Below are positions 1-64,000 of a stretch of 64,000 nucleotides of DNA, piece after piece. Origin of the DNA: Elusimicrobia bacterium HGW-Elusimicrobia-1 (GTDB taxonomy: Bacteria > Elusimicrobiota > Endomicrobiia > PHAN01). How positions within the stretch are numbered: the first letter of the stretch is position 1; every line of letters starts with the position of its first letter. The notes beneath the pieces were generated by a model. It ran no database searches and had not been told where the DNA came from. It was given only the letters and a program-made list of their open reading frames with translations. The translations under genes were made by a program, and so were the position numbers. The DNA lies in contig PHAN01000001.1 of assembly GCA_002841695.1 (NCBI GenBank), forward strand, positions 62,001 to 126,000, in the 5' to 3' direction.

Positions 1-327
1 CCCGCTCCGGGGGACATACCGAGCTGCCGCGAGGCCGGAGTGCTGGGCGCTGTGGCGGGACTTTTCGGAATTCTTCAGGCCGCCGAAATCATCAAGATTA
101 TACTTGGTATCGGACGACCGCTCTCCGGACGCATTATAGTCGGCGACTTGTTGGGCGGGGAATTCAGGGACATATCCGTTAAAAGAAATCCGTCGTGTCC
201 GGTCTGCGGGCGTCGCCCGACGATAAAGAAGCCGCGCGACTCATCACCCGTCTGCCCGCCTTCGTCCTATGCCATCTCACCGCCGCTCTCACCACTTGTC
301 ATTGCGAGGTCAAGGGCTTGCCCCTGA
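1..327 (+). CDS. ThiF/MoeB/HesA-family adenylyltransferase, C-terminal part (5' cut by window)
   Basis: The frame is open from the first base. The visible stretch has the late-domain signature of E1-like enzymes: a Cys in PSCREAGVLG (the region of the crossover-loop cysteine), the helix GILQAAEIIK, and a CPVCG zinc knuckle at the end of the fold. Such enzymes adenylate the C-terminal glycine of a small sulfur-carrier protein (ThiS or MoaD). Only the last 108 codons are present, so ThiF, MoeB and a generic HesA cannot be told apart. The normal fold ends near CPVCG. The reading frame then runs about 40 residues further, and its last nine residues (VIARSRACP) are encoded by a palindromic repeat beginning at 298, so the native stop was probably replaced. 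Confidence 0.8.
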   Translation, partial: PAPGDIPSCREAGVLGAVAGLFGILQAAEIIKIILGIGRPLSGRIIVGDLLGGEFRDISVKRNPSCPVCGRRPTIKKPRDSSPVCPPSSYAISPPLSPLVIARSRACP

Positions 328-391
328 CCGTGGCAATCTCACAATAAGTAGGGACAGGTCGCGACCTGTCCCTACAACTCCTCGCAATGAC
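298..391. repeat. Palindromic repeat, cattgcgagg family, with nested palindrome
   Basis: The ends are inverted copies: GTCATTGCGAGG at 298 and CCTCGCAATGAC ending at 391. Inside lies a perfect 28-bp palindrome (348-375, GTAGGGACAGG ... CCTGTCCCTAC). Related ends recur at 17821, 18069-18080 and about 36831. The element encodes no protein; it supplies the last codons and stop of the upstream gene. The remaining bases to 533 hold no gene that I can support. Confidence 0.8.
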
Positions 392-533
392 ATTGAGGTT
401 TTGTCTTTTGCGGAAGCGCAAGGCGCGTCGCCCGTTTTTTTGAATGATTTTTCCAAATTGATAAAATCCATTACTTCCATGTTTCAAATCATGCGGAACA
501 GATGTGGGTTTCTCAAATCAAACCTCTAATTTT

Positions 534-2303
534 ATGATGCGAACGAATTATTGCGGCGAACTTACCGTAAAGAACGAAAATACCCGCGTGTCATTGTGCG
601 GATGGGTGCATTCCCGACGGGATCACGGCGGCGTCATTTTTATAGACCTGCGCGACGTCAAAGGAATTGTACAGACGGTTTTTAATCCCGGTTCGGACAT
701 TTTTGCCTCCGCCGAGAATCTTAAACCGGAAAGCGTGGTAAGAATAGAAGGCGCCGTGCGTATGCGTCCCGAAGGAACCCGCAATTCAAAAATAAATACC
801 GGAGACATAGAAGTCGTGGCCGAGAGCGCGGAAGTGTTGAACGAATGCGCGCCGCTTCCTTTTTCCATATCGGACTATGCCGAGGTTTCCGAGGAAGTCC
901 GTCTGAAATACCGTTATCTGGATATGCGCCGCACGTCGGTAAAGGACACGTTTATTTTCCGCTCGCGTTTGAGCGGCGTACTTTCGGAATTTCTCAGGCG
1001 TGATGGTTTTTGCGAGGTGGAAACACCTTTTCTTACCAAATCCACACCCGAAGGCGCCCGCGATTTTCTGGTTCCTTCGCGGCTTACGCCCGGCGCTTTT
1101 TACGCTCTGCCGCAATCGCCGCAGTTGTTTAAGCAGCTTCTTATGGTTGCGGGATTCGACAGGTATTTTCAGCTCGCCCGCTGCTTCCGCGACGAGGATT
1201 TGCGGGCCGACCGCCAACCCGAGTTCACCCAGTTGGATTTAGAGATGTCGTTTGTCGAGGAAAAAGACGTCCGGGATGTAATAGAGCGTTTGCTGGCCGA
1301 GGTTTTTGAAAAACTTCTGAATCATAAAATAGCGCTGCCGATTCCGAGCATCTCTTACTCTGAGGCCATGCTCAAGTACGGAAGCGACAAACCGGATTTA
1401 AGGTTCGGGATGCCGATAGCGGACTTGACCGGCGAACTTTCGTCGTCGGGATTTAAGGTTTTTCGTCAGGCGGTTGAAAAGGGCTCAGTAGTGCGGGCGT
1501 TGAGGATTCCCTGCGCCGCCGCATTTTCGCGCGCCGAGATAGACGGGCTTATAGCCAAGTCGGTTGAGTTCGGCGCCGGCGGACTGGCCTGGATGAAAAA
1601 GACCTCTTCGGGTTTTGAGTCCAATATAGTCAAATTCTTCGCTCCGGCGGAACTCGACTCGATTTCTTCCAAGACGGAAGCCGTCGACGGAGACCTTGTG
1701 GTTTTTGTGGCCGGTTCGCCCAAAATCGCGGCTTTTATTCTCGGACAGTTGCGGCTTCTTATGGCCGAGCGTCTCAAAGTAAAGCGCGAGGGTTATAATT
1801 TTGTCTGGATAACGGATTTTCCTCTGCTTGAGAAAGACGAGACGGATGGCGGGTGGGCGGCTATGCACCATCCGTTCACGTCGCCGGCCGATACCGCGGG
1901 TTTCCTCGAAGATAAAATCCCCGTCGAAAAACTGCGCGCCCGCGCGTATGACATAGTTCTTAACGGCACCGAATTGGGCGGCGGATCCATACGCATACAT
2001 TCGCCGTCCGTGCAGCGAAAAATATTTGCGCTGCTGGGAATATCCGACGACGACGCCCGCCGCAAGTTCGGTTTTTTGCTCGACGCTCTCAACTACGGCG
2101 CGCCGCCCCACGGAGGCATCGCGCTCGGCATCGACCGACTGGCGGCTATTATGCTCGGAGAAAATTCCATACGCGAGGTCATAGCTTTTCCTAAAACTCA
2201 GAGAGGTTCCTGTCCTTTGACAGGCGCCCCCGCCGATGTTTCCGAAAAGCAACTCCGCGAAATTTATATAAAGACAACAGTTTCAAAGGAAAAGGAAAAA
2301 TGA
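534..2303 (+). CDS. aspS: Aspartate-tRNA ligase (AspRS)
   Basis: Charges tRNA-Asp with aspartate in the cytoplasm. It is a class II synthetase of bacterial type: an N-terminal OB-fold anticodon domain (about residues 1-110), then YRYLDMRR, motif 2 near residues 215-232 (FRDEDLRADRQPEFTQLD), the bacterial GAD insertion, and motif 3 near 527-540 (GIALGIDRLAAIM). The open frame continues upstream to a GTG at 504, but family members begin M-RT-YCGEL, so I place the start at the ATG at 534; the next codon is also ATG. No clear Shine-Dalgarno is visible. The 589 residues match the usual length. It overlaps asd by four bases. Whether it is discriminating or also charges tRNA-Asn cannot be decided here; no gatCAB is in the window. 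Confidence 0.96.
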   Translation: MMRTNYCGELTVKNENTRVSLCGWVHSRRDHGGVIFIDLRDVKGIVQTVFNPGSDIFASAENLKPESVVRIEGAVRMRPEGTRNSKINTGDIEVVAESAEVLNECAPLPFSISDYAEVSEEVRLKYRYLDMRRTSVKDTFIFRSRLSGVLSEFLRRDGFCEVETPFLTKSTPEGARDFLVPSRLTPGAFYALPQSPQLFKQLLMVAGFDRYFQLARCFRDEDLRADRQPEFTQLDLEMSFVEEKDVRDVIERLLAEVFEKLLNHKIALPIPSISYSEAMLKYGSDKPDLRFGMPIADLTGELSSSGFKVFRQAVEKGSVVRALRIPCAAAFSRAEIDGLIAKSVEFGAGGLAWMKKTSSGFESNIVKFFAPAELDSISSKTEAVDGDLVVFVAGSPKIAAFILGQLRLLMAERLKVKREGYNFVWITDFPLLEKDETDGGWAAMHHPFTSPADTAGFLEDKIPVEKLRARAYDIVLNGTELGGGSIRIHSPSVQRKIFALLGISDDDARRKFGFLLDALNYGAPPHGGIALGIDRLAAIMLGENSIREVIAFPKTQRGSCPLTGAPADVSEKQLREIYIKTTVSKEKEK

Positions 2304-3334
2304 GCGCGTTAAAAGTGGCAGTCGCCGGCGCGACCGGCGCCGTCGGTATCGAGATGATAAAAATGCTGGACAGCAGGAACTTTCCCGTCGGAGAGCTTAT
2401 ACCTCTTGCGTCCGAACGTTCCGAAGGCAAAAAGGTCGTTTTTCGCGGCAAGGAAGTAGCGGTCAGAAATCTGGATAAATTTACCGCCGCGCTTCCGGCG
2501 GGAGCGCCCGCTTTGGCGCTATTTTCGGCCGGCGGCGATGTTTCCAAACTTTACGCTCCCAAGTTTGCCGCAGCCGGCTGTTTCGTAGTGGACAATTCTT
2601 CGGCGTTCAGGATGGATGACGGCGTTCCGCTGGTCGTTCCGGAAGTAAACGCCGATGTCCTGTCGGCCGATAAAAAAATAATAGCCAATCCCAATTGCTC
2701 GACGGTACAAATGGTCGTGACTCTGGCGCCTCTTCACAAAGCCGCCAACATCCGCCGCGTGATTGTGGCCACCTACCAGTCCGTTTCGGGAGCCGGCGGC
2801 CGCGCCATGGAAGAATTGCTGTCGCAGACCAAAGCGGTCGTCGAAGGCCGTCGGGTTCCGCCTCCGTCGAAGTTCGCTTATCAGATTGCTTTCAATCTGA
2901 TTCCGCAGATAGACGTATTCCTTGAAAACGGATACACTAAAGAAGAGATGAAGATGGTCAATGAGACCAAAAAAATTATGCGCGACAGTTCGATAGAGTT
3001 GTCGGCCACGTGCGTCAGGGTGCCGGTTATGAGAGCGCACTCGGAAGCGGTCTGGGTCGAGTTCGAAAAAGACATTTCGCCCGACGAGGCGCGTGACATA
3101 CTCAGGAAAGCTCCCGGAATAGAAGTTGTCGACGACCCGTCGGCGAAAAAATATCCGATGCCTCTGGACGCGCAGAACAAGCAGATGACCTACGTCGGGC
3201 GAATCAGGCGCGACGTGTCCGCGGCAAAAAAATCATTGACTTTTTGGATAGTTTCTGATAATCTACTGAAAGGCGCCGCGTTGAATGCCGTGGAGATAGC
3301 CGAAGCTCTTTTAAATAAGAAGTATTTGGTATAA
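2300..3334 (+). CDS. asd: Aspartate-semialdehyde dehydrogenase
   Basis: Reduces aspartyl phosphate to aspartate semialdehyde with NADPH, the branch point to lysine, methionine and threonine. The Rossmann motif VAGATGAVG starts the protein. The catalytic cysteine is C133 in NPNCSTVQ, followed by the family stretch TYQSVSGAGG. The length of 344 residues is normal. The start ATG overlaps the aspS stop (ATGA) behind AAGGAAAAGG, so translation is likely coupled. LysC and ThrB of the same pathway lie 40 kb downstream, so the pathway is dispersed. Confidence 0.97.
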   Translation: MSALKVAVAGATGAVGIEMIKMLDSRNFPVGELIPLASERSEGKKVVFRGKEVAVRNLDKFTAALPAGAPALALFSAGGDVSKLYAPKFAAAGCFVVDNSSAFRMDDGVPLVVPEVNADVLSADKKIIANPNCSTVQMVVTLAPLHKAANIRRVIVATYQSVSGAGGRAMEELLSQTKAVVEGRRVPPPSKFAYQIAFNLIPQIDVFLENGYTKEEMKMVNETKKIMRDSSIELSATCVRVPVMRAHSEAVWVEFEKDISPDEARDILRKAPGIEVVDDPSAKKYPMPLDAQNKQMTYVGRIRRDVSAAKKSLTFWIVSDNLLKGAALNAVEIAEALLNKKYLV

Positions 3335-3366
3335 TCTTCGGCCAGTATGCCAGGCACGGGACTAAT

Positions 3367-4053
3367 ATGTCAAAAAAACTTATAGTCAACGCCGACGATA
3401 TGGGGCTCAGGGAGTCCGTTAACCGCGGGATAGTCGTCGCCCACAGAAACGGAGTGGTCACATCCGTGAGTTTGTTCGCCGAGGGCGAGGCCACTGCCGA
3501 CGCCGTCGCCAAGATAAAGGAAAATCCCTCGCTTGGCGTGGGGCTTCATCTTAATCTTGATAAATATTTCACTATCGACCACCACAAAGGCAGCGCCGTG
3601 GGCTTTATCTCTCCGGCGCCTTCCATCGACGAAATAAAACAAGAAATCCTCAGACAGTTCGACGTATATCTTTCCTTCGACCTGGGTTGCGATCACATTG
3701 ACTCTCATCATCACGCGCATTTGGAGCCGGGGATATTCAAAGTGGTCTGTGAAGCCGCGGCGTCCCGCGGAGTAAAAGCCGTGCGGCTGCCGCATAAGTT
3801 CTTTCCCGATTATAAAGAGTATGAGCCCCTTAAAAATACCCTTGATTTTAATAATCTGAAATATCCCGACCACTGCATAGAAGGTTGGTATTGGGGCAAC
3901 GTCGACGAGAATTATCATGTTGCCGAGCTCCTGACGCATCCCGGTTACGGCGAGCTTTGGCGGGAAGCGGAGCTGGCCCACTGCTGTCAGCCGCAGTTGA
4001 AACAGTATTTCCTCGACCAGCGCATTGAACTCTCCAAGTTCTCCGATTTGTAA
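3367..4053 (+). CDS. YdjC/ChbG-HpnK family carbohydrate deacetylase
   Basis: Family members are metal-dependent deacetylases acting on N-acetylated sugars such as diacetylchitobiose, or on hopanoid-linked glucosamine (HpnK). The hallmarks are present: NADDMGL at the N-terminus (D10, D11), GLHLNL with H61, and the HIDSHHHAHLEP cluster around H114-H118. The length of 228 residues is a little short for the family (about 230-290). No hopanoid or chitin genes lie nearby, so the substrate is unknown. It follows asd by 32 bases on the same strand and may be cotranscribed. The start ATG has only a weak upstream purine run. Confidence 0.88.
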   Translation: MSKKLIVNADDMGLRESVNRGIVVAHRNGVVTSVSLFAEGEATADAVAKIKENPSLGVGLHLNLDKYFTIDHHKGSAVGFISPAPSIDEIKQEILRQFDVYLSFDLGCDHIDSHHHAHLEPGIFKVVCEAAASRGVKAVRLPHKFFPDYKEYEPLKNTLDFNNLKYPDHCIEGWYWGNVDENYHVAELLTHPGYGELWREAELAHCCQPQLKQYFLDQRIELSKFSDL

Positions 4054-4064
4054 GACCTTATTTT

Positions 4065-4093
4065 TTTACATTCTTTGTCAACCGGTATGTAAC
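4065..4093 (+). promoter_or_regulatory. Predicted promoter of the biotin operon
   Basis: TTTACA (4065-4070), a 17-base spacer, then TGTAAC (4088-4093). Each hexamer matches four or five of six consensus positions. The -10 lies between the half-sites of the predicted BirA operator, so bound repressor would block polymerase. The predicted transcript start is near 4100, before the AAAGGA ribosome site of bioB. Confidence 0.5.
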
Positions 4094-4105
4094 TCCGGTT
4101 TACAC
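4075..4105 (+). promoter_or_regulatory. Predicted BirA (biotin repressor) operator
   Basis: An imperfect dyad: TTGTCAACC (4075-4083) and GGTTTACAC (4097-4105), extended inward by paired CCGG/GGTA-ACTCC sequence. It closely resembles the known BirA operator half-sites TTGTAAACC and GGTTTACAA. The spacing here is 13 bases between the nine-base halves, or 15 between GTCAAC and GTTTAC. It lies immediately upstream of bioB and overlaps the predicted promoter. No birA gene is in the window, so the regulator must be encoded elsewhere. Confidence 0.65.
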
Positions 4106-4121
4106 ATAAAGGATAAGAACC

Positions 4122-5123
4122 GTGACGATAAATATTGAACATCTGGCATCCAAAGTTCTCGACGGTAAAACTCTCGATGAAAAAGAATGCGAGTCGATTT
4201 TTTTTGCCGGTTACGAGCGACTGTCCGAAGTTATGTTTTATGCCGATAAGATAAGACGGCATCATAAGGGAGACCGCGTCCGTCTGTGTTCTATAATAAA
4301 TGCCAAGTCGGGGATGTGCTCCGAGGATTGCCGTTTTTGCGCGCAGAGCTCCCATGCGCGTTCAAAAGTGGATTCATATCCGCTGGTTTCGTCCGGCGAA
4401 ATCCTTTCGGCTTACAAGAAAGCCGACGGAGCGGGCGCGTTGTGTTTTGGCGTGGTCACTTCGGGCAGGGGAGTATCCGCGGAAGAAATTGAGCGAATCG
4501 GGGAAGTGATAAAAAAAATATCCTCGCAGAGAGCCGCGAATCCGTCGAAGAGGTTCTCCCGTATCAGCGCTTCTCTGGGCGAATTAAGCCGTGAACAAAT
4601 CGTTTATCTGAAAAATTGCGGTCTTCAAAAGTATCATCATAATCTTGAAACATCGGAAAAATATTTTCCGTCCGTATGCACCACTCATTCTTATTCCGAC
4701 AGGATAAAGACGCTGAACGCTCTAAAGGCCGCGGGTCTGGATTTGTGTTGCGGCGGACTTTTCGGCATAGGTGAAAGCGCGCTCGACCGTTTTGAGTTCG
4801 CGATGGAGTTGCGGGGGATTTCGCCGTCGTCGGTGCCGCTTAATTTTCTTAATCCTGTGGCGGGGACCGAACTTGAAAACGCGCCGCGTTTGTCGCCCCG
4901 TGAAATACTGGGCATTATCGCGGCGTTCCGGTTTGCTTTGCCCGACAAGGATATAAGCGTTTGCGGGGGCAGGGAAGTGAATCTTAGAGATTTGCAGTCG
5001 TGGATTTTTTATGCGGGAGCCAACGGTATGATGACCGGCGGCTACCTGACTACGACGGGACGCTCTCCGGATGAGGACAGACGAATGATAGACGATCTGG
5101 GGCTTGAGGTCGGCGGTGAGTAA
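4122..5123 (+). CDS. bioB: Biotin synthase (radical SAM)
   Basis: Inserts sulfur into dethiobiotin to form biotin. The radical SAM cluster cysteines are C66, C70 and C73 (CSEDCRFCAQSSH), and the family stretch ASLGELSREQ and later NFLNPVAGT are present. The length of 333 residues is typical. The start is a GTG at 4122 behind AAAGGATAAG. It is the first gene of a six-gene operon in which every junction overlaps, and the predicted BirA operator sits just upstream. The stop lies inside the next gene (8-base overlap). Confidence 0.97.
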   Translation: MTINIEHLASKVLDGKTLDEKECESIFFAGYERLSEVMFYADKIRRHHKGDRVRLCSIINAKSGMCSEDCRFCAQSSHARSKVDSYPLVSSGEILSAYKKADGAGALCFGVVTSGRGVSAEEIERIGEVIKKISSQRAANPSKRFSRISASLGELSREQIVYLKNCGLQKYHHNLETSEKYFPSVCTTHSYSDRIKTLNALKAAGLDLCCGGLFGIGESALDRFEFAMELRGISPSSVPLNFLNPVAGTELENAPRLSPREILGIIAAFRFALPDKDISVCGGREVNLRDLQSWIFYAGANGMMTGGYLTTTGRSPDEDRRMIDDLGLEVGGE

Positions 5124-5847
5124 AAAAGTCGCCGTTGTCACCGGCGGCGCCCGGGGTATAGGAAGGCGTATCGCCGCGGAGTTCGCGTCGGCGGGGTATC
5201 GCGTAGCCGTAAATTGCAACAGGTCGGCCGATGCGGCCGCTAAGTTTATCTGCGAGCTTCACGCCGGCGGGTTTGAGGCCGAAAGTTTTAAGGCCGATGT
5301 GTCCAAATCTTCCGAAGTTCGCGATATGATGGAAAGCATTTTTCGCAAATTCGGAAGGATGGATGTCGTGATCAACAATGCCGCGGTTATACGCGACAGA
5401 ACCGTGTCTAAAATGTCTGACGACGAATGGAACGAGGTGATTTCGACGGATCTTTCCGCCGTGTTTTACGTTACAAGAGAGGCGGCAAAATTTTTTACGC
5501 GCGGCGGATCGGGCGGCTCCATAGTGAATATTTCTTCCATTGTCGGCGTGCGCGGTAACGTCGGCGAGGCGAATTACGCGGCGGCCAAGGGCGGTTTGAT
5601 ATCGTTGAGCAAATCGTCGGCGATTGAATTGGGAGGTACGGGAATAAGAGTCAACTGTGTTTTGCCGGGCTTTCATCTTACCGATATGGGGCGCGCGGCT
5701 CCGGAGGCGTATTACCGGAAGAATGCGGCGGAAAGCGTGCTGAAAACGACGACTTCCGTTGACGAACTGGCCCGTTTCGTGGTTTTTATTTCGGAGCTTC
5801 AAACTGTTTCCGGTCAGGTATTCAATGTGGATTCAAGAATAATATGA
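5116..5847 (+). CDS. FabG-like 3-oxoacyl-ACP reductase in the biotin operon
   Basis: A short-chain dehydrogenase/reductase of FabG type, expected to reduce a 3-oxoacyl thioester with NADPH. Visible motifs are TGGARGIG (cofactor loop), NNAA, catalytic Ser in NISSIVG, and YAAAK (Tyr/Lys pair). The C-terminus SGQVFNVDS resembles FabG. The frame opens at a TTG at 5104, but the GTG at 5116 gives the normal MSKKVAVVTGG start and has GAGG six bases upstream. It overlaps bioB and fabF-like by 8 and 4 bases. Its place inside the bio operon suggests dedicated assembly of the pimeloyl chain rather than bulk fatty acids. It could still serve as a general FabG. Confidence 0.9.
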   Translation: MSKKVAVVTGGARGIGRRIAAEFASAGYRVAVNCNRSADAAAKFICELHAGGFEAESFKADVSKSSEVRDMMESIFRKFGRMDVVINNAAVIRDRTVSKMSDDEWNEVISTDLSAVFYVTREAAKFFTRGGSGGSIVNISSIVGVRGNVGEANYAAAKGGLISLSKSSAIELGGTGIRVNCVLPGFHLTDMGRAAPEAYYRKNAAESVLKTTTSVDELARFVVFISELQTVSGQVFNVDSRII

Positions 5848-6941
5848 GAGATATTCCGTCGGTTACCGGAATGGGCGCGGTGACGCCTCTGGGCGTCGGT
5901 GTGTCGGCCGGATGGCGTGCCCTTGTCCGCGGCGATTCGGCAGTATCGCGCGGTTGTAATGGTTATCCGGAAGCAAGGCCTCCCGATGGTTTCAGGGGGG
6001 AAGACAGGGCTTACGATATGTTGCTTGCCGCCGTGGACGAGGCGCTCGGCGCGGCAAAAATTCCGCGAGAGAGAAAAGTATGTTTTGTGCTGAGTCAGTC
6101 GAAGCCGGGCGCGGGGATTTTTACGGATTTTTTTCCGAACATAATGGGCGCCTGCGGCGCTCGCGCGGCGTCGAATTTTGATTTTGCCTCAAAAACCGTC
6201 AAGAGCGCGGTAGCCGCCTGCGCCGGCGGAATACAGTCGATATTTTGCGCGATTTCGGCTCTGGACAGCGGACAGTACGACGCGGTCGTGGTCGGCGCGG
6301 CGGAGGCGTCCATAGAACCGCTGTACGCGGGTGCTTTCGGCAATATGGGAGTTTTGGCGCGCGAACGCGTAAGGCCGTTTGACGAAAGGCGCGAAGGTTT
6401 TGCGCTCGGCGAGGGAGCGGCGGCTATTGTAATCGAAAGAAAGAGCGCCGCCAATGCCCGCGGCGCCGCGGTTATTGCTGAAATATCGGGCATAAGCGTG
6501 TTGTCGTCGTCGGATACTCTTAATATAGGCAGGGACTCCGGCACGGTAACGCGGGCCATCAGGGCAGCCGCCGGCGAGCACATCGACCGGATAGATTATA
6601 TAAACGCGCATGGTACGGCCACGCGGCAAAACGATCCGGCCGAAGCGCGCGCCATAGCGGATGCTTTCGGCGAACGCGCGCGCAAGATTGCCATATCGTC
6701 GACGAAAGCGGCCACCGGACATATGCTCGGAGCCGGCGGAATGGCCGAGTTCATATTTTCGATTTTGGCTATGGTCGAAGGTCTGGCGCCTTCGACGCTG
6801 AATTTGGAAACGCCTATTGCCGACCTTGATTTTGTTGCGGGTACGACTGCCCGCGCCGCAAGGATCCGCAGGGCGATGTCTCTCTCCTACGGCTTCGGCT
6901 CGCAGATAGGGGCCGTTGTCTGCGCGAAACCCGGCTTATGA
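5844..6941 (+). CDS. FabF-like beta-ketoacyl-ACP synthase in the biotin operon
   Basis: A condensing enzyme of KAS I/II type. The Cys-His-His triad is intact: C126 in VAACAGG, H256 in NAHGTAT, and H293 in TGHMLGAGG, with K288. It has 365 residues against about 410 for FabF, mainly through a shorter N-terminal half, so it is a divergent paralogue. ATGA overlaps join it to the reductase before it and bioF after it. No bioC, bioH, bioI or bioW is in the window, so the pair probably helps build the pimeloyl-ACP used by BioF. Operons with ACP, FabF, FabZ and FabG paralogues among bio genes have been described in Desulfovibrio; here only two partners are present. The exact substrate is an inference. 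Confidence 0.87.
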   Translation: MRDIPSVTGMGAVTPLGVGVSAGWRALVRGDSAVSRGCNGYPEARPPDGFRGEDRAYDMLLAAVDEALGAAKIPRERKVCFVLSQSKPGAGIFTDFFPNIMGACGARAASNFDFASKTVKSAVAACAGGIQSIFCAISALDSGQYDAVVVGAAEASIEPLYAGAFGNMGVLARERVRPFDERREGFALGEGAAAIVIERKSAANARGAAVIAEISGISVLSSSDTLNIGRDSGTVTRAIRAAAGEHIDRIDYINAHGTATRQNDPAEARAIADAFGERARKIAISSTKAATGHMLGAGGMAEFIFSILAMVEGLAPSTLNLETPIADLDFVAGTTARAARIRRAMSLSYGFGSQIGAVVCAKPGL

Positions 6942-8119
6942 GCAAACTTGATTTTATCGACGAAGAACTTCGCCGTCTGGAAAGCGCCGCGCTGTTGCGG
7001 CGGATGCGACGCGCGGCCCCGTCCCGTCCCGCTTTGCGGGACGGGACGGGGCCCGGCCGCCTCAATCTGGACGGTCGGGAGGTCGTCAATTTCGCGTCGA
7101 ACGACTATCTGGGGCTCTCGACGGCCCCCGCAGTAACGGCGGCGGCCGGGTCCGCCGCCGCGTCCCGCGGCGGCGGCGGCGCGTCCTCGCGGCTGCTATC
7201 AGGCAACTCCGACGTCCACGAAGAACTCGAGCGGCGTCTCTCAGCGTTCAAAAGCGCCGAAGCCGCGATGGTCTTTCCGTCGGGCTATCAGACCAACCTA
7301 TCGGTAATATCCGCCCTTGCCGGCGACGGCGACTGCGTGCTGCTCGACCGCCTCAACCACGCCTCGCTTGTCGACGGCGCGCGGCTTTCCGGCGCGCGCG
7401 TGGCGGTTTACCGTCACGCCGACCCCGACGACCTTGAGCGCGCGCTGAAAATAATTTCGCGCCATCGCCGACGGTTGATAGTCACCGACGCGCTGTTTTC
7501 AATGGACGGCGATCTTGCTCCTCTCGGCGACATCGCTTTCCTTGCCGAAAAATACGGAGCCATCCTGATGATCGACGAAGCGCACTCTACCGGTATATTC
7601 GGCCTCCGCGCCGCCGGCGCCGCCGAGCATTTCGGCGTAGAAGACAAAATCGACGTGAAGATGGGAACACTCTCCAAGGCCCTCGGAGCGCAGGGCGGGT
7701 TCGTCTGCGTATCGTCTCCGCTGCGCGAATATCTGGTAAACAAAGCGCGCGGGTTCATATATACGACCGCGCTCTCGCCGGTGGTTTGCGCCGCCGCTAT
7801 GGCGTCTCTGGGTATCGTCGAGAAAAATCCCGGGGCCGGTCGCGCGCTGCTGGAACGCGCCGCGAAACTCCGCGCGGAAATAAAACGTATCGGATTCGAC
7901 ACCGGAAAATCCGTATCGCAGATAATTCCCGTTATCGTCGGAGACAGCGCCCGCGCCGTTGCGCTTTCGAGTTTGCTTTTCAAAAAGGGTTTTTACGCTC
8001 CCGCGGTCAGATATCCCACTGTTTCAAAAAAGTCGGCGCGCCTGAGAATATCCGTAACCATTGCCCACTCCGACGAAGACATAGCGCGATTTGTCGAGGC
8101 GCTTAAATTATGCGCATAA
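6938..8119 (+). CDS. bioF: 8-amino-7-oxononanoate synthase
   Basis: A PLP enzyme that condenses pimeloyl-ACP (or -CoA) with L-alanine. The fold-type I signature is clear: NFASNDYLGL, IDEAHSTG, and the PLP lysine K247 in GTLSKALGAQGG. The length of 393 residues is usual. ATGA overlaps the fabF-like stop, and bioD overlaps its end by 10 bases. Codons 27-39 are made of a near-perfect 37-bp GC-rich palindrome (7016-7052) that keeps the frame and adds a short Pro/Arg/Gly-rich stretch before the conserved N-terminal strand. Confidence 0.96.
   Translation: MSKLDFIDEELRRLESAALLRRMRRAAPSRPALRDGTGPGRLNLDGREVVNFASNDYLGLSTAPAVTAAAGSAAASRGGGGASSRLLSGNSDVHEELERRLSAFKSAEAAMVFPSGYQTNLSVISALAGDGDCVLLDRLNHASLVDGARLSGARVAVYRHADPDDLERALKIISRHRRRLIVTDALFSMDGDLAPLGDIAFLAEKYGAILMIDEAHSTGIFGLRAAGAAEHFGVEDKIDVKMGTLSKALGAQGGFVCVSSPLREYLVNKARGFIYTTALSPVVCAAAMASLGIVEKNPGAGRALLERAAKLRAEIKRIGFDTGKSVSQIIPVIVGDSARAVALSSLLFKKGFYAPAVRYPTVSKKSARLRISVTIAHSDEDIARFVEALKLCA
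7016..7052. repeat. 37-bp palindrome inside bioF
   Basis: A perfect 17-bp stem (GCCCCGTCCCGTCCCGC at 7016-7032, paired with 7036-7052) around a TTT loop. It lies in frame within bioF and encodes residues 27-39. Its form is that of an intergenic palindromic repeat caught inside a coding sequence. No second copy was found by eye in this window. Confidence 0.8.
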
Positions 8120-8772
8120 AAAAAATTGCGGCGGTACGCGGTATTTTTGTGACGGGGACCGATACCGGCGCGGGAAAGACATATGTGTCCTGTCTTATAG
8201 CGTCGGCAGTCGCGGCGGGCCGGCGTGTTTCCGTTTTTAAGCCGTATCTGAGCGGCTCCCGCGCCGACGCGCGGAAGCTTCTTGCGGCTTCCGGCTCGTC
8301 ACAGCGAATCGACGAAGTCAATCCGTATTTTTTTAAGGCGCCGCTGGCTCCGTTTGTGGCCGCGCGACTCGAAAAAAAACGCATTTCCGTCGCGCATACC
8401 GTCGAAACTTTTAAAAAAGCGTGTCGTGCCGCCGATTTCGTTATAGTGGAAGGCGCAGGCGGACTCTTTGTTCCGGTTGCCGGCGGATTTCATATTATAG
8501 ATTTGATAAAAAAACTGCGACTGCCCGCCGTGCTCGTATCCCGCGCCGGTCTCGGGGCCATAAATCACACCTTGCTGAGCGTCGAAGCGTTGTCCCGACG
8601 AAAAATCAGGACGGCCGCCGTCGTCATAAATAACTACACCGGCCGCGGAGCCGCGCAAAAAACCAATCCTGCCGTTATCCGGAAATACGTTAGCGCGCCC
8701 GTCTTCGTCGTAAAAAAAGACGCGTGCCGCGCGCCGAAAGGACTTTTGAAATGCATTTTGAAAAAAGTATGA
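8110..8772 (+). CDS. bioD: ATP-dependent dethiobiotin synthetase
   Basis: Closes the ureido ring of 7,8-diaminononanoate with CO2 and ATP to give dethiobiotin. The N-terminal P-loop GTDTGAGKT (residues 16-24) and the VEGAGGLFVPV motif are diagnostic. The length of 220 residues is normal. It overlaps bioF by 10 bases, and bioA starts within its last codons, so translation is probably coupled throughout the operon. Confidence 0.95.
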   Translation: MRIKKIAAVRGIFVTGTDTGAGKTYVSCLIASAVAAGRRVSVFKPYLSGSRADARKLLAASGSSQRIDEVNPYFFKAPLAPFVAARLEKKRISVAHTVETFKKACRAADFVIVEGAGGLFVPVAGGFHIIDLIKKLRLPAVLVSRAGLGAINHTLLSVEALSRRKIRTAAVVINNYTGRGAAQKTNPAVIRKYVSAPVFVVKKDACRAPKGLLKCILKKV

Positions 8773-10190
8773 AGACCCCGTCGATATCCGCGCTCGACAA
8801 AAAATACGTCTGGCATCCGTTTACGCAGATGGCCGACTGGGCAAAAGAAGACAATCTCGTAATTGAATCGGGCCGCGGAATTTATTTGAAGGATACGAAC
8901 GGGAAAGAATACATCGACGGAGTGTCCTCATTGTGGGTCAACGTGCACGGCCATCGCAAGTCCGCCATAGACAACGCCATAAAAAAGCAGCTCGGGAAAA
9001 TCGCTCACTCGACGTATCTCGGCCTGGCGCACGCGCCCGGCGCTCTTCTGGCGGAGCGGCTGATTCGCCTTGCTCCGCGCGGTCTTGAGCGGGTATTCTA
9101 TTCTGATTCGGGATCGACCGCCGTCGAGATAGCTTTAAAAATGGCTTTCCGGTACTGGCGGCAGAAAAAAAATCCTTCGCGCGGCAAGACCATGTTTCTG
9201 TCTCTGAAAAACGCCTATCACGGCGATACCATCGGTTCGGTTTCCGTCGGGGGGATGGATCTTTTTGGCGAGAAGTTCCGGCCGCTGCTTTTTAAGACAT
9301 TATTCGCGCCGTCGTCTTACTGCTATCGTTGTCCGCACAGAACAAAAACTTCCGCCGCGGCTCCGCGCGTCTCCCGAAAGACCCGCGCCGGCGGCTTCCG
9401 GATTCATTGTATATCCGTCGGATGCAAGGGGGAATGTTTGAAAGCCGCCGAAGATATTTTCAAAAAACATTCCCGTCGCATAGCCGCGGCCGTCGCGGAA
9501 CCCATGATACAGGGCGCCGCCGGGATGCTGACTATGCCGCCGGGCTATTTTAAGGCCTTCGCGGATCTCTGCCGGCGATACGGAACGCTTCTTATTGCCG
9601 ACGAAGTCGCAACCGGCTTTGGCCGCACCGGCAAGATGTTCGCCTGCGAAATAGAAAACGTGCGCCCCGACATTATGTGTGTAGCCAAGGGAATAACCGG
9701 AGGATATTTGCCGTTGGCGGCTACGCTGGTCTCTGAAAAAATCCATCGGGCATTTCTGGGACGCTACGAAGATTTCAGAACTTTTTTCCACGGCCACACA
9801 TATACCGCCAATCCCCTTGCCTGCGCGGCGGCCATTGCGAACCTTGAAATATTCAAAAAAGAAAAAACTATCGGGAAGTTGCCGGCAAAAATAGCCGCGC
9901 TTTCCGCCGCGCTGCAAAAACTCTCGTCGGAAAACTCTTTCGTCGGCGATACGAGACAGCTGGGTCTTATGGCGGGAATAGAAATCGTAAAAGACAAAAA
10001 AACGGGGAGAATGTTCGCCGTCGAAGAAAAAACGGCGATAAAAATCTGTCGCCGCGCGCGTGATTACGGCGTGATACTTCGACCGCTGGGCAACGTTATC
10101 GTGATAATGCCGCCCCTGTCGGTTACCGTCGGCCAGATAGAAAAAATAATAAACGCCGTTGGAAAATCAATAAGAGACGTTCTGCCGTAA
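8751..10190 (+). CDS. bioA: Adenosylmethionine-8-amino-7-oxononanoate aminotransferase
   Basis: Transfers an amino group from SAM to 8-amino-7-oxononanoate. Recognised by the N-terminal VWHPFTQM, the HGHTYTANPLACAAA stretch and the PLP lysine K313 in AKGITGG. I start it at the ATG at 8751, which has AAAGGA eight bases upstream; an ATG at 8769 overlapping the bioD stop is the alternative. At 479 residues it is longer than usual. The CYRCP motif common in the family is followed by a longer, basic, cysteine-bearing loop (C191, C194, C220, C225, C229). It is the last gene of the operon, followed by palindromic repeats. Confidence 0.95.
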   Translation: MHFEKSMKTPSISALDKKYVWHPFTQMADWAKEDNLVIESGRGIYLKDTNGKEYIDGVSSLWVNVHGHRKSAIDNAIKKQLGKIAHSTYLGLAHAPGALLAERLIRLAPRGLERVFYSDSGSTAVEIALKMAFRYWRQKKNPSRGKTMFLSLKNAYHGDTIGSVSVGGMDLFGEKFRPLLFKTLFAPSSYCYRCPHRTKTSAAAPRVSRKTRAGGFRIHCISVGCKGECLKAAEDIFKKHSRRIAAAVAEPMIQGAAGMLTMPPGYFKAFADLCRRYGTLLIADEVATGFGRTGKMFACEIENVRPDIMCVAKGITGGYLPLAATLVSEKIHRAFLGRYEDFRTFFHGHTYTANPLACAAAIANLEIFKKEKTIGKLPAKIAALSAALQKLSSENSFVGDTRQLGLMAGIEIVKDKKTGRMFAVEEKTAIKICRRARDYGVILRPLGNVIVIMPPLSVTVGQIEKIINAVGKSIRDVLP

Positions 10191-10214
10191 GCAGCTGTAA
10201 AAATTAGCAAAGTA

Positions 10215-10389
10215 TGTCATTCCCGAACGTTTTTATCGGGAATCTACCCAAAATGTCATTCCCGAATGTCGTTATCGGGAATCTACTATAACCTTAAATT
10301 CTGGATTCCCGTTTGCACGGGAATGACGCTTGGGTGCGGCTTTCCACTGGAGTTTACCCCGCACCAAATTGGCGCGGCGCGGGAATGAC
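10215..10389. repeat. Cluster of gtcattcccg-family palindromic repeats
   Basis: Three or four palindromes in series fill the space between the convergent bioA and pgi genes: GTCATTCCCGAACG...CGGGAATC (from 10215), a second copy from about 10255, CTGGATTCCCG...CGGGAATGAC (10301-10327), and a GC-rich arm ending GGGAATGAC at 10389. The same family recurs at 20615, 31813, 47081, 48987 and 49356. The hairpins could also end transcription from both sides. Nothing else is seen in this gap. Confidence 0.8.
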
Positions 10390-10407
10390 AAAGAGAAATA
10401 AAAAAAA

Positions 10408-11793
10408 TCAAACCTTCCGCGCCGTAAACCGGTTTTTGAATTCCTCTATATCTTTTTTCTGCGTCTCGAATCCTGCGCGTCCCATCAGTCCGTAGGTCAG
10501 TTGTTTACCCAGCTCCACCCCCGGCTGGTCGAAGGCGTTAATGTCGAAAAGTTCGCCGGCATACGCGGTGGCAAGTTCCAGCATATAAAGCAACCCGCCG
10601 ATATTTTCCTCGTCTATCGTCGGAATATCGATAGTCATATTGGCGCGCTGTTCCTTCGCCAGCGCGGTTCTGGTTGCGTCTTCCTCGCATTTTATCAGTT
10701 CACCAAGAGAGCGTCCTTCCAGATAATGAGAATATCCTACTTTGGGTATGGGCGCGGATTTTCTGAATTTCCCCGCCGATAAAAACACCACCACTTTGTC
10801 GTAAGGCCCCTCGATGTAAAGCTGAACCTGCGAATGCTGGTCGGTGGCGCCCAGAGCTTTAACGGGAGTGGGGCCCACATTTATTGTTTTACCGGCGGTG
10901 TCGGATTTTTTTCCGAGAGATTCGGCCCACAACTGCCTGAACCAGTCGGCAACGGGATAAAGCGCGTTGGAATAGGGCATCATCACGCAGATTCGTTTGC
11001 CTTTAAGATAAAGAAGATAGTTCAGCGCCGCAAAAACCGCGGCCGGGTCTTCGAGCGGATTCGCCGCGGCCGAACATTTTTGATCCATCGCCTTTGCGCC
11101 CGAAAGAATTTTGTCGATTTTTATTCCCGCCGCCGCGGCCGATATAAGCCCCACCGGAGAAAGCGCGGAAAATCTTCCGCCGACGTTCGCGGGAATATCG
11201 AAACTCTCTATGCCTTCCGTGGAGGCCAATTCTCTTAAGAAGCCCTTTTGAGAGTCGGTGGTGAAAACCAGATGATCGCGGTATTTTTTGCCCGCTTTGT
11301 TTTCGAGGATTTTTTTGAAGAAGAAAAAATTGGCAAGACCTTCGGCCGTTGTGCCGGATTTCGATATGACATTGAAAACCGTTTTTTTGAAATCAATAGT
11401 TTCAGCCAATCCCTTGACCAGTTCCGGATCCACGTTGTCCGGCACAAAAATCCGCATCCATCCGCCGCGGGATTTTTTATCAAGAAGATTCCAGAACGGA
11501 TGGCGCAGCGCGCCCTGCAGTGCGATGTTTCCCAGCGCCGACCCGCCGATTCCGACCACCACGAAGTTGTCGAAGCGTTTCTTCAGCTTCGAGGCGAGAC
11601 GCTTTATTTTAGCGGCGTCTTCGGTTTTATAAGGCAGTTCCATAAAACCGAGTTTTCCGGCGGCTTTTTTTGCGCCGACGGCTTTTTTGGCCGCGCTCAG
11701 ACGGTCCTTCAGCGCAAGCAGTTCTTCGGCGGTTACGCCGTGTTCTCCGACTACGTCCGACATTGAATAGGTATAATTAAGTTTAACGTCCAT
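10408..11793 (-). CDS. pgi: Glucose-6-phosphate isomerase
   Basis: Interconverts glucose 6-phosphate and fructose 6-phosphate. Family motifs are VVGIGGSALGN near the N-terminus, NVISKSGTTAEGL, and GATDQHSQVQLYIEGP near the C-terminal third. The frame opens at 11814, but the ATG at 11793 has AAGGAG upstream and gives MDVKLNYTYS, so I use it; this makes 461 residues, in the range of the shorter bacterial enzymes. It is downstream of a LysM gene and a GH57 branching enzyme on the same strand, but separated from them by a 160-bp repeat that may attenuate transcription. Confidence 0.95.
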   Translation of the reverse strand: MDVKLNYTYSMSDVVGEHGVTAEELLALKDRLSAAKKAVGAKKAAGKLGFMELPYKTEDAAKIKRLASKLKKRFDNFVVVGIGGSALGNIALQGALRHPFWNLLDKKSRGGWMRIFVPDNVDPELVKGLAETIDFKKTVFNVISKSGTTAEGLANFFFFKKILENKAGKKYRDHLVFTTDSQKGFLRELASTEGIESFDIPANVGGRFSALSPVGLISAAAAGIKIDKILSGAKAMDQKCSAAANPLEDPAAVFAALNYLLYLKGKRICVMMPYSNALYPVADWFRQLWAESLGKKSDTAGKTINVGPTPVKALGATDQHSQVQLYIEGPYDKVVVFLSAGKFRKSAPIPKVGYSHYLEGRSLGELIKCEEDATRTALAKEQRANMTIDIPTIDEENIGGLLYMLELATAYAGELFDINAFDQPGVELGKQLTYGLMGRAGFETQKKDIEEFKNRFTARKV

Positions 11794-11825
11794 AATTTTT
11801 CTCCTTGTTTTCACCCTTCGCTTTT

Positions 11826-11988
11826 GTCACCCTGAGTGAAACGAAGGGTCTCGCTTCGGCTCAAGATAAACTCCGCGAAGAATCTCGTCTTTCGACGACA
11901 AGATAGACCCTTCGCGGAGTTTATCCTGAGGCATTACGAGATTCTTCGCTTCGCTCAGAATGACGCTCGCCGAAGGGCTCAGAATGAC
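11826..11988. repeat. gtcattctgag-family palindromic repeat
   Basis: Outer arms GTCACCCTGAGTGAA (11826) and TTCGCTCAGAATGAC pair imperfectly. An inner pair of arms (GATAAACTCCGCGAAG and CTTCGCGGAGTTTATC) forms a long stem. A further half-copy ends at about 11988. The same family is found at 17885-17960 and 38254-38323. It lies between the LysM gene and pgi; no other feature is seen there. Confidence 0.75.
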
Positions 11989-12011
11989 AAATACGGGGGT
12001 TTTCAACGGCC

Positions 12012-12608
12012 TCACCTTACTTTTTTTGCCGCTTCGACGTATTGTTCCCAGCTCGACACGGGTACGACGAGTTTTTGCCTGGGATATATTACGCGGGGAT
12101 TTTTGACGGAGGATTTATTGGCCAGATAAATATAGCGCCACTTCCGGCCGTCGGCAAAATGCCGGCGCATTGAGGCGATGTCCCACAAAGTATCGCCATG
12201 GCGGACTATGTAAATCCTGTCCGAAAACGCCGCCTCTTTTATCTCTTTTATCGACTGATGAGCCAACTCCCACGCCTTGTTCGCGTCGCCCTCGGCGAGG
12301 GTTTCCTTGGCGATACGGAGGGTGACCTGTCCTTTGGATGCGTTAAGATTTTCGCGCCGCGCGATTTTAAGATATTCTCCGGCCACGGCGACGGCCTCCC
12401 GCGCCAGGGCAGCTTTCCGCACGAGGTTTTCCGCTTCAAGTTCGCGCTTGCGCGCGTCAATTTCCGCGCGGGACTTTTCTTCTCTGCGCGCCCGCTCCAA
12501 TTCCGCGCGGGCTTTGGAGATTTCAACTTGCTTCGTGTATTCTTTCCAGCCGAAAAAGCCGGCCAGCGCCACGATAAGAAGTATCAAATGGAGTTTGGTT
12601 ATTTTCAA
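12012..12608 (-). CDS. Membrane-anchored coiled-coil LysM protein
   Basis: The protein has 198 residues. An N-terminal hydrophobic segment (about residues 6-20, LHLILLIVALAGFFGW) looks like a signal anchor. A charged Arg/Glu/Ala-rich coiled coil follows (about 30-110), then a C-terminal LysM module (YIVRHGDTLWDIASM ... NPRVIYPRQKLVVP), which binds peptidoglycan or similar glycan. It probably faces the periplasm. The start is a TTG with GAGGA seven bases upstream. It lies 16 bases after the GH57 gene in the same transcription unit. Its partner and role are unknown. Confidence 0.8.
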   Translation of the reverse strand: MKITKLHLILLIVALAGFFGWKEYTKQVEISKARAELERARREEKSRAEIDARKRELEAENLVRKAALAREAVAVAGEYLKIARRENLNASKGQVTLRIAKETLAEGDANKAWELAHQSIKEIKEAAFSDRIYIVRHGDTLWDIASMRRHFADGRKWRYIYLANKSSVKNPRVIYPRQKLVVPVSSWEQYVEAAKKVR

Positions 12609-12624
12609 CGAATCCTCCCTCTGT

Positions 12625-14205
12625 TCACAAGTAAACCCTGTAATCTATATCGGGAAAAATATTGTCCCTGCGTTCCAATTCCGTCACATACTCGCGGTCA
12701 AGCCGGCCGGTTCGGACATGTTCGTAAAGTTTGGTAAACCGCCGCAGATGGTCGGTGGTGCGCTTGCGGGCGTATTCCACCATGGTGCCGGTCGTCATTA
12801 TAAAAGCCCAGTCGCTGGACTGCGCCAGCATCAATTCTCTGGCCATTTGGTTGAGCGCCCTCCGCGCGTCGAGGCGAGCCGAGGGATTGTCCCGCGCGAT
12901 TTTTGTCATTCTTTCTTCCGCCTTGTGAAGATGACGGTAAATCCAGTCGTTTGAGCCGTTGAGCCACACTTCAAAGTAGCCCTTGTCGCCCCAGGATGAC
13001 GCCGCCGGACTTGATATTTGATTCTTCGGAAAGCGCGACAGATACTCCGACGGAGTGATGCACTTTACGATGTTCTGGTCGTAATGAATTTTTCTGAAAA
13101 GATAGTCCAGGAACAACGGCCCCTCGAACCACCAGTGACCGAAGAGTTCGGCGTCGAAAGGGGAAACCACCACGGGCGGACGGTCCATTATACTTGAGAG
13201 ATATTCCGCCTGTTTAGTTCTGTTAAACAGAAAATTTCCGGCGTGCGACGCGGCCGTCGCCGATGCCTTTGCCGGGTCGTAAGGCATTTTCGCGTCGAGA
13301 GAAACCTTACCCGTAACGCGGTAATATTTAAGCCCTACATTCCGGCGCACTCCATCGTCGTGAAGGTATGGTTTTATGTAATCGTAAGGCAGATCGTATC
13401 CGACGTCGCGGTAGAATTCCCTGTAAGACGGGTCGCCAGGATAGCCGGCGTCGGCGCTCCAGACCTGATGAGCCGTTTCCTGGTCCCTGCCGAAACAGGC
13501 CACGCCGGAAGGAGTGTAGAGCGGCGCGAAAATACCGTATCTCGGACGCGGTTCCGCGTATAAAATTCCGTGCGCTTCAAGAAAGAAAAACCGGATGCCC
13601 TCTTGGCGCAATATCTCTTCGATGCCGGGCGAATAGGCGCATTCGGCCAGCCATATTCCGCGCGGATTGCGTCCGAAATGCCGCCTGTAATCTTTTTTGG
13701 CGGCGCGAATCTGGGCAATCGCCGCGGCGCGGTGAGTCATCAGAGGAAGAAATCCGTGCGTCGCGCAGCAAGTTATTATCTCTATATGCCCTGAATCCTG
13801 GAGTTTTCTGAAACCCGCAAGAATCCTGCCGTCGTATTTGTCCAGAAGCCGGCGGCAATCCGCCAGTATATTTTTATAAAGAATCGCAGAGCGGTTGAAT
13901 TCGCGGCGGTTCTTGGTGCGCTCCACTTCTTTATCCGCGAGTTCCGCGAGCTTTGCTATGCGCGCGCCGTAGCGAGTCATTAAAAGCTCGTCGGACATCA
14001 TTCCGGCCAGCGACGGCGTTATAGTCATTGTGACGCGAAAATGGATTTTTTCGGAAACAAGGCGTTCAAATATGGAAAGAAGCGGCAGGTAGGTTTCAGT
14101 CAGCCCCTCGTAGAACCAATCCTCTTCGAGGAAATCCGGATATTCGGGGTGGCGTACGTACGGAAGGTGCGCGTGGAGAACGGGGCACCAGTATCCTTTT
14201 GGCAT
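12625..14205 (-). CDS. GH57 1,4-alpha-glucan branching enzyme
   Basis: A GH57 glycoside hydrolase of the AmyC/branching type, expected to create alpha-1,6 branches in glycogen-like glucans. Conserved regions are HAHLPYVRHPE (start), GIWLAECAYSPG with the likely nucleophile E188, and SPFDAELFGHWWFEGP with the likely acid/base D351. The usual WLPEC motif reads WLAEC. The C-terminal helical domain follows. The length of 526 residues is normal. The frame continues upstream to 14286 inside the DUF4912 gene, but homologues begin close to the ATG at 14205. DUF4912 genes commonly accompany GH57 enzymes. Amylase or glucanotransferase activity cannot be excluded. Confidence 0.87.
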   Translation of the reverse strand: MPKGYWCPVLHAHLPYVRHPEYPDFLEEDWFYEGLTETYLPLLSIFERLVSEKIHFRVTMTITPSLAGMMSDELLMTRYGARIAKLAELADKEVERTKNRREFNRSAILYKNILADCRRLLDKYDGRILAGFRKLQDSGHIEIITCCATHGFLPLMTHRAAAIAQIRAAKKDYRRHFGRNPRGIWLAECAYSPGIEEILRQEGIRFFFLEAHGILYAEPRPRYGIFAPLYTPSGVACFGRDQETAHQVWSADAGYPGDPSYREFYRDVGYDLPYDYIKPYLHDDGVRRNVGLKYYRVTGKVSLDAKMPYDPAKASATAASHAGNFLFNRTKQAEYLSSIMDRPPVVVSPFDAELFGHWWFEGPLFLDYLFRKIHYDQNIVKCITPSEYLSRFPKNQISSPAASSWGDKGYFEVWLNGSNDWIYRHLHKAEERMTKIARDNPSARLDARRALNQMARELMLAQSSDWAFIMTTGTMVEYARKRTTDHLRRFTKLYEHVRTGRLDREYVTELERRDNIFPDIDYRVYL

Positions 14206-14210
14206 CGGAT

Positions 14211-14834
14211 TTATTTTTTTGAGGTATTGGATTTTGAGCGGCCCGACAATACTCCGGAAGACGGCATAGACATAAGTTCCTTCCATCGTTCGGTCATAAG
14301 GCGGGCCATGGAAACGGATCCTGCGCCGGCTTCCAGACCGCCGGAAAGCTCAATTATTTTTTCAAAATCTTTTTCCGTTATGCCCCATTTCTCGTCCGTT
14401 TTGTCAGAAATCCCGAATCTGGGGGACGCCACGGGATTAGACCTGGCCGCCGCCGTAAACACGCCGTCGGCGCCGATTACGCCTATCTCCACGCACCATA
14501 CGCGGTTGACGCGCCCGCAGTTTATGTGCCAGCTTCCCGACTCGGGGGCAACAAAAATATCGAAAGCCGCAAGGGCGTTCCTGCCGTTGAATTTTACGCC
14601 CGTTATGTCGTAAACCCTGAGCGCCCACACGGCGCGCGATTTTGGTTTCGGCGGCAGTTTTTTGGTAAGCGCGGATATCTTATTTTGGTTTATTTCCCAG
14701 TAGACGTATATCCAGAGAGGATCCCTGGGGAGAGCGACAATCTTGGTGTCTCCGTATGACGCCGGAAGTCCGTGCGCCGTCGCTTGCGCCGGACGTATCT
14801 TTCTTAAAGACATTGAACCTGCGATTTTGGCCAT
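14211..14834 (-). CDS. DUF4912 domain protein
   Basis: The protein has 207 residues. It carries the DUF4912 pattern: LPASYGDTKIVALPRDPLWIYVYWEI, then WALRVYDITG and SGSWHINCGRVNRVW. The biochemical role of the domain is not known; it is often encoded beside GH57 glucan-branching enzymes, as here (five bases between the genes). A Gly/Ser/Lys-rich tail ends the protein. It is the first gene of a leftward operon behind a strong predicted promoter, with a GAGG ribosome site. Confidence 0.82.
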   Translation of the reverse strand: MAKIAGSMSLRKIRPAQATAHGLPASYGDTKIVALPRDPLWIYVYWEINQNKISALTKKLPPKPKSRAVWALRVYDITGVKFNGRNALAAFDIFVAPESGSWHINCGRVNRVWCVEIGVIGADGVFTAAARSNPVASPRFGISDKTDEKWGITEKDFEKIIELSGGLEAGAGSVSMARLMTERWKELMSMPSSGVLSGRSKSNTSKK

Positions 14835-14871
14835 AATTTATGCCTCGCCTCGTCGAAAATATAACTTCAAA

Positions 14872-14900
14872 ATAATACATTATTGAGGCCTTTTTGTCAA
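14872..14900 (-). promoter_or_regulatory. Promoter of the DUF4912-GH57-LysM operon
   Basis: On the minus strand: TTGACA (14900-14895), a 17-base spacer, and TATTAT (14877-14872). This is a near-consensus housekeeping promoter, placing the transcript start near 14865, about 30 bases before the DUF4912 start codon. Confidence 0.7.
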
Positions 14901-14980
14901 GCGCGCCGGACGTGGCCGCTTGTGTGTCCGGTATGGGCGCGTTAAAATACGCCTGCGACTGTTTTGCCGTCGGCGAATGT

Positions 14981-15009
14981 TTGATTTTTTAGAGTTTATT
15001 AGGTAGAAT
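14981..15009 (+). promoter_or_regulatory. Promoter of the exported-protein pair at 15025
   Basis: TTGATT (14981-14986), a 17-base spacer, and TAGAAT (15004-15009), with the start codon 16 bases downstream. It is back to back with the leftward promoter at 14872-14900 in a 190-base divergent region. Confidence 0.55.
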
Positions 15010-15024
15010 AACGTTCACATTTCA

Positions 15025-16602
15025 ATGCCATCAGCGATGACGAGACACTTTAAAGCAGCCGCGGTTTCCGCCGCGTGTTTTTCTGCGTTCGCAATAGCGG
15101 GTTTTGCCGCCGTGCCCGCGGCGACAGAGCGCGTTTATTTCTTTCTTTCCAGAACTCAAAGTCCCGACGGAAGTGTCGGCGGCGAAATACGTCGCGCGGC
15201 GGATCAGGCGCTTGTCGCCTCCGTTTTTCTGTATCGCGGGCATATAAACAGGGCGCGAAGGGCGCTCGATATTCTCGACAATATAAGGGAGGCCGACAAA
15301 AAATCAGGCGGATTCAAAGGGTTCGCGCAGACCTACGACGACAAATCGCGGGTCGTCTCGGGGCGCATCGACCCGTTTGCGCAGGCGGCCGCCGCATCGG
15401 CTTTTTATAACTACAAATCCATTGCGGGTACAAGCAGATACGACCGTTCGATGTCGGCCCTGGCGGACTTGTATCTCGCGCGGGTCAACCCGTGGGGCGT
15501 TGTCAGCGATTTTTCCGCGCTCTCATCGACGTCCGCGCTGCCGGCGACAATATCGTCGCCATCGGCGGTCGAAAATCTCTGCGCCTATTATATTTTTAAC
15601 GCGGCCGCCGCCTACACGAGAGACGACCGCTACTTAAAAGCCGCCAAGCGTCTCGGATACGCGCTGAAAGATTTGTTCTTTGAAGAAACCCGCAAGAGTT
15701 TTGTCGCGGATTTGTCGGGCGGGCCGGCCGCGCCGGATTCTTACGCCAATATGCTTGGAGCGTTGTTTGGCGGCCCGTGGCGTCCGGCGGTGTCGCTTGA
15801 CGCCGGAGGCGGTTTGGGCCGTATGTCCTTATCCGAATTGGCCGCAGCGCAGTACACCGCGTCCGCGAATTCGTCCGTGCCATCGCCCGAGCCGGCAACG
15901 GCCATGTTCCTGAGTTTCCCGCCGGAGATACCCGACGGAGCGTTTATAGGCGCATCGGACGGACAATCCCGCCCGAAACCGGACTATTTCGCCACTGCGG
16001 TTTTTGTTTTTCTGGCGGAAAAAAATAATCCGTTTGCCATTCGCGACGAAAACTTTTTGCGCCGCGTGGACGGCGCCGAAGTTCCGCGCGGCGAGCAGTG
16101 GAAGTCCGACGGATTTGAGTCCGGTGAGAGAGAGTTTTATTCGGCGCCCCGCGAAGCCGTTCGCAACGCCGACGTGTTCTTAAGCCCCGACAATCAGTCG
16201 AAAAAAAACGGAAGTTTTTCCCTGAGGGCGCAGTATTTGCCCTTGAAAAACGAGAAATCCTCGGCCATTGTCACCAGGGTTTTCTACCCCGCGCAGGATT
16301 TTTCCGGAGCGGGCCGCTTACGGTTTTGGCTCGCTGCCCGCCCCGCGGTTTTTACTTTGGGCGCGATGAATCTGAAAATCCGCCTCAGAGTAATAGACGA
16401 ATCCGGAGTGTGGGCGGATTCCCAGCCGTTAAATTATTCCGGGCGCGGCGTGGAAAACTCCGTGGTCTGCCCCGCGGGTTTTACGCCGTCGGCCGTCGGA
16501 AAACATCCCGACTATTCCAAAATAAAAAAACTTGTCTGGATGTTTGAAGAAGAAACCCAGACGTCCTGGAACATAAATCTTGACGACGTGAGGATAGAAT
16601 GA
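15025..16602 (+). CDS. Exported protein with helical-toroid and jelly-roll-like domains, unknown function
   Basis: The protein has 525 residues. A signal peptide is visible (FKAAAVSAACFSAFAIAGFAA). Residues about 30-280 contain repeated helical units with aromatic and acidic positions (SRTQSPDGSVGGEI, YNYKSIAGTSRYDRSM, YLKAAKRLGYAL) that resemble an alpha/alpha toroid as in some glycoside hydrolases or lyases. Residues about 345-525 look like a beta-rich carbohydrate-binding jelly roll and end LDDVRIE. I do not recognise the family, and no catalytic residues can be assigned. It overlaps the following barrel-LysM gene by four bases, so both probably act at the envelope. An ATG at 15037 is an alternative start. 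Confidence 0.6.
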   Translation: MPSAMTRHFKAAAVSAACFSAFAIAGFAAVPAATERVYFFLSRTQSPDGSVGGEIRRAADQALVASVFLYRGHINRARRALDILDNIREADKKSGGFKGFAQTYDDKSRVVSGRIDPFAQAAAASAFYNYKSIAGTSRYDRSMSALADLYLARVNPWGVVSDFSALSSTSALPATISSPSAVENLCAYYIFNAAAAYTRDDRYLKAAKRLGYALKDLFFEETRKSFVADLSGGPAAPDSYANMLGALFGGPWRPAVSLDAGGGLGRMSLSELAAAQYTASANSSVPSPEPATAMFLSFPPEIPDGAFIGASDGQSRPKPDYFATAVFVFLAEKNNPFAIRDENFLRRVDGAEVPRGEQWKSDGFESGEREFYSAPREAVRNADVFLSPDNQSKKNGSFSLRAQYLPLKNEKSSAIVTRVFYPAQDFSGAGRLRFWLAARPAVFTLGAMNLKIRLRVIDESGVWADSQPLNYSGRGVENSVVCPAGFTPSAVGKHPDYSKIKKLVWMFEEETQTSWNINLDDVRIE

Positions 16603-17810
16603 CGAGATTATCGACGCGCTCCGCCGTTGCCTGCGCGGCGTTTATATTAACGGGCGTTTCCGCTTTCGCGTCGACGATTTCCCGCTTTCCCGGCATGGCC
16701 TCCGCCGGAGTGTCCGAACCCGACGGCCCGTCGGCCGCGCTGCTTAACCCCGCCTCTCTGGCGGTAACCGAAGAAAGCGAGTTTTCCGTCGGTTTGGCGA
16801 ACGGCCGCTCGAAGGGCATCGACTTAGGCGCTTCTTACACCGGGATATTCAGAAAGTTTGCTCCCGCCTCGGCGTTTCTATCAAAAAATCTCTCGACCGG
16901 CGAGTTTGATTTTTCCGCGGCTTTCGGACGCAAGGAAACACTGAACTTTTTGCCGGGTTTTTCATGGGGCGCGCGCGCGGGCGTTTCGGCCGCAGATGAC
17001 GGCGCCATAGCCGGCGGACTGACCGCCGGAGCCCATTTTCCCGTCGATGCGTGGCGTTTCGGCGCGGCCCTGGCGTCCGGCGGCGGCAGGCCCTCCGCCC
17101 GTTTGGGCGGCTCGACATATCTGCTGGACGAATATCTGCTTGCCGCCGACATAGACACGGATTCCAAAATCTATCTGGGATTTGAAACCGGAGTTTACGG
17201 CAATCTCGGCCGCGCTCGCGCGGGATTCAATACCCGCGACGAAGCCGTCTCCGTCGGACTGGGAGCGTATCTCTGGCCTTACGCCGTCGACGTATATTAC
17301 TCCGTGCCTCTGAATATTGCAACATCGGGGCGGTTTGGATTTTCCTTTGTGTACCGATTCGGCGGATACAATTTTTCACAGGTGCTTCTGGAGCGCAATA
17401 CCGAAAAAACCATGTATCTTGAAAAACGCATAAGGGACGCCAAGTCCGAGCTCTCGACGCTCAACAAGAAGCTAGTTGAGACGGAAGACGCCTACCGGAA
17501 AGCGCGCGATTTCGTGGACATTCTTGACTCAGAGGCGTCGGAGTTGATTAAGCAGAAATTAAAGATGATGAAGGGCGGTGTCGACGAGAAACCTGCGGCG
17601 GCGCCCGCGCCTCAGCGTCAGGCGGTCGCCGCTCCCAAGCGCACGTGGCCGGTTCGCCATCGCGCGCAGGCCGGAGATTCATTAAGGTCGCTGGCTCAGC
17701 AATATTACGGAGATTCCAACAAGTGGCAGAAGATATACGACGCAAATCGCAATAAAATCGAGCGGGGTTTGCCGAAAATCGGAGAAGATATAATAATCAC
17801 CGCGCCGTAA
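16599..17810 (+). CDS. PorV-like outer-membrane barrel with coiled coil and C-terminal LysM
   Basis: The protein has 403 residues. A signal peptide (about 1-25) is followed by the pattern GPSAALLNPASLA (NPA at 50-52) typical of the PorV/PorQ/UPF0164 outer-membrane family and an alternating beta-strand region to about 265. A charged coiled coil follows (about 270-325), then a Pro/Ala linker and a LysM module (about 350-403, HRAQAGDSLRSLAQQYYGD ... GEDIIITAP). The layout suggests a barrel in the outer membrane tied to peptidoglycan. It is translationally coupled to the exported protein before it. Its function is unknown. Confidence 0.65.
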   Translation: MTRLSTRSAVACAAFILTGVSAFASTISRFPGMASAGVSEPDGPSAALLNPASLAVTEESEFSVGLANGRSKGIDLGASYTGIFRKFAPASAFLSKNLSTGEFDFSAAFGRKETLNFLPGFSWGARAGVSAADDGAIAGGLTAGAHFPVDAWRFGAALASGGGRPSARLGGSTYLLDEYLLAADIDTDSKIYLGFETGVYGNLGRARAGFNTRDEAVSVGLGAYLWPYAVDVYYSVPLNIATSGRFGFSFVYRFGGYNFSQVLLERNTEKTMYLEKRIRDAKSELSTLNKKLVETEDAYRKARDFVDILDSEASELIKQKLKMMKGGVDEKPAAAPAPQRQAVAAPKRTWPVRHRAQAGDSLRSLAQQYYGDSNKWQKIYDANRNKIERGLPKIGEDIIITAP

Positions 17811-17820
17811 CGCCGCCGTA

Positions 17821-18080
17821 TGTCATTGTGAGGGCAAGGGCGCGGCGATCTGACACGAAGAGTCATTCTGGGTCCTTCGGCGGCGTCATTCTGAGCGTAG
17901 CGAAGAATCTTATAATGCCTCAGGATAAACTCCGCGAAGAATCTCATTGAGATCCTTCGGGCGTTGCCCTCAGGATGACTGCTTTGCGGTCAGATTGCTT
18001 CCCCCGCTTGCGCGGGGGCGGGCTCGTCGTTGTAGGTAGGGGTGAAAAATCTTTCGCCCCTACAAAATCCTCGCAATGAC
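17821..18080. repeat. Composite nested palindromic repeat (three families)
   Basis: The outer arms belong to the cattgcgagg family (TGTCATTGTGAGG at 17821; CCTCGCAATGAC ending at 18080). Inside are a gtcattctgag-family copy (about 17885-17980), a GC-rich hairpin (18001-18018, CCCCCGCTTGCGCGGGGG) and a ggggtgaaaaatctttcgcccct unit (about 18033-18063). Further half-copies (GTAATGAC, GCAATGAC) run to 18135. The stretch 17811-18153 (343 bases) contains no gene. Confidence 0.75.
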
Positions 18081-18153
18081 AAATGGGGAAAAGCGGCCTT
18101 GTAATGACAGGCGGGAAATCCCGCTCTTAGCAATGACGCAGGATGCAAATAAA

Positions 18154-19353
18154 ATGCTCAAAGACGAACTGGAAAAATTAAAGAAGGAATGGGCGCCGAA
18201 GATAATGACCGGCTCCGGCGGCGAAGCCGCCTCCGAACTTTTTTTAAGACGAGCGGACATCGTCGGAGCCGCCGCCGACGACGAAATATCAAAACTTCAG
18301 AAACAGAACGCTTCTTATCGCGACGAAAATGAAATCATAAGAGGGCTTATAGGCCTTTCCGACGTCGAGACCAAGGCCAAAATACTTGCTCTGGTCGAGG
18401 AAACGCGTTTTCTGCGCGAACATATCATAGAACTCAAAAAAGCCGCCGACAAACTTTCCGCGGATTTGGAGATCTCGCGCATCGAGGTTGAAACCGTAAA
18501 ACGCGACGCGTCAGTCATTGAGGAAGTTCACAGAAAAGAACTCGACCGCCTCCGTGAGGTCATATCCGGCACGGAAAAAAAACTTTCCGTCATAGACGCC
18601 GGCTGGAAGAAAAAATACGACTCCGCCGCTTCGGAACTCGGCGGACAGCGCGCCGCGTATCACCGTCGGCTGGAAAGCTCTTCCTCCGATTTGTGGAGTT
18701 TTTCGCAGGTTGTGCTCGACGGGTGGGTAAGACACGTCCGCGACAATCTGGGCGCGGTTTTCGGCGCCACGGATTATCTGTCGGGATGTCTCGATCAAAA
18801 AATAACGTCCGTCAGAAAACTTAAAAAAGACATAGAGCCGGATCTTAAACTCATCAAGGAGAAAACAACCGCTACCGTTGACACTTTCAATAAAATGGCG
18901 GAATTTTTTCTGGTAAAGCCCGAACTCAAAAAATGCGACGTCAACGCGATTTTTCGCAAGTTGAAGGAAAAATACTCGCGGATTTTCGGGCTTACGGTCA
19001 AATGGCCGGAAGAAAAAGAATATCCGCCCGTTGTCTGCGACGAGGAACTTCTCGCCGCCGCGGTGGGAGAGTTGGTGGACAATTCCGCGGACGCTCTCGG
19101 CGGGGAAGAAGCCCGCTCCGGCTCCATAGACGTCAGCATTGTTTGCGACGACATTTCGTTTGCTGTCGAGGTCTCCGATTCGGGCGCCGGCGTTCCTCCT
19201 GAAAACGAGGAAAAATTGTTCACGCCTTTTTTTACGACAAAAACCGGCAGAGACGGCTTGGGACTGGTTCGCGCGAAACGAAACATACTTTTCCACGGCG
19301 GCGAAATACACTATTCCGCCGGCAAATTCAGATTCAAAATAAGCCATGAGTGA
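18154..19353 (+). CDS. Soluble coiled-coil sensor histidine kinase
   Basis: The protein has 399 residues and no membrane segment. Residues about 1-175 are mostly coiled coil. A divergent dimerisation/phosphoacceptor helix holds H194 in VRHVRDNLG. The ATPase domain is complete: N box ELVDNSADALGG (N310), G1 box DSGAGV (342-347), F box LFTPFFTTK (355-363) and GLGL (368-371). It probably phosphorylates the receiver of the next gene, which it overlaps by eight bases. The frame is open from 18076 through repeat sequence. I start at the ATG at 18154, with AGGA ten bases upstream; 18133 is possible. The input signal is unknown. Confidence 0.78.
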   Translation: MLKDELEKLKKEWAPKIMTGSGGEAASELFLRRADIVGAAADDEISKLQKQNASYRDENEIIRGLIGLSDVETKAKILALVEETRFLREHIIELKKAADKLSADLEISRIEVETVKRDASVIEEVHRKELDRLREVISGTEKKLSVIDAGWKKKYDSAASELGGQRAAYHRRLESSSSDLWSFSQVVLDGWVRHVRDNLGAVFGATDYLSGCLDQKITSVRKLKKDIEPDLKLIKEKTTATVDTFNKMAEFFLVKPELKKCDVNAIFRKLKEKYSRIFGLTVKWPEEKEYPPVVCDEELLAAAVGELVDNSADALGGEEARSGSIDVSIVCDDISFAVEVSDSGAGVPPENEEKLFTPFFTTKTGRDGLGLVRAKRNILFHGGEIHYSAGKFRFKISHE

Positions 19354-20503
19354 AAAAATACTTGTAGCCGTAGCCGATCCGTCGTCCCGATCCGCCCTTA
19401 TGTCGGCGCTCAAAAATTCCGGATACGGTGTATACGACATAGGCGAAATCGTCTCGGCGGCCGACGCCTTCTCCAAAGTTAATCCGTCGCTGATAGTGGC
19501 CGACACGGAGTTCACGGACTGGTTTCTCTCGCAGTTTCGTCAGGCGGCGTCCAGGGACTTGCCGGTAATCTGTTATCTCAAAGAGCACAACGCGCGGCTG
19601 GCTTACGACTATCTAAAAAAGGGAGCGTATGACTGCATCACCGATCCGCTGAGACCCATAGAGATAGTCGATATCGTCAACAAATCTCTGAGCAAGGATG
19701 TGCTGTCCTTCGATAAGTCCGCCAACCAGAACATATTCGATTATGTGGCCGCTCTGCCGCTTATCAAAAAAATATATCTGGCCGCCGGTTCGGCCGCGTT
19801 TATCGGCATTTTCGGGCTTTTGGTTTATCTGGCCGCCAGCCCATCGGTCGGAAAAGAGATAGAAGTGTCCCACCGAAACGTAACGGGCGTGATAGTAGGC
19901 GCCAAATCGGTTTATGTGAGCGATTGGTTCACCCAATCGGTGTATCGTTACGCCCGCGCCCGCGGCGAATTGCTGGACGTGTACTATTTTTCGGATTTCG
20001 GACCTTTGGGACTGGCCACCGACGGCGCGTCGATTTATTCCGTCGGCACGGATTCCATGATCCGCCGCCACGTGGTCAACGACGCCGCAAAGCGTCTTGA
20101 GACGGCAGAAGAGTACACCGCGCCCGGACTTGTGTCGGGCGGAGGCATTTTCGCCGAGAAAGATTTCATCTGGGCGGGCGACACTCAAATGAAAAAGTTG
20201 TTCCTTTACGAAATAATCCGTGCCGTCCCGCCTTCGCCGGGCGCATTAAGAAAAATAGGGGAATATTCCACCGGCGCCATATCGCCCGTCGCCGTCTGTA
20301 AAAAAGGCGACAAAATATTTCTGGCCGACGGCGTCACCGGTTCCGTTTTTTCGGGGAAAATAATAGACGACAGGTTCATCCCGCAGAAGGAAAACACGGC
20401 GCCGCCGGGTTTTCGCGTAGTTGCCTGCGCCATAGAAGAATCCGGATTTCTGGCGGTATTCGCCGGAGACAAAACCATTCTTAAAAGGACAAAGTTCAAA
20501 TAA
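19346..20503 (+). CDS. Receiver domain - transmembrane helix - beta-propeller-like protein
   Basis: The protein has 385 residues. Residues 1-115 resemble a response-regulator receiver: ILVAVADPSSR, a possible phosphoacceptor D53 in LIVADTEF, and a C-terminal GAYDCITDPL where the conserved KP reads DP, so the site may be degenerate. A single membrane helix lies at about 143-164 (IYLAAGSAAFIGIFGLLVYLAA). The remainder (170-385) has repeated strand motifs (VYVSDWFTQSVYRY, IYSVGTDSMIRR, KIFLADGVTGSVFSG) like a beta-propeller and would lie outside the cytoplasm. It is coupled to the kinase gene upstream. I know of no named family with this order. Confidence 0.65.
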   Translation: MSEKILVAVADPSSRSALMSALKNSGYGVYDIGEIVSAADAFSKVNPSLIVADTEFTDWFLSQFRQAASRDLPVICYLKEHNARLAYDYLKKGAYDCITDPLRPIEIVDIVNKSLSKDVLSFDKSANQNIFDYVAALPLIKKIYLAAGSAAFIGIFGLLVYLAASPSVGKEIEVSHRNVTGVIVGAKSVYVSDWFTQSVYRYARARGELLDVYYFSDFGPLGLATDGASIYSVGTDSMIRRHVVNDAAKRLETAEEYTAPGLVSGGGIFAEKDFIWAGDTQMKKLFLYEIIRAVPPSPGALRKIGEYSTGAISPVAVCKKGDKIFLADGVTGSVFSGKIIDDRFIPQKENTAPPGFRVVACAIEESGFLAVFAGDKTILKRTKFK

Positions 20504-20549
20504 ATCGAGTTGATTTAAAAAACTATCTTTTTCCCCGTATGCCTGCCCT

Positions 20550-20641
20550 CGAACGTTTTTATCGGGGGTCATTCCCGAATGTTGTTATCGGGAATCCATA
20601 CTACGACGGAAACTCTGGATTCCCGCTTTCGCGGGAATGAC
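20550..20641. repeat. gtcattcccg-family repeat pair
   Basis: CGAACGTTTTTATCGGGGGTC, an ATTCCCGAATG...CGGGAATCC copy, then a 27-bp unit at 20615-20641 (CTGGATTCCCGC ... GCGGGAATGAC). The 27-bp unit is identical to the terminal repeats of the GIY-YIG element at 48987-49382. It separates the two-component genes from the next gene. Confidence 0.8.
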
Positions 20642-20671
20642 GTGATAAGGGTTTTTCAATTGAGTCAAATT

Positions 20672-21754
20672 ATGAAGTTCAACATATACGTTCTCTATCC
20701 GTTCGATTCGGGGCTGGAGCTTGATTTCAAAGGCCGCGCCGCCGACGAATTCTTTAAGTCGATGTCGTCGAAAAAAACGTCGGTCAATGTCGTGTCGCAC
20801 GAAGCCGCGTCGCGTTTTGCCCCGTCGGTGGAGTCCACCACAGCGGTGTATAAATTCGGCGTCGGCGTCACACAGCTGAAACTTTCCGTTGAATGCGAAA
20901 TGAAAGACCTCGCCGATCTTTCATTCGCCGTGGAGAACGTCAGGATAGGCAAAACCCGCCTCGAAGATTACGCCCGCTCCGTGGCCGAAGGCGTTATGCA
21001 CAGGGCGCGGAAATTGGCGGTTTACCGCTACGAGATGCGGCTGCCGGACGTGGAGATATTTCCCATTTTCACCGCGGAGGAACCGCTGTCCGACGACGCC
21101 GCGCGTTTCATAGAGCGCAATAACAGGGTGATATTCGGTATACTTTCCGGCGAGCGCGAGTATGACCGGCTTTCCGCTTACGTGCTCGAACAGGAAAAAC
21201 TCGTCAACTACGGCTATTATGAAAACGAAATAATACTCATCAAAAGATTCGGAGCTTTCGTGGCTTCGTCCGACGCGTCCGCGGTGGCCGAAATGATAAA
21301 ACTGGCGCTGGCGCAGTACTGGTCGCTTAAATCCTATAATTTCATAATGGACAAGGAACTCGATACCGCGCAAATGCTGCTGGGCTCGATGCCCCCGTAC
21401 TACAAGTTCTGGCGCATGCCATCCGCGTATCACAGATTCTCGGCGGAGGCCATAGATTTCGACAGAGATAAAATTTCCATCGTCGATTCTCTCTATAACG
21501 TGATGATAAACATTCCGCGCGTGGAGGCCGACTGGCATCTCGGCACGATTCACAAGAACGTAAACAAAGTGTTCGATATAAACGGGCTTTACGAGACGGT
21601 GGGCACAAAGATAGAACGCATCGAAGAATCTTATAACGCCGCCCGCGATTATCTGTCCACTAATTTTTTTATTCTTCTGGATATAATATTCTTTCTGTCG
21701 CTGGCCTGGTCGGTTTTTGACACGATACTGCTCTTTACGATAGCTAAAAAATAA
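20672..21754 (+). CDS. Unknown protein with C-terminal membrane segment (possible RMD1/DUF155-like)
   Basis: The protein has 360 residues starting MKFNIYVLYPFD; an open frame runs upstream through repeat sequence, but the ATG at 20672 is the first after the repeat. The body is mixed alpha/beta with an acidic patch (ERNNRVIFGILSGEREYDRL). A long helical tail (GTKIERIEESYNAARDYL) leads to a hydrophobic segment at about 325-355 ending near the C-terminus. This body-plus-tail-anchor plan recalls RMD1/DUF155 proteins, but the match is weak. It may belong with the kinase and receiver-propeller genes upstream, or with none of its neighbours. Confidence 0.45.
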   Translation: MKFNIYVLYPFDSGLELDFKGRAADEFFKSMSSKKTSVNVVSHEAASRFAPSVESTTAVYKFGVGVTQLKLSVECEMKDLADLSFAVENVRIGKTRLEDYARSVAEGVMHRARKLAVYRYEMRLPDVEIFPIFTAEEPLSDDAARFIERNNRVIFGILSGEREYDRLSAYVLEQEKLVNYGYYENEIILIKRFGAFVASSDASAVAEMIKLALAQYWSLKSYNFIMDKELDTAQMLLGSMPPYYKFWRMPSAYHRFSAEAIDFDRDKISIVDSLYNVMINIPRVEADWHLGTIHKNVNKVFDINGLYETVGTKIERIEESYNAARDYLSTNFFILLDIIFFLSLAWSVFDTILLFTIAKK

Positions 21755-21790
21755 AAGGGAGCCCCAAAATAAAAGGGAGATCGTAACTCT

Positions 21791-22891
21791 GTGAACGCCA
21801 TTAAATACGTAATCAAGATAGGTTCAAATCTTATTGTCGACGAAAAAAGAAAGGTCGATACCGACGTTCTCGGCTGGCTGGCTTCTGAAATAGTGACACT
21901 GAAAAACGAAGGGGTCGCCTGCGTTCTGGTTACGTCCGGCGCCATAGGCGTGGGGCGCATAAAGAGCGGAATCGACTCGAAAACTTTGAGCATCAGGGAA
22001 AAACAGGCGCTTGCCGCCGTCGGACAGCCGGAGCTTATGGGCTATTACCGCGACGCCTTCGCGCGCGGCGGGCTGTCGGTCGCGCAGATACTCCTGACAA
22101 ACGAGGATTTCGTGTCGCGCGCCAGATTCATGAACATCCGCAACACCATTGTCACTCTTTTGGGATACGGCGTCACACCCGTCATAAACGAGAATGACAC
22201 CGTCGCCGTCGACGAAATAAAATTCGGCGATAACGACACACTGTCGGCGCACGTGGCTTCGGCTCTCGGAGCCGACACGCTGGTAATTCTGACCGATGTC
22301 GAAGGGCTCTACCGCGGCAAGTTTTCCGCCGAAAATCTCGTCGGCACCGTAACCCGCATAACCCCCGAAATAGAAAAACTCGCCGGCGCGAAATCCGGAT
22401 CGAAATACGGCACCGGCGGAATGGCCTCAAAAATCAAAGCCGCCAAAATCGCCGTGGATTCCGGAGTAAGAACCGTGCTGGCAAAGCCCTCGGCCGGACT
22501 ATTCGGCAAAATCAGGGCCGGCGCCGCCGCGGGCACCATATTTATGCCGTCGCGCAGAATGGATTCTAAAAAGTGCTGGCTGGCGTTCGGAGCCAAAATC
22601 AAGGGTTCGATTTTGATCGACAAAGGAGCCGCCGCCGCCGTGCGCTCCGGCAAGAGCTTACTTGCGTCGGGCGTGCGCGGCGCAGAAGGCGTATTCGGTT
22701 ACGGCGACGCCGTGAATGTTTGCGAAACGCCGTCGGGCGAAGCCGTCGCGCGCGGGCTCGTGAATTTTTCGTCGGCAGACCTCGCCAAAATAAAAGGAAA
22801 ACACTCCGGCGAAATACCCGCCATAATTCCGGGCGCGACCGCGCCCGAGGTTGTTCACCGCGACAACCTTGTTATAATCCAGGCGCGATAA
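21791..22891 (+). CDS. proB: Glutamate 5-kinase with PUA domain
   Basis: Phosphorylates glutamate in the first step of proline synthesis. The amino-acid kinase domain shows YVIKIGSNLIVDE, LVTSGAIGVG, INENDTVAVDEIKFGDNDTLSAHVA and KYGTGGMASKIKAA. A C-terminal PUA domain covers about residues 275-350. The length of 366 residues is standard. The start is a GTG with GGGAG upstream. proA is not in the window. Confidence 0.96.
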   Translation: MNAIKYVIKIGSNLIVDEKRKVDTDVLGWLASEIVTLKNEGVACVLVTSGAIGVGRIKSGIDSKTLSIREKQALAAVGQPELMGYYRDAFARGGLSVAQILLTNEDFVSRARFMNIRNTIVTLLGYGVTPVINENDTVAVDEIKFGDNDTLSAHVASALGADTLVILTDVEGLYRGKFSAENLVGTVTRITPEIEKLAGAKSGSKYGTGGMASKIKAAKIAVDSGVRTVLAKPSAGLFGKIRAGAAAGTIFMPSRRMDSKKCWLAFGAKIKGSILIDKGAAAAVRSGKSLLASGVRGAEGVFGYGDAVNVCETPSGEAVARGLVNFSSADLAKIKGKHSGEIPAIIPGATAPEVVHRDNLVIIQAR

Positions 22892-22913
22892 ATATGTCGA
22901 CAGATAATTTCAA

Positions 22914-23073
22914 AAATTCCCCTGTATCTCCTTCTTTATTCCCCCTTATCAAAGGGGGGCAGGGGGTTGTTATTCTTCCGCATCAAAGGCGCACAACCCC
23001 CTTTTATTCCCCCGTTATTAAGGGGGAAATTTTCACCTTTAACCCCTTTTGATAAAGGGGAACAAGGGGATTT
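22914..23073. repeat. aaatcccc-family palindromic repeat
   Basis: The ends are AAATTCCCC and its near-complement GGGGATTT. Internal stems are CCCCCTTATCAAAGGGGG, the paired AACCCCC/GGGGGTT arms, CCCCCGTTATTAAGGGGG and CCCCTTTTGATAAAGGGG. A second copy lies at 44906-45005. It fills the proB-ychF gap. Confidence 0.75.
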
Positions 23074-23091
23074 CTTAAAGTAAGTGTAATT

Positions 23092-24138
23092 ATGGAAATA
23101 GGCATAATCGGTTTGCCCAACGTCGGCAAATCCTCCCTGTTTAATCTTCTGACGAAGGCCGCCGCCCAGACGGGAAACTTTCCGTTTACCACCATAGAGC
23201 CCAACGTCGGCGTGGCGGCGGTTTCCGGCGACAATCGTCTCAAAAAGCTTGGGGAAATTTACAATCCCGAAAAACTTACCCCGGCATCGGTGCGTTTTGT
23301 CGACGTTGCGGGGTTGGTCAAAAACGCCCACAAGGGCGAAGGTCTGGGCAACACGTTTCTGTCGCACATAAGACCGCTGGACGCCGCCCTCGATGTCCTT
23401 CGCGCGTTTGTGTCCGACGATGTGGTCCCGTCGGGCGCGAACGGTCCGGAAGACGAGCGGATGATTGTCGATACCGAACTGCTGCTGGCCGACCTTGAAT
23501 ATGCCGTCCGCGCGCGGGAAAAACTCGCGGTCGCGTCAAGAAGCGGCGACAAATTCGCGGCCGAGGGCGCGGCGTTTCTGGGCGCAGTCGTCGCGCGGCT
23601 GCAAAAGGGCGAAGCCGTCGCCGGGCTGGTTCCGCCGCCGCTCGGCCCGTCGTCGCCGTTTCACCTGAAAGATTTTTTAACCGCGAAGCCGCGCTTTTTC
23701 GTTATCAATTCCACGGCGCCTTTTGATCCGGCCGAGCGCGCCGGCGCGGTAAGAATAGACGTTAAGCTTGAGACGGAAGCGCTGGAACTTCCGCCGGAGG
23801 AAAGAGCCGGTTTTCTTGCGGAATACGGAATATCGCGCCCCGCTTCCGAGAGTATAGTCGCCGCGGCCGCGCGGCTTCTGGATCTCATAATTTTCTATAC
23901 CGTCGTCGGTACCGAAGTACGGGCCCGTCACATAAAAAGGGGTTCCACGGCTCTGGACGCCGCCGCGGGCATACACACCGATATGTCCAAAGGATTCATA
24001 AAGGCCGAGGTATTGTCTTTTAACGACCTTCTCGTCGCCGGTTCCGAAAAAGACGCCCGCTCGCGCGGTCTTGTCCGGGGCGAAGGTCGTGATTATCCGG
24101 TGGCCGACGGCGACATCGTAAGGATACACTTTCGCTGA
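23092..24138 (+). CDS. ychF: Redox-regulated ribosome-binding ATPase YchF
   Basis: An Obg-family P-loop protein that binds ribosomes and in this subfamily prefers ATP. G1 GLPNVGKSSLFN opens the protein, FPFTTIEPN and DVAGLVKNAHKGEGLGNTFL are the switch regions, and the C-terminal TGS domain includes the GSTALDAAAGIHTDMSKGFIKAEV stretch in two parts. The length of 348 residues is slightly below the usual 363. No strong ribosome site is visible; the repeat ends 18 bases upstream of the start. Confidence 0.95.
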   Translation: MEIGIIGLPNVGKSSLFNLLTKAAAQTGNFPFTTIEPNVGVAAVSGDNRLKKLGEIYNPEKLTPASVRFVDVAGLVKNAHKGEGLGNTFLSHIRPLDAALDVLRAFVSDDVVPSGANGPEDERMIVDTELLLADLEYAVRAREKLAVASRSGDKFAAEGAAFLGAVVARLQKGEAVAGLVPPPLGPSSPFHLKDFLTAKPRFFVINSTAPFDPAERAGAVRIDVKLETEALELPPEERAGFLAEYGISRPASESIVAAAARLLDLIIFYTVVGTEVRARHIKRGSTALDAAAGIHTDMSKGFIKAEVLSFNDLLVAGSEKDARSRGLVRGEGRDYPVADGDIVRIHFR

Positions 24139-24185
24139 CGGTCCCCCGGCAGCGTGCGTTTTTAGTTTCCCGCGGCGATTTTTTG

Positions 24186-24191
24186 TATAAT
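24186..24191 (+). promoter_or_regulatory. Possible -10 element upstream of glmU
   Basis: A perfect TATAAT 28 bases before the glmU start codon. The -35 region (around 24163, TAGTTT) is poor, so this is a weak call. Confidence 0.35.
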
Positions 24192-24219
24192 CTGGCTTTA
24201 TTTACACGCAAACACGAAA

Positions 24220-25626
24220 ATGAGTTCAAAACGCGCGTCGTTATCGTCGGGCACGGATATCGTGATACTGGCCGCGGGCCTCGGCGCCAGAATGAAGTCG
24301 TCGACGCCCAAGGCGCTTCAGAGGATTTGCGAAAGGCCGATACTCCGCTGGATTTTAGAAGCGGCATTTTCCGTGCGCGCGTCGCGGGTCGTGGTAGTGT
24401 GCGGTCACGGAGCGGCGGAAGTTGCGGCCGCCGCGAAATCGTGGTACCCCAAAGATTTCGCCGCGGGCCGCCTTGTATTCGCAACGCAAAAAAAACAACT
24501 CGGTTCCGGAGACGCGCTCAAAGCCGCGCTGCCGAAGTTATCACTTAAAAGAACCGTGCTGGTTCTCCCGGGAGACGCTCCGCTTGTGCGGCGTTCGACC
24601 ATAGCGTCGCTGATGAAAATATTTTCCCGTTCCGACGCGGCAGCTTCCGTGCTTACGGCGGAACTTCCCGAACCTTTCGGATACGGAAGGATATTGCGTT
24701 CTGGGTCGGGAGAGTTCACGGGGATTGTGGAGCATAAGGACGCCTCCGACGGGCAGAAAGCCGTCGCCGAAATAAACACGGGAGTTTACTGTTTCGCGCC
24801 GGGGCATCTTAAAGCGTCGATATCGGACGTGAGGCCGGACAACGCCAAAAAAGAGTATTATCTGACCGACGTGGTGGGCATTTTGCGCCGCAGGGGCTTG
24901 AAAGTGACGGCCGAAAAACTGGCCGACCCGTCGGAAGCGTTGGGCATAAACACCCGCGCGGAACTGGCCGCCGCCGAGAAAAATTTGCGCTCGGCCATAA
25001 ACGGGGCGCATATGGCCTCGGGGGTGACATTTCTTAATCCCGAAAATACCTGCGTCGGGCCCGACGTGCGAATAGGCCGCGATACCACGATACAGCCGGG
25101 AGTTTTTCTTAAAGGCCGGACAGTAGTGGGTTCCGGCTGCGTGATAGGGCAGGGTTCCTACATCAAGGACAGCTCTATCGGAGACGCCTGCAGTATCAGG
25201 TCGTCGTACATATACGAGTCGAAAATAGCGTCGGACGTGCTTATAGGTCCGTTCGCCCACATTCGTCCCGGCACCGTCATCAAAAGTAAATCCCGCGTAG
25301 GGAATTTTACCGAGATAAAAAATTCCTTCGTCGGCGACGCGACAAAACTCTCGCACCTGGCTTACGTGGGCGATACGTATCTTGAAGGCGACATAAACGT
25401 GGGCGCGGGAGCCATCACCTGCAACTACGACGGCGTAAATAAACACCGCACACGCATAGGCAGAGGCAGTTTCATAGGTTCAAACGTCAATCTGGTGGCG
25501 CCCGTGCGAATCGGCCGCAGGTCTCTGATAGGCGCCGGCTCCACAATAACCTCGGACGTGCCCGACGACACGCTGGCCATCGAGCGCGGCCGGCAATTTC
25601 ACAAACCGCGCAAAAAACGCCGGTAA
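24220..25626 (+). CDS. glmU: Bifunctional GlmU: N-acetylglucosamine-1-P uridyltransferase / glucosamine-1-P acetyltransferase
   Basis: Makes UDP-GlcNAc for peptidoglycan and lipopolysaccharide. The N-terminal nucleotidyltransferase shows LAAGLGARMKS, VLPGDAPLV and FGYGRI. The C-terminal left-handed beta-helix acetyltransferase shows NFTEIKNS, LSHLAYVGD, GAGAITCNYDG and FIGSNVNLVAPV. The length of 468 residues matches the family. The LAAGxGTRM motif has Ala in place of Thr. It heads the widespread glmU-prs-rplY-pth order. Confidence 0.96.
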   Translation: MSSKRASLSSGTDIVILAAGLGARMKSSTPKALQRICERPILRWILEAAFSVRASRVVVVCGHGAAEVAAAAKSWYPKDFAAGRLVFATQKKQLGSGDALKAALPKLSLKRTVLVLPGDAPLVRRSTIASLMKIFSRSDAAASVLTAELPEPFGYGRILRSGSGEFTGIVEHKDASDGQKAVAEINTGVYCFAPGHLKASISDVRPDNAKKEYYLTDVVGILRRRGLKVTAEKLADPSEALGINTRAELAAAEKNLRSAINGAHMASGVTFLNPENTCVGPDVRIGRDTTIQPGVFLKGRTVVGSGCVIGQGSYIKDSSIGDACSIRSSYIYESKIASDVLIGPFAHIRPGTVIKSKSRVGNFTEIKNSFVGDATKLSHLAYVGDTYLEGDINVGAGAITCNYDGVNKHRTRIGRGSFIGSNVNLVAPVRIGRRSLIGAGSTITSDVPDDTLAIERGRQFHKPRKKRR

Positions 25627-25646
25627 TAATCAATTCGTTTTTACAA

Positions 25647-25740
25647 GCAGGGGCGAAAGATTTTTCGCCCATGCCGGTGAAAAATGTTCTGCCGGTGAAA
25701 AATGTTTTGTTTGTAGGGGCGAAAAATCTTTCGCCCCTGC
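25647..25740. repeat. Inverted ggggcgaaaaatctttcgcccct repeat with internal tandem
   Basis: Two 24-base arms (25647-25670 and 25717-25740) are essentially perfect inverted copies. Between them the unit TGCCGGTGAAAAATGTT occurs twice in tandem. A single copy of the arm is also in the composite repeat at about 18033-18063. It lies between glmU and prs. Confidence 0.8.
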
Positions 25741-25756
25741 TTCAAGGAAGGAAAAA

Positions 25757-26683
25757 ATGGATTTGGAACTCAAAATATTTTCCGGCAGCGCCAATCCCGA
25801 ATTGTCGACATCCATAGCCCGTCTGGCCGGAGTGCCCCTCGGAAAAATGGAGTCGTCGAGATTTTCCGACGGCGAATCGCGCATAAGCATCGAAGATAAT
25901 GTCCGCGGCTCCGACGTTTTCATAATACAACCCACCACTCCTCCGGTAAACGAGAGCGTGATGGAACTGCTGATAATAATAGACGCTTTGCGCCGCGCCT
26001 CCGCAGGACGGATAACGGCGGTTATGCCCTACTACGGATACGCCAGACAGGACAGAAAGTCCGAGCCCAGGGTCCCGATTACATCCAAACTCATAGCCAA
26101 TCTGATAACGGCCGCCGGGGCCAACAGAGTGCTCGCGCTTGACCTGCACGCCGGTCAGATTCAGGGATTTTTCGATATTCCCGTCGACCATCTTTACGCC
26201 GCTCCGGTTTTTCTGGAATATTTTAAGGACCGTTCCAACACGGTAGTCGTATCGCCGGACGCCGGCGGCGTTGAACGCGCGCGCGCGTTCGGAAAGAGGA
26301 TGAATTCGGAACTCGCCATTGTGGACAAACGCCGTCCCAGGCCGAACCAATCCGAGGTGCTCAATCTCATAGGCGACGTGGAGGGCAAAAGGGCCGTCAT
26401 CGTGGACGATATGGTCGATACTGCCGGCACCATAGTTCAGGTCGCCGCGCTTCTTAAGAAAAAGGGCGCCAAAGAAGTCATTTGTGTTTGCACCCACGCC
26501 ATACTTTCCGGCGACGCCAAAGAAAAAATAGAAAAATCCGAAATATCAAAAATCATCACGACGGATACGATATATCACAAGCAGCTTCCGCCCAAAATTC
26601 TTAAACTTTCAGTAGCCGGCCTGCTGGCCGACGCGATAAAAAGAATTCACGCCAACGAATCGGTAAGCTCTCTTTTCGTATAG
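25757..26683 (+). CDS. prs: Ribose-phosphate pyrophosphokinase (PRPP synthetase)
   Basis: Makes PRPP for nucleotide, histidine and NAD synthesis. Motifs are FSDGESRISI, MPYYGYARQDRK, DLHAGQIQGFFDIP and the PRPP loop VIVDDMVDTAGT. The length of 308 residues is normal. AAGGAAGG precedes the start. It is followed by rplY and pth as in many bacteria. Confidence 0.97.
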   Translation: MDLELKIFSGSANPELSTSIARLAGVPLGKMESSRFSDGESRISIEDNVRGSDVFIIQPTTPPVNESVMELLIIIDALRRASAGRITAVMPYYGYARQDRKSEPRVPITSKLIANLITAAGANRVLALDLHAGQIQGFFDIPVDHLYAAPVFLEYFKDRSNTVVVSPDAGGVERARAFGKRMNSELAIVDKRRPRPNQSEVLNLIGDVEGKRAVIVDDMVDTAGTIVQVAALLKKKGAKEVICVCTHAILSGDAKEKIEKSEISKIITTDTIYHKQLPPKILKLSVAGLLADAIKRIHANESVSSLFV

Positions 26684-26713
26684 GCACAAAACGCAACCCG
26701 GAGGAACAAAACA

Positions 26714-27424
26714 ATGCAGGAAATCAATCTGGACGTAATCGTACGGCAAAGCACAAAGAAGGGCGAGGTAAAGCGCTCGCGCGAATCGGGGCAAATACCC
26801 TCGGTTATTTACGGCAGGGGCGAGGAGAATATAAACGGTTACATCGACGCGAAAATCTTCAATAAGATGATTAAGAATTTTTCGTCGGGTAACACGATAT
26901 TCAACCTTAATGTCGCCGGCGGCGTGAAAAAAGCCATCATCAAGGACATACAGATAGATGTCGTGAAACGCGACTCGATACACGTCGACTTTCAGATAGT
27001 TTCAATGGCTTCCAAAATCGAGGTATCGGTTCCGCTCAGGATTTCCGGCGAAGCGCCCGGTGTCAAACTGCACGGCGGTATTCTTGAGCATTTCATCCGC
27101 GAGCTGAAAGTAAAATGCCTGCCCAAAGATATTCCGCAGTCCATTACGGTCGATGTTTCCGGTCTCGAAATAGGCCGGGGTATTACCGTCGGGGAATTGC
27201 CTAAATTTGAAGGCGTGGAATTTCACGCCGACGCTCACGCCATGATCGTAAACGTGGTGGCTCCCAAGAAGGAAGAGGTTGTCGCGCCCGAAGCCGCCAC
27301 CGCCGCCGCCGAGCCCGAAGTCATATCCAAGGGCAAGAAAGACGAGGAAGGCGTCGAGGGAGAGGTCAAAGAAGGCAAAGAAGGCAAAGACGTCAAGGAA
27401 GCCAAGAAACCTTCGGATAAATGA
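26714..27424 (+). CDS. rplY: 50S ribosomal protein L25, Ctc (long form)
   Basis: Binds 5S rRNA. It is the long L25/TL5/Ctc type with an N-terminal L25 domain (VKRSRESGQIPSVIYGRG) and a C-terminal beta domain (VPLRISGEAPGVKLHGGILEH). The 236 residues end in an Ala/Pro segment and a low-complexity Lys/Glu/Gly tail made of short EGK-like units, which is unusual in its regularity but common in kind for long L25s. GGAGGA lies upstream. It overlaps pth by four bases. Confidence 0.94.
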   Translation: MQEINLDVIVRQSTKKGEVKRSRESGQIPSVIYGRGEENINGYIDAKIFNKMIKNFSSGNTIFNLNVAGGVKKAIIKDIQIDVVKRDSIHVDFQIVSMASKIEVSVPLRISGEAPGVKLHGGILEHFIRELKVKCLPKDIPQSITVDVSGLEIGRGITVGELPKFEGVEFHADAHAMIVNVVAPKKEEVVAPEAATAAAEPEVISKGKKDEEGVEGEVKEGKEGKDVKEAKKPSDK

Positions 27425-27999
27425 CCGCCGCCGGCCGAATAAAACTGCTCGTAGGACTGGGCAATCCCGGCGAGCGTTACCGCAATACCCGTCACAACGC
27501 GGGCTTCGAAGTGGCCGATTCAGTGGCCGCGGCCCTCGATGCGGATTTTAGGGAACATTCAAAATATCTGCTGGCCCGCGCCGCAGATGTATCGGTAGTT
27601 AAACCGTCGACGTTTATGAATCTGTCGGGAGAAGCCGTGGCTTCTCTGGCCGCCAAACGAGGTTTTAAGCCGGAAGAAATTCTGGTGGTGTGCGACGACT
27701 TCGCCTTGCCGCTGGGTAAAGTCAGATTGCGCCGCGACGGTTCGGCGGGCGGACACAACGGCTTAAAAAGCGTTATCGGCGCCGTGGGCGGCGGATTCGC
27801 CCGCCTCCGTGTGGGCGTGGGGCCTTTGCCTGACGGAAAGGATGCCTCGGATTTTGTGCTGGAGCGCGTATCGCCGCCGGACTCCGAGACGTTAAAATCG
27901 GCCGTCTCGCTTGCGGCCGGAGTGGCGCGGCGCCTGCTGGAATCAAACGATAAATCGTCCGGCACGTGGAGCGTTTCCGAACCTGGAGAAGAATTATGA
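27421..27999 (+). CDS. pth: Peptidyl-tRNA hydrolase
   Basis: Releases peptides from dropped-off peptidyl-tRNA. Motifs are LVGLGNPGERYRNTRHNAGF (the His is catalytic), KPSTFMNLSGEAV, and DDFALPLGKVRLRRDGSAGGHNGLKS. The length of 192 residues is normal. It overlaps both rplY and the following ATPase gene by ATGA-type junctions, linking translation genes with an ATPase subunit. Confidence 0.96.
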   Translation: MTAAGRIKLLVGLGNPGERYRNTRHNAGFEVADSVAAALDADFREHSKYLLARAADVSVVKPSTFMNLSGEAVASLAAKRGFKPEEILVVCDDFALPLGKVRLRRDGSAGGHNGLKSVIGAVGGGFARLRVGVGPLPDGKDASDFVLERVSPPDSETLKSAVSLAAGVARRLLESNDKSSGTWSVSEPGEEL

Positions 28000-28334
28000 C
28001 GAAGGAAATGACAATAGAAGCCGCCGTCGAGGCCATAAAAAGCAAAGAGGAAGAGGCGGCTGCCGCCGTCGAGGCCGCTGTCGCGGAGGCGCGCGCCATT
28101 GTGGATGCCGCGTCGACGTCGGCAAAAGAAGAAATAGCCAGGTTTGCCTCCGGCCTCGAAGAAGATTCCCGCCGCTCCGAGGCCGTATACGAAGAAAAAG
28201 CGTCGCGCCTGGGCGATAAGACATCCGCCGAACTGGCCGCGTCCGCCAAATCTTCGCTGGAATCGGCCCGCGCCGGAGTGTCGTCGGCTTCGGCTTCGCT
28301 GGATAAAAAATTCCGCAAACTCGAATGGCTGTGA
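27996..28334 (+). CDS. V/A-type ATPase peripheral stalk subunit G/H
   Basis: The protein has 112 residues, almost wholly an Ala/Glu-rich helix (EEAAAAVEAAVAEARAIVDAAS), as in the G/H (NtpF, AhaH) subunits that pair with subunit E to form peripheral stalks. The start ATG overlaps the pth stop and is preceded by GGAG; the frame opens earlier, at 27966, inside pth. Subunit I follows 35 bases later. Low-complexity sequence makes homology weak by itself, so the neighbour carries much of the call. Confidence 0.72.
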   Translation: MTKEMTIEAAVEAIKSKEEEAAAAVEAAVAEARAIVDAASTSAKEEIARFASGLEEDSRRSEAVYEEKASRLGDKTSAELAASAKSSLESARAGVSSASASLDKKFRKLEWL

Positions 28335-28369
28335 CGCGCGCGGGTTTTTATCGAAGTGTTTAATCAAAA

Positions 28370-30334
28370 ATGTCCGTAGCCAAAATACTCAAAATCACTC
28401 TCTTTTTTCCCGCCGCCGCCGAGGATCGCGTCCTGCGCCTTCTCTACGATATGGAATGCGTCGAGGCCGTCACCGGACGTATTTCCGAAGAGAGGCGCCA
28501 GAAAGAATCCGAGTCGGGCTCAAAACGTCTTGAAGACGTTTCGTCGCGGCTCGATTCCGTGCGGATGGCCATAGATTCAATCTCGCGCGCCGCCTCGGCG
28601 ATGTCCATGCCGCCTTCGTCCGGCTCAAAAATCAGGATGTCCGCCGGGCAGGAAGCGTCGCTTCCGTCGACTTTCGATTATATGGACGTTTGCGCGAACG
28701 TCTCAATGCTCTCAAAATCCATATCCGAGGCGGAAAGTTCCGCGCTGCGCTACGATATCGAAGCCGCCCGCCTCGAACCATGGAAGGATATCCGCGCCAA
28801 ACTCGCCGACCTCTCCGACGGCTCCACCGTGCGATTTTTCGCCGGACAGAGCGCGTCCGCGCGCGCCAGAGAGTTTTTTGCCGCGCTGGAAAAATATCCT
28901 CATTATCCCGCCCCCATATCCGACGACGGCAAGACGATGTCATTCGGTCTGGCCTATCCCGCCTCTTTGGCCGGCAAGATAACGACCGCAGCCAGAAAGT
29001 ACGGCATAACCGAAGTGCCTTATTCCTCATCCGAAGACACTCCGGGCGAAATGCTCCGGCGCGTGCTTTCCGCCCGCGCCGCGCATATCCGCCGCGCCCG
29101 CCGCCGCAGGGAAAAGCTGGCGCATTTGTCCCCGCGCCTCCGGGAGCTTAAAGCCGTCTACGACATTCTGCTTAAACAAAAAACACTTCTTGAATCAGGG
29201 AAGATGATGTTTTCTACCGCGAGTATCCGGTATTTTACCGGATGGGTCACAGCCGCTCAGCTGCCGAAACTTGAATCCGCCCTCGGCGGCGTCGGCGTTG
29301 CCAGTCACATGGCGGTCGAAAATCCGTCGGCCGGCGACGACGTTCCGGTGGCGCTCGAAAATAAAAAACCTTTCGAGCCGTTTGAAGTCGTCACCGACTT
29401 ATACGGGAAGCCGTCGTATTCCGAGTCGGACCCTACGCCGTGGGTTGCTCCTTTCTTCGCCATTTTCTTCGGGATATGCATGGCCGACGCCCTTTATGGA
29501 CTTATAATCGCTTCGGCCGGTCTGGCCGGCGTCAAATATCTTAAAACCGCCTACGCCCGCAAGTTCATGCGGCTTGTGTTGTTTTGCGGCGTGTCGACCA
29601 CGATATTCGGAGTCCTGATAGGCGGATATTTCGGCAATCTCGTCGACCGCTTTGAAGTTTTTTCGTTCATAATACCGTTAAAAAACAAGCTGATGATATT
29701 CAACCCGCTTGAAAATTCCATAGAGTTCCTGGCGGCATGTCTTGTGCTCGGATTTATTCAGACGATGCTGGGCAGTTTTCTTAAACTCGCGGGGGATTTG
29801 AAGCAGAAAAATTTCCGCGAGGCGATTCTGTCCGATATGTCCATCATCGGAATCCAGGCGTCGTTTCCTCTCGTGATAATCGGCGAACTGTTCGGCGCCA
29901 AAGTCGCGCCGACATCGTGGCTGCTGGGCGCGCTCGGAGTGTCGTCGGCGGCGCTTATGGTAAACCAGTGGATAGTCAACGACGGGATAGTCCTGAAACT
30001 TTTTCAGATGTTCTTTTCCGTCTACGGAGCGATTACGGGCAATGCGCTTTCGGACATACTCAGTTACAGCAGATTGTTCGCGCTGGGGCTGTCCACATCT
30101 TTGCTGGCGATGGTGTTAAACGAGGTCGCCGCGCTTCTCTTTTCGTCGTACATAGGCATTCCGTTCGGGATTCTGGTGCTTTTGCTTTTCCACCCTTTTA
30201 TACTTTTGATCAGCTCGCTCGGCGCGTATGTTCATACGAGCCGTCTTCAGTATCTGGAATTCTTTAATAAATTTTTTCGCGGCGGCGGACGGGAAATGCG
30301 TCCGCTGGCCTGGGTAAAAAAATACACCGCCTGA
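28370..30334 (+). CDS. V/A-type ATPase subunit I (a subunit)
   Basis: The membrane stator that forms the ion half-channels. The protein has 654 residues: a soluble N-terminal half with coiled coil (about 1-340), then about seven membrane helices from residue 355. Conserved features are DPTPWVAPFFAIFFGICMADALYG and SYSRLFALGLSTSLLAMVLNEV, with the channel Arg in YSRLFALGL. Together with the G/H gene it is split from the other ATPase genes, which lie 21 kb downstream at 51714-58266. Confidence 0.94.
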   Translation: MSVAKILKITLFFPAAAEDRVLRLLYDMECVEAVTGRISEERRQKESESGSKRLEDVSSRLDSVRMAIDSISRAASAMSMPPSSGSKIRMSAGQEASLPSTFDYMDVCANVSMLSKSISEAESSALRYDIEAARLEPWKDIRAKLADLSDGSTVRFFAGQSASARAREFFAALEKYPHYPAPISDDGKTMSFGLAYPASLAGKITTAARKYGITEVPYSSSEDTPGEMLRRVLSARAAHIRRARRRREKLAHLSPRLRELKAVYDILLKQKTLLESGKMMFSTASIRYFTGWVTAAQLPKLESALGGVGVASHMAVENPSAGDDVPVALENKKPFEPFEVVTDLYGKPSYSESDPTPWVAPFFAIFFGICMADALYGLIIASAGLAGVKYLKTAYARKFMRLVLFCGVSTTIFGVLIGGYFGNLVDRFEVFSFIIPLKNKLMIFNPLENSIEFLAACLVLGFIQTMLGSFLKLAGDLKQKNFREAILSDMSIIGIQASFPLVIIGELFGAKVAPTSWLLGALGVSSAALMVNQWIVNDGIVLKLFQMFFSVYGAITGNALSDILSYSRLFALGLSTSLLAMVLNEVAALLFSSYIGIPFGILVLLLFHPFILLISSLGAYVHTSRLQYLEFFNKFFRGGGREMRPLAWVKKYTA

Positions 30335-30367
30335 CGGATTTACCGTCGGAAGTTCGGAGGCATTAAA

Positions 30368-30886
30368 ATGATAAGAAAACAATTCCTGATTAAGCCCAAA
30401 CTTCAGATCAAGTATATGGTCATCACGGCCGCCGTCGTGATTTTGAGCGCGGTGGTGGTGTATCTGTCGCTGCATCATGTGCTTCGCTCGGCCGGCGGAA
30501 TGGAACAACTTACGACCGGCGAGTGGATTCGCCTTCAAAGCGCGCTCGACAGAAGTTTAATATGGATAGTCGGATTCATAGCGGCGGTTCTGGCCGTCGA
30601 AAGCGTGTTCTTTTTTCACAGGATGGTCGGACCTCTTTATGTTTTTGAAAAAGTGCTGGGCGCCATCAAAGCCGGCGACCTTACGCAGAGGGTAAATCTC
30701 AGGCAGGGCGACGAATTCAAGGAAGTCGCCGCCGAATATAACGCCATGGCCGACAATCTTGCCGCAACGATATCTTCTGCCCGCGATTCCGCGGACAAAA
30801 TAGCCTCATCCTCCGAGTTGCCCGCGTCGCTGTCGTCCGAGGTCGCGAAACTTTCGGCGGCGCTGAAAGTTTTCAAGACCAAGTGA
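30368..30886 (+). CDS. Membrane HAMP-domain protein without output domain
   Basis: The protein has 172 residues. Two membrane helices (about 17-37 and 63-83) flank a short outside loop of about 25 residues, and a HAMP domain follows (about 84-136: RMVGPLYVFEKVLGAIKAGDLTQRVNLRQGDEF in overlapping form). A short helical tail ends the protein, with no methyl-accepting, kinase or cyclase domain. The loop is too small for a usual ligand-binding domain. It may signal to a partner protein by helix packing. Its end overlaps nadA by four bases (GTGA), an odd pairing with a biosynthetic gene. Confidence 0.75.
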   Translation: MIRKQFLIKPKLQIKYMVITAAVVILSAVVVYLSLHHVLRSAGGMEQLTTGEWIRLQSALDRSLIWIVGFIAAVLAVESVFFFHRMVGPLYVFEKVLGAIKAGDLTQRVNLRQGDEFKEVAAEYNAMADNLAATISSARDSADKIASSSELPASLSSEVAKLSAALKVFKTK

Positions 30887-31797
30887 AAGAACTCCGTCGG
30901 GAAATACTGCGCCTTAAAGAATTCCGCAAAGCCGTAATACTGTCCCATAATTATCAGGCGGACGAAATTCAGGATATAGCCGATTTTACGGGCGACTCGC
31001 TGGAACTTGCGCGCCGCGCGGCTTCTCTGGGCGATTCCGTAGAGACGGTGGTTTTCTGCGGCGTCTATTTTATGGCCGAGACGGCCGCGATTCTTAACCC
31101 CTCCAAAAAAATACTCATTCCCGATCCTCTGAGCGGCTGTCCCCTGGCCGATATGATTACCGCCAAAGAACTGTCGGAACTTAAAGCGGACAATCCCGGC
31201 GCGACGGCCGTCTGCTACGTGAATTCTTCGGCCGAAGTCAAGGCCGTATCGGACATTTGCTGCACGTCCTCCAACGCCGAAAAAGTCGTCGGGACGGCCG
31301 CGGCCGCCGGCGGGCGCGTAATATTTGTTCCCGACAGAAATCTGGGCGACTGGGTGCGCCGCCGCACGGGCGCGGATATGATTATCTGGGACGGATTTTG
31401 CCCCACGCACGACAGAGTCGCGGCGGACGACATCGCGGCCGCCCGCCTAAAACATCCGTCGGCAAAGATTCTGGCTCATCCCGAATGCAGGGCCGAAGTG
31501 CTGGAACTCGCCGACGAAGTCGCATCGACTTCGGGGATGTTAAAAATCGCGCGGGAGTCGCCTGATGCCGAGTTTATAATAGTGACCGAATCCGGCCTTC
31601 TGTGGCGGCTGCGAAAAGAAAATCCGTCCAAAAAATTCCATTCGGCAACGCCCAAGCTCGTCTGCCCGAATATGAAAAAAAACGACCTTCATAAACTTCA
31701 CAGAGTTTTGAAATCAATGGATGCCGCCGTCGATGTGCCGGAAGATGTGCGCGTTCGCGCAAAAAAGGCGATAGAGAGAATGTTATCCGTGAAATGA
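30883..31797 (+). CDS. nadA: Quinolinate synthase A
   Basis: A [4Fe-4S] enzyme that condenses iminoaspartate with dihydroxyacetone phosphate to quinolinate for NAD. The three cluster cysteines sit in VVFCGVYFMAETAA, CTSSNAEKVV and AHPECRAEV. The protein opens with ILSHNYQADEIQDIADFTGDS, the family signature, in part. The length of 304 residues is normal for the short type. The start is GTG within the overlap with the HAMP gene. NadB follows after a 230-base repeat region. Confidence 0.96.
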   Translation: MKELRREILRLKEFRKAVILSHNYQADEIQDIADFTGDSLELARRAASLGDSVETVVFCGVYFMAETAAILNPSKKILIPDPLSGCPLADMITAKELSELKADNPGATAVCYVNSSAEVKAVSDICCTSSNAEKVVGTAAAAGGRVIFVPDRNLGDWVRRRTGADMIIWDGFCPTHDRVAADDIAAARLKHPSAKILAHPECRAEVLELADEVASTSGMLKIARESPDAEFIIVTESGLLWRLRKENPSKKFHSATPKLVCPNMKKNDLHKLHRVLKSMDAAVDVPEDVRVRAKKAIERMLSVK

Positions 31798-31812
31798 CGG
31801 CCGCGCTACCTT

Positions 31813-31978
31813 GTCATTCCCGCCCCGTATCAAGTACGGGGTAAACTCCAGCGGGAATCCAGAATTGTAGTTCACAATGGATTCGTCCCCGAATGTCTTT
31901 ATCGGGGATAAAAACATTCGGGAATGACAAAACCCAAAAAACGGCGATTGCCACATATCCCGTTTTCACGGGAATGAT
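31813..31978. repeat. gtcattcccg-family repeat cluster
   Basis: GTCATTCCCGCCCCG...GCGGGAATCCAG (31813-31863), then CCCCGAATGTCTTTATCGGGG and CATTCGGGAATGAC, then CCCGTTTTCACGGGAATGAT near 31978. It occupies most of the 230 bases between nadA and nadB. No gene is seen there. Confidence 0.75.
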
Positions 31979-32027
31979 ACTCGTGGAGAGTTTGTCGCCG
32001 GCAACTATATATGTGTAACTCAATAAA

Positions 32028-33689
32028 ATGCTGAAGACCGACTTTCTCGTCATAGGTTCCGGCCTCGCCGGACTTCTTACGTCGCTGAAACTATCCGAAA
32101 CGGGCGAAGTGACACTTATTACCAAGCGTTCTCTGATCGACGCGGCGACTTCTCTTGCGCAAGGCGGAGTGGCCTGCGTGACGGCCGCCGACGACGATTT
32201 TCGTTTTCACGTGAAAGATACGCTTGTGTGCGGACGCGGTTTGTCGAAAAAGTCCATAGTGGAAAAAGTTGTCCGCCGCGCGCCGGAGGCAATAGCGGAA
32301 CTCTCGAAGGCGGGCGTGAAATTCGATTTGACCCCGTCGGCTGAAAAGACCGATACCGGCGAGCCCGGGGTGGTCTACCCTCGGGCCGAACTCGGGCTTG
32401 AGGGGGGACATTCCCGCAGGAGAATACTTCATGTCGGCGATAAAACCGGCGCTTCGATAGAAGCGGCGCTGATTAAAGCGGTTCTCGCCGCGTCGCCGCG
32501 CATAAGAGTGTTGGAAAATTACGCCGCGATAGACCTCGTCACAAAAAATAAGATAGAGCGGCTCTCTTCCCGCCGCCGAGGCAATGTTTGTTACGGCGCG
32601 TACGCGCTCGACGTGGAACGCGGCAAAGTCGCGGAGATTCTGGCTTCAAGAACTGTTCTGGCCTCCGGCGGCGCGGGCAAAGTTTATCTCTACACGTCGA
32701 ACCCCGACGTGGCTACCGGAGACGGAGTGGCCATGGCTCATCGAGCCGGATGCCGCGTTTCCAATATGGAGTTCGTACAGTTTCACCCGACGTGTCTTTA
32801 TTATCCCGGCAATAAAACTCTCGACGGCCACTCGTCGGCGCGCTCGTTTCTGATTTCAGAGGCGCTGCGCGGCGAAGGCGCCGTATTGACGCTTAAAAAC
32901 GGATACAAATTTATGAAGGGGTATCATTCGTCGGCAGAACTCGCGCCGCGTGACATAGTGGCGCGGGCTATCGACTCGGAACTCAAAAAAAGCGGCGACG
33001 ACTATGTGCTTCTGGACATAAGCGCCAGGCCGTCGGATTTCATAAAAAAGAGATTTCCCAAAATATACGAGGCCTGCCTTGCCGTAGGCATCGACATTAC
33101 GACGCGGCCCATACCGGTGGTCCCGTCGGCGCATTATTTCTGCGGCGGCGTTGTCGTCGACGAACACGGCGCGACGGACGTCGCCGGGCTCTACGCCGTG
33201 GGCGAAACGGCTTCCACCGGACTTCACGGCGCCAACCGTCTTGCGTCGAACTCGCTTCTGGAATGCGCGGCTTTTGCGCATTTTGCGTCGGAAAAAATTA
33301 AATCGGAAATGTCCTCTTCCGCGCGTTTGAAGTGTTTCCCTAAAGTGCCCCGCTGGGATCCGGGCGCCGCGTCGAGTTCCGACGAGTCGGTCGTCATTTC
33401 CCAGAACTGGGACGAGATACGCCGGTTCATGTGGAACTATGTGGGCATAGTCCGCTCCGATAAACGACTTCGCCGCGCCCGCGAAAGAATCGGACTGATA
33501 AAAAAAGAGATAAACGAGTACTACTGGAATTTCCACGTTTCCCGCGACATAATAGAACTCAGGAACATCGCCGTAGTGGCCGATCTCGTGGTGCGTTCCG
33601 CCTCGTCGCGCCTTGAGTCGCGCGGGCTTCATTACAACATCGACCATCCAAAAAAATCCGCCGCGTACAGAAAAGACACGGTGGTTTGA
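32028..33689 (+). CDS. nadB: L-aspartate oxidase
   Basis: A flavoenzyme that makes iminoaspartate for NadA. FAD site: LVIGSGLAGLL (as FLVIGSGLAG). Other motifs are SLAQGGVA, EGGHSRRRILHVGD, EFVQFHPT and TGLHGANRLASNSLLE. The 553 residues include the C-terminal helical domain of the succinate dehydrogenase family. In anaerobes fumarate serves as electron acceptor. A promoter is likely just upstream, but the hexamers are poor. Confidence 0.96.
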   Translation: MLKTDFLVIGSGLAGLLTSLKLSETGEVTLITKRSLIDAATSLAQGGVACVTAADDDFRFHVKDTLVCGRGLSKKSIVEKVVRRAPEAIAELSKAGVKFDLTPSAEKTDTGEPGVVYPRAELGLEGGHSRRRILHVGDKTGASIEAALIKAVLAASPRIRVLENYAAIDLVTKNKIERLSSRRRGNVCYGAYALDVERGKVAEILASRTVLASGGAGKVYLYTSNPDVATGDGVAMAHRAGCRVSNMEFVQFHPTCLYYPGNKTLDGHSSARSFLISEALRGEGAVLTLKNGYKFMKGYHSSAELAPRDIVARAIDSELKKSGDDYVLLDISARPSDFIKKRFPKIYEACLAVGIDITTRPIPVVPSAHYFCGGVVVDEHGATDVAGLYAVGETASTGLHGANRLASNSLLECAAFAHFASEKIKSEMSSSARLKCFPKVPRWDPGAASSSDESVVISQNWDEIRRFMWNYVGIVRSDKRLRRARERIGLIKKEINEYYWNFHVSRDIIELRNIAVVADLVVRSASSRLESRGLHYNIDHPKKSAAYRKDTVV

Positions 33690-33703
33690 GAATAGAGTGG
33701 TTG

Positions 33704-33769
33704 GTGGATAGTGAATAGTGGGTAGTAAAAGAACCAAAGACAAGAAAACTAACCACTATTCACTAATCA
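33704..33769. repeat. AT-rich inverted repeat
   Basis: GGTGGATAGTGAATAGTGG (from 33704) pairs imperfectly with CCACTATTCACTAATCAC (to 33769). It is a different family from the other repeats and lies between nadB and the aroQ promoter. GATAGTGGG occurs again near 48961. Confidence 0.6.
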
Positions 33770-33802
33770 CCTTTACGATTAGCGCGCCTCGAACCGGATT
33801 TT

Positions 33803-33811
33803 TGCTATAAT
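33803..33811 (+). promoter_or_regulatory. Extended -10 promoter at aroQ
   Basis: TGCTATAAT is a perfect extended -10 (TGnTATAAT). No -35 hexamer is visible. Transcription would start at about 33817-33818, which is the A of the aroQ start codon, so the message may be leaderless. Confidence 0.6.
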
Positions 33812-33817
33812 TACAAC

Positions 33818-34255
33818 ATGAAAAACATACTTGTTATTCACGGGCCAAATCTCAATCTGCTGGGCGAGCGGGAACCCGAGATTTACGGCAAATTCACGCT
33901 CGACGAAATAAACGCCAAAGTCGCCGCAAAGGCCGTTTCTTTGGGCATTGCCGCAGATTTCTTCCAATCCAATTCCGAAGGCGACATAGTCGACGCCATT
34001 CACGCCGCCCGCAAAAAATATGACGGAATAATAATCAATCCGGCCGCCTATACGCACACCAGCGTGGCGCTAAGAGACGCAATCTCGGCTTCCGGCCTGC
34101 CGGTCGTAGAGGTTCATCTTTCTAATATCTATAAAAGAGAGGATTTCCGACGGAAATCCCTCACCGCCGACGCCTGCGTAGGACAGATATCCGGCTTTGG
34201 CGTCGTAAGCTATGTGCTGGCCGTGGAAGCTCTCGCCGCGCGCGGACAAAAATAA
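33818..34255 (+). CDS. aroQ: 3-dehydroquinate dehydratase, type II
   Basis: Third step of the shikimate pathway. The N-terminal [17 protein letters not shown] contains the catalytic Tyr; [17 protein letters not shown] and [17 protein letters not shown] follow. The length of 145 residues is typical. It opens the aroQ-pepP-efp-accB-accC order seen in Bacillus and many other bacteria. The upstream extended -10 implies a transcript with essentially no leader, and no Shine-Dalgarno is seen. Confidence 0.96.
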
Positions 34256-34289
34256 ATCACACATCTTTTTGCGGGCGCGCCCGTTTTTC

Positions 34290-35321
34290 ATGAATAACGA
34301 CGCGATAAAAAAACTCTCGTCTTCTCTGGCGGACGGCTCAACTTATCTTGCCGCCGCCCCCGCCGACGTCTTTTATCTTACCGGCGCGCCGTTCGACGGC
34401 TTCTGCGCCCTCGTGGCGCCCGACGGCGGCGTATGTATCGCCGCAAGCCGGATGACCTCACCGCAGGCGCGCGACTTTTTCGGCGATGAATACGTCGTCG
34501 ACGGCGATTCGCTGTCGGCGGCCGTCGTCGCCTCGGCGCGCAAAATGAGCGCCCGCAAAATATTGCTGTCCGCATCCGCGCCGGACGCTCTCCTGAAAGC
34601 CGTTGTCAAAGCATCGGCCGGAAAACTCCGCCCGACGGAATCCGGCGCTCTGAGCGCCCTGCGCGGGATAAAATCCGCGGATGAAATCGCCATATTGCGG
34701 AAAAATCAGCGCGTAGCGCGGACGGCTGTCGAAGTTATAGGCCGCCGGGCCTTGAAAAAAGGCGTCACGGAGCGCGATGTCCGTCGGCGCATCATAGAGT
34801 ATTTTCTCAAAAATGACGGCGACCCGGCGTTCGACCCGATTGTGGCCTTCGGCAAGAACTCGGCCTACCCGCACCATGTCGCCGGGATGTCGCCTCTGGC
34901 GGCATCCGATGAGGTCGTCATCGACGCGGGTTTCCGTCGGAGCGGCTACGCTTCGGACTTGACACGAACCTATTTATTAGGTAAAATATCCGGCAGAAAA
35001 GGCGATGTTTTTGAAATCGTTAAAGCGTCTCAAAAATCCGCCATTTCCTCTGTCCGCGCCGGCGCTTCGTGCGCTTCCATTGACGCCGCCGCCCGTCAGG
35101 CAATATCCAAACGGGGATTCGGCGGCGATTTTATTCACGGAACCGGCCACGGACTTGGCATAGATGTTCACGAATATCCGGTCTTGTCCGCAAAATCGCG
35201 CGACAAACTTTCGGCCGGAATGGCGGTTACGGTCGAGCCGGGAATATACATTCGCGGCGAATTCGGCGTGCGAATCGAGGATGCCGTCGTCGTCACAAAA
35301 AAAGGTTGCGAGATTTTGTAA
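34290..35321 (+). CDS. pepP: Xaa-Pro aminopeptidase/dipeptidase, M24B family
   Basis: A metal-dependent aminopeptidase cleaving X-Pro bonds. The N-terminal creatinase-like domain (1-120) precedes the pita-bread domain with metal ligands in VIDAGFRRSGYASDLTRTY (two Asp), HGTGHGLGIDVHE (His), VEPGIYI (Glu) and GVRIEDAVVV (Glu). The frame opens earlier inside aroQ, but the ATG at 34290 gives 343 residues, the usual length. PepP and PepQ are not separable by eye; the gene symbol follows the cluster context. Confidence 0.88.
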   Translation: MNNDAIKKLSSSLADGSTYLAAAPADVFYLTGAPFDGFCALVAPDGGVCIAASRMTSPQARDFFGDEYVVDGDSLSAAVVASARKMSARKILLSASAPDALLKAVVKASAGKLRPTESGALSALRGIKSADEIAILRKNQRVARTAVEVIGRRALKKGVTERDVRRRIIEYFLKNDGDPAFDPIVAFGKNSAYPHHVAGMSPLAASDEVVIDAGFRRSGYASDLTRTYLLGKISGRKGDVFEIVKASQKSAISSVRAGASCASIDAAARQAISKRGFGGDFIHGTGHGLGIDVHEYPVLSAKSRDKLSAGMAVTVEPGIYIRGEFGVRIEDAVVVTKKGCEIL

Positions 35322-35345
35322 CGAGTAATGTTCGGAGGTTAAAAT

Positions 35346-35552
35346 ATGGCACAGGCAATGGCAAAAGTATTTATGTGCGCATTCAAGGCGCTGCCGTATG
35401 AGGAAAGGTCGAGTTTTCTTGCGGAATTGGTAAAAAGCAGAAGATATAGGGAAGATTTAATTGATTTGGCCGCAATCGAGTCAAGACGAAATGAGCCGTC
35501 AAGACCGTTTAGCGAGTATTTGGAAGAACGCAAAAAAAGAGAGCAGAAGTGA
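35346..35552 (+). CDS. Antitoxin of a type II toxin-antitoxin pair (putative)
   Basis: The protein has 68 residues, is rich in charged residues and ends RPFSEYLEERKKREQK, as in small antitoxins whose C-terminal helix wraps the toxin. GGAGGT precedes the start. It overlaps the RelE/ParE-like gene by GTGA. The antitoxin family is not recognisable by eye; the call depends on its partner, size and order. Confidence 0.65.
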   Translation: MAQAMAKVFMCAFKALPYEERSSFLAELVKSRRYREDLIDLAAIESRRNEPSRPFSEYLEERKKREQK

Positions 35553-35806
35553 GTTATATTGTTAAGATCAAAAAATCCGCCGAGAAAGAAATTTATGCGC
35601 TTCCCGCAAATATTCATCAAAAAATAGCCGAAGCCATATTGAAATTAGGAAAAGATGTCAGGCCTGTCGGGGGCGTGAAACTGCAAGGCGGCAGGGACGG
35701 ATATCGTCTTCGTGTCGGTGATTACAGAATTATTTATACCATAGATGACAAAAATAAAATTGTGGAAATCAGCGGTGTTGGCCACAGGAAAGAAGTTTAC
35801 AGATAG
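35549..35806 (+). CDS. RelE/ParE-family toxin
   Basis: The protein has 85 residues with the RelE/ParE core: YIVKIKKSAEKEIYALP at the start, GGVKLQGGRDGYRLRVGDYRIIYTI in the middle (in overlapping form) and VEISGVGHRKEVYR at the end. RelE members cleave mRNA at the ribosome; ParE members poison gyrase. The C-terminal GHRKEVY is typical of the RelE side. It starts with GTG inside the antitoxin stop. It sits between pepP and efp, genes usually adjacent, so the pair looks inserted. Confidence 0.85.
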   Translation: MSYIVKIKKSAEKEIYALPANIHQKIAEAILKLGKDVRPVGGVKLQGGRDGYRLRVGDYRIIYTIDDKNKIVEISGVGHRKEVYR

Positions 35807-35838
35807 CGATAATCCACTTCAAAGCGAGATAAGTTATT

Positions 35839-36396
35839 ATGATAGACACATCAGGTTTCAAAAACGGAACGAACATCGACGTCGACGGTCAGCCCTACAC
35901 CGTGGTATGGTTTCAGCACCATAAACCCGGAAAAGGCGGAGCCGTTATGCGGGTAAAACTACGCCATCTAAAAAACGGCGGTCAGTTGGAGCGCACTTTC
36001 AAGTCGGGCGAAAAATTCCGCGAAGTCGACCTCCGTCGCGTTAAAAAGCAATATCTCTACAAAGACGGCGGCGGCTATTACTTTATGGATTTGGAGACCT
36101 TCGATAACGTGGGGCTTTCCGCCGACGTGTTGGGCCTTAAAATCAATTTTCTCAAACCTGACATCGAGGTCGAGGGACTTTATCTCGACGGAGAATTTAT
36201 AGGAATAGACATCCCTATCATAATGGAATTTAAGGTCGAGCAGACCGTTCCGGGCGTAAAAGGCGACACCGTATCCAACGTTATGAAGCCGGCCACCATA
36301 GAAACCGGGGCCGAAGTCAGTGTGCCTCTTTTTATAAAAGAGGGCGACACCATAAGAATCGACACCCGCACGGGCGATTACGTAGAGCGCGCCTGA
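35839..36396 (+). CDS. efp: Elongation factor P
   Basis: Helps ribosomes through polyproline stretches. The three-domain protein has 185 residues. The tip loop reads HKPGKGGA, with K32 as the residue that may be modified. The C-terminal GDTIRIDTRTGDYVERA is the family signature. No epmA, epmB or earP modification gene is in the window. It is 15 bases upstream of accB. Confidence 0.97.
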   Translation: MIDTSGFKNGTNIDVDGQPYTVVWFQHHKPGKGGAVMRVKLRHLKNGGQLERTFKSGEKFREVDLRRVKKQYLYKDGGGYYFMDLETFDNVGLSADVLGLKINFLKPDIEVEGLYLDGEFIGIDIPIIMEFKVEQTVPGVKGDTVSNVMKPATIETGAEVSVPLFIKEGDTIRIDTRTGDYVERA

Positions 36397-36411
36397 AAAT
36401 CAACCGCTAAA

Positions 36412-36825
36412 ATGTCCGACGTAAAAGAAATACTAAAAGTCATAAAAGACACCGACATAGCCGAAATCCGCGTCGAATCCGGTTCGTTTAAGTTCGCCGC
36501 AAAAAGGGACGTATCGTCGGTCGTTGTCTCCGCCGGCGCTCCGCCCGCGGCAGCCCCCGAAGCGGCTCCTCCGGCCAAAAAGCGGATGCCCATCAAGTCG
36601 CCTATGGTCGGCACTTTTTTTAACGCGCCCGCGCCGGACCGTCCGCCGCTGGTCATTCGCGGCAATCACGTGGAATACTCCCAGAAGGTCGGCGTGGTCG
36701 AGGCGATGAAGATTTTCAAGGATGTGGTGTCGCCCGTAAAAGGCGTCATCGTCGAAGTTCTGGTTGAAAACAACACGCCGGTGGAATACGGAAAAGAGCT
36801 TTTTCTCGTCGAAACGGAAGAATAA
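36412..36825 (+). CDS. accB: Biotin carboxyl carrier protein of acetyl-CoA carboxylase
   Basis: Carries biotin between the carboxylase and transferase halves of acetyl-CoA carboxylase. The N-terminal helix region is followed by an Ala/Pro linker (about 41-58) and the biotinyl domain with the attachment lysine K100 in VEAMKIFKDV (EAMK is conserved). The length of 137 residues is slightly short. It is a customer of the biotin operon at 4122-10190. accC follows after 29 bases that include a remnant CTCGCAATGAC repeat. Confidence 0.96.
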   Translation: MSDVKEILKVIKDTDIAEIRVESGSFKFAAKRDVSSVVVSAGAPPAAAPEAAPPAKKRMPIKSPMVGTFFNAPAPDRPPLVIRGNHVEYSQKVGVVEAMKIFKDVVSPVKGVIVEVLVENNTPVEYGKELFLVETEE

Positions 36826-36854
36826 AATCCACTCGCAATGACATAAGGGAATTT

Positions 36855-38204
36855 ATGTTTAAAAAAGTTCTCGTAGCCAACAGGGGCGAAATAGCCGTTC
36901 GCGTCATCCGCGCGCTCAAGGAAATGCTCATCCCCACGGTGGCGATACATTCGGAGGTCGACAGAAACTGCCTGCACGTGGCGATGGCCGATGAAAAAAT
37001 CTGCGTGGGCCCCGGCCCGTCGCTGGACAGCTACCTCAACGTTCCCAATATAATTTCCGCGGCCCTCATTACCAAGTCCGACGCCATACATCCCGGCTAC
37101 GGCTTCCTGGCCGAAAATATTTATTTTGCCGAAGTGTGCCGCGATTCCGGAATTACTTTCATAGGCCCCGCGCCGGACACCATCAAGAAAATGGGCGACA
37201 AAATCGCCGCGCGGCAGATGATGAGAAAACTCGGCGTTCCCGTGGTGCCGGGCACCGACGGCCCCGTTAATCCGGAAGACCCCGACATATTCAAGATAGC
37301 CAAAAAAGTGGGCTATCCCATAATCGTAAAGGCCTCGGCCGGCGGCGGCGGAAAAGGAATGCGGATAGTCAATTCCGAGGATGAACTTAAAAACGCGCTC
37401 GATATGGCAAGTACCGAAGCCAGAAAGGCCTTCGGCAACGATTCGGTCTATTTTGAAAAATATCTCGAAGAACCAAGGCACATAGAATTTCAGATACTCG
37501 GCGACAAGAAAGGCAAGATAGTGAGCTTGCCCGAGCGCGATTGCTCGATACAGCGCCGCCACCAGAAGCTCGTCGAGGAAAGTCCTTCTACGGCGGTCGA
37601 TCGTTCCCTGCGCAAAAAAATGGGCAAGGCCGCCCGTCTCGCCGCCGCGGGAGTGAAATACCGCACGGTCGGCACGGTGGAATTCCTGTTGGACAAAAAA
37701 GACAATTTTTATTTTATGGAAATGAACACGCGCATACAAGTCGAACATCCCGTTACCGAAATGATAACAGGCATCGACCTCGTAAAAGAACAGATTCGTC
37801 TGGCTTCAGGAGAAACACTGGGATATGACTCCGACGATATAAAGATAAACGGCCACGCCATAGAATGCCGCGTGAACGCCGAGGATCCAGACAGGGATTT
37901 CATACCGTCTGGCGGAAAAGTCGAAAGGTTTATATCGCCGGGCGGTATGGGTGTGCGCGTGGAGACGCATCTTTATTCGGGGTATGTGATACCGTCATTT
38001 TATGATTCGCTTCTGGCCAAAGTCATTACTCATGACAAAACCAGAAAAGAGGCCATCAGCAAAATGCGCAGGGCGCTGGCCGAGATGAAGGTCGAAGGCG
38101 TGAAAACCACCATACCGCTCCATCAGCGGATATTTGAGAACGAAGATTTTATCAAAGGCGACGTATACACGAATTTTCTCCAAAAGCATATATTCTCCAT
38201 ATAG
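36855..38204 (+). CDS. accC: Acetyl-CoA carboxylase biotin carboxylase subunit
   Basis: Carboxylates the biotin on AccB using ATP and bicarbonate. ATP-grasp motifs are KASAGGGGKGMRIV, ERDCSIQRRHQKLVEE and EMNTRIQVEHPVTE. The length of 449 residues is standard. accA and accD are not in the window. AAGGGA precedes the start codon. Confidence 0.97.
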   Translation: MFKKVLVANRGEIAVRVIRALKEMLIPTVAIHSEVDRNCLHVAMADEKICVGPGPSLDSYLNVPNIISAALITKSDAIHPGYGFLAENIYFAEVCRDSGITFIGPAPDTIKKMGDKIAARQMMRKLGVPVVPGTDGPVNPEDPDIFKIAKKVGYPIIVKASAGGGGKGMRIVNSEDELKNALDMASTEARKAFGNDSVYFEKYLEEPRHIEFQILGDKKGKIVSLPERDCSIQRRHQKLVEESPSTAVDRSLRKKMGKAARLAAAGVKYRTVGTVEFLLDKKDNFYFMEMNTRIQVEHPVTEMITGIDLVKEQIRLASGETLGYDSDDIKINGHAIECRVNAEDPDRDFIPSGGKVERFISPGGMGVRVETHLYSGYVIPSFYDSLLAKVITHDKTRKEAISKMRRALAEMKVEGVKTTIPLHQRIFENEDFIKGDVYTNFLQKHIFSI

Positions 38205-38234
38205 ATTATCCTAAAATATTACTCGGAGTGGAAT

Positions 38235-38352
38235 ATACTTTACATGAATAAGTTGTCATTCTGAGGCTGAAAGCCGAAGAATCTCGGTGTTAAAGACGAG
38301 ACCCTTCGCTTCACTCAGGGTGACAGACAAGCGCTTCATAGATGTAAAGTAT
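38235..38352. repeat. gtcattctgag-family repeat inside an 11-bp inverted repeat
   Basis: The core (38254-38323) runs GTCATTCTGAGG...CTCAGGGTGAC. It is flanked by perfect 11-bp inverted arms ATACTTTACAT (38235-38245) and ATGTAAAGTAT (38342-38352). It fills the accC-gmhA gap. Confidence 0.75.
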
Positions 38353-38388
38353 TTCATGCTCCCCTTAGTAACCCTCGGCGGGATATTT

Positions 38389-38961
38389 ATGAAAAAGAAA
38401 ATCGAAAAAATCATACGCGAAAGCGCGATTGCGGTTTCCGCCTTGTCTTCCGAGGCGGGCACAATCGCCGCTGTCGCCAGAAAGATAACGGAGTCCTTCC
38501 GGCGTGGCGGCAAGCTTCTGGTTTTCGGCAACGGCGGTTCGGCCGCCGACGCTCAGCACTTCGCGGCGGAACTTGTCGTTAAATTCGAGAAGAAAAGAAA
38601 AGCCCTGCCCGCCATAGCCCTTAACGTCAACACGTCCGCCATTACTTCCTGCGCGAACGATTTCAGCTACGAGGAAATTTTTTCCCGCCAACTTGAGGCG
38701 CTGCTCGGCAAGGGCGACGTCGTCGTGGGAATATCGACCAGCGGCAATTCGCCGAACGTAGTGCGCGCGCTCGAATACGCCTCGTCGCGCGGAGCCGTCA
38801 CGGTGGCTTTCAGCGGACGCGAAGGCGGTCGCGTCGCCGAGATCGCCGACATCGTTTTGCGCGCGCCTTCCGACGTAACCGCGCGCGTGCAGGAGTGCCA
38901 CATACTGGCCATCCACGCCGTCTGCAAAATAGTCGAAGAAACTTTATGCCGAAAATCCTGA
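38389..38961 (+). CDS. gmhA: Phosphoheptose isomerase
   Basis: Converts sedoheptulose 7-phosphate to D-glycero-D-manno-heptose 7-phosphate for lipopolysaccharide core. A SIS-domain protein with FGNGGSAADAQHFAAELV and GISTSGNSPNVVRAL. The frame opens at 38287 in repeat sequence; the ATG at 38389 gives the normal 190 residues. rfaE2 of the same pathway overlaps its end. Confidence 0.94.
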   Translation: MKKKIEKIIRESAIAVSALSSEAGTIAAVARKITESFRRGGKLLVFGNGGSAADAQHFAAELVVKFEKKRKALPAIALNVNTSAITSCANDFSYEEIFSRQLEALLGKGDVVVGISTSGNSPNVVRALEYASSRGAVTVAFSGREGGRVAEIADIVLRAPSDVTARVQECHILAIHAVCKIVEETLCRKS

Positions 38962-39410
38962 AGATTGCCGCGCTCTCGCGCAGGTTGTCTTCGCTGCGAA
39001 AACGCGGCAAAAAAATCGTTTTTACCAACGGCTGTTTCGATATAATCCATCCCGGCCACGTCAAAGTGTTTCGTTTCGCGAAATCTCTTGGCGACACGCT
39101 CGTAGTCGGCGTAAATACCGACGCTTCGGTCAGAAAGTTGAAGGGGCCGTCGCGGCCGGTGTCCGACGATAAATCGCGCGCGCTGGTCGTATCGGCGATG
39201 GAAAGCGTGGACTACGTGGTTCTTTTCGGCGAGGGCACCCCTCTTAAAATCATAAAAAAAATCCGTCCGGACGTTCTTGTGAAGGGCGCCGATTATTCGT
39301 CCGGAAAAATCGTCGGAGCCGAATACGCGGGCAGGGTCGTCCGCGTGCCGCTGGCCAAAAATCATTCTACGACACGTCTTATATCACGAATCAAACAATG
39401 CGAGAAATAG
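38946..39410 (+). CDS. rfaE2: D-glycero-beta-D-manno-heptose 1-phosphate adenylyltransferase
   Basis: Adds AMP to heptose 1-phosphate. It is a cytidylyltransferase-like fold with TNGCFDIIHPGHVKVF and VKGADY, corresponding to the C-terminal domain of bifunctional HldE; here it is a stand-alone 154-residue protein. The start at 38946 overlaps gmhA by 16 bases. The kinase half (RfaE1) and GmhB are not in the window. Confidence 0.93.
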   Translation: MPKILKIAALSRRLSSLRKRGKKIVFTNGCFDIIHPGHVKVFRFAKSLGDTLVVGVNTDASVRKLKGPSRPVSDDKSRALVVSAMESVDYVVLFGEGTPLKIIKKIRPDVLVKGADYSSGKIVGAEYAGRVVRVPLAKNHSTTRLISRIKQCEK

Positions 39411-39805
39411 ACGCCGTTTCGCGCGTGGTCGACGCCAACGTCAACAGATTCCGCGACGGTCTCAGAGTCATCGAGGACACTTTGCGTTTCGCGCGCGGAA
39501 ACCGGCTTTACGCTCCCGTCCGACGGCTTCGCGGCGATTTCGCGCGGCTTTTCGCCGGCCGGCGCGGTATGCTGGTCGCCTCGCGCGCGTCGGATAAAGA
39601 TCCGGGCCGGGCGTCCGGCCAGAAAAAGCACGCGGACATCGACGAACTTTTTCGCGCGAATTTTGCCCGCTGTTCGGAGGCGCTGCGTGTGCTCGAAGAA
39701 TATGCCCGTCTTCGCGGGGCGAATCTTCCTTCGACGGCGGAGCTTAAAAAAATCCGTTTTCGCCTTTACGGCATAGAAAAAAAATCTTTGAGCGCAAAAA
39801 AATGA
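39398..39805 (+). CDS. thiD2: ThiD2-type hydroxymethylpyrimidine phosphate kinase
   Basis: The protein has 135 residues and shows the ThiD2 pattern: VVDANVNRFRDGLRVIEDTLRFA near the start (in overlapping form) and ANFARCSEALRVLEEYARL near the end. ThiD2 is a small unrelated replacement for ThiD that phosphorylates HMP-P; it is also found fused to ThiE. It overlaps rfaE2 by 13 bases and thiC by four, which supports a role in pyrimidine synthesis for thiamin. Family assignment is from motif memory. Confidence 0.8.
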   Translation: MREIDAVSRVVDANVNRFRDGLRVIEDTLRFARGNRLYAPVRRLRGDFARLFAGRRGMLVASRASDKDPGRASGQKKHADIDELFRANFARCSEALRVLEEYARLRGANLPSTAELKKIRFRLYGIEKKSLSAKK

Positions 39806-41055
39806 TAACCGATAAACTTATAAAAAAAATCGCCCGCGCGGAAAACGTTTCCGAATCATTCCTTGCCGGAGTTCTTCGCAGCGGCCGCGCGACTGTTTCT
39901 TTTAACGGCTCCGCTCGAAAGCCCCCGCGCTTCCGTCCGCTGGCCATAGGCGAGGGCCTCAGAGTAAAAGTAAACGCCAACATCGGCACATCGCCCGACT
40001 CGATTTCCGTCGAGCGGGAGATGAAAAAACTCTCGGCCGCGGTTTCCGCCGGCGCCGACGCGGTGATGGATTTGTCCACCGGCGGCAATCTCGATAAAAT
40101 CCGCCGCGCGGTGCTCTCCTCGTCCGAAGTTTCCGTCGGCACCGTACCGATATATCAGGCAATTTGCGAGACGGTCCGCCGCCGCCGCCCGCCGGAAGAT
40201 ATGCCGCCGGAATTGATTTTCGACGTCATCGAAAAACAGGCCGCCGACGGCGTGGATTTTATGACAATTCACTCCGGCGTAACGCGGACGAATTCCGCCT
40301 TGGCCGTCAAGAATCGCCTTACGGGAATTGTCAGCCGCGGCGGGTCGTTTCTGGCCAGATGGATGATGAAAAGCGGCAGAGAAAACCCTCTGTATGAAAA
40401 TTACGATAAACTTTTGGACATTCTTAAAAAATACGACGTTACCATAAGCTTAGGCGACGGCCTCAGGCCCGGCTGTCTGGCCGACGCCAATGACGCCGCG
40501 CAGATATCGGAGCTTAAAATTCTCGGACGTCTCGTCGAGAGAGCGCGCGCGGCGGGCGTAAGCGTAATGGTCGAAGGTCCCGGGCATATGCCGCTTGATC
40601 AAATCGCGGCTCACGTGAAATCGGCCAAAAAAGTAATCCATTCGGCGCCATACTACGTGCTCGGCCCGCTTGTCACCGACATTGCCGCCGGCTACGACCA
40701 CATAACGGGCGCCATCGGCGGAGCGCTGGCCGCCTGGGCCGGCGCGGATTTTCTCTGCTACGTAACGCCGACGGAACATCTCGGACTTCCCGACGTCGCG
40801 GCCGTAAGAGAAGGCGTGATGGCCTCAAGGATAGCGGCCCACGCCGCCGACATCGCCCGAGGCGGCAACAACGCCCGAGACGTCGACGATAAACTCTCAA
40901 AACGCCGGAAGGCGCTGGATTGGAAAGGCCAAAAAAAGCTTGCTCTGGATCCGGACAAGTTCGACGAGGCCGCGCGCCTGACTCCGCGGCTTGTATCGTC
41001 GAAAAAAGCCGTCTGTTCAATGTGCGGCGACTATTGCGCGATGAAGCAGATATGA
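39802..41055 (+). CDS. thiC: Phosphomethylpyrimidine synthase
   Basis: A non-canonical radical SAM enzyme that rearranges aminoimidazole ribotide to HMP-P. The C-terminal CxxCxxxxC cluster motif is CSMCGDYC in SMCGDYCAMKQI. Other signatures are VNANIGTSPDS, MDLSTGGNLD, GDGLRPGC and EGPGHMPL. The length of 417 residues is that of the shorter type without the N-terminal extension. It overlaps thiD2 and thrB by four bases each. No TPP riboswitch is possible at its own start, and none was seen upstream of the gene string. Confidence 0.96.
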   Translation: MITDKLIKKIARAENVSESFLAGVLRSGRATVSFNGSARKPPRFRPLAIGEGLRVKVNANIGTSPDSISVEREMKKLSAAVSAGADAVMDLSTGGNLDKIRRAVLSSSEVSVGTVPIYQAICETVRRRRPPEDMPPELIFDVIEKQAADGVDFMTIHSGVTRTNSALAVKNRLTGIVSRGGSFLARWMMKSGRENPLYENYDKLLDILKKYDVTISLGDGLRPGCLADANDAAQISELKILGRLVERARAAGVSVMVEGPGHMPLDQIAAHVKSAKKVIHSAPYYVLGPLVTDIAAGYDHITGAIGGALAAWAGADFLCYVTPTEHLGLPDVAAVREGVMASRIAAHAADIARGGNNARDVDDKLSKRRKALDWKGQKKLALDPDKFDEAARLTPRLVSSKKAVCSMCGDYCAMKQI

Positions 41056-42002
41056 AAAAAACCATAACCGTAAAAGTTCCCGCCACCACCGCCAATCTGG
41101 GCTCGGGTTTCGATTCTTTCGGCGCGGCGCTCCAATTGCGCAATACGCTTACCGTGGAAGTCGGCGGCAATCCGTCGGGATATTCCGGTCATTCCGCATC
41201 GCCCGAAATAATCATCAGGGGCGAAGGCGCCGGCGCGCTGCCGACAAATGCGTCCAACCTGGTTTGGCGCGCGATGCGCAGGGGTTTCGCCGCGGCGTCG
41301 CTTAAAAAAATCCCGCGCGTTCGTATAGTAATGGAGAACGCCGTTCCGTTGACGAGCGGGCTGGGTTCATCGGCCTCCGCCGTCGTCGGAGGACTGCTGG
41401 CGGCCAATGAAATTTGCTATAATAAACTTTCGCACGAAAAACTCATTCAAATCGCCGTCGGACTCGAAGGCCATCCGGACAACGCCGTTCCCGCCTTCGC
41501 CGGCGGTTTTTGCGTTTCATTCGACGACAAAGGGCGCACCGGATACGCAAAAATGAGCATTTCGCGCTTGGGCATAGTGGCAGCCGTTTGTGTGCCCGAT
41601 GTTGATTTTCCCACGGCGGCCGCCCGCGGGCTTCTGCCGCGCTCCGTCAAGATGTCCGACGCCGTTTATAATCTTTCGCGCTCCGCGCTTTTTGTGGCGG
41701 CCGTTTCTTTGCGCGACGGCTCTCTTATAAAACACGCCGTCGGAGACCGGCTGCACCAGGCGCGCAGAATGAAGCGCATACCCGGCGCCGACTCGGCGTT
41801 TGAGGCGGCAGATAAGGCCGGAGCTTTGGGAGTTTGCGTATCCGGCGCGGGACCTTCGATAGTGGCGCTCTGCCCGACGGGAGCCGCGCGGGCCGCAACT
41901 CGCGCGATGTCGGCGTCTTTTGCCCGCAAAGGCATAAACTCGCGCGCGTTCATTCTTGATTTTACCGATCGCGGAGCGACGGTTACGACAAAAAACAAAT
42001 AA
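41052..42002 (+). CDS. thrB: Homoserine kinase
   Basis: Phosphorylates homoserine on the way to threonine. GHMP kinase motifs are VPATTANLGSGFDSFG at the start, PLTSGLGSSASAVVGGLLAANE (ATP loop, in two parts) and CVSGAGPS near the end. The 316 residues follow from the ATG at 41052 overlapping the thiC stop. lysC is next, so this is a small aspartate-family cluster. Confidence 0.94.
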   Translation: MKKTITVKVPATTANLGSGFDSFGAALQLRNTLTVEVGGNPSGYSGHSASPEIIIRGEGAGALPTNASNLVWRAMRRGFAAASLKKIPRVRIVMENAVPLTSGLGSSASAVVGGLLAANEICYNKLSHEKLIQIAVGLEGHPDNAVPAFAGGFCVSFDDKGRTGYAKMSISRLGIVAAVCVPDVDFPTAAARGLLPRSVKMSDAVYNLSRSALFVAAVSLRDGSLIKHAVGDRLHQARRMKRIPGADSAFEAADKAGALGVCVSGAGPSIVALCPTGAARAATRAMSASFARKGINSRAFILDFTDRGATVTTKNK

Positions 42003-42040
42003 AAAGGCCGCCGCTCGGCGCGGCAGGTTTTCAAAAAATT

Positions 42041-43288
42041 ATGGCGCTTGTGGTAATGAAATTCGGCGGCTCGTCCGTGGCGGACGCCGACAAAATAAAA
42101 AACGTCGCCTCGCGCGTCATAGAAACAAGAAGACGCGGGAATAAAGTCGTGGTGGTGGTTTCCGCCCCGGGCGATACAACCGACGATCTTATAACGCTGG
42201 CTTTCAAACTGACCGAAAATCCCGACGCCCGCGAGATGGATATGCTGATGGCCACGGGCGAGCAGGTTTCCATCGCTCTTTTGACGATGGCGGTAAAAGC
42301 CCGCGGCACGCGCGCGATATCTTTGACCGGTTCTCAGGCGGGCATTTACGCGGATTCCTGCCACACCAGAGCCCGCATCACCAAGATAATTCCCACAAAG
42401 ATTAAGCGCGAACTCGTCCGCGGCAATGTGGTCATAGTCGCGGGTTTTCAGGGAGTCAATCCCAACGACGATATAACCACTCTGGGCCGCGGCGGTTCGG
42501 ATTTAACGGCGGTGGCTTTGTCGGCCGCGCTCGGCGCCGACGAGTGCCGGATATACACGGATGTCGACGGAGTTTATACCACCGACCCCCGTATGGTTCC
42601 CGACGCCCGCAAGATAGACGTTATTTCCTATGACGAAATGCTGGAGATGGCCGGCTCCGGCGCTCAGGTAATGCAGGGGCGTTCCGTCGAAGTCGCCAAG
42701 AAATACGGCGTAAACATAAGAGTATTGTCAAGTTTCGCAAAGACGGCGGGCACGCTCATAACCGGCGAACCCGACAAGGAGAATCAGATGGAAGCGGCCG
42801 TTGTAAGAGCTGTAACTCTTGACAGAAACCAGGCGAAATTTTCGGTTCTCGACATTCCCGACAGACCCGGCATCGCGTCCGGTATATTCGGCGCGCTGTC
42901 GGCCGACGGCATAAATGTCGACATGATAATACAATCCGCCGCCAGACAGAGATCGAACGACATTTCTTTTACCGTAAGCCGCACCGACGCCAAAAAAACC
43001 GCCGAGATATTGCGAAAACTCCGCGGGCGCACGGGCGCATCGGGCGTCGCCGAGGATAGAGGGGTGGCCAAGGTTTCTATAGTCGGAGTGGGAATGAAAA
43101 GTCATCCGGGCGTGGCCGCAAATATGTTCTCCGCGCTGGCCGCTTCCGGAGTCAACATAGAGATGATTTCGACCAGCGAAATAAAAGTGTCCTGCATTGT
43201 CTCGGAGAAACAGTCCGACAAGGCCGTGTCGTCGCTGCACAAGGCCTTTGGTCTCGGCGCGAAATCCGCGAAACGCAAGAGAAAATAA
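42041..43288 (+). CDS. lysC: Aspartate kinase
   Basis: Phosphorylates aspartate, the entry step for lysine, threonine and methionine. KFGGSSVADADKIKNVA starts the kinase domain; GRGGSDLTAVALSAAL and YTDVDGVYTTDP are further family stretches. Two C-terminal ACT domains (about 265-410) imply feedback control by lysine and/or threonine. The length of 415 residues is normal. Its TAA stop shares one base with the cimA start. A GC-rich hairpin (about 42006-42024) lies between thrB and this gene. Confidence 0.96.
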   Translation: MALVVMKFGGSSVADADKIKNVASRVIETRRRGNKVVVVVSAPGDTTDDLITLAFKLTENPDAREMDMLMATGEQVSIALLTMAVKARGTRAISLTGSQAGIYADSCHTRARITKIIPTKIKRELVRGNVVIVAGFQGVNPNDDITTLGRGGSDLTAVALSAALGADECRIYTDVDGVYTTDPRMVPDARKIDVISYDEMLEMAGSGAQVMQGRSVEVAKKYGVNIRVLSSFAKTAGTLITGEPDKENQMEAAVVRAVTLDRNQAKFSVLDIPDRPGIASGIFGALSADGINVDMIIQSAARQRSNDISFTVSRTDAKKTAEILRKLRGRTGASGVAEDRGVAKVSIVGVGMKSHPGVAANMFSALAASGVNIEMISTSEIKVSCIVSEKQSDKAVSSLHKAFGLGAKSAKRKRK

Positions 43289-44898
43289 TGAAGATAAAAC
43301 TTTACGATACCACATTAAGAGACGGCTCTCAGAGCGCGTCGGTTTCTTTTACCGTCGACGACAAACTTAAAATCGCCCGCCGGCTGAGTTCCTTCGGCAT
43401 TGACTACATAGAGGGCGGATGGCCCGGCTCAAACACGACCGACGAGGAATTCTTTCGCGTCGCGTCGCGCATGGCCGATATCCGTCCGCGGCTTGTCGCG
43501 TTCGGTTCGACCAGATATAAACGCAACAAGGCCTCCGCCGACCCTAATCTTGTCGCGCTGGTAAAATCCGGAGCGCCCACGGCCGCGATTTTCGGCAAAA
43601 CATGGGATCTGCACGTGACTTGCGCCCTGCGCACTACGCTCGACGAGAATCTTAAAATGATAGAAGACAGCGTAGCGTTCGTTCGTTCAAAGGGTATGGG
43701 TGTTGTCTACGACGCTGAGCATTTTTTCGACGGCTACAAGGCCAATCGCGCTTACGCTCTCGCCACAATAACCCGCGCCGTCTCCGCCGGCGCCTTCAAC
43801 ATAACGCTTTGCGACACCAACGGCGGGACACTGCCGGACGAAATATCCGAAATTCTCTCGGAAGTAATGGCGCATCTAAAAAATATTCCGCTTTCGGCCC
43901 TGACGGGAAAGAAACTTCCGTCCGTCGGTATACACGCCCACAACGACGCCGGCTGCGGCGCGGCCAACTCCATAGTCGCCGTGGAATCCGGAGCCGTGCT
44001 CGTGCAGGGAACCATAAACGGCATAGGCGAAAGATGCGGCAACGCCAATCTCTGCTCGATAATTCCGTCGCTCAACATAAAACTCGGACTCGATTCCGCC
44101 GTGTCCGCCTCGAAACTCAAAATGCTCACGGAGCTTTCACGCTATGTCGACGAGGTGATCAACAGGATGCCCGACGAAACGCAGCCCTATGTCGGCAGGA
44201 ATGCTTTCGCGCACAAGGGCGGAATCCACGTGTCCGCCGTGGAGAGACACTCGGCCACTTACGAACATATAGATCCTTCGGTCGTCGGAAATACTCGCAG
44301 AATAGTGGTTAGCGAACTCTCCGGAAAGTCCAACGTTCTGGCCAAGGCCAAGGAACTTAAATTCAATCTGGCCGCCGAAGACGTCCACGCGCGCGAACTC
44401 ATAGAAAACGTAAAGAAAAATGAAGCCGCGGGATACCAATACGAAGACGCGGACGGCTCTTTCGCTCTTCTGGTGCTTAAAACAACCGGCAAGTATAAGC
44501 CGTTCTTCCGTCTGAAAAGTTACCGGACAATCGTCGAAAGCGACAGAAACGGGCGCTTGACGACTGAAGCCACCGTCAAGCTGGAAGTCGACGGAAAATT
44601 AAAATATACCGTCGCCGAGGGCGATGGCCCCGTAAACGCGCTGGACCGCGCTCTGCACGAGTCGCTCGAAGAATTTTATCCGGGACTTAAAAAAGTGTCG
44701 CTCCGCGACTTTAAGGTCCGCGTGATAAATCCGACTTCGGGCACGGCGGCCGCTGTCAGGGTTTTTATAGAATCCGCCGACGAGCGCTCCGAGTGGGGCA
44801 CCGTGGGTGTTTCGGAAAACATAATCGAGGCGTCGTGGCTGGCTCTTTGCGACGCGCTGGAATATAAACTTTTCAAGGATTGGCGGAAAAAGCGGTGA
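43288..44898 (+). CDS. cimA: (R)-Citramalate synthase
   Basis: Condenses pyruvate with acetyl-CoA to citramalate, giving 2-oxobutyrate for isoleucine without threonine deaminase. The start LYDTTLRDGSQSASVSF, the early EGGWPGSN, and the metal motif HAHNDAGCG identify the CimA branch rather than LeuA. The C-terminal LeuA-type regulatory domain covers about 400-530. The length of 536 residues fits. The ilvD, ilvB and ilvN genes downstream complete the route. Homocitrate or isopropylmalate synthase is less likely. Confidence 0.92.
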   Translation: MKIKLYDTTLRDGSQSASVSFTVDDKLKIARRLSSFGIDYIEGGWPGSNTTDEEFFRVASRMADIRPRLVAFGSTRYKRNKASADPNLVALVKSGAPTAAIFGKTWDLHVTCALRTTLDENLKMIEDSVAFVRSKGMGVVYDAEHFFDGYKANRAYALATITRAVSAGAFNITLCDTNGGTLPDEISEILSEVMAHLKNIPLSALTGKKLPSVGIHAHNDAGCGAANSIVAVESGAVLVQGTINGIGERCGNANLCSIIPSLNIKLGLDSAVSASKLKMLTELSRYVDEVINRMPDETQPYVGRNAFAHKGGIHVSAVERHSATYEHIDPSVVGNTRRIVVSELSGKSNVLAKAKELKFNLAAEDVHARELIENVKKNEAAGYQYEDADGSFALLVLKTTGKYKPFFRLKSYRTIVESDRNGRLTTEATVKLEVDGKLKYTVAEGDGPVNALDRALHESLEEFYPGLKKVSLRDFKVRVINPTSGTAAAVRVFIESADERSEWGTVGVSENIIEASWLALCDALEYKLFKDWRKKR

Positions 44899-44905
44899 TA
44901 TGTCG

Positions 44906-45005
44906 AAAAATCCCCCTTTATCCCCCTTTGCAAAAGGGGGATAAAAAGCGGATGCAGCCGAGCCATTCTCCCCTCTTTTATAAAGAGGGGTCGGGGGAGA
45001 TTTTT
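44906..45005. repeat. aaatcccc-family palindromic repeat
   Basis: The ends are AAATCCCCC (44907) and GGGGGAGATTTTT (to 45005). Internal hairpins are CCCCCTTTGCAAAAGGGGG and CCCCTCTTTTATAAAGAGGGG in overlapping form. It is related to the copy at 22914-23073. It lies between cimA and the small membrane protein gene. Confidence 0.75.
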
Positions 45006-45022
45006 AATGAGGGAGCAAAAAT

Positions 45023-45382
45023 ATGAATCTCTCAAAAACGCACGTCAATATTGTGATACTTGAAATACTCCTTTTGGTCGCGGGGGTCACAGCGATACTG
45101 CTTAAAGAAGTAACGGCCAGAATCAACGTGAACATATTGCCCGAAATAAAAGCCGACGCGCCGGAAATTTCCGTCAAGGATATTATGCTTCCCTCTCATC
45201 AGAGTGTCGGCCGCGTCAGCGCGGAACAAAAGAAAAAGACCGTCGACGCGAAGGAAGTTACCATAGATCTGGGCGATACGCAGTCGGCTTCGCCTTCCGC
45301 CCCGCCGCCTGTAAAGGCGCCGGCAAAACCCAAGCGGGAAGACCGTCCGCAGTCGCAGGAATTTACTTTTGAACTTGAATGA
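45023..45382 (+). CDS. Small single-pass membrane protein, unknown
   Basis: The protein has 119 residues. One hydrophobic helix (about 8-28, VNIVILEILLLVAGVTAILL) is followed by a mainly acidic then Pro/Ala/Lys-rich tail (SASPSAPPPVKAPAKPKRED) ending FTFELE. No family is recognised. GAGGGAG precedes the start. It lies between cimA and ilvD on the same strand, 24 bases before ilvD, so it is probably cotranscribed with branched-chain genes, but nothing in the sequence links it to that pathway. Confidence 0.65.
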   Translation: MNLSKTHVNIVILEILLLVAGVTAILLKEVTARINVNILPEIKADAPEISVKDIMLPSHQSVGRVSAEQKKKTVDAKEVTIDLGDTQSASPSAPPPVKAPAKPKREDRPQSQEFTFELE

Positions 45383-45406
45383 GTTTGCCCGACGGAGGTT
45401 ACACAT

Positions 45407-47056
45407 ATGTTAAGCGATACCATTAAAAGAGGAATACAAAGAGCGCCCAACAGATGCCTGCTTTACGCGACCGGAATTTCTCCGAGCGATATTGGCAAGC
45501 CCTTTATCGGAATAGCGTCTTCGTTTACCGACCTGGTGCCCGGTCATACCCAGATGCGGGACCTCGAAAGATATATAGAGCGCGGAATCGCCGCCGGCGG
45601 CGGAGTGCCTTTTATTTTCGGCGTTCCGGCGATCTGCGACGGCATCGCGATGGGTCACGCGGGTATGCATTTTTCGCTTCCTTCAAGGGAAATCGTCGCC
45701 GATACCGTCGAAGTCGTGGCGCGCGCGCACGCTCTCGACGGCCTGGTGCTCCTTACAAATTGCGATAAAATCACTCCGGGTATGCTGATGGCCGCCGCCC
45801 GTCTGAACATTCCTTCGATAGTGGTAACGGCCGGCCCGATGATGACGGGAAGATACAAAGGCAAACGCCGGTCGCTCGTCAGAGACACATTTGAAGCGGT
45901 GGGCCTTGCTCAGGCCGGAAAACTTGCTCCCGAAGAAGTCGCCGCTCTTGAAATATCCGCCTGCCCCGGCGCGGGTTCGTGCCAGGGTCTCTACACCGCC
46001 AACACTATGGCCTGCCTGACCGAGGCGATGGGTATGTCGCTTGAGGGCTGCGGCTCGGCGCTGGCGGTATCGTCCAAAAAACGCCGCATAGCGTATGAAT
46101 CCGGCCAGAGAATCGTCCGGCTCGTCAGAGAAAACGTTACCCCGCGGCGGATACTCACGCACAACGCTTTCAAAAACGCGATAACCGTCGATATGGCGAT
46201 AGGCGGCTCGACGAACACGGTTCTTCATCTTCCCGCGATAGCCACGGAAGCGGGCGTGAAAATCGACCTTGAACTTTTCGATAAAATATCCCGCGTCACG
46301 CCGAATATTCTTAAACTCGAGCCCGCGGGCGACGACTATATGGAAGACCTCGAATACGCCGGCGGAGTGCCCGCGGTGCTTTCGGCGCTGAAGGGCAAAC
46401 TCGAATCGTCTCCGACGGTATCGGGCAAAAACATACTCGATATAGCCAAGAACGCCAAGATTCTCGACGCCGATGTCGTCCGCTCGAAGAATCCTTACTC
46501 GAAAGAAGGCGGCATAGCGATACTTTTCGGCAATCTGGCTCCGCTGGGTTCCGTAGTCAAGCAGTCGGCGGTTTCAGAAAAAGCGCGCAAGTTTACCGGC
46601 CGCGCCAGAGTATTTGAGTCGGAAGAACTTGCGATGAAGGCCGTATCCGAGAAGAAAATAAAGAAAGGCGACGTCGTGGTAATCCGCGGCGAAGGCCCCA
46701 AAGGCGGGCCGGGCATGAGAGAAATGCTCTCCGTTACCGCCGCGATAGTGGGGCAGGGTCTTTCGGATTCGGTTGCGCTTGTTACCGACGGAAGATTCTC
46801 CGGCGGAACGCGCGGTCCCTGCATAGGCCACGTAAGCCCCGAGGCCGCCGAAGGCGGACCCATCGCCATTGTGCGCGAGGGCGACACTATCGTAATAGAT
46901 ATTCCCGCAAGAAAAATAGATGTGCGTCTTACCGTATCGGAGATTAAAGTCAGAATGGCCACGCGGAAAGCGCCCCAGCCGAAATTCAAGTACGGCTATC
47001 TTTCCAGATACTCGAAACTTGTGACCAACGCCTCCACGGGCGCGATATTGAAGTAG
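45407..47056 (+). CDS. ilvD: Dihydroxy-acid dehydratase
   Basis: An iron-sulfur enzyme dehydrating dihydroxy acids in valine and isoleucine synthesis. Cluster and metal residues lie in [13 protein letters not shown] and [16 protein letters not shown]. Other signatures are [14 protein letters not shown] and [11 protein letters not shown]. The length of 549 residues is typical. GGAGGT precedes the start. Confidence 0.97.
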
Positions 47057-47080
47057 GGCACGCGTTATAAAATATCGATT

Positions 47081-47153
47081 GTCATGCCCGTGAAAACGGG
47101 CATCCAGAGCGCAGGGTTGTTTGGGACTGGATTCCCGCTTCCGCGGGAATGAC
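47081..47153. repeat. gtcattcccg-family repeat pair
   Basis: GTCATGCCCG...CGGGCATCCAG (47081-47106) and CTGGATTCCCGC...GCGGGAATGAC (47127-47153) face each other. The second differs by one base from the 27-bp unit at 20615 and 49356. It lies between ilvD and ilvB. Confidence 0.8.
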
Positions 47154-47178
47154 GTATGAATGAAATGAGGAAACCACT

Positions 47179-48909
47179 ATGAAACTCACAGGCGCTCAGA
47201 TATTTGTCGAATCACTAAAAAAACTCGGGGTCGAAGTCGTTTTCGGCATACCGGGCGGGCAGGTTCTGCCGTTAATGGACGCGATTTATTCCGCGCCGTT
47301 TAAGTTCATACTGACCCGTCACGAGCAGGGCGCCGCCCATATGGCCGACGGCTACGCGCGTTCCTCGGGCAAGGTCGGAGTTTGCTTTGCCACCTCAGGT
47401 CCCGGCGCGACGAATCTTGTCACAGGGATCGCCAACGCCTATATGGACTCAATCCCGATGGTCGCTTTCACTGGACAGGTCGCAACGCACTTAATAGGCA
47501 ACGACGCTTTTCAGGAAGCCGACATCACCGGAATAACGCGGCCCATCGTAAAACATAACTATCTGGTCAAAAAAGTCGACGACCTTGCGCGCACCATAGC
47601 CGAGGCGTTTTACATTGCGTCCACCGGACGTCCGGGCCCGGTTCTCATAGACATTCCCGTCGACGTTCAGAGGGCCGAGACCGATTTTATCTGGCCGGAA
47701 AAACTTGAGATAAGGTCTTACAAGCCGCACACCGCGCCCAATTTCGCGCAGATTAAACGCGCGGCGGACGCCATAAACGCGAGCAAAAAACCCGTCATTT
47801 ACGCGGGCGGAGGCGTTGTCGCCTCGGGCGCGCACAAAGAACTTCTTAAACTTGCTTCGTCGGCGGGAATACCCGTAACGACCACGCTGATGGCGCACGG
47901 AGCATTTCCCACGTCGGACAAACTCTGGCTGGGAATGCTGGGTATGCACGGGACGTATGCCGCCAATCACGCTATGCAGAACGCCGATTTGATAATAGCC
48001 GTCGGTTCGCGGTTCGACGACAGGTGCACCGGGAAACTTTCGGGCTTCGCTCCGCGCGCGTCGAATATCATTCATATCGACATAGACCCGACTTCGATTT
48101 CAAAAACCGTCGCGGCTACCATTCCCATCGTCGCCGACGCAAAAAGCGCTCTCGCCGAACTCGTCAAGCACGTCAAGAAAAGCTCCCGCCCGTCGTGGAT
48201 TGCGACCATCGACGGCTGGAAGAAAAACTATCCGCTGAAATATAATTCGGACGACAAACTTCGCGGGCAATATGTCATTGAGACACTGAGCCGGCTCACC
48301 GGCGGCAAGGCCGTCGCGGTTACGGAAGTCGGACAGCACCAGATGTGGGCGGCGCAGTTTTACAGGCCGTCGTCGCCGCGGGGATTTTTGTCGTCGGGCG
48401 GGCTGGGCACAATGGGCTACGGATTTCCGGCGGCCATCGGCGCCAAAGTCGCCAATCCGTCGCAAAACGTTTTTGTCATAGCCGGCGACGGCTCCATACA
48501 GATGAACATACAGGAACTCGCCACGGCGGTTCTCAACGGCATAGACGTAAAAGTTCTCATACTCAACAATAATTATCTGGGAATGGTCCGACAGTGGCAG
48601 GAGATGTTCTACGGCAGAAGATATTCCTCCGTCTGCCTTCATAAAAACGTCGACTGTCCGACCGAGTGCGACAAACCCGGACGCAAGGGCTGTCCGCCGT
48701 ACACGCCCGATTTCGTCCGCCTTGCCGAGGCGTACGGGGCCAAGGGTATGCGCGTAACCAAAAAGAGCGAAGTCGAATCAGCGCTCAAAAAAATAGTCGC
48801 GTTGAAAGGCGTTGTCGTCGCCGAGTTTATAATCGAGCCGGAGGAAAACGTTCTTCCGATGGTTCCGGCCGGCGCCGCGCTCGACGAGATAATAACGAGT
48901 TTGGCGTGA
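47179..48909 (+). CDS. ilvB: Acetolactate synthase large subunit
   Basis: A TPP enzyme forming acetolactate and acetohydroxybutyrate. The activating Glu lies in RHEQGAAHMADGYAR. The TPP-binding region reads GDGSIQMNIQELATAV...NNNYLGMVRQWQE. The FAD region is GMHGTYAANHAM. The length of 576 residues is usual. The small subunit gene lies 525 bases downstream, separated by a GIY-YIG element. Confidence 0.97.
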   Translation: MKLTGAQIFVESLKKLGVEVVFGIPGGQVLPLMDAIYSAPFKFILTRHEQGAAHMADGYARSSGKVGVCFATSGPGATNLVTGIANAYMDSIPMVAFTGQVATHLIGNDAFQEADITGITRPIVKHNYLVKKVDDLARTIAEAFYIASTGRPGPVLIDIPVDVQRAETDFIWPEKLEIRSYKPHTAPNFAQIKRAADAINASKKPVIYAGGGVVASGAHKELLKLASSAGIPVTTTLMAHGAFPTSDKLWLGMLGMHGTYAANHAMQNADLIIAVGSRFDDRCTGKLSGFAPRASNIIHIDIDPTSISKTVAATIPIVADAKSALAELVKHVKKSSRPSWIATIDGWKKNYPLKYNSDDKLRGQYVIETLSRLTGGKAVAVTEVGQHQMWAAQFYRPSSPRGFLSSGGLGTMGYGFPAAIGAKVANPSQNVFVIAGDGSIQMNIQELATAVLNGIDVKVLILNNNYLGMVRQWQEMFYGRRYSSVCLHKNVDCPTECDKPGRKGCPPYTPDFVRLAEAYGAKGMRVTKKSEVESALKKIVALKGVVVAEFIIEPEENVLPMVPAGAALDEIITSLA

Positions 48910-48986
48910 GATTAGTTGTTTTTGTATGGCGTAAAATAGCCAAGCGGTACTTGGAAAGTAGATAGTGGGATGGTAATCTCACATGT

Positions 48987-49013
48987 GTCATTCCCGCGAA
49001 AGCGGGAATCCAG
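48987..49013. repeat. Left 27-bp terminal inverted repeat
   Basis: It is itself palindromic (TTCCCGCGAAAGCGGGAA core). It is a perfect reverse complement of 49356-49382 and of 20615-20641. Confidence 0.9.
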
Positions 49014-49046
49014 GGAGCGGACTTCGGCGAGAATAAAAAGTAAAGG

Positions 49047-49343
49047 ATGAAAAACTATTATGTTTATATTCTCAGTAGCAAACGCAACGGCGCTTTATAC
49101 ACAGGTGTTACTTCGGATATAATAAAAAGGGTTTATGAACACAAGCAAAGCGTAGTCGAAGGTTTTACAAAGAAATATAATGTTCATAGTCTTGTTTGGT
49201 ATGAAATACATGAATCCGCGGAATCGGCCATTATCAGAGAAAAACAGATAAAGAAATGGAAAAGGGATTGGAAGTTAAAACTGGTTGAAAAAGAAAATCC
49301 CCTGTGGATTGATTTGTATGAAACCATTTGTGGAGTATCTTAA
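49047..49343 (+). CDS. GIY-YIG nuclease-domain protein (UPF0213-like)
   Basis: The protein has 98 residues, essentially a bare GIY-YIG domain: YYVYILSSKRNGALYTGVTSD has the YVY and YTG motifs, the next helix carries Arg and His (IIKRVYEHK), and the catalytic Glu is likely in REKQIKKWKRDWK. Small members of this family are of unknown role. AAAGGA precedes the start. Its codon use is AT-richer than the neighbouring metabolic genes, which suggests transfer. It sits within 27-bp inverted repeats. Confidence 0.88.
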   Translation: MKNYYVYILSSKRNGALYTGVTSDIIKRVYEHKQSVVEGFTKKYNVHSLVWYEIHESAESAIIREKQIKKWKRDWKLKLVEKENPLWIDLYETICGVS

Positions 49344-49355
49344 ATCGTTTATAGC

Positions 49356-49382
49356 CTGGATTCCCGCTTTCGCGGGAATGAC
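49356..49382. repeat. Right 27-bp terminal inverted repeat
   Basis: A perfect reverse complement of 48987-49013 and identical to 20615-20641 in the same orientation. Confidence 0.9.
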
Positions 49383-49434
49383 GTCCGTGGCGAGGATAAC
49401 GATAATAATCGGCTGACTATAACAGGAGACACCA

Positions 49435-49917
49435 ATGAGACACACAATTTCGGTTCTTGTGGAAAACAAATTCGGAGTTCTGGCGCGTATTGCCACTCTT
49501 TTTGCGGCGCGCGGGTTCAATATTGACTCGCTGGCCGTCGGAGAAACCGAAAATGCCGACGTATCGCGTATGACCATCGTCGTGCGCGGCGACGACAGAA
49601 TACTCGAACAGGTCGAGAAGCAGCTCAATAAACTTGTCGATGTTATCAAGGTCAGCGATTTTCTGGAGGCGCCGCACATCGAGCGCGACCTGGCTCTTAT
49701 CAAAGTGAAAGTCGACAAATCCAACCGCTCCGAACTCCTGCAGATAGCCGACATTTTCCGCGCCAACATAGTGGACGTTTCCTCCGAGAGCGTGATAATA
49801 GAAGTCACGGGCGACGAAGACAAAATCGACGCGCTGATAAAATTACTCACCCCGTTCGGCATAAAAGAAATGGTGCGCACCGGCGTGGTGGCCATATCCC
49901 GCGGCGGCAAGAAATGA
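49435..49917 (+). CDS. ilvN: Acetolactate synthase small (regulatory) subunit
   Basis: The regulatory subunit that gives valine feedback to IlvB. The ACT domain starts HTISVLVENKFGVLARIATLFAARGFNIDSL (in overlapping form). The length of 160 residues is that of IlvH/IlvN of the long type. ACAGGAGACACC precedes the start. Its end overlaps the HD-GYP gene by ATGA. Confidence 0.96.
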   Translation: MRHTISVLVENKFGVLARIATLFAARGFNIDSLAVGETENADVSRMTIVVRGDDRILEQVEKQLNKLVDVIKVSDFLEAPHIERDLALIKVKVDKSNRSELLQIADIFRANIVDVSSESVIIEVTGDEDKIDALIKLLTPFGIKEMVRTGVVAISRGGKK

Positions 49918-50909
49918 TATTTCCGCATACTCCCCGCATACTGGTCGCCGAGGACGAAAAGGACTCCGCCAACGTTCTTAAAGAAATTTTATCGACGAGC
50001 GGATACGTCGTGGACGTGGCCTACGACGGCGAAGAAACCCTGGCTAAAATCACGGCCGCCTCCGCGCCGTCGCCATCCGGCCAAAACGGCGCGGGATACG
50101 ATATTCTTATCCTCGACATTTTTATGCCGCGCGTATCGGGCAGCGAAGTCCTCAAAATAGTCAAAGGCGACCCGCGCACCCGTCTTCTTCCCGTCATAAT
50201 GGTCACCGGTTTGGGCGAGGACAAGGACAAACTTGAAGCCATCGACGCCGGCTGCGACGACTTTCTGACCAAGCCGTTTAATTTTGCGGAACTTCTGGCC
50301 CGCGTGCGCTCGCTTCTTAAAATGAAGTTCGCGCTCGATTCTCTGGATTCGGCGGAAAACGTGATTTTCTCTCTGGCCCGCGCCATAGAAGCCAAGGACG
50401 CCTACACTCAGGGACATACCGAGCGCGTGAGCCAACTGGCCGTTCTGGTGGGCGAGCGCCTTAAACTCGGCGCCGAAGATACCGACGCGCTGTTTAAGGG
50501 CGGCATACTTCACGACATAGGAAAAATCGGCGTTCCCGACGGAGTTTTGAATAAACCCGGACGCCTCGATCCCGATGAGTTTAAGATAATCCAAACGCAT
50601 CCCGACATCGGCGCCCGTATCTGCGGCAAACTCAATTCCATCAAAAACGCCATCCCCGTCATAAGATATCATCACGAAAAACTCGACGGCACCGGCTATC
50701 CCGACGGCCTTGCGGGCGCCGCGGTTCCGGTTACCGCGCGCATTATGGCCATAGTCGACGTTTACGACGCTCTGACTTCCACAAGACCATACAGACCGGC
50801 CATGCCCAAAGCGCGCGCGCTTTCCATTCTCAACGAGGAGTCCGACCGCGGATGGTGGGACAAGGAAATCCTCGTCGAGTTCGCCGACATCGTAAATCCC
50901 ATGGCCTAA
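49914..50909 (+). CDS. Response regulator with HD-GYP domain
   Basis: The protein has 331 residues. The receiver domain (about 5-125) has the phosphoacceptor Asp in ILILDIFMPRVSG and the conserved KP in FLTKPFNF. The HD-GYP domain (about 145-331) has HTERVSQLA, HDIGKIGVPDGVLNKPG (as LHDIGKIGVP) and HHEKLDGTGYPDG, so cyclic-di-GMP hydrolysis is likely. It overlaps ilvN by four bases, an unexpected pairing. No sensor kinase is adjacent. Confidence 0.93.
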   Translation: MIFPHTPRILVAEDEKDSANVLKEILSTSGYVVDVAYDGEETLAKITAASAPSPSGQNGAGYDILILDIFMPRVSGSEVLKIVKGDPRTRLLPVIMVTGLGEDKDKLEAIDAGCDDFLTKPFNFAELLARVRSLLKMKFALDSLDSAENVIFSLARAIEAKDAYTQGHTERVSQLAVLVGERLKLGAEDTDALFKGGILHDIGKIGVPDGVLNKPGRLDPDEFKIIQTHPDIGARICGKLNSIKNAIPVIRYHHEKLDGTGYPDGLAGAAVPVTARIMAIVDVYDALTSTRPYRPAMPKARALSILNEESDRGWWDKEILVEFADIVNPMA

Positions 50910-50940
50910 AGAAATTTTTACGCCCCGCGCCGCCCAAAAT

Positions 50941-51615
50941 ATGAACGTCATTCCGGCTTTAAGCGCTTTCTTCGGGGGATTCGCGATGTTCTTCACCCCC
51001 TGCGTTCTGCCTCTTATACCCGTCTATCTCGTCTACATATCCGGTCTCACGCTGTCGGAACTTTCCGGCGGGGAGCGCGCGGGCCGGATGGCCGCTTTCA
51101 GACATTCCGTGTTTTTTGCCGCCGGTTTTACGACGGTTTTTTTTGTGCTGGGTTTAAGCGCCACCGCCGCGAGCGCGTTTTTATTCGACAATAAGGACAC
51201 CGTCAGAACCATCGGCGGCGCGCTTCTGGTCGTCTTGGGTTTTTTTGTGGCGGGATTTTGGCGGCCCCGCTTTCTTATGAACGACAAAAGATTCTTGGGC
51301 TCGGTAAAGCCCGCCGGATACGCGGGGTCGTTTTTCGTCGGAGCGGCTTTCGCGGGTGGTTGGAGTCCTTGCGTGGGGCCCGCGCTCGTAATGGTGCTTT
51401 CGCTGGCGGCGTCGCGCGATACGCTTTCCGTGGGAGCGGCTCTTCTTGCGCTTTTTTCCGTCGGACTGGCTCTGCCGTTTGTGCTTGCGGGGCTGTTTGC
51501 CTCAAAACTGATTCCGTTCATCGCAAAAATAAAACACCGCCTGAAATACGTCGAGACGGCGCTTGGTGTTCTGATAATGCTCACCGGCCTGGCGCTTATT
51601 TTCAGGATTATCTGA
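50941..51615 (+). CDS. ccdA: CcdA-family cytochrome c biogenesis / thiol-disulfide membrane protein
   Basis: The protein has 224 residues and about six membrane helices. The paired cysteine motifs are FTPCVLPLIPVYLVYISG and GWSPCVGPAL, as in CcdA and the membrane part of DsbD. It would pass electrons from cytoplasmic thioredoxin to exported thiol proteins. No thioredoxin-like or cytochrome gene is adjacent. A likely terminator follows. Confidence 0.88.
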   Translation: MNVIPALSAFFGGFAMFFTPCVLPLIPVYLVYISGLTLSELSGGERAGRMAAFRHSVFFAAGFTTVFFVLGLSATAASAFLFDNKDTVRTIGGALLVVLGFFVAGFWRPRFLMNDKRFLGSVKPAGYAGSFFVGAAFAGGWSPCVGPALVMVLSLAASRDTLSVGAALLALFSVGLALPFVLAGLFASKLIPFIAKIKHRLKYVETALGVLIMLTGLALIFRII

Positions 51616-51624
51616 CACGCCTCG

Positions 51625-51662
51625 CCGACGGCATTATCGTCGGAATATTTGGTTTGTTTTTG
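51625..51662 (+). terminator. Probable rho-independent terminator after ccdA
   Basis: Stem CCGACG (51625-51630) and CGTCGG (51638-51643) around a seven-base loop, followed by the T-rich run AATATTTGGTTTGTTTTTG. It separates ccdA from the ATPase operon. Confidence 0.5.
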
Positions 51663-51713
51663 TCGATTTGATATATAGAATACTGTTTAACGAAATTTAC
51701 GGAGGTATCTTTT

Positions 51714-52184
51714 ATGGAAGGTATAGTAATCGCATTATTGGGCGCGGCGCTTGCGGTCTTTATGGCAGGTTCGGGCTCGGCCATAGGAATAGGAACAGTG
51801 GGCGCGGCGGCCAACGGTCTTTTGAGCGAAGAGCCCGAAAAATTCGGCTCTATGTTTCTTTTGGTGGCGTTGCCCGGAACGCAGGGTATATACGGATTCG
51901 TCGTGGGCTTTCTCGTCCTTATAAAAGTGGGACTTATAGCCGGCAATCTGGCCGCGCTTACGGTTTCACAGGGATGGCAGATTTTCGCGGCCTGCCTGCC
52001 GATAGCTTTTGCCGGACTCATTTCGGCTATACACCAGGGGCGCGTTTGCGCGGCCGGTGTCGCCGTGGCTGCCAAACAGCCGTCGTCGATAATGAAGGCG
52101 CTGGTCTACGGCGTGCTCGTTGAAACATACGCGCTTATCGGCTTTGTGGCGTCGTTCTTCATCTTGAACGGAATAAAAATCTGA
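51714..52184 (+). CDS. V/A-type ATPase rotor subunit K (Na+-type binding site)
   Basis: A doubled proteolipid of 156 residues with four membrane helices. It aligns closely with Enterococcus hirae NtpK: the ion-binding residues L61, T64, Q65, Q110 and E139 of that protein correspond to L53, T56, Q57, Q108 and E137 here (LPGTQGIYGF, IHQGR, LVETYALIGF). All Na+ ligands are kept, so the enzyme probably moves sodium. It heads a K-E-C-F-A-B-D operon. GGAGG precedes the start, and a TAGAAT (51676-51681) may be its -10. Confidence 0.94.
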   Translation: MEGIVIALLGAALAVFMAGSGSAIGIGTVGAAANGLLSEEPEKFGSMFLLVALPGTQGIYGFVVGFLVLIKVGLIAGNLAALTVSQGWQIFAACLPIAFAGLISAIHQGRVCAAGVAVAAKQPSSIMKALVYGVLVETYALIGFVASFFILNGIKI

Positions 52185-52222
52185 CGGCATTTGCGCCGGA
52201 GTCATAATGCTCCGCTAAAAAT

Positions 52223-52795
52223 ATGGCCATTGAAGACATACTCAAATACGTCGACGGAGAAACCGCCGCGAAGTGCGAAAAAATAGTAGCCGAGGCGCGC
52301 GCCGCCGCGGCCGAAACTGCGGCCGCCGCGCGCGAGGAAATGGGCCGCCTGTCCAAGGAATGCGGCCGCAGAAGCGATATGGCGCGCCGCGCTTCCGAGG
52401 AGCATCATCTCCGCCGCGCCAGAATGGCCGCCCGCGACGCATCGCTGGCCGTCCGCCGCGAAATACTCGACGACCTCTACGCCGACATTTTCAAAAAGAT
52501 ATCCTCGTCGGATTCCGCGAAAATTCCGCTCTACGAAAAACTGCTCGACGGACTTCATCAGTCGGCTTCCGCGGAGCTTGTGACTTCGGCCGCGGAGTCC
52601 GAGATATGGTCGAGGTTGAAAAAGCGCGTGAAACATTCCAAGGCGTCCGAAGGTAATTTCGCCAGCGGATTCATATACCGCACGGCGGACGCTTCGTGGG
52701 ATTTTACGCTTGAAAACATTTTCGCCGATTTCCGCGCCAAGACGCAGAGCGAAGCCGCATTCATGATTTTTGAAACGTGCTCACCGGAAAAATGA
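52223..52795 (+). CDS. V/A-type ATPase peripheral stalk subunit E
   Basis: The protein has 190 residues. The N-terminal half is a long Ala/Glu/Arg helix (CEKIVAEARAAAAETAAAAREE in overlapping form), followed by a C-terminal mixed domain, the plan of subunit E, which pairs with G/H. Sequence identity is low, as usual for E, and the call rests on the plan and on the operon position between K and C. Its end overlaps subunit C by ATGA. Confidence 0.82.
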   Translation: MAIEDILKYVDGETAAKCEKIVAEARAAAAETAAAAREEMGRLSKECGRRSDMARRASEEHHLRRARMAARDASLAVRREILDDLYADIFKKISSSDSAKIPLYEKLLDGLHQSASAELVTSAAESEIWSRLKKRVKHSKASEGNFASGFIYRTADASWDFTLENIFADFRAKTQSEAAFMIFETCSPEK

Positions 52796-53823
52796 AACCA
52801 TCCGATTACGCTTCTTCCGTCGGAGTAGTCAAAGCGCTCGAATCCCGGCTGATTCCCGCGCACAAACTCCGGCGTCTGGCGGATTTTACCGGCGAAGACG
52901 ACTTTATGAGGGGGCTTTCGGACACTTCTTACGCCTCCCGCAAATTTCCTCCGCCGACGCTTGATTCCGAGGCCGGATGCCTGATATCGTCATTGTTTGA
53001 AAAATATCTCGTCGACAAACCCCTGCGCGATGTCTTTACGGCGGAGCACGGATTTGCCGCGGCTCTTGCGGAAATCAAGCTTGCCCTGGCCTCGGATTCG
53101 GAATCCGGCCCCGCGGCCGTTTCCGCTCACAGGGCGGCGGTTCTTCGCCGGGAGCTTTCAGCCGCGAACGCCGGCTGCTCGGCGGCAATGCCTTCGGCCG
53201 ATGCGATAACGTCCGCCGTCGACCGTCAAAAATTTTTCGGTTTGCCGGAGCCGCTGCCGGAAGTGTGCGGACTGTTGACGTCGGGGAAAAGTATGCCCTC
53301 GGCCGCGGCCGCGGATTTCGCGGCGTATGCCGCGTTTTTTTCGTGGGCGCTCGACAAGACATCGGCGTTTCCGGCGGCTCGGCATTACTTTAAGATACGC
53401 GTAGACGCGGTCAATGCGGCCAATTATGCGCGATGCGTCTTGCCGCAGACGGGCGATGAGACGTCGCCCGTAAAGACGGATTTTTTCGCCGGCGGATTCA
53501 TAGACAAAGACGTTTTCAGCGAAGCCGTCGGCGCCCTCGTCGACCCGACGTCGCTGTTTTCGTCGTCGAGATTTCACGAGTACAGAAAATCCTTCTCGGG
53601 CGCGGGGGCGCATACGCCGGTTACGGCTTCTAAGTTTATCGACGACGCTTCCACCGATTATTGGGTCAAGATGCGCCTTGAGCCGTTTGGATTTCATCAC
53701 GTTTGCGGCTACGCGCACGCCCTGAAAACCGAAATAAAGAATCTCAAGATAATATCGGCCGGCATTCGCTCGCATTTGCCGCCCGCCGACATCAAGAACC
53801 GACTGAGACACTCGTACTTTTAA
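52792..53823 (+). CDS. V/A-type ATPase central stalk subunit C (d)
   Basis: The protein has 343 residues, helical, linking the rotor ring to the central stalk. The pattern DYASSVGVVKALESRLIP at the start matches the family opening (YAxxxARVRALExxLL), and the middle shows repeated helical motifs ending with R-rich segments. The start ATG at 52792 overlaps the subunit E stop; a GTG at 52777 is the alternative. The operon position supports the call. Confidence 0.83.
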   Translation: MKPSDYASSVGVVKALESRLIPAHKLRRLADFTGEDDFMRGLSDTSYASRKFPPPTLDSEAGCLISSLFEKYLVDKPLRDVFTAEHGFAAALAEIKLALASDSESGPAAVSAHRAAVLRRELSAANAGCSAAMPSADAITSAVDRQKFFGLPEPLPEVCGLLTSGKSMPSAAAADFAAYAAFFSWALDKTSAFPAARHYFKIRVDAVNAANYARCVLPQTGDETSPVKTDFFAGGFIDKDVFSEAVGALVDPTSLFSSSRFHEYRKSFSGAGAHTPVTASKFIDDASTDYWVKMRLEPFGFHHVCGYAHALKTEIKNLKIISAGIRSHLPPADIKNRLRHSYF

Positions 53824-53828
53824 CGATT

Positions 53829-54134
53829 ATGGCCGATGTTATATTTGTGGGCGATCCGGAGTTTAACGCCGTTTTCGAGGCGTTCGGTTTTACGGTATTC
53901 GCGGCGCGCACGCCCGACGAGTTCCGGGTGTTTCTGGCCGAATCAAAGTCCTCCGGAGCGCGTCTCATATGCGCATCGGCGACGATAGAGATACCATCGG
54001 CCGAGGCGGCGGCTTTACTGCCGTCGGCAAGTATCGTATATTTGAGCGATACGCCCGACCGTTCGCGTCTTATTGAACATTACCGCGCGCTTTCCGAGAA
54101 GGCCTCGGGAGTGGATTTGACGGGGAAATTATAA
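53829..54134 (+). CDS. V/A-type ATPase subunit F
   Basis: The protein has 101 residues, the usual size, with the Rossmann-like F-subunit pattern: MADVIFVGDPEFNAVFEAFGF (in overlapping form), where the family reads VIGDxDxVxGFxLxG. Several glycines are lost, so it is divergent. The frame opens far upstream inside subunit C, and the ATG at 53829 is six bases after the C stop. Subunit A follows after a repeat. Confidence 0.8.
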   Translation: MADVIFVGDPEFNAVFEAFGFTVFAARTPDEFRVFLAESKSSGARLICASATIEIPSAEAAALLPSASIVYLSDTPDRSRLIEHYRALSEKASGVDLTGKL

Positions 54135-54138
54135 GGCA

Positions 54139-54241
54139 GGATTAAGTGGTAAGTTTGTAGCGGGCGAATTGCTATTCGCCGAATTTGTGGGATAGCAATC
54201 CCACCGCTACCAGTGAAGCGGGCGACTTAATTCTTAATCCT
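54139..54241. repeat. Palindromic repeat between ATPase subunits F and A
   Basis: Outer arms AGGATTAAGT and ACTTAATTCTTAATCCT enclose GTAGCGGGCGAAT...GGGATAGCAATCCCACCGCTAC (54158-54210). It belongs to none of the main families found elsewhere in the window. Confidence 0.7.
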
Positions 54242-54257
54242 GAAAACAGGAGACAAT

Positions 54258-56033
54258 ATGGAAGGCGTAATAACAAAAGTTTCCGGACCGCTGGTTCTGG
54301 CGAGCGGTCTCGTCGGAATAAAAATGTTCGAGATGGTCAGAGTCGGGGCCTCCGGACTCATCGGCGAAGTCATAGAACTAAAAGGCGATTCTGTTTCGAT
54401 ACAGGTTTACGAAGAAACCACCGGCGTGGGCCCGGGAGAAAAAGTGGCGGCGGTCGGCAGTCCTCTTTCCGTCGAACTCGGGCCGGGGCTTATAGGAACG
54501 ATTTACGACGGCATCCAGCGTCCTTTGGAAGTTATATACGCGCAGAAGGGTCCCTGGATAGCCAAGGGTGTAGACGTGCCGGGACTCGACCACGCCAAAA
54601 AATGGCGCTTCGTTCCCAAAAAGAAAAAGGGCGACGCCGTCGAGAGCGGAGACGTAATAGGAGAAGTCAGGGAGACCGCCACCGTAATTCACAGGATAAT
54701 GGTTCCCGCCGGAGTGTCCGGCGTCATAGAGGATATAAAGGAAGGCGACCACACCATAGAAGACATTGTCTGCGTGGTGAAAACGCCGTCCGGCGTCTCG
54801 GCAAAAGTCAAGATGCTCCAGAGATGGCCCGTGCGCCTTGGCCGCGCGTACAAGGAAAAACTTTCTCCGTCGGAACCGCTCATAACCGGACAAAGAGTCA
54901 TCGACACATTTTTTCCCGTGGCCAAAGGCGGCGCTGCCTGCATCCCCGGACCTTTCGGAAGCGGTAAAACCGTAGTGCAGCACCAACTGGCCAAGTGGTC
55001 GGACGCCGACATAATTGTCTACGTGGGATGCGGCGAGCGCGGAAACGAAATGGCCGACGTTCTTCTTGAATTTCCGCATCTTAAGGATCCACGGTCGGGA
55101 GAATCTCTCATAAAGCGCACAGTGCTGATAGCCAACACATCCAATATGCCCGTGGCCGCCCGCGAGGCCTCGGTTTACACGGGAATAACCATTGCCGAAT
55201 ATTTCCGCGATATGGGTTATAACGTCGCTTTGATGGCCGACTCAACCAGCCGCTGGGCCGAAGCCATGCGCGAGATGTCGGGCCGTCTTGAAGAAATGCC
55301 CGGCGAAGAGGGCTATCCCGCGTATCTTTCCAGCAGAATAGCGGAATTTTATGAGCGCGCCGGCAAGGTAGTTTGCGCCGGTTCCGAGGGAAGAACGGGC
55401 TCTCTTTCCGTCGTGGGCGCTGTTTCGCCTCCGGGCGGCGATTTGTCCGACCCCGTGGTTCAGTCCACGCTCAGAATCGTGAAAGTTTTCTGGTCGTTGG
55501 AAGACAAACTCGCCTACCAGAGACATTTTCCGGCGATATCGTGGCTGCGTTCCTACTCGCTGTACGTCGACAACATAACGGGCTATATGAAAGAAAACGT
55601 CGCCGCGGATTTCATCGCGCACCGCGCCTCCGCCATGAAGATACTTCAGGAAGAAGCCGCTCTCGAAGAGATAGTCCGTCTCGTGGGTATAGAGGCGCTT
55701 TCGGACACCGACCGTCTGATTCTTGAAACGGCCAAAATGCTGCGCGAGGACTTTCTGCATCAGCACGCATTCGATCCCGAGGACACCTACTGTTCTCTGG
55801 AAAAACAGAATCTATTGATGAATATGATACTTAACTTCTACAAAGCGCGTCTGGATGTCGTAAAAGCGGGCGGCTCCGTCGGTGAGCATAAGGAAATAAA
55901 AGAAGCCGTGGCCCGCATGAAATACGTCAAGGCGTCCGAAGTGAAAGAGAAAATAGCCGCACTGCAAAAACGTATCGCCGAGGAAACGGCCGCGTTGGCC
56001 CGCGAAGCGTCCGGCGTCGTCGAAAAAACCTAA
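54258..56033 (+). CDS. V/A-type ATPase catalytic subunit A
   Basis: The catalytic nucleotide-binding subunit of 591 residues. Walker A GPFGSGKT is at 231-238; [36 protein letters not shown] (in two parts) and [11 protein letters not shown] are typical. The non-homologous region of A subunits (about 115-190) is present. ACAGGAGAC precedes the start. Confidence 0.97.
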
Positions 56034-56054
56034 AAATAATCTTCGGGAGAGTTT

Positions 56055-57440
56055 ATGACATATAAAGAATACACCACGGTAACCGGAATAGCCGGCCCGC
56101 TTCTCGTCGTCGAAAAAACCGAAAATATCAAGTATGGCGAGATAGCCGTCATAAAAACCAGGGACGGCGGTATGCGGCGCGGCAGAGTTCTGGAAGTCGA
56201 CGGCGACCGCGCGCTTGTGCAGCTTTTTGAAGGCAGTATGGGACTTAATCTTAAAGATTCCGCGGTCAGATTTACCGGCAAGCCCCTGGAAATGGGTATG
56301 TCGCCCGACGTTATGGGCAGGGTCTTCGACGGTATCGGCTGTCCCAAAGATGGCGCGGGCGACATCATCGCCGAAAAATATCTCGACATAAACGGCGAAC
56401 CGCTGAATCCGTCGGCGCGCGACTATCCGTCGGAGTTCATACAGACGGGCATCTCCACCATAGACGCCATGAATACCCTCGTGCGCGGACAGAAACTCCC
56501 CATATTTTCCGGAGCGGGCCTTCCTCACAACGACCTTGCCGCCCAGATTGCCCGTCAGGCCCGGGTGCTTTCGGCGCAGGCCGGACCGGATTCCGACGAC
56601 AAATTCGCGGTGGTGTTCGCGGCCATGGGAATAACTTTCGAGGAAGCGGATTTTTTCCAGAAAGATTTCAAGGCCACGGGAGCAATCGAGCGCGCGGTTC
56701 TGTTTATAAATCTGGCCGACGACCCCGTCATAGAGCGCATAGCGACACCGAGGGTGGCGCTTACCTGCGCGGAGTATCTGGCTTTCGAAAAAGATATGCA
56801 CGTGCTGGTAATCGTTACGGATATGACCAACTATTGCGAAGCGCTGCGTCAGATTTCGGCCGCCCGCAAAGAGGTTCCCGGCCGCCGCGGATATCCCGGG
56901 TATATGTATACCGACCTTTCAGGGATATACGAGCGCGCGGGACGACTGAAAAACAAAAAGGGCTCGATAACTTTTTTTCCCATACTTACGATGCCCGAAG
57001 ACGATAAAACACATCCCATACCCGACCTCACCGGCTACATAACGGAGGGACAGATAATTCTGGCCAGGGAATTGCACCGTTCCGGAATTTATCCTCCCGT
57101 CGACGTTCTTCCTTCTTTGTCGCGGCTCAAGGATAAAGGCATAGGAGAGGGAAAAACGCGCGAGGACCATTCCAATGTGACGAGCCAGCTCTTTGCGGCC
57201 TATGCGCGCGGTAAAGAGGCAAAGGAACTCGCCGTGATTCTTGGCGAGGCGGCGCTTTCCGAGTCGGACAGGAAATTCGCGTCGTTCGCGGAAACATTCG
57301 AGTCGGAATATGTCAATCAGGGAATGACCGACAGGAGCATAGAAGAAACGCTCGACATGGGATGGCAGTTGCTTAAAAAACTCCCGCGCGAAGAATTAAA
57401 GAGAGTAAAACCCGAACAGATGGATAAGTACATGAAATAG
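56055..57440 (+). CDS. V/A-type ATPase subunit B
   Basis: The non-catalytic subunit of 461 residues. Typical stretches are [30 protein letters not shown], the degenerate P-loop [18 protein letters not shown] and [13 protein letters not shown]. It lies 21 bases after subunit A. An 80-bp palindrome separates it from subunit D. Confidence 0.97.
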
Positions 57441-57516
57441 TTTTTTCAAAACCCCGTTTGTTTCCCTGCCTGTCCCATCGTCGTTTGGCGGGCGAGATAC
57501 ATCCTCTCTCGCGCGA

Positions 57517-57596
57517 TCAACACCGCGAGCACAGTGGGCGACCAAGGTCGCCCCTACGCGTAGGGGTGGGCTTGCCCACCCTGCTCGCGGTGTTGA
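57517..57596. repeat. 80-bp palindromic element between ATPase subunits B and D
   Basis: Perfect 15-bp terminal inverted repeats (TCAACACCGCGAGCA at 57517-57531 and TGCTCGCGGTGTTGA at 57582-57596) enclose a nested pair (GTGGGC...GCCCAC) and a central CCCCTACGCGTAGGGG. The rest of the 205-base B-D gap holds no gene. Confidence 0.85.
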
Positions 57597-57645
57597 AAAA
57601 ATAATTTTGAGATAAAATATTCGAGGGAAATAGACAAAAAATACC

Positions 57646-58266
57646 ATGCGTCTAAACGTTAATCCCAACAGAATGGAGCTTATCAAACTCCGGCGACGGC
57701 TTGTTTTGGCCCGCCGCGGGCATAAGCTTCTTAAAGACAAACGCGACGAGTTGATGCGCATTTTTATGGAGATGTTCGAGCGCGTCTTCAAGGAGCGCGA
57801 GGCGCTCGATGAGATGTTCGCCTCCCTTATGGCGGCTTTCAGATTCGCCCGCGCTTCGATGTCGCCGTCGGAGTTCGTCTCGGCGATAGCGTCCTCGGAA
57901 GCGGCGGTAAAATTCTCGATGTCGACCAAATCGCTTTTGAGTTTGCGCGCGCCTGAATACAAAATAGATGTCGAAGGCGACCCTGTGTCTTGGAGCGCGG
58001 CCTCGGCTCCGGCCGAACTCGACGAGGCATTATTGGGTTTCAAGGATTTTATTCCGCGTCTCGCGCGGCTGGCTTCCGACGAGAAAACTCTTATGCTTCT
58101 GGCCGAAGAGGTCGAACGCACCCGCCGGCGGGTAAACGCCCTTGAATACGTTTTAATGCCCAATCTCTCGGAAACCATTCGCTATATCTCGATGCGTCTG
58201 TCGGAAAACGAGCGTTCCGACCAGGTGCGTCTGATGAAAGTAAAAGACATAGTAAGGAGCCACTGA
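57646..58266 (+). CDS. V/A-type ATPase central stalk subunit D
   Basis: The protein has 206 residues, mostly two long helices. The start VNPNRMELIKLRRRLVLARRGHKLLKDKRDEL (in overlapping form) is the family signature (PTr-L-kLk-rL--A-rG--LLK-KRD-L). The C-terminus VEVERTRRRVNALEYVLMP-like stretch is present. It closes the operon. The preceding palindrome could reduce its expression relative to B, or it may have its own start (TAAAAT near 57613). Confidence 0.95.
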   Translation: MRLNVNPNRMELIKLRRRLVLARRGHKLLKDKRDELMRIFMEMFERVFKEREALDEMFASLMAAFRFARASMSPSEFVSAIASSEAAVKFSMSTKSLLSLRAPEYKIDVEGDPVSWSAASAPAELDEALLGFKDFIPRLARLASDEKTLMLLAEEVERTRRRVNALEYVLMPNLSETIRYISMRLSENERSDQVRLMKVKDIVRSH

Positions 58267-58286
58267 CACATACGGTAACTACTGCA

Positions 58287-59639
58287 ATGAAACGCGCCCC
58301 CGCCGCACCTTTCGCCGCCTCCAAAGCGGCTTTTGTCTTTTTGAGGACGGGATTCCTCTGCGCCGCCTTGTTTTTGCGTTTTATCGTCGCCGCCGCCGCC
58401 GCCGCCGCCGAACTCAAGGTATATTATGTTTCGGTAGGTCAGGGCGACGCGACTTACATAGAACTTCCCGACGGTAAAAAAGTTCTGATCGACGGCGGGC
58501 CGAACAGCTCCGACTCTACACTCAACCCGATAATAAGATTTCTGGAAGGCAAAGGCGTTAAGAGTATTGATATGGTTTTTCTGTCTCATCCACATGCCGA
58601 CCATTACTACGGGCTTATACCGGTTTTCAATCGCTACACCGTCGGAAAGTATTACGATTCGTTCATTGTGGGTTCGGGTACGGCGGAATCTTTCAGAACT
58701 CTGGCAAAGACAAGAGCGACGGTTTACGAAGACACCAGAACGCGCAATCTATCGACATCGGCGACTTTCTATTCCATAACCTCGACGGATCCGCCGCTCT
58801 ATATGGTGATGCACCACAGAGGCGACTATTTTGGCGACCCGCCGCCCTCGGCTAACGACACTTCTCTTATATTTGCGATAAATTTCGGATCCTCGTCGTT
58901 TCTTTTCGGCGGCGACGCCGGCGGCAGCGGGAGTTATAAACCTTTGGAGGGGGCTGTCATAGCGCAGAATACCGCATCCATCAAAAAAATTCCCGGACCT
59001 ATCGACTGCTACAAAGTACACCATCACGGCAGCGATTCGTCGTCGACGGAAGCGTTCCTGAACTACATAAGACCGTCGTACGCTTTTATCGGCGTCGGGC
59101 TGGGAAACAGTTTCGGCCATCCCCGCCAGGCCACCATAGACCGCCTGAAAAATATTTTATCCCAGACGAATCCCGTCGCGCCCGGCGGCCATTACGGCAG
59201 CGGAATTTTCGCCACCGATTACGACGGAACCATCGAGGTCGTTACGACCGGCGACGGTAATTACACCATAAACGGTAAATTTTCTCCCACGGCAGGCGAC
59301 ACGGGCGGTGGCGGCGGCACCGGCGATACGACCACTTTGTCAGGCGAGCCGCTTCATTTCGTAAACGCTCTCAATAATCTTTTTTATCCCGATAAAGGCG
59401 AGTGGCTCAGGATAGAATACTATCTTAACAGACCGGGCGAATCGCTTTTCAGGGTATACACACTGTCGGGGGAAATAGTGTTGGAAGAAAAAAGATCCGA
59501 CGATTACGCCGGCGACCTCAGGGCGTGGGTCTGGAACGGCAAAAATTCCGACGGCGCCGTTGTGGCTCCGGGAGCTTATTTCGTATACATTAAAACGCCC
59601 GACGGTCATAGTGTCAAAAAAGCGGTGGTTATGCGATGA
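58287..59639 (+). CDS. Exported ComEC-like metallo-beta-lactamase protein with FlgD/Por-type C-terminal domain
   Basis: The protein has 450 residues. A signal peptide (about 1-41) ends in seven Ala coded by a (GCC)7 tract. The metallo-beta-lactamase domain has VSVGQGDATYIELP, HPHADH (101-106), FLFGGDAGG and KVHHHGSDSS, as in the ComEC nuclease-type domain, but there are no competence membrane helices. A Gly/Thr linker leads to a C-terminal Ig-like domain (FRVYTLSGEIVLEE, WNGKNSDGAVVAPGAYFVYI, KKAVVMR) like FlgD and type IX secretion sorting domains. It overlaps a PorV-like gene by four bases. The substrate is unknown; a secreted nuclease or phosphodiesterase is possible. Confidence 0.8.
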   Translation: MKRAPAAPFAASKAAFVFLRTGFLCAALFLRFIVAAAAAAAELKVYYVSVGQGDATYIELPDGKKVLIDGGPNSSDSTLNPIIRFLEGKGVKSIDMVFLSHPHADHYYGLIPVFNRYTVGKYYDSFIVGSGTAESFRTLAKTRATVYEDTRTRNLSTSATFYSITSTDPPLYMVMHHRGDYFGDPPPSANDTSLIFAINFGSSSFLFGGDAGGSGSYKPLEGAVIAQNTASIKKIPGPIDCYKVHHHGSDSSSTEAFLNYIRPSYAFIGVGLGNSFGHPRQATIDRLKNILSQTNPVAPGGHYGSGIFATDYDGTIEVVTTGDGNYTINGKFSPTAGDTGGGGGTGDTTTLSGEPLHFVNALNNLFYPDKGEWLRIEYYLNRPGESLFRVYTLSGEIVLEEKRSDDYAGDLRAWVWNGKNSDGAVVAPGAYFVYIKTPDGHSVKKAVVMR

Positions 59640-60844
59640 TGAATCTTCGCCGGTTGGCCGGCTTTGTATTCTTCGCGTTTTTCTGCGCGGCCGCCGCGAT
59701 TTCTCCGTCGGAAGCGGCGGGACTGACGGTAGCCGACGCGCTTAAACTTTCCGGTTCGGCCCGCGCCGATGCCATGGGTTCGTCGACCGCGCTTGATTAC
59801 GCGCCCGGCGGGAACCCCGCCATTTTCGACGGCGCCGACACGGCATATTTCAAGTTTCACGCTTCGCCTCTGGGCGTAAGGGTATTAAACGCGGGAGGGA
59901 AATATGCCTTTGGACGTTTCACTGCCGGCGCGTGGCTGCTCAGTCAGGACGCCGGCGACGTCGATATACACCGCCTGCCGTTTGAAGATGTCGTCACCGA
60001 GATGATTTATACCCAAAAACTCCAGAGCGACACGATAGTGTCCGGTTTTTTCGGCTGGGCGCCGACGAGAGCCGCATCGGCGGGCGTCGCGCTTAAATAT
60101 ATAACGACGTCGCTTTTGGGGCAATATTCGCTTTCCGCGGTCGCCGCGGACGCCGGATTATTTTGGCGCCCCGGCCGTATGGCCGTCGCGGCTTTGGCAA
60201 GAAACGTCGGTCCCGCCGCCGGGTATTCGGATTCTCCGGCGAAATTTCCTCTGCCGACGTCGTATTCTTTGGGGGCGGCATATCCCTTCGCAAATTTTTT
60301 GGCTCAGATTTCCGCGGACTATTCGCCCGCGGACGCCAAAGTGTCTTATACCGCCGGCGGAGAGTATCGAATTCCCGACGAGAAAATATATCCGCTTAAT
60401 TCCATGGCCTTTCGCGCGGGCATGCGCTTTCCGCCTGGCCGCAACGTCTCGCCGGAAAATATTTCTTTAGGATTCGCCATGGGTTTTTCCAACGCTCTTA
60501 TGGAATACGCATTCCTCCCTGTCGACGATGCGGGATATTCGCATCACATAGGTATTTCCTACCGGTTTGCCCATAAGACGGTGGTGCCGGAGTCCAGAAT
60601 TATGCAGGTAGAAAGAATAAAATTTGTCGACGGAGAATTTGAGGAGGCGTCGTTCAAAAAACTCGAGGATATCGCGATGACGCTCAAAGAAAATTCTCGC
60701 TGCACGGTGCGCGTGGAGGGCCATTTCGAGTTTGTGGACAAGGTTTTGGATTATTTCGTGCGTGTAGAGCGCCTGAGCGACGCAATGTTTGTGATAGCCG
60801 AAAAAGAGACCGATTGGGTTGACATTACACTCATCGGACAATGA
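59636..60844 (+). CDS. PorV/PorQ-like outer-membrane barrel with OmpA-like tail
   Basis: The protein has 402 residues. After a signal peptide (about 1-28), the stretch SGSARADAMGSSTALDYAPGGNPAIF has the PorV/UPF0164 features (GxAxAMGxA and the NPA motif at 60-62), in parts. Alternating strands follow to about 315. The C-terminal 80 residues (KKLEDIAMTLKEN, VRVEGHFEF, RVERLSDAMF) resemble a degenerate OmpA peptidoglycan-binding fold. In type IX secretion PorV carries cargo with sorting domains across the outer membrane. The coupled upstream gene has such a domain, but no PorU or other component is in the window. Confidence 0.68.
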   Translation: MMNLRRLAGFVFFAFFCAAAAISPSEAAGLTVADALKLSGSARADAMGSSTALDYAPGGNPAIFDGADTAYFKFHASPLGVRVLNAGGKYAFGRFTAGAWLLSQDAGDVDIHRLPFEDVVTEMIYTQKLQSDTIVSGFFGWAPTRAASAGVALKYITTSLLGQYSLSAVAADAGLFWRPGRMAVAALARNVGPAAGYSDSPAKFPLPTSYSLGAAYPFANFLAQISADYSPADAKVSYTAGGEYRIPDEKIYPLNSMAFRAGMRFPPGRNVSPENISLGFAMGFSNALMEYAFLPVDDAGYSHHIGISYRFAHKTVVPESRIMQVERIKFVDGEFEEASFKKLEDIAMTLKENSRCTVRVEGHFEFVDKVLDYFVRVERLSDAMFVIAEKETDWVDITLIGQ

Positions 60845-60861
60845 TGCTTTATTCAGCGCGC

Positions 60862-60885
60862 AAAAGGCGAAAAGGCCTTATTTTT
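60862..60885 (+). terminator. Rho-independent terminator before the pil operon
   Basis: Hairpin AAGGC (60864-60868) and GCCTT (60875-60879) with flanking A/T pairs, followed by ATTTTT. It lies 18 bases after the PorV-like stop. Confidence 0.6.
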
Positions 60886-60924
60886 CAAAAGTTTCCGTCT
60901 TTTTCATTTTGCGTTACAGTTTGA

Positions 60925-60952
60925 TTGACACAAGCGGCAAAAATTTGATAAC
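60925..60952 (+). promoter_or_regulatory. Promoter of the pilMNOPQ operon
   Basis: A perfect TTGACA (60925-60930), a 16-base spacer and GATAAC (60947-60952). The transcript would start near 60959, giving a leader of about 50 bases. ACGGAG lies ten bases before the pilM start. Confidence 0.6.
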
Positions 60953-61009
60953 ATCAGCACCTTGATTTCCCCTAAGATTTACCGAACGCTTTAACGGAGT
61001 CCGTACCGT

Positions 61010-62164
61010 ATGCGTATAACGGCCATAGAGACAATATCCGCCCTGTTCAAAGGCCCGGCGAACACCGTCGGCATTGACATAGGTTCGCACGCCCTCAAAA
61101 TAATTTATCTCGACGGTGTGGGGCCAAAATACAAAATAGCCGGATGGGGGCACCTTCCTCTTGAACTGGAAACCTCTTTCGAGCAGTCGCAGGCGGAACT
61201 CAAAAACATATATACCGCCAAACTCATAACCTTTCTCAATCAGAACCGCGATATGCCCAAAGAAGTCACCACGGGCAGCGACGGACCCGCGCTCATCGTA
61301 AGAACCATATCCATACCTCGTCTCGCCTATGCCGAACTGGCCAAGACAATCCAGTTTGAAGCCGAGCCGTTTCTGCCCGTCAACATCAACGAATGCGAGA
61401 TAGGTTTTCACATTCTGGGTCCGTCCAAAGACGATTCCAAAAAGATGGATGTTTTGATTGCGGCCGTAAAGAAGGATTCCATCGAATCCAAGATAACGCT
61501 CTTAAACGACGCGGGTCTCAGGACTGTGGTGGCGGATGCCAACGCGTTCGCCCTCTATAACGCGTATGAAACCGTCGCAAAACCTTCCGAGACGGTCGTA
61601 ATACTGAATATCGGCGCGTCGATTACGAATATGGTGCTCGTAGACAATATGACCGTAAAGATGGTCAGAGACCTTGCTTACGGCGGCATAGAGTTCACCA
61701 AAAATGTGCAGCGTCAGATGACGGTGGATTTCAAGGGCGCCGAAAATCTCAAGATGAACCACGGAATTCTTGTAAGCGGCGACGATCGCGAAAGGACGCT
61801 TGCCGACGACAAGAAAGAGGCGCTCGGCGTTTCTATGGCGTTGAACGGCGCGGTCAAAATGCTCGTCGGCGACATACACCGGTTTATAGAATTTTATCTC
61901 GGCCAGAATCCCGACGCCGTGTTTTCCCGCATACTTCTTGCCGGCGGCACGTCCGGCCTTCCGAATCTCGCCGAATATATTTCCAAAGAAACCAATATCA
62001 CCGCGGAGATATTTAATCCCATAGCCCAGTGCGAGGGATCCAACCTCATACCCGAAAAAATGCAGCCGTCGATGGTTACGGCCTTCGGACTGGCAATGAG
62101 ACGGGAAAAAGACCACCTCGCCGCCAAAAAAGCGGCGCCCGCGGCCGTTAAAAAAGGCAAATGA
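61010..62164 (+). CDS. pilM: Type IV pilus assembly protein PilM
   Basis: A cytoplasmic actin-like ATPase that binds the N-terminus of PilN. The protein has 384 residues. VGIDIGSHALKIIYLDG is the first phosphate motif, LNIGASITNMVLVDN the second, and LLAGGTSGLPNLAEYI the adenosine motif. It is joined to pilN by ATGA. A Lys/Ala tail ends the protein. It could equally serve a type II secretion-like machine, but the PilM-N-O-P-Q order favours pili. Confidence 0.94.
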   Translation: MRITAIETISALFKGPANTVGIDIGSHALKIIYLDGVGPKYKIAGWGHLPLELETSFEQSQAELKNIYTAKLITFLNQNRDMPKEVTTGSDGPALIVRTISIPRLAYAELAKTIQFEAEPFLPVNINECEIGFHILGPSKDDSKKMDVLIAAVKKDSIESKITLLNDAGLRTVVADANAFALYNAYETVAKPSETVVILNIGASITNMVLVDNMTVKMVRDLAYGGIEFTKNVQRQMTVDFKGAENLKMNHGILVSGDDRERTLADDKKEALGVSMALNGAVKMLVGDIHRFIEFYLGQNPDAVFSRILLAGGTSGLPNLAEYISKETNITAEIFNPIAQCEGSNLIPEKMQPSMVTAFGLAMRREKDHLAAKKAAPAAVKKGK

Positions 62165-62751
62165 TTAGAATTAATCTTCTACCGCAGTCGAAAATAAAAA
62201 AGGGAGAGCATCCCGAGATTATCGCTCTCGCGCAGATACTGCTTGCCCTGGTTGTACTCTTTTTCGGCGCTCAGTATTTTCTTAAAACTTTAAAACTGGG
62301 CAATATCAAGAACGATTTGAAAATCGCCAAGGCGGAGCATTCCAAATATCAGGCCATTATCAACGAACTGAATTCCATCAAAGCGCTCACCAACGAGCTT
62401 GAGACCAAGAAAAATCTCATCAACGATCTTATAACCACCCGCACGGTTTATCCCGCGTTTATGGAGGATTTGCTCGGGCATTTCCCCAAGACGATGTGGC
62501 TGACGACGCTTAATACGCAGATGGCCGCCGACAAAACCGTCATTTTTAACATGGGCGCGACTGCGCTCGACGTCTACACCATAGCGGACCTCGTCAAAGC
62601 GACCGAGGCCTCCGATGTCATTACAAAAGTCGAACTCGGCGCCATAGCTCAGACGGGCGACGCGGACAATCCCATATACACGTTTACTTTCAAGGCGGCG
62701 CACAAAAGAGCGCTCGCGCCTTCTGTCGACGCTTCGGCGGCAAAGAAATGA
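62161..62751 (+). CDS. pilN: Type IV pilus assembly protein PilN
   Basis: An inner-membrane protein of 196 residues. The first residues, MIRINLLPQ, carry the INLLP motif that docks into PilM. One membrane helix (about 21-41) precedes a periplasmic coiled coil and a ferredoxin-like domain. ATGA junctions join it to pilM and pilO. Confidence 0.92.
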   Translation: MIRINLLPQSKIKKGEHPEIIALAQILLALVVLFFGAQYFLKTLKLGNIKNDLKIAKAEHSKYQAIINELNSIKALTNELETKKNLINDLITTRTVYPAFMEDLLGHFPKTMWLTTLNTQMAADKTVIFNMGATALDVYTIADLVKATEASDVITKVELGAIAQTGDADNPIYTFTFKAAHKRALAPSVDASAAKK

Positions 62752-63308
62752 ATAAAAAACAGCAGCAGGATCTTATAGCGATAGCGATGGCGGCGGTCGG
62801 CATAATCTATGTGCTGCAAAGTTACCTCATCGCTCCGATGAATAAAAACATCAAAAAAGAGACGGAGCAGCTTGAGAAACTCAATAAAGAGATACAGAAT
62901 TTGAAGATGCAGTCCTTCGAGATGCCGCGCATCAAAAGACGTCTGGAGTATCTTAAACTTGAGGTCGAGGATCTTGAAAAATATCTGCCGAAAGAAAGGG
63001 AACTGCCGGTTCTGTTGCGCTCCATAAACCGCATCGCCGCCAATTTTCAGGTCAAGGTAACAAATATTTCCGCGGTTTCCGCGTCCGACAAGCAGAAATA
63101 TACCGAGCACGTATTCAACATTACCGCGAAGGGCGGTTACCATTCCGTAGCCAAATTTATAAATGAGATATCTCAGAGCGGTCGCATAATATCGGCCCGG
63201 AATCTGGGATTCACGCCGCTGCTTTCAGGGCCGCCCGGATCCGGCGCCCGCATCAACGACACAGTCAACGTTACATTTCAATTAGTCGCATATACTTACA
63301 AGGGATGA
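62748..63308 (+). CDS. pilO: Type IV pilus assembly protein PilO
   Basis: The partner of PilN in the periplasm, with 186 residues. One membrane helix (about 9-28, LIAIAMAAVGIIYVLQSYLI), a Lys/Glu-rich coiled coil (about 30-75), then a ferredoxin-like domain (about 85-180) including YHSVAKFINEISQSGRII. ATGA junctions lie at both ends. Confidence 0.92.
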   Translation: MNKKQQQDLIAIAMAAVGIIYVLQSYLIAPMNKNIKKETEQLEKLNKEIQNLKMQSFEMPRIKRRLEYLKLEVEDLEKYLPKERELPVLLRSINRIAANFQVKVTNISAVSASDKQKYTEHVFNITAKGGYHSVAKFINEISQSGRIISARNLGFTPLLSGPPGSGARINDTVNVTFQLVAYTYKG

Positions 63309-63784
63309 CGCGAATGGCTTTATCAGGGCGTTTTTTTTATCTTAAATATCTTCCGCTGATACCGGTCGCGGCGTTATTGGCTGGTTGCGGCGGCAGCAAA
63401 ACCGCCTCCGCGCCGCCTCCGCCCCCGCCTCCGACGGTTGTAGAAGAGTCGCTGGTTCCGCCTAAAGTCGAAATACCCAAGCACGAGTACGGCGGCGAGA
63501 TATACGCCGACCCTTTTGTGCCGCTTTCTCCGTCCGCGCGCGCGGCCGGGCGTGACGAGTTGATAGTTCCGAATATAAACTCACTTATATTAAAGGGAAT
63601 ATACACCGCCGGTTCACACGTAATTGCGCTTTTAGAGGGCGGCGGCGCCGGCTACACGATAAAAGGCAGCCGGCTTTACGACACCAGAGGCCGTATGATA
63701 CCCGGATACTGGTGTTCGATAAATACCGACAGCGCCGTCGTAACGGCTGGCGGAGTCACGCGCTCGCTTAAATTAAGAGAATAA
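63305..63784 (+). CDS. pilP: PilP-like periplasmic lipoprotein
   Basis: The protein has 159 residues. A lipobox-like LLAGC after a signal helix (IPVAALLAGCGG) suggests lipidation, followed by a Pro-rich stretch (APPPPPPP). The C-terminal domain has the PilP pattern (YADPFVPL, LILKGIYTAGSHVIALLE, and a closing strand region). PilP connects PilN-PilO to the PilQ secretin. It is divergent, so the operon position is part of the evidence. Confidence 0.8.
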   Translation: MTRMALSGRFFYLKYLPLIPVAALLAGCGGSKTASAPPPPPPPTVVEESLVPPKVEIPKHEYGGEIYADPFVPLSPSARAAGRDELIVPNINSLILKGIYTAGSHVIALLEGGGAGYTIKGSRLYDTRGRMIPGYWCSINTDSAVVTAGGVTRSLKLRE

Positions 63785-63815
63785 TTTTTCAGCGCTTTAT
63801 GCACGGAGGAAAACA

Positions 63816-64000
63816 ATGAAAATAAGAAATCTTTTTGCGGCGGCGGCGTTGTGCGCTTTTGTAGCCGCCCTCAACGCGGCCACAAAATCCTACGAAACGC
63901 TCGACGCTCTTTCCTACGACGCCGGCTCGATCGTTTTCAAATTGTCCGGTCCCGGAAAATTCAACGCCTTTAAAATCACGAATCCGCAGCGGCTGGTTAT
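63816..64000 (+). CDS. pilQ: Start of PilQ-type secretin (3' cut by window)
   Basis: Only the first 61 codons are visible. A signal peptide (KIRNLFAAAALCAFVAALNAA) is followed by the start of an AMIN-like beta domain (IVFKLSGPGKFNAFKITNPQRLV). AMIN domains are found at the N-terminus of PilQ secretins and bind cell-wall glycan. CGGAGG precedes the start. The call rests on this domain and on the pilMNOP genes just upstream; the secretin domain is outside the window. Confidence 0.78.
   Translation, partial: MKIRNLFAAAALCAFVAALNAATKSYETLDALSYDAGSIVFKLSGPGKFNAFKITNPQRLV

Follow-up and report, generated by a model that had tools for sequence, protein, structure and literature searches.

The window (the whole 64,000-nucleotide stretch of Elusimicrobia bacterium HGW-Elusimicrobia-1 that was analysed) encodes a soluble histidine-kinase-like protein in which the phosphoacceptor His is missing, coupled to a partner that joins a degenerate receiver domain through a single transmembrane (TM) helix to a five-bladed propeller. 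A pair of kinase and receiver-TM-propeller protein had been noticed in a preliminary description of this DNA, and its existence is confirmed. The favoured explanation, for which we regard the balance as even, is that the two proteins are a two-component pair operating without phosphotransfer, in which docking at the kinase-receiver interface connects the state of the cytoplasm with a module for export or anchoring in the outer membrane. The computational basis is the domain anatomy, the absence of the His and of all but one of the five receiver site residues, the retained ATP boxes, purifying selection, and a conserved neighbourhood.

The genes come from an Endomicrobiia (Elusimicrobiota) draft genome of 2.06 Mb, which is in 25 contigs and 96.9% complete. 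The kinase-like protein (399 aa; 18154..19353, + strand) consists of a coiled coil, recognized by eye over approximately residues 1–185, a DHp region, and an HATPase_c domain (residues 296–388; 19039..19317, +). Its open reading frame opens at 18076 and the start was set at 18154 because the ortholog in a second genome (L006) begins at the corresponding residue. The partner gene (385 aa; 19346..20503, +) follows on the same strand and shares eight bases with the kinase gene, an overlap that bears out the coupling originally proposed. The same pair is present in L006 (71 and 77% identity for the two proteins), and among named genomes the closest is an Endomicrobiia MAG, in which the partner protein is 77% identical. 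A single-protein scan of genome contigs recovered only two relatives, both from Elusimicrobiota-group genomes; the recurrence of the pair in other genomes, which had been suggested as a check, was found in L006 and in relatives across the phylum. The window also contains two copies of a dispersed short repeat (core TGAGCG-AGCGAAG-ATC; 17886–17909, +, and 11940–11963, −), one of them just upstream of the kinase gene; the genome holds 56 copies with at most one mismatch and none of a reversed-pattern control.

An orthodox two-component kinase pairs an ATP-binding domain bearing N, G1, and G2 boxes with a phosphoacceptor His in the DHp helix, and the window kinase possesses the first of these without the second. 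The HATPase_c match (PF02518, one of 15 in the genome) scored 59.3 bits against a cut-off of 26.4 and all three boxes are intact, as they are in 12 of 13 His-less kinases. At the phosphoacceptor site, alignment with relatives places Arg193, followed by His194 at the +1 position (codons at 18730..18735, +), a loss that the preliminary description overlooked. By its sequence the protein is a pseudo-histidine kinase, with the DHp/CA fold and no phosphoacceptor His, a condition reported as rare among HisKA domains (722 of 76,471 lack the His site). A slip in the alignment of the H-box was ruled out, as the family profile and two MAFFT modes assign R193 to the same column, with the flanking V, R, L, and G in register and gapless. 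Relatives carry Met (genus sister), Asn (L035), or Asp (L036) at this site, and from these sequences no other residue type seems to stand in for the His in the window clade. H194 is retained in both genus members and is Lys in L035 and L036. Searches of the kinase for a HisKA (Pfam) match, a PAS match, and a TM segment (best hydropathy, 1.04) found none, the last in keeping with its earlier description as soluble.

The partner is divided into a pseudo-receiver (residues 3–117; 19352..19696, +), a TM segment (residues 145–163; 19778..19834, +), and a propeller (residues 171–382; 19856..20491, +). An AlphaFold2 model (mean pLDDT, 84.2; pTM, 0.58) contains an alpha/beta receiver at residues 1–115, a long helix at 138–164, and the strands of five blades at approximately 171–382; together with structural matches from VIA-align, this agrees with the arrangement of N-terminal receiver fold, one TM segment, and C-terminal propeller for which structure prediction had been proposed as a check. 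The propeller part resembles glutaminyl cyclotransferases (best match 2iwa; Z, 22.8; rmsd, 2.3; 201 aligned) and the receiver part resembles RssB (3f7a; Z, 15.5; rmsd, 3.0; 118 aligned), while receiver-type chains appeared in the best 60 of 318 matches of a PDB sequence search with the full-length profile. Propellers and barrels dominate the Foldseek and VIA lists, and absences from those lists are uninformative. From the DD/D/T/K set of an orthodox receiver only D53 is kept, with V9-A10, L78, and D100 at the other positions, and D53 is retained in seven of seven rows of the window clade. The receiver was proposed to lack the conserved Lys-Pro; the Lys is lost, but the Pro is kept (D100-P101). 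With a receiver fold in the model, the RssB match, the missing catalytic residues, and a Pfam score (20.4 bits) below the cut-off of 30.2, the domain has the features by which pseudo-receivers are recognized (PMC12632262).

The likelier topology has the receiver in the cytoplasm and the propeller in the periplasm, based on domain logic and a weak positive-inside bias. Across the 80 family members with a scored TM segment (a further three had none by threshold), K+R counts before the segment were higher in 51, lower in 15, and equal in 14; the window partner itself is neutral (two vs two).

Both window proteins are under purifying selection. Compared with L006, the kinase has a dN/dS of 0.13 and the partner one of 0.11; by part, the ratios are 0.078, 0.126, and 0.103 for the receiver, DHp, and propeller, respectively, with the ATPase domain the most constrained part of the pair (0.068); dS for these parts is 1.2–2.2, near saturation, and the ratios are rough. 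Decay into pseudogenes is ruled out by these ratios.

With E at most 1e-12, the propeller was found in 148 of 340 genomes and 66 of 100 genera of the phylum, and 117 propeller copies were annotated in 133 loci, which were hand-chosen from the top of the hit lists and are a non-random set. Fifty-eight propeller genes have a scorable kinase directly upstream (the count leaves out a truncated kinase, L136, and L235, which duplicates L034). The receiver Lys was present in 40 of 40 pairs with a His-bearing kinase vs one of 18 with a His-less kinase. Among the His-bearing pairs, 37 of 40 receivers were fully canonical; the remaining three all have the Lys, with part of the site missing in L150 and L213 and an incomplete reading frame for the receiver of L208. 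The partners of the 18 His-less kinases had an undetectable receiver (n = 11), a degenerate receiver (n = 6), or, in L153, a canonical one, so that 17 of 18 are Lys-less or lack a receiver. In L043_5453 the receiver is undetectable and the kinase lacks the ATP boxes as well. The receiver was replaced by TPR in four of the ten proteins tested (L043_14424, L044, L101, L166), all beside kinases with Arg at the site. A canonical receiver was found in none of the 27 copies with a barrel gene, instead of a kinase gene, directly upstream.

Joint loss of the His and the Lys fits this series. A Fisher test on the first 45 pairs (5.7e-9) ignores kinship and is not relied on because the rows are related. 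The tree of the 58 propellers requires a minimum of four changes of the kinase His and three of the Lys and contains three starred independent pairs (two concordant, one without change), compared to two starred pairs in an earlier tree of 83 propellers; a single clade of all His-less rows except L153 was not rejected (p-AU = 0.056). Repeated independent loss is therefore suggestive, not proven, because the independent events are few. Separately, the survey located orphan pseudo-receiver-propeller copies at L033:8406-9551 (own genome, C12), L037:7529-8644, and L045:5515-6660, of which the L033 copy is flanked by DXP synthase/FtsJ genes on one side and a PilZ gene on the other and has no upstream kinase or barrel. 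Longer proteins with a C-terminal propeller and no canonical receiver were found at L234:4184-6235 (own genome, C11) and, at 560–1100 aa, in L103, L122, L210, and L215; those of L234, L103, and L122 immediately follow a barrel gene.

The preliminary description also overlooked the gene just upstream of the pair (16599..17810, +), which encodes a FadL/PorV-like outer-membrane barrel with a long helix and a C-terminal LysM. The model of this protein (mean pLDDT, 66.2) has 14 strands, the long helix, and a fold in the LysM region, and its structural matches include TodX (Z, 25.5), FadL, and two type 9 translocon entries, 8gl6_F (Z, 24.3) and 6h3i_F (Z, 23.9), which we take to be PorV. The LysM-protein profile was matched by ten of ten cassette barrels tested, and the PorV_fam profile likewise by ten of ten, with E values no higher than 2.2e-4 and scores that all fell short of the curated cut-off (window barrel, 20.9 bits; cut-off, 90). 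The order barrel-kinase-partner recurs in L035, L036, L039, L040, L041, L043, L088, and others. A barrel gene was found within 4 kb upstream of 31 of 63 propeller genes vs five of 42 other genes; within the same distance, 37 of the 63 copies have a kinase, 18 both a kinase and a barrel, and 13 neither.

Further upstream is a protein of unknown family with a signal-peptide-like N-terminus, judged by eye (15025..16602, +), which is also a neighbour in L035 and L036. A type IX-like tail on the upstream secreted protein was matched in seven of eight relatives tested (E of 0.0012 or better, mostly sub-cut-off; only 0.095 for the secreted protein of L103), and a search for such a tail on the window neighbour found none. 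The genome itself has ten Por_Secre_tail matches and an above-cut-off match to SprA_N, with neighbours in the same frame. This SprA_N match (G000:C15:5819-6730, in a 1701-aa frame) points to a type IX-like translocon in the phylum; GldM was found in none of 12 genomes in a search in which the control was equally silent. Downstream of the pair, a 360-aa protein without a Pfam match (20672–21754, +) has orthologs in the corresponding position in L006, L035, and L036 (85, 55, and 56% identity, respectively) and was found also in L098 and L106. On the opposite strand, a GH57/branching-enzyme-type protein (12625–14834, −) adjoins a DUF4912 protein.

Under the favoured explanation, the coiled-coil pseudo-kinase, with its ATP site, would dock by its DHp/CA region onto the pseudo-receiver of the partner, the docked state depending on the ATP state of the kinase, on how much of it is present, or on a ligand that it binds. 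The single TM helix would convey this state to the periplasmic propeller, which may engage the outer-membrane barrel of the upstream gene, a protein whose helix and LysM would lie in the periplasm, and the pair would thereby set, or simply scaffold, the anchoring or export function of the barrel. The signal may run outward, and in the intact relatives a soluble kinase would phosphorylate a receiver joined across the membrane to the propeller, consistent with an outward output. Docking without phosphotransfer is favoured because neither side retains the chemistry, yet the fold, the ATP site, the coupling of the genes, and purifying selection all persist. Counted against it are the retention of D53 in the window clade and of H194 in the genus, the small number of independent events, the 13 of 63 copies without upstream kinase or barrel, and the window neighbour without a type IX tail. 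A broader proposal is that, repeatedly within this phylum, the kinase and the receiver together gave up phosphotransfer for binding, and that the pair now spans the inner membrane as an ATP-dependent gate or lock acting on an outer-membrane module that is PorV-like and bound to peptidoglycan; we hold it tentatively and with more doubt than belief.

An ordinary phosphotransfer pair is rejected on the incomplete active sites of both proteins, and the earlier suggestion that signalling may bypass normal phosphotransfer is supported by the loss of the kinase His (R193) and the receiver Lys. Phosphate transfer to D53, proposed as a check, would probably stop at its first step, as the kinase has no phosphoacceptor His. 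Phosphotransfer might still persist if H194 were a shifted phosphoacceptor, or if another kinase or a small phosphodonor phosphorylated D53, and the conservation of both residues in the genus and the 15 HATPase_c matches in the genome fit such a route; but H194 is one residue off register and Lys in L035 and L036, and the metal-binding DD pair, the S/T, and the Lys are lost, making this very improbable. That the missing catalytic residues reflect an annotation or assembly artefact in a 25-contig draft, or decaying genes, is scarcely credible given the same pair at 71 and 77% identity in a second genome and dN/dS of 0.13 and 0.11.

The pair could instead sense from the outside in, with the propeller responding to peptidoglycan, to the barrel, or to cargo of the barrel, and the pseudo-receiver altering the pseudo-kinase to regulate something cytoplasmic, much as DivL, a pseudo-kinase, reads a response regulator (PMC4211667). 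The kept ATP boxes accord with this, and some kinase-less copies adjoin the barrel, where the propeller must therefore have a kinase-independent role. No cytoplasmic target was found in the operon, however, and in the intact relatives the kinase should hand its phosphate to the receiver, a direction that speaks for the propeller as the output; we consider an inward sensor rather unlikely. A static scaffold, left over from a two-component system and serving only to assemble or position the barrel, with no switching, would suit the many copies in which the receiver is absent, TPR-replaced, or degenerate and the others that lack the kinase. The constraint on the ATPase domain (dN/dS, 0.068), the tightest in the pair, and the boxes kept in 12 of 13 His-less kinases argue against a purely structural role, which seems unlikely overall.

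If the favoured explanation is correct, the pair is a phosphotransfer-free two-component pair tied to an outer-membrane module. With a pseudo-kinase and a pseudo-receiver encoded by overlapping genes, and intact relatives in the same cassette type, a docking interface as the sole signal carrier becomes testable. The pair is also a candidate for a route by which the cytoplasm acts on a type IX-like module of the outer membrane in bacteria other than Bacteroidota, and, if the switch did occur repeatedly, the intact His-Asp cassettes of sister lineages would be a natural before-and-after series. A literature search on membrane proteins that join a receiver to a propeller, on PorV, type IX, and two-component systems in Elusimicrobiota, and on pseudo-kinases combined with pseudo-receivers, covering titles and abstracts in mostly open literature, did not find this pair.

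Several known systems share elements with it. DivL of Caulobacter crescentus, described as a His-less kinase serving as a binding module (PMC4211667), is likewise a kinase-like protein with the DHp/CA fold and no phosphoacceptor His, but it has PAS domains and a Tyr at the His site and reads the phosphorylatable receiver of DivK, whereas the window kinase has an Arg and no PAS match, the receiver, likewise disabled, belongs to a membrane protein with a propeller, and binding is predicted. Bacterial pseudo-receivers likewise have a receiver fold from which the catalytic residues for phosphotransfer are missing; of 20 characterised proteins, 18 are given as orphans, and their switching is called a mystery (Bourret et al. 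2025, PMC12632262), while the gene of the window pseudo-receiver overlaps that of a His-less kinase and the domain is fused to a TM helix and a propeller. In the PorP-PorE system, a propeller protein binds the PorP barrel that holds a surface protein (PMC9143113), a similar grouping of outer-membrane barrel, five-bladed propeller, peptidoglycan-binding domain, and secreted protein, with TPR-propeller variants here too. PorE, however, carries TPR, propeller, CRD, and OmpA_C in one protein (domains described in PMC5053529), with peptidoglycan binding on the propeller protein, whereas the window protein has the propeller only (some relatives add TPR) and is TM-tethered, with the LysM on the barrel. 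PorX is comparable in placing a CheY-like domain at a type IX system, where it acts on a motor protein by binding GldL (PMC10951265), but it has a PglZ domain and loses the interaction in the phospho-ablative D54A form, while the receiver in the window is degenerate and membrane-fused.

What the first reader, a model, noticed from the sequence alone, without database searches (positions are those of the whole stretch)
58287..60844. FlgD/Por-type C-terminal domain protein coupled to a PorV-like barrel
In Bacteroidota type IX secretion, PorV handles cargo bearing a C-terminal Ig-like sorting domain. Here such a cargo-like domain on a secreted metallo-beta-lactamase protein overlaps a PorV-like gene. 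This suggests a type IX-like export or surface attachment route in a distant lineage.
Basis: partly seen in the sequence, partly recalled or inferred. Interest (0 to 1): 0.65.

Follow-up and report, generated by a model that had tools for sequence, protein, structure and literature searches.

The report
Surface cargo with dedicated PorV-type shuttle
An uncultured Elusimicrobiota bacterium carries about 22 tandem gene pairs, one of them here, each coding for a secreted protein with a type IX-like tail followed by its own PorV-like outer-membrane barrel, together with a SprA-like export channel, which points to a type IX-like secretion route in a phylum where the literature I searched does not report one.

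Summary
ORF A (58287-59639) is a secreted ComEC-type metallo-beta-lactamase with an Ig-like C-terminal domain (CTD). ORF B (59636-60844) overlaps it by 4 bp and is a PorV-type barrel: PorV, not FadL, is its best match by profile and by predicted fold. The genome is Elusimicrobiota, class Endomicrobiia. The pair is not a curiosity: 27 ORFs in this genome carry the same CTD, and 22 of them have a PorV-family gene directly downstream on the same strand. CTD and barrel distances covary across pairs (Mantel r 0.53, p 0.0002). A 1692-aa homologue of the T9SS translocon SprA/Sov is present, and it occurs in 213 of 248 sampled genomes of the phylum. The PorU sortase catalytic domain is absent here. 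GldL, GldM and GldN were not detected, but no positive-control genome was available. Best explanation: a type IX-like export route in which each type A-like cargo has its own PorV-family shuttle/anchor, an arrangement known in Bacteroidota only for type B cargo with PorP/SprF shuttles. All of this is inferred from sequence and predicted structure; nothing was shown experimentally. I call it a new variant of a known kind.

The parts
58287..59639 (+). ORF A: secreted ComEC-type metallo-beta-lactamase with C-terminal type IX-like sorting domain (cargo)
   Evidence: PF00753 1.8e-14; nearest solved structures are ComEC 7.9e-19 and the ComEC MBL domain 1.8e-18; orthologue in G080
58287..58409 (+). 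Probable Sec signal peptide (start codon uncertain; hydrophobic run followed by AAAAAA-ELKV)
   Evidence: Read from the sequence; the G080 orthologue has ...ALRVSAADLKV. No signal-peptide predictor was run
58434..59132 (+). MBL domain, with intact metal motif HPHADH (58587-58604) and the ComEC-like HHGS and GHPR motifs
   Evidence: motifs read from the translation
59349..59636 (+). CTD: Ig-like sorting domain
   Evidence: AlphaFold2 pLDDT 92.8; fold matches P. gingivalis PorU, FlgD and PorZ; 88% identical in G080
59636..59639 (+). ATGA start/stop overlap of the two genes (translational coupling inferred)
   Evidence: same overlap in L181
59636..60844 (+). ORF B: PorV/PorQ-family outer-membrane barrel with periplasmic tail (shuttle/anchor)
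   Evidence: NF033709 2e-11; profile A3 hits PorV 6h3i_F 3.6e-30; fold match to PorV 8gl6_F 1.1e-11
59726..60565 (+). Barrel part, about 14 strands (residues 31-310)
60584..60841 (+). Periplasmic tail with beta-alpha-beta...beta order, reminiscent of the OmpA C-terminal domain but without a significant match
   Evidence: Pfam OmpA only E 0.23 in the G080 orthologue and nothing in the window copy

Best explanation
ORF A is a cargo of a type IX-like secretion route and ORF B is its dedicated PorV-family shuttle/anchor. Proposed steps: (1) A crosses the inner membrane by Sec (signal peptide; inferred). (2) Its Ig-like CTD is recognised by the SprA-type translocon in the outer membrane (the homologue is present; the interaction is inferred). 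(3) The cognate PorV-type barrel, made from the overlapping gene, takes the CTD from the lateral opening of SprA and either holds the enzyme on the surface or hands it on (inferred from PorV and from SprF/PorP in Bacteroidota). With no PorU-type sortase found, I think the CTD stays on and the barrel is the anchor. The displayed enzyme is a ComEC-type MBL hydrolase, most likely a nuclease or phosphodiesterase acting outside the cell (inferred from family). What energises the step is not identified.
For: CTD fold and profile match T9SS CTDs: PorZ 8.5e-7, PorU 2.4e-6 and T9SS substrate 8glk 1e-3, besides FlgD. 18 of 20 CTDs of this genome hit TIGR04183, and 3 also hit the type B model TIGR04131. 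Barrel: PorV is the first match by profile and by fold; 15 of 15 barrels hit PorV/PorQ and 13 of 15 hit T9SS PorV. SprA homologue, conserved in 213/248 genomes and in 168/177 good-quality ones. 22 of 27 CTD ORFs have a PorV gene directly downstream. Of 28 loci from other genomes picked only by barrel similarity, 24 have a CTD ORF directly upstream on the same strand. CTD and barrel distances covary, Mantel r 0.53 (own genome) and 0.50 (phylum), p 0.0002 each. Other cargo are typical extracellular hydrolases: subtilases, PLD, M6 peptidase.
Against: PorU catalytic domain absent in the own genome. GldM, GldN and GldL not detected, so the motor and ring of the known T9SS are missing or unrecognisable. 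Window barrel and CTD score below the curated cut-offs. FlgD-type Ig domains also match the CTD profile, slightly better than PorU and PorZ. Covariation and adjacency would also follow from duplication of pairs as units. No experimental evidence.
Confidence: 0.72

Rival explanations
1. The barrels are FadL-type transporters of small hydrophobic molecules, and the CTD is just a FlgD-like Ig domain on secreted enzymes; the pairing reflects co-regulated uptake of the enzyme's products.
For: PorV belongs to the FadL fold superfamily; TodX/FadL are the next matches; FlgD is among the best CTD matches.
Against: PorV beats TodX by 24 orders of magnitude in the profile search and leads the fold search. 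A SprA translocon is present. The cargo are unrelated enzymes, yet share CTD and barrel.
Confidence: 0.1
2. The barrel itself is the translocator of its neighbour (a two-partner-like system), and SprA serves some other purpose.
For: Strict one-to-one gene pairing; no recognised T9SS motor.
Against: A FadL/PorV-type 14-strand barrel is too narrow for folded cargo of 124 to 6501 aa, and in the known system PorV does not itself translocate. SprA is conserved across the phylum, and CTD genes lie near it in many genomes.
Confidence: 0.08
3. A complete, highly diverged T9SS including motor and sortase, with GldK-N and PorU too divergent for the models used.
For: No positive-control genome rang for GldL, GldM or GldN, so absence is not shown. 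A C25 peptidase is found in 1 of 41 genomes. An M6 peptidase with a CTD sits by SprA in 17 of 42 loci.
Against: The SprA model picked up its distant homologue at once with the same method, and the PorU search found only CTD tails.
Confidence: 0.1

Closest known systems
Bacteroidota T9SS type A route (SprA/Sov, PorV, TIGR04183 CTD)
   Same: SprA translocon homologue, PorV-fold barrels, Ig-like type A-like CTD at the extreme C terminus of Sec-exported hydrolases
   Different: Many PorV paralogues, each next to its own cargo, instead of one PorV for all; no PorU catalytic domain found; GldL, GldM and GldN not detected
Bacteroidota type B CTD with dedicated PorP/SprF shuttle (SprB-SprF; PMC12618676, PMC9143113)
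   Same: Shuttle gene directly downstream of its cargo gene; one shuttle per cargo
   Different: Here the shuttle is PorV-family and the CTD type A-like in most pairs; only 3 of 20 CTDs hit the type B model
ComEC/Rec2 C-terminal MBL domain
   Same: ORF A's catalytic domain is nearest to it, metal motif intact
   Different: Free secreted enzyme with a sorting domain, no ComEC membrane channel
FlgD Ig-like domain (PF13860)
   Same: Same Ig-like fold and comparable profile scores
   Different: Terminal domain of secreted enzymes; no FlgD N-terminal part matched in ORF A
FadL/TodX transporters
   Same: Same barrel superfamily
   Different: Much weaker match than PorV

Membership tests
Type IX secretion system (canonical) | SprA/Sov translocon | tested here: met
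   TIGR04189 1.7e-39, 135 bits, 4 stretches, below the equivalog cut-off of 200; the only PDB match of its profile is SprA
Type IX secretion system (canonical) | PorV shuttle | tested here: met
   13 of 15 barrels hit T9SS PorV; best PDB match PorV 3.6e-30. The window copy itself hits only PorV_fam and PorQ, below cut-off
Type IX secretion system (canonical) | C-terminal sorting domain over the curated cut-off (TIGR04183/PF18962) | tested here: inconclusive
   Window CTD 20.1 bits against 23; genome-wide PF18962 has 4 matches, 2 over the cut-off; fold agrees with PorU and PorZ CTDs
Type IX secretion system (canonical) | PorU sortase (C25 catalytic domain) | tested here: not met
   NF033707 matches only the CTD tail; PF01364 none in own genome, 1 of 41 genomes
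Type IX secretion system (canonical) | PorL/PorM (GldL/GldM) motor | tested here: inconclusive
   GldM none in own genome; GldL one weak match in 41 genomes, none in own; no positive control
Type IX secretion system (canonical) | PorK/PorN ring, PorW | tested here: inconclusive
   GldN none in 41 genomes, no positive control; GldK and PorW not searched
Type IX secretion system (canonical) | CTD-dependent transport across the outer membrane | not testable with these tools
   needs genetics
PorP/SprF-type dedicated shuttle arrangement | Shuttle gene directly downstream of cargo | tested here: met
   22 of 27 CTD ORFs; 24 of 28 loci in other genomes
PorP/SprF-type dedicated shuttle arrangement | Shuttle belongs to the PorP/SprF family | tested here: not met
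   Barrels match PorV/PorQ; PF11751 PorP_SprF only 5e-4 in one other barrel
FadL/Toluene_X transporter | PF03349 match | tested here: not met
   No PF03349 match for ORF B at E 0.1
FlgD hook-cap protein | FlgD N-terminal domain and FlgD_ig over cut-off | tested here: not met
   Only the Ig part, 21.6 against 27 bits

The most novel reading that the evidence does not exclude
Elusimicrobiota run a minimal type IX-like system made of SprA plus an expanded set of PorV-family shuttles, one per cargo, without the PorLMKN motor/ring and without PorU. That would mean SprA export predates or spread beyond the Bacteroidota and can work without the known rotary motor.
Probability: 0.35. Interest if true: 0.82.

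Novelty: new variant of a known kind. Interest (0 to 1): 0.62.

Why it matters
Recent papers still call T9SS exclusive to Bacteroidota (PMC12618676) or to the FCB group (PMC11205867). A SprA homologue conserved throughout Elusimicrobiota, together with dozens of CTD/PorV pairs, would widen its range to a deep-branching phylum. It would also offer a natural 'SprA plus PorV only' system for asking which parts are essential and what energises transport. One-to-one pairing gives ready-made cognate sets for working out how a CTD selects its shuttle.

Tried and rejected
A scan of genome contigs with the window barrel found nothing, because the sequence is genus-specific: its only strong relative is in G080. 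A FadL-type barrel was considered and rejected. An OmpA-type peptidoglycan-binding tail on ORF B was suspected from the strand/helix order, but no significant match was found and it is not claimed. SprA-LptFG looked non-conserved in a first script that required the same strand; without that requirement LptF/G lies next to SprA in 36 of 49 loci. No Bacteroidota genome could be searched as a positive control for GldL, GldM or GldN.

Full report
Observation. A has a metallo-beta-lactamase domain with an intact HPHADH motif, nearest in solved structures to the ComEC MBL domain, and a C-terminal Ig-like domain with sub-threshold matches to FlgD_ig and to the T9SS type A sorting domain. B matches the PorV/PorQ family, below its cut-off. 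Upstream lie V-type ATPase genes and downstream pilM, pilN, pilO and, past the window edge, a secretin. The sister genome G080 keeps the pair, its 4-bp overlap and pilM downstream, with pN well below pS in both genes.

Where it comes from. A profile search with the SprA homologue of this genome in named genomes returns almost only Elusimicrobiota; the nearest, 78% identical over the best segment, is an Endomicrobiia MAG. The window is therefore from Elusimicrobiota, class Endomicrobiia (inferred from SprA neighbours, not from a marker-gene tree).

Genome-wide picture. The PorV/PorQ model gives 30 matches in this 2.06 Mb genome and the CTD profile 29 matches in 27 ORFs. Of the 27 CTD ORFs, 22 have a PorV-family match within 1 kb downstream on the same strand; by chance less than one would be expected if some 25 PorV genes were scattered among roughly 1,900 genes (my estimate of gene number). 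HMMs built without the window pair find it at 7e-14 (CTD) and 3e-35 (barrel). In 28 loci of other genomes of the phylum, selected by barrel similarity alone, 24 have a CTD ORF directly upstream on the same strand. CTD and barrel distance matrices correlate (r 0.53 in this genome, 0.50 across the phylum, p 0.0002 in both). This fits specific cognate pairs, though duplication of pairs as units would give the same.

Is the barrel PorV or FadL? The barrel profile hits PorV of the SprA complex at 3.6e-30 and TodX at 3.2e-6. The predicted structure of B (mean pLDDT 70, so medium confidence) has PorV as its first two matches, TM-scores about 0.6 by target, ahead of FadL. 13 of 15 barrels hit the T9SS PorV model. 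So PorV is the better reading.

Is the CTD a sorting domain? The model is confident (pLDDT 92.8); best fold matches are PorU, then C5a peptidase Ig domains, FlgD and PorZ. By profile FlgD is slightly ahead of PorZ, PorU and T9SS substrate CTDs, so the Ig domain alone does not settle it. Position at the extreme C terminus, the shared ending (GVY...K..VI.), the neighbouring PorV barrel and SprA settle it in favour of sorting. 18 of 20 CTDs hit TIGR04183, 3 hit the type B model.

Other type IX parts. SprA: 1692 aa at G000:C15:4109-9187, four colinear matches to TIGR04189, 135 bits as a whole protein, profile hit to SprA 6h3i 1.7e-29 and to nothing else in the PDB, conserved in 213 of 248 genomes of the phylum. 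PorU: only CTD tails matched; C25 peptidase none in this genome and in 1 of 41. GldM, GldN, GldL: not found in this genome; since no control genome rang, absence is not proven.

Mechanism. Known: in Bacteroidota PorV takes type A cargo from SprA, while type B cargo use dedicated PorP/SprF shuttles encoded directly downstream (PMC12618676). Here the dedicated-shuttle layout is combined with PorV-family barrels and mostly type A-like CTDs. I infer that B collects A from SprA and holds it on the surface. Shown: genes, folds, pairing, covariation, presence of SprA. Inferred: export, recognition, anchoring, and enzyme activity. Unknown: energy source. Several barrels carry periplasmic tails (OmpA, LysM, TPR, HHH), which suggests anchoring to the cell wall for those; for B the tail has no significant match.

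Literature. No paper in the searched library holds Elusimicrobia together with type IX secretion and PorV. The three papers that hold Elusimicrobia, type IX secretion and T9SS were not found to describe such a system: two of them were opened and do not, the third was judged by title and abstract only. Endomicrobi did not co-occur with T9SS among the papers listed. NCBI models exist for PorV2 and the PorV/PorQ family, so pieces are visible to annotation; the library lacks most subscription papers, so prior description elsewhere is possible.

Noticed in passing
window 15025-16602 and 16599-17810 (+): A second overlapping pair (4 bp): a 525-aa secreted-looking protein without family match and a 403-aa barrel-like protein with a LysM-type tail and a weak PorV match (2e-4). 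No CTD was recognised on the first ORF.
   Followed up: partly
L108:1557-3200, L105, L117, L163, L167 and others; own copy L058:4013-5668: An M6 metallopeptidase with the same CTD lies near SprA in 17 of 42 Elusimicrobiota loci, often with a TraF_2/PorV-like barrel beside it (order reversed in several). It could stand in for the missing PorU; in the window's genome it is not next to SprA.
   Followed up: partly
L055:9228-11704 and SprA loci L105-L177: LptF/LptG genes lie directly next to SprA in 36 of 49 loci, on the same strand in only one of them, which hints at a link between SprA and LPS transport.
   Followed up: partly
L069:7573-9249: A PorV-like barrel fused to helix-hairpin-helix (ComEA-like) repeats, beside another HHH protein (L069:9370-11745); possibly DNA-related, as is the ComEC-type MBL of the window pair.
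   Followed up: no
L061:5299-7422, L071:6477-8420, L059:7172-8668, L070:5088-6536, L068:13173-14375: PorV-like barrels with C-terminal OmpA, LysM or TPR domains, suggesting periplasmic or peptidoglycan anchoring of the shuttle.
   Followed up: partly
L059:3477-7130, L066:3885-6926, L069:3-3971: CTDs with the PNGDGVND-like start typical of type B sorting domains, yet paired with PorV-like barrels.
   Followed up: partly
L056:6602-18367 and L074:1915-12735: Giant CTD proteins (3921 and 3606 aa) without a PorV gene downstream: orphan cargo.
   Followed up: no
L069:11751-12956: A BamG-like barrel (NF053685 4.6e-13); BamG is known from the Bacteroidota BAM complex, unexpected in Elusimicrobiota.
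   Followed up: no
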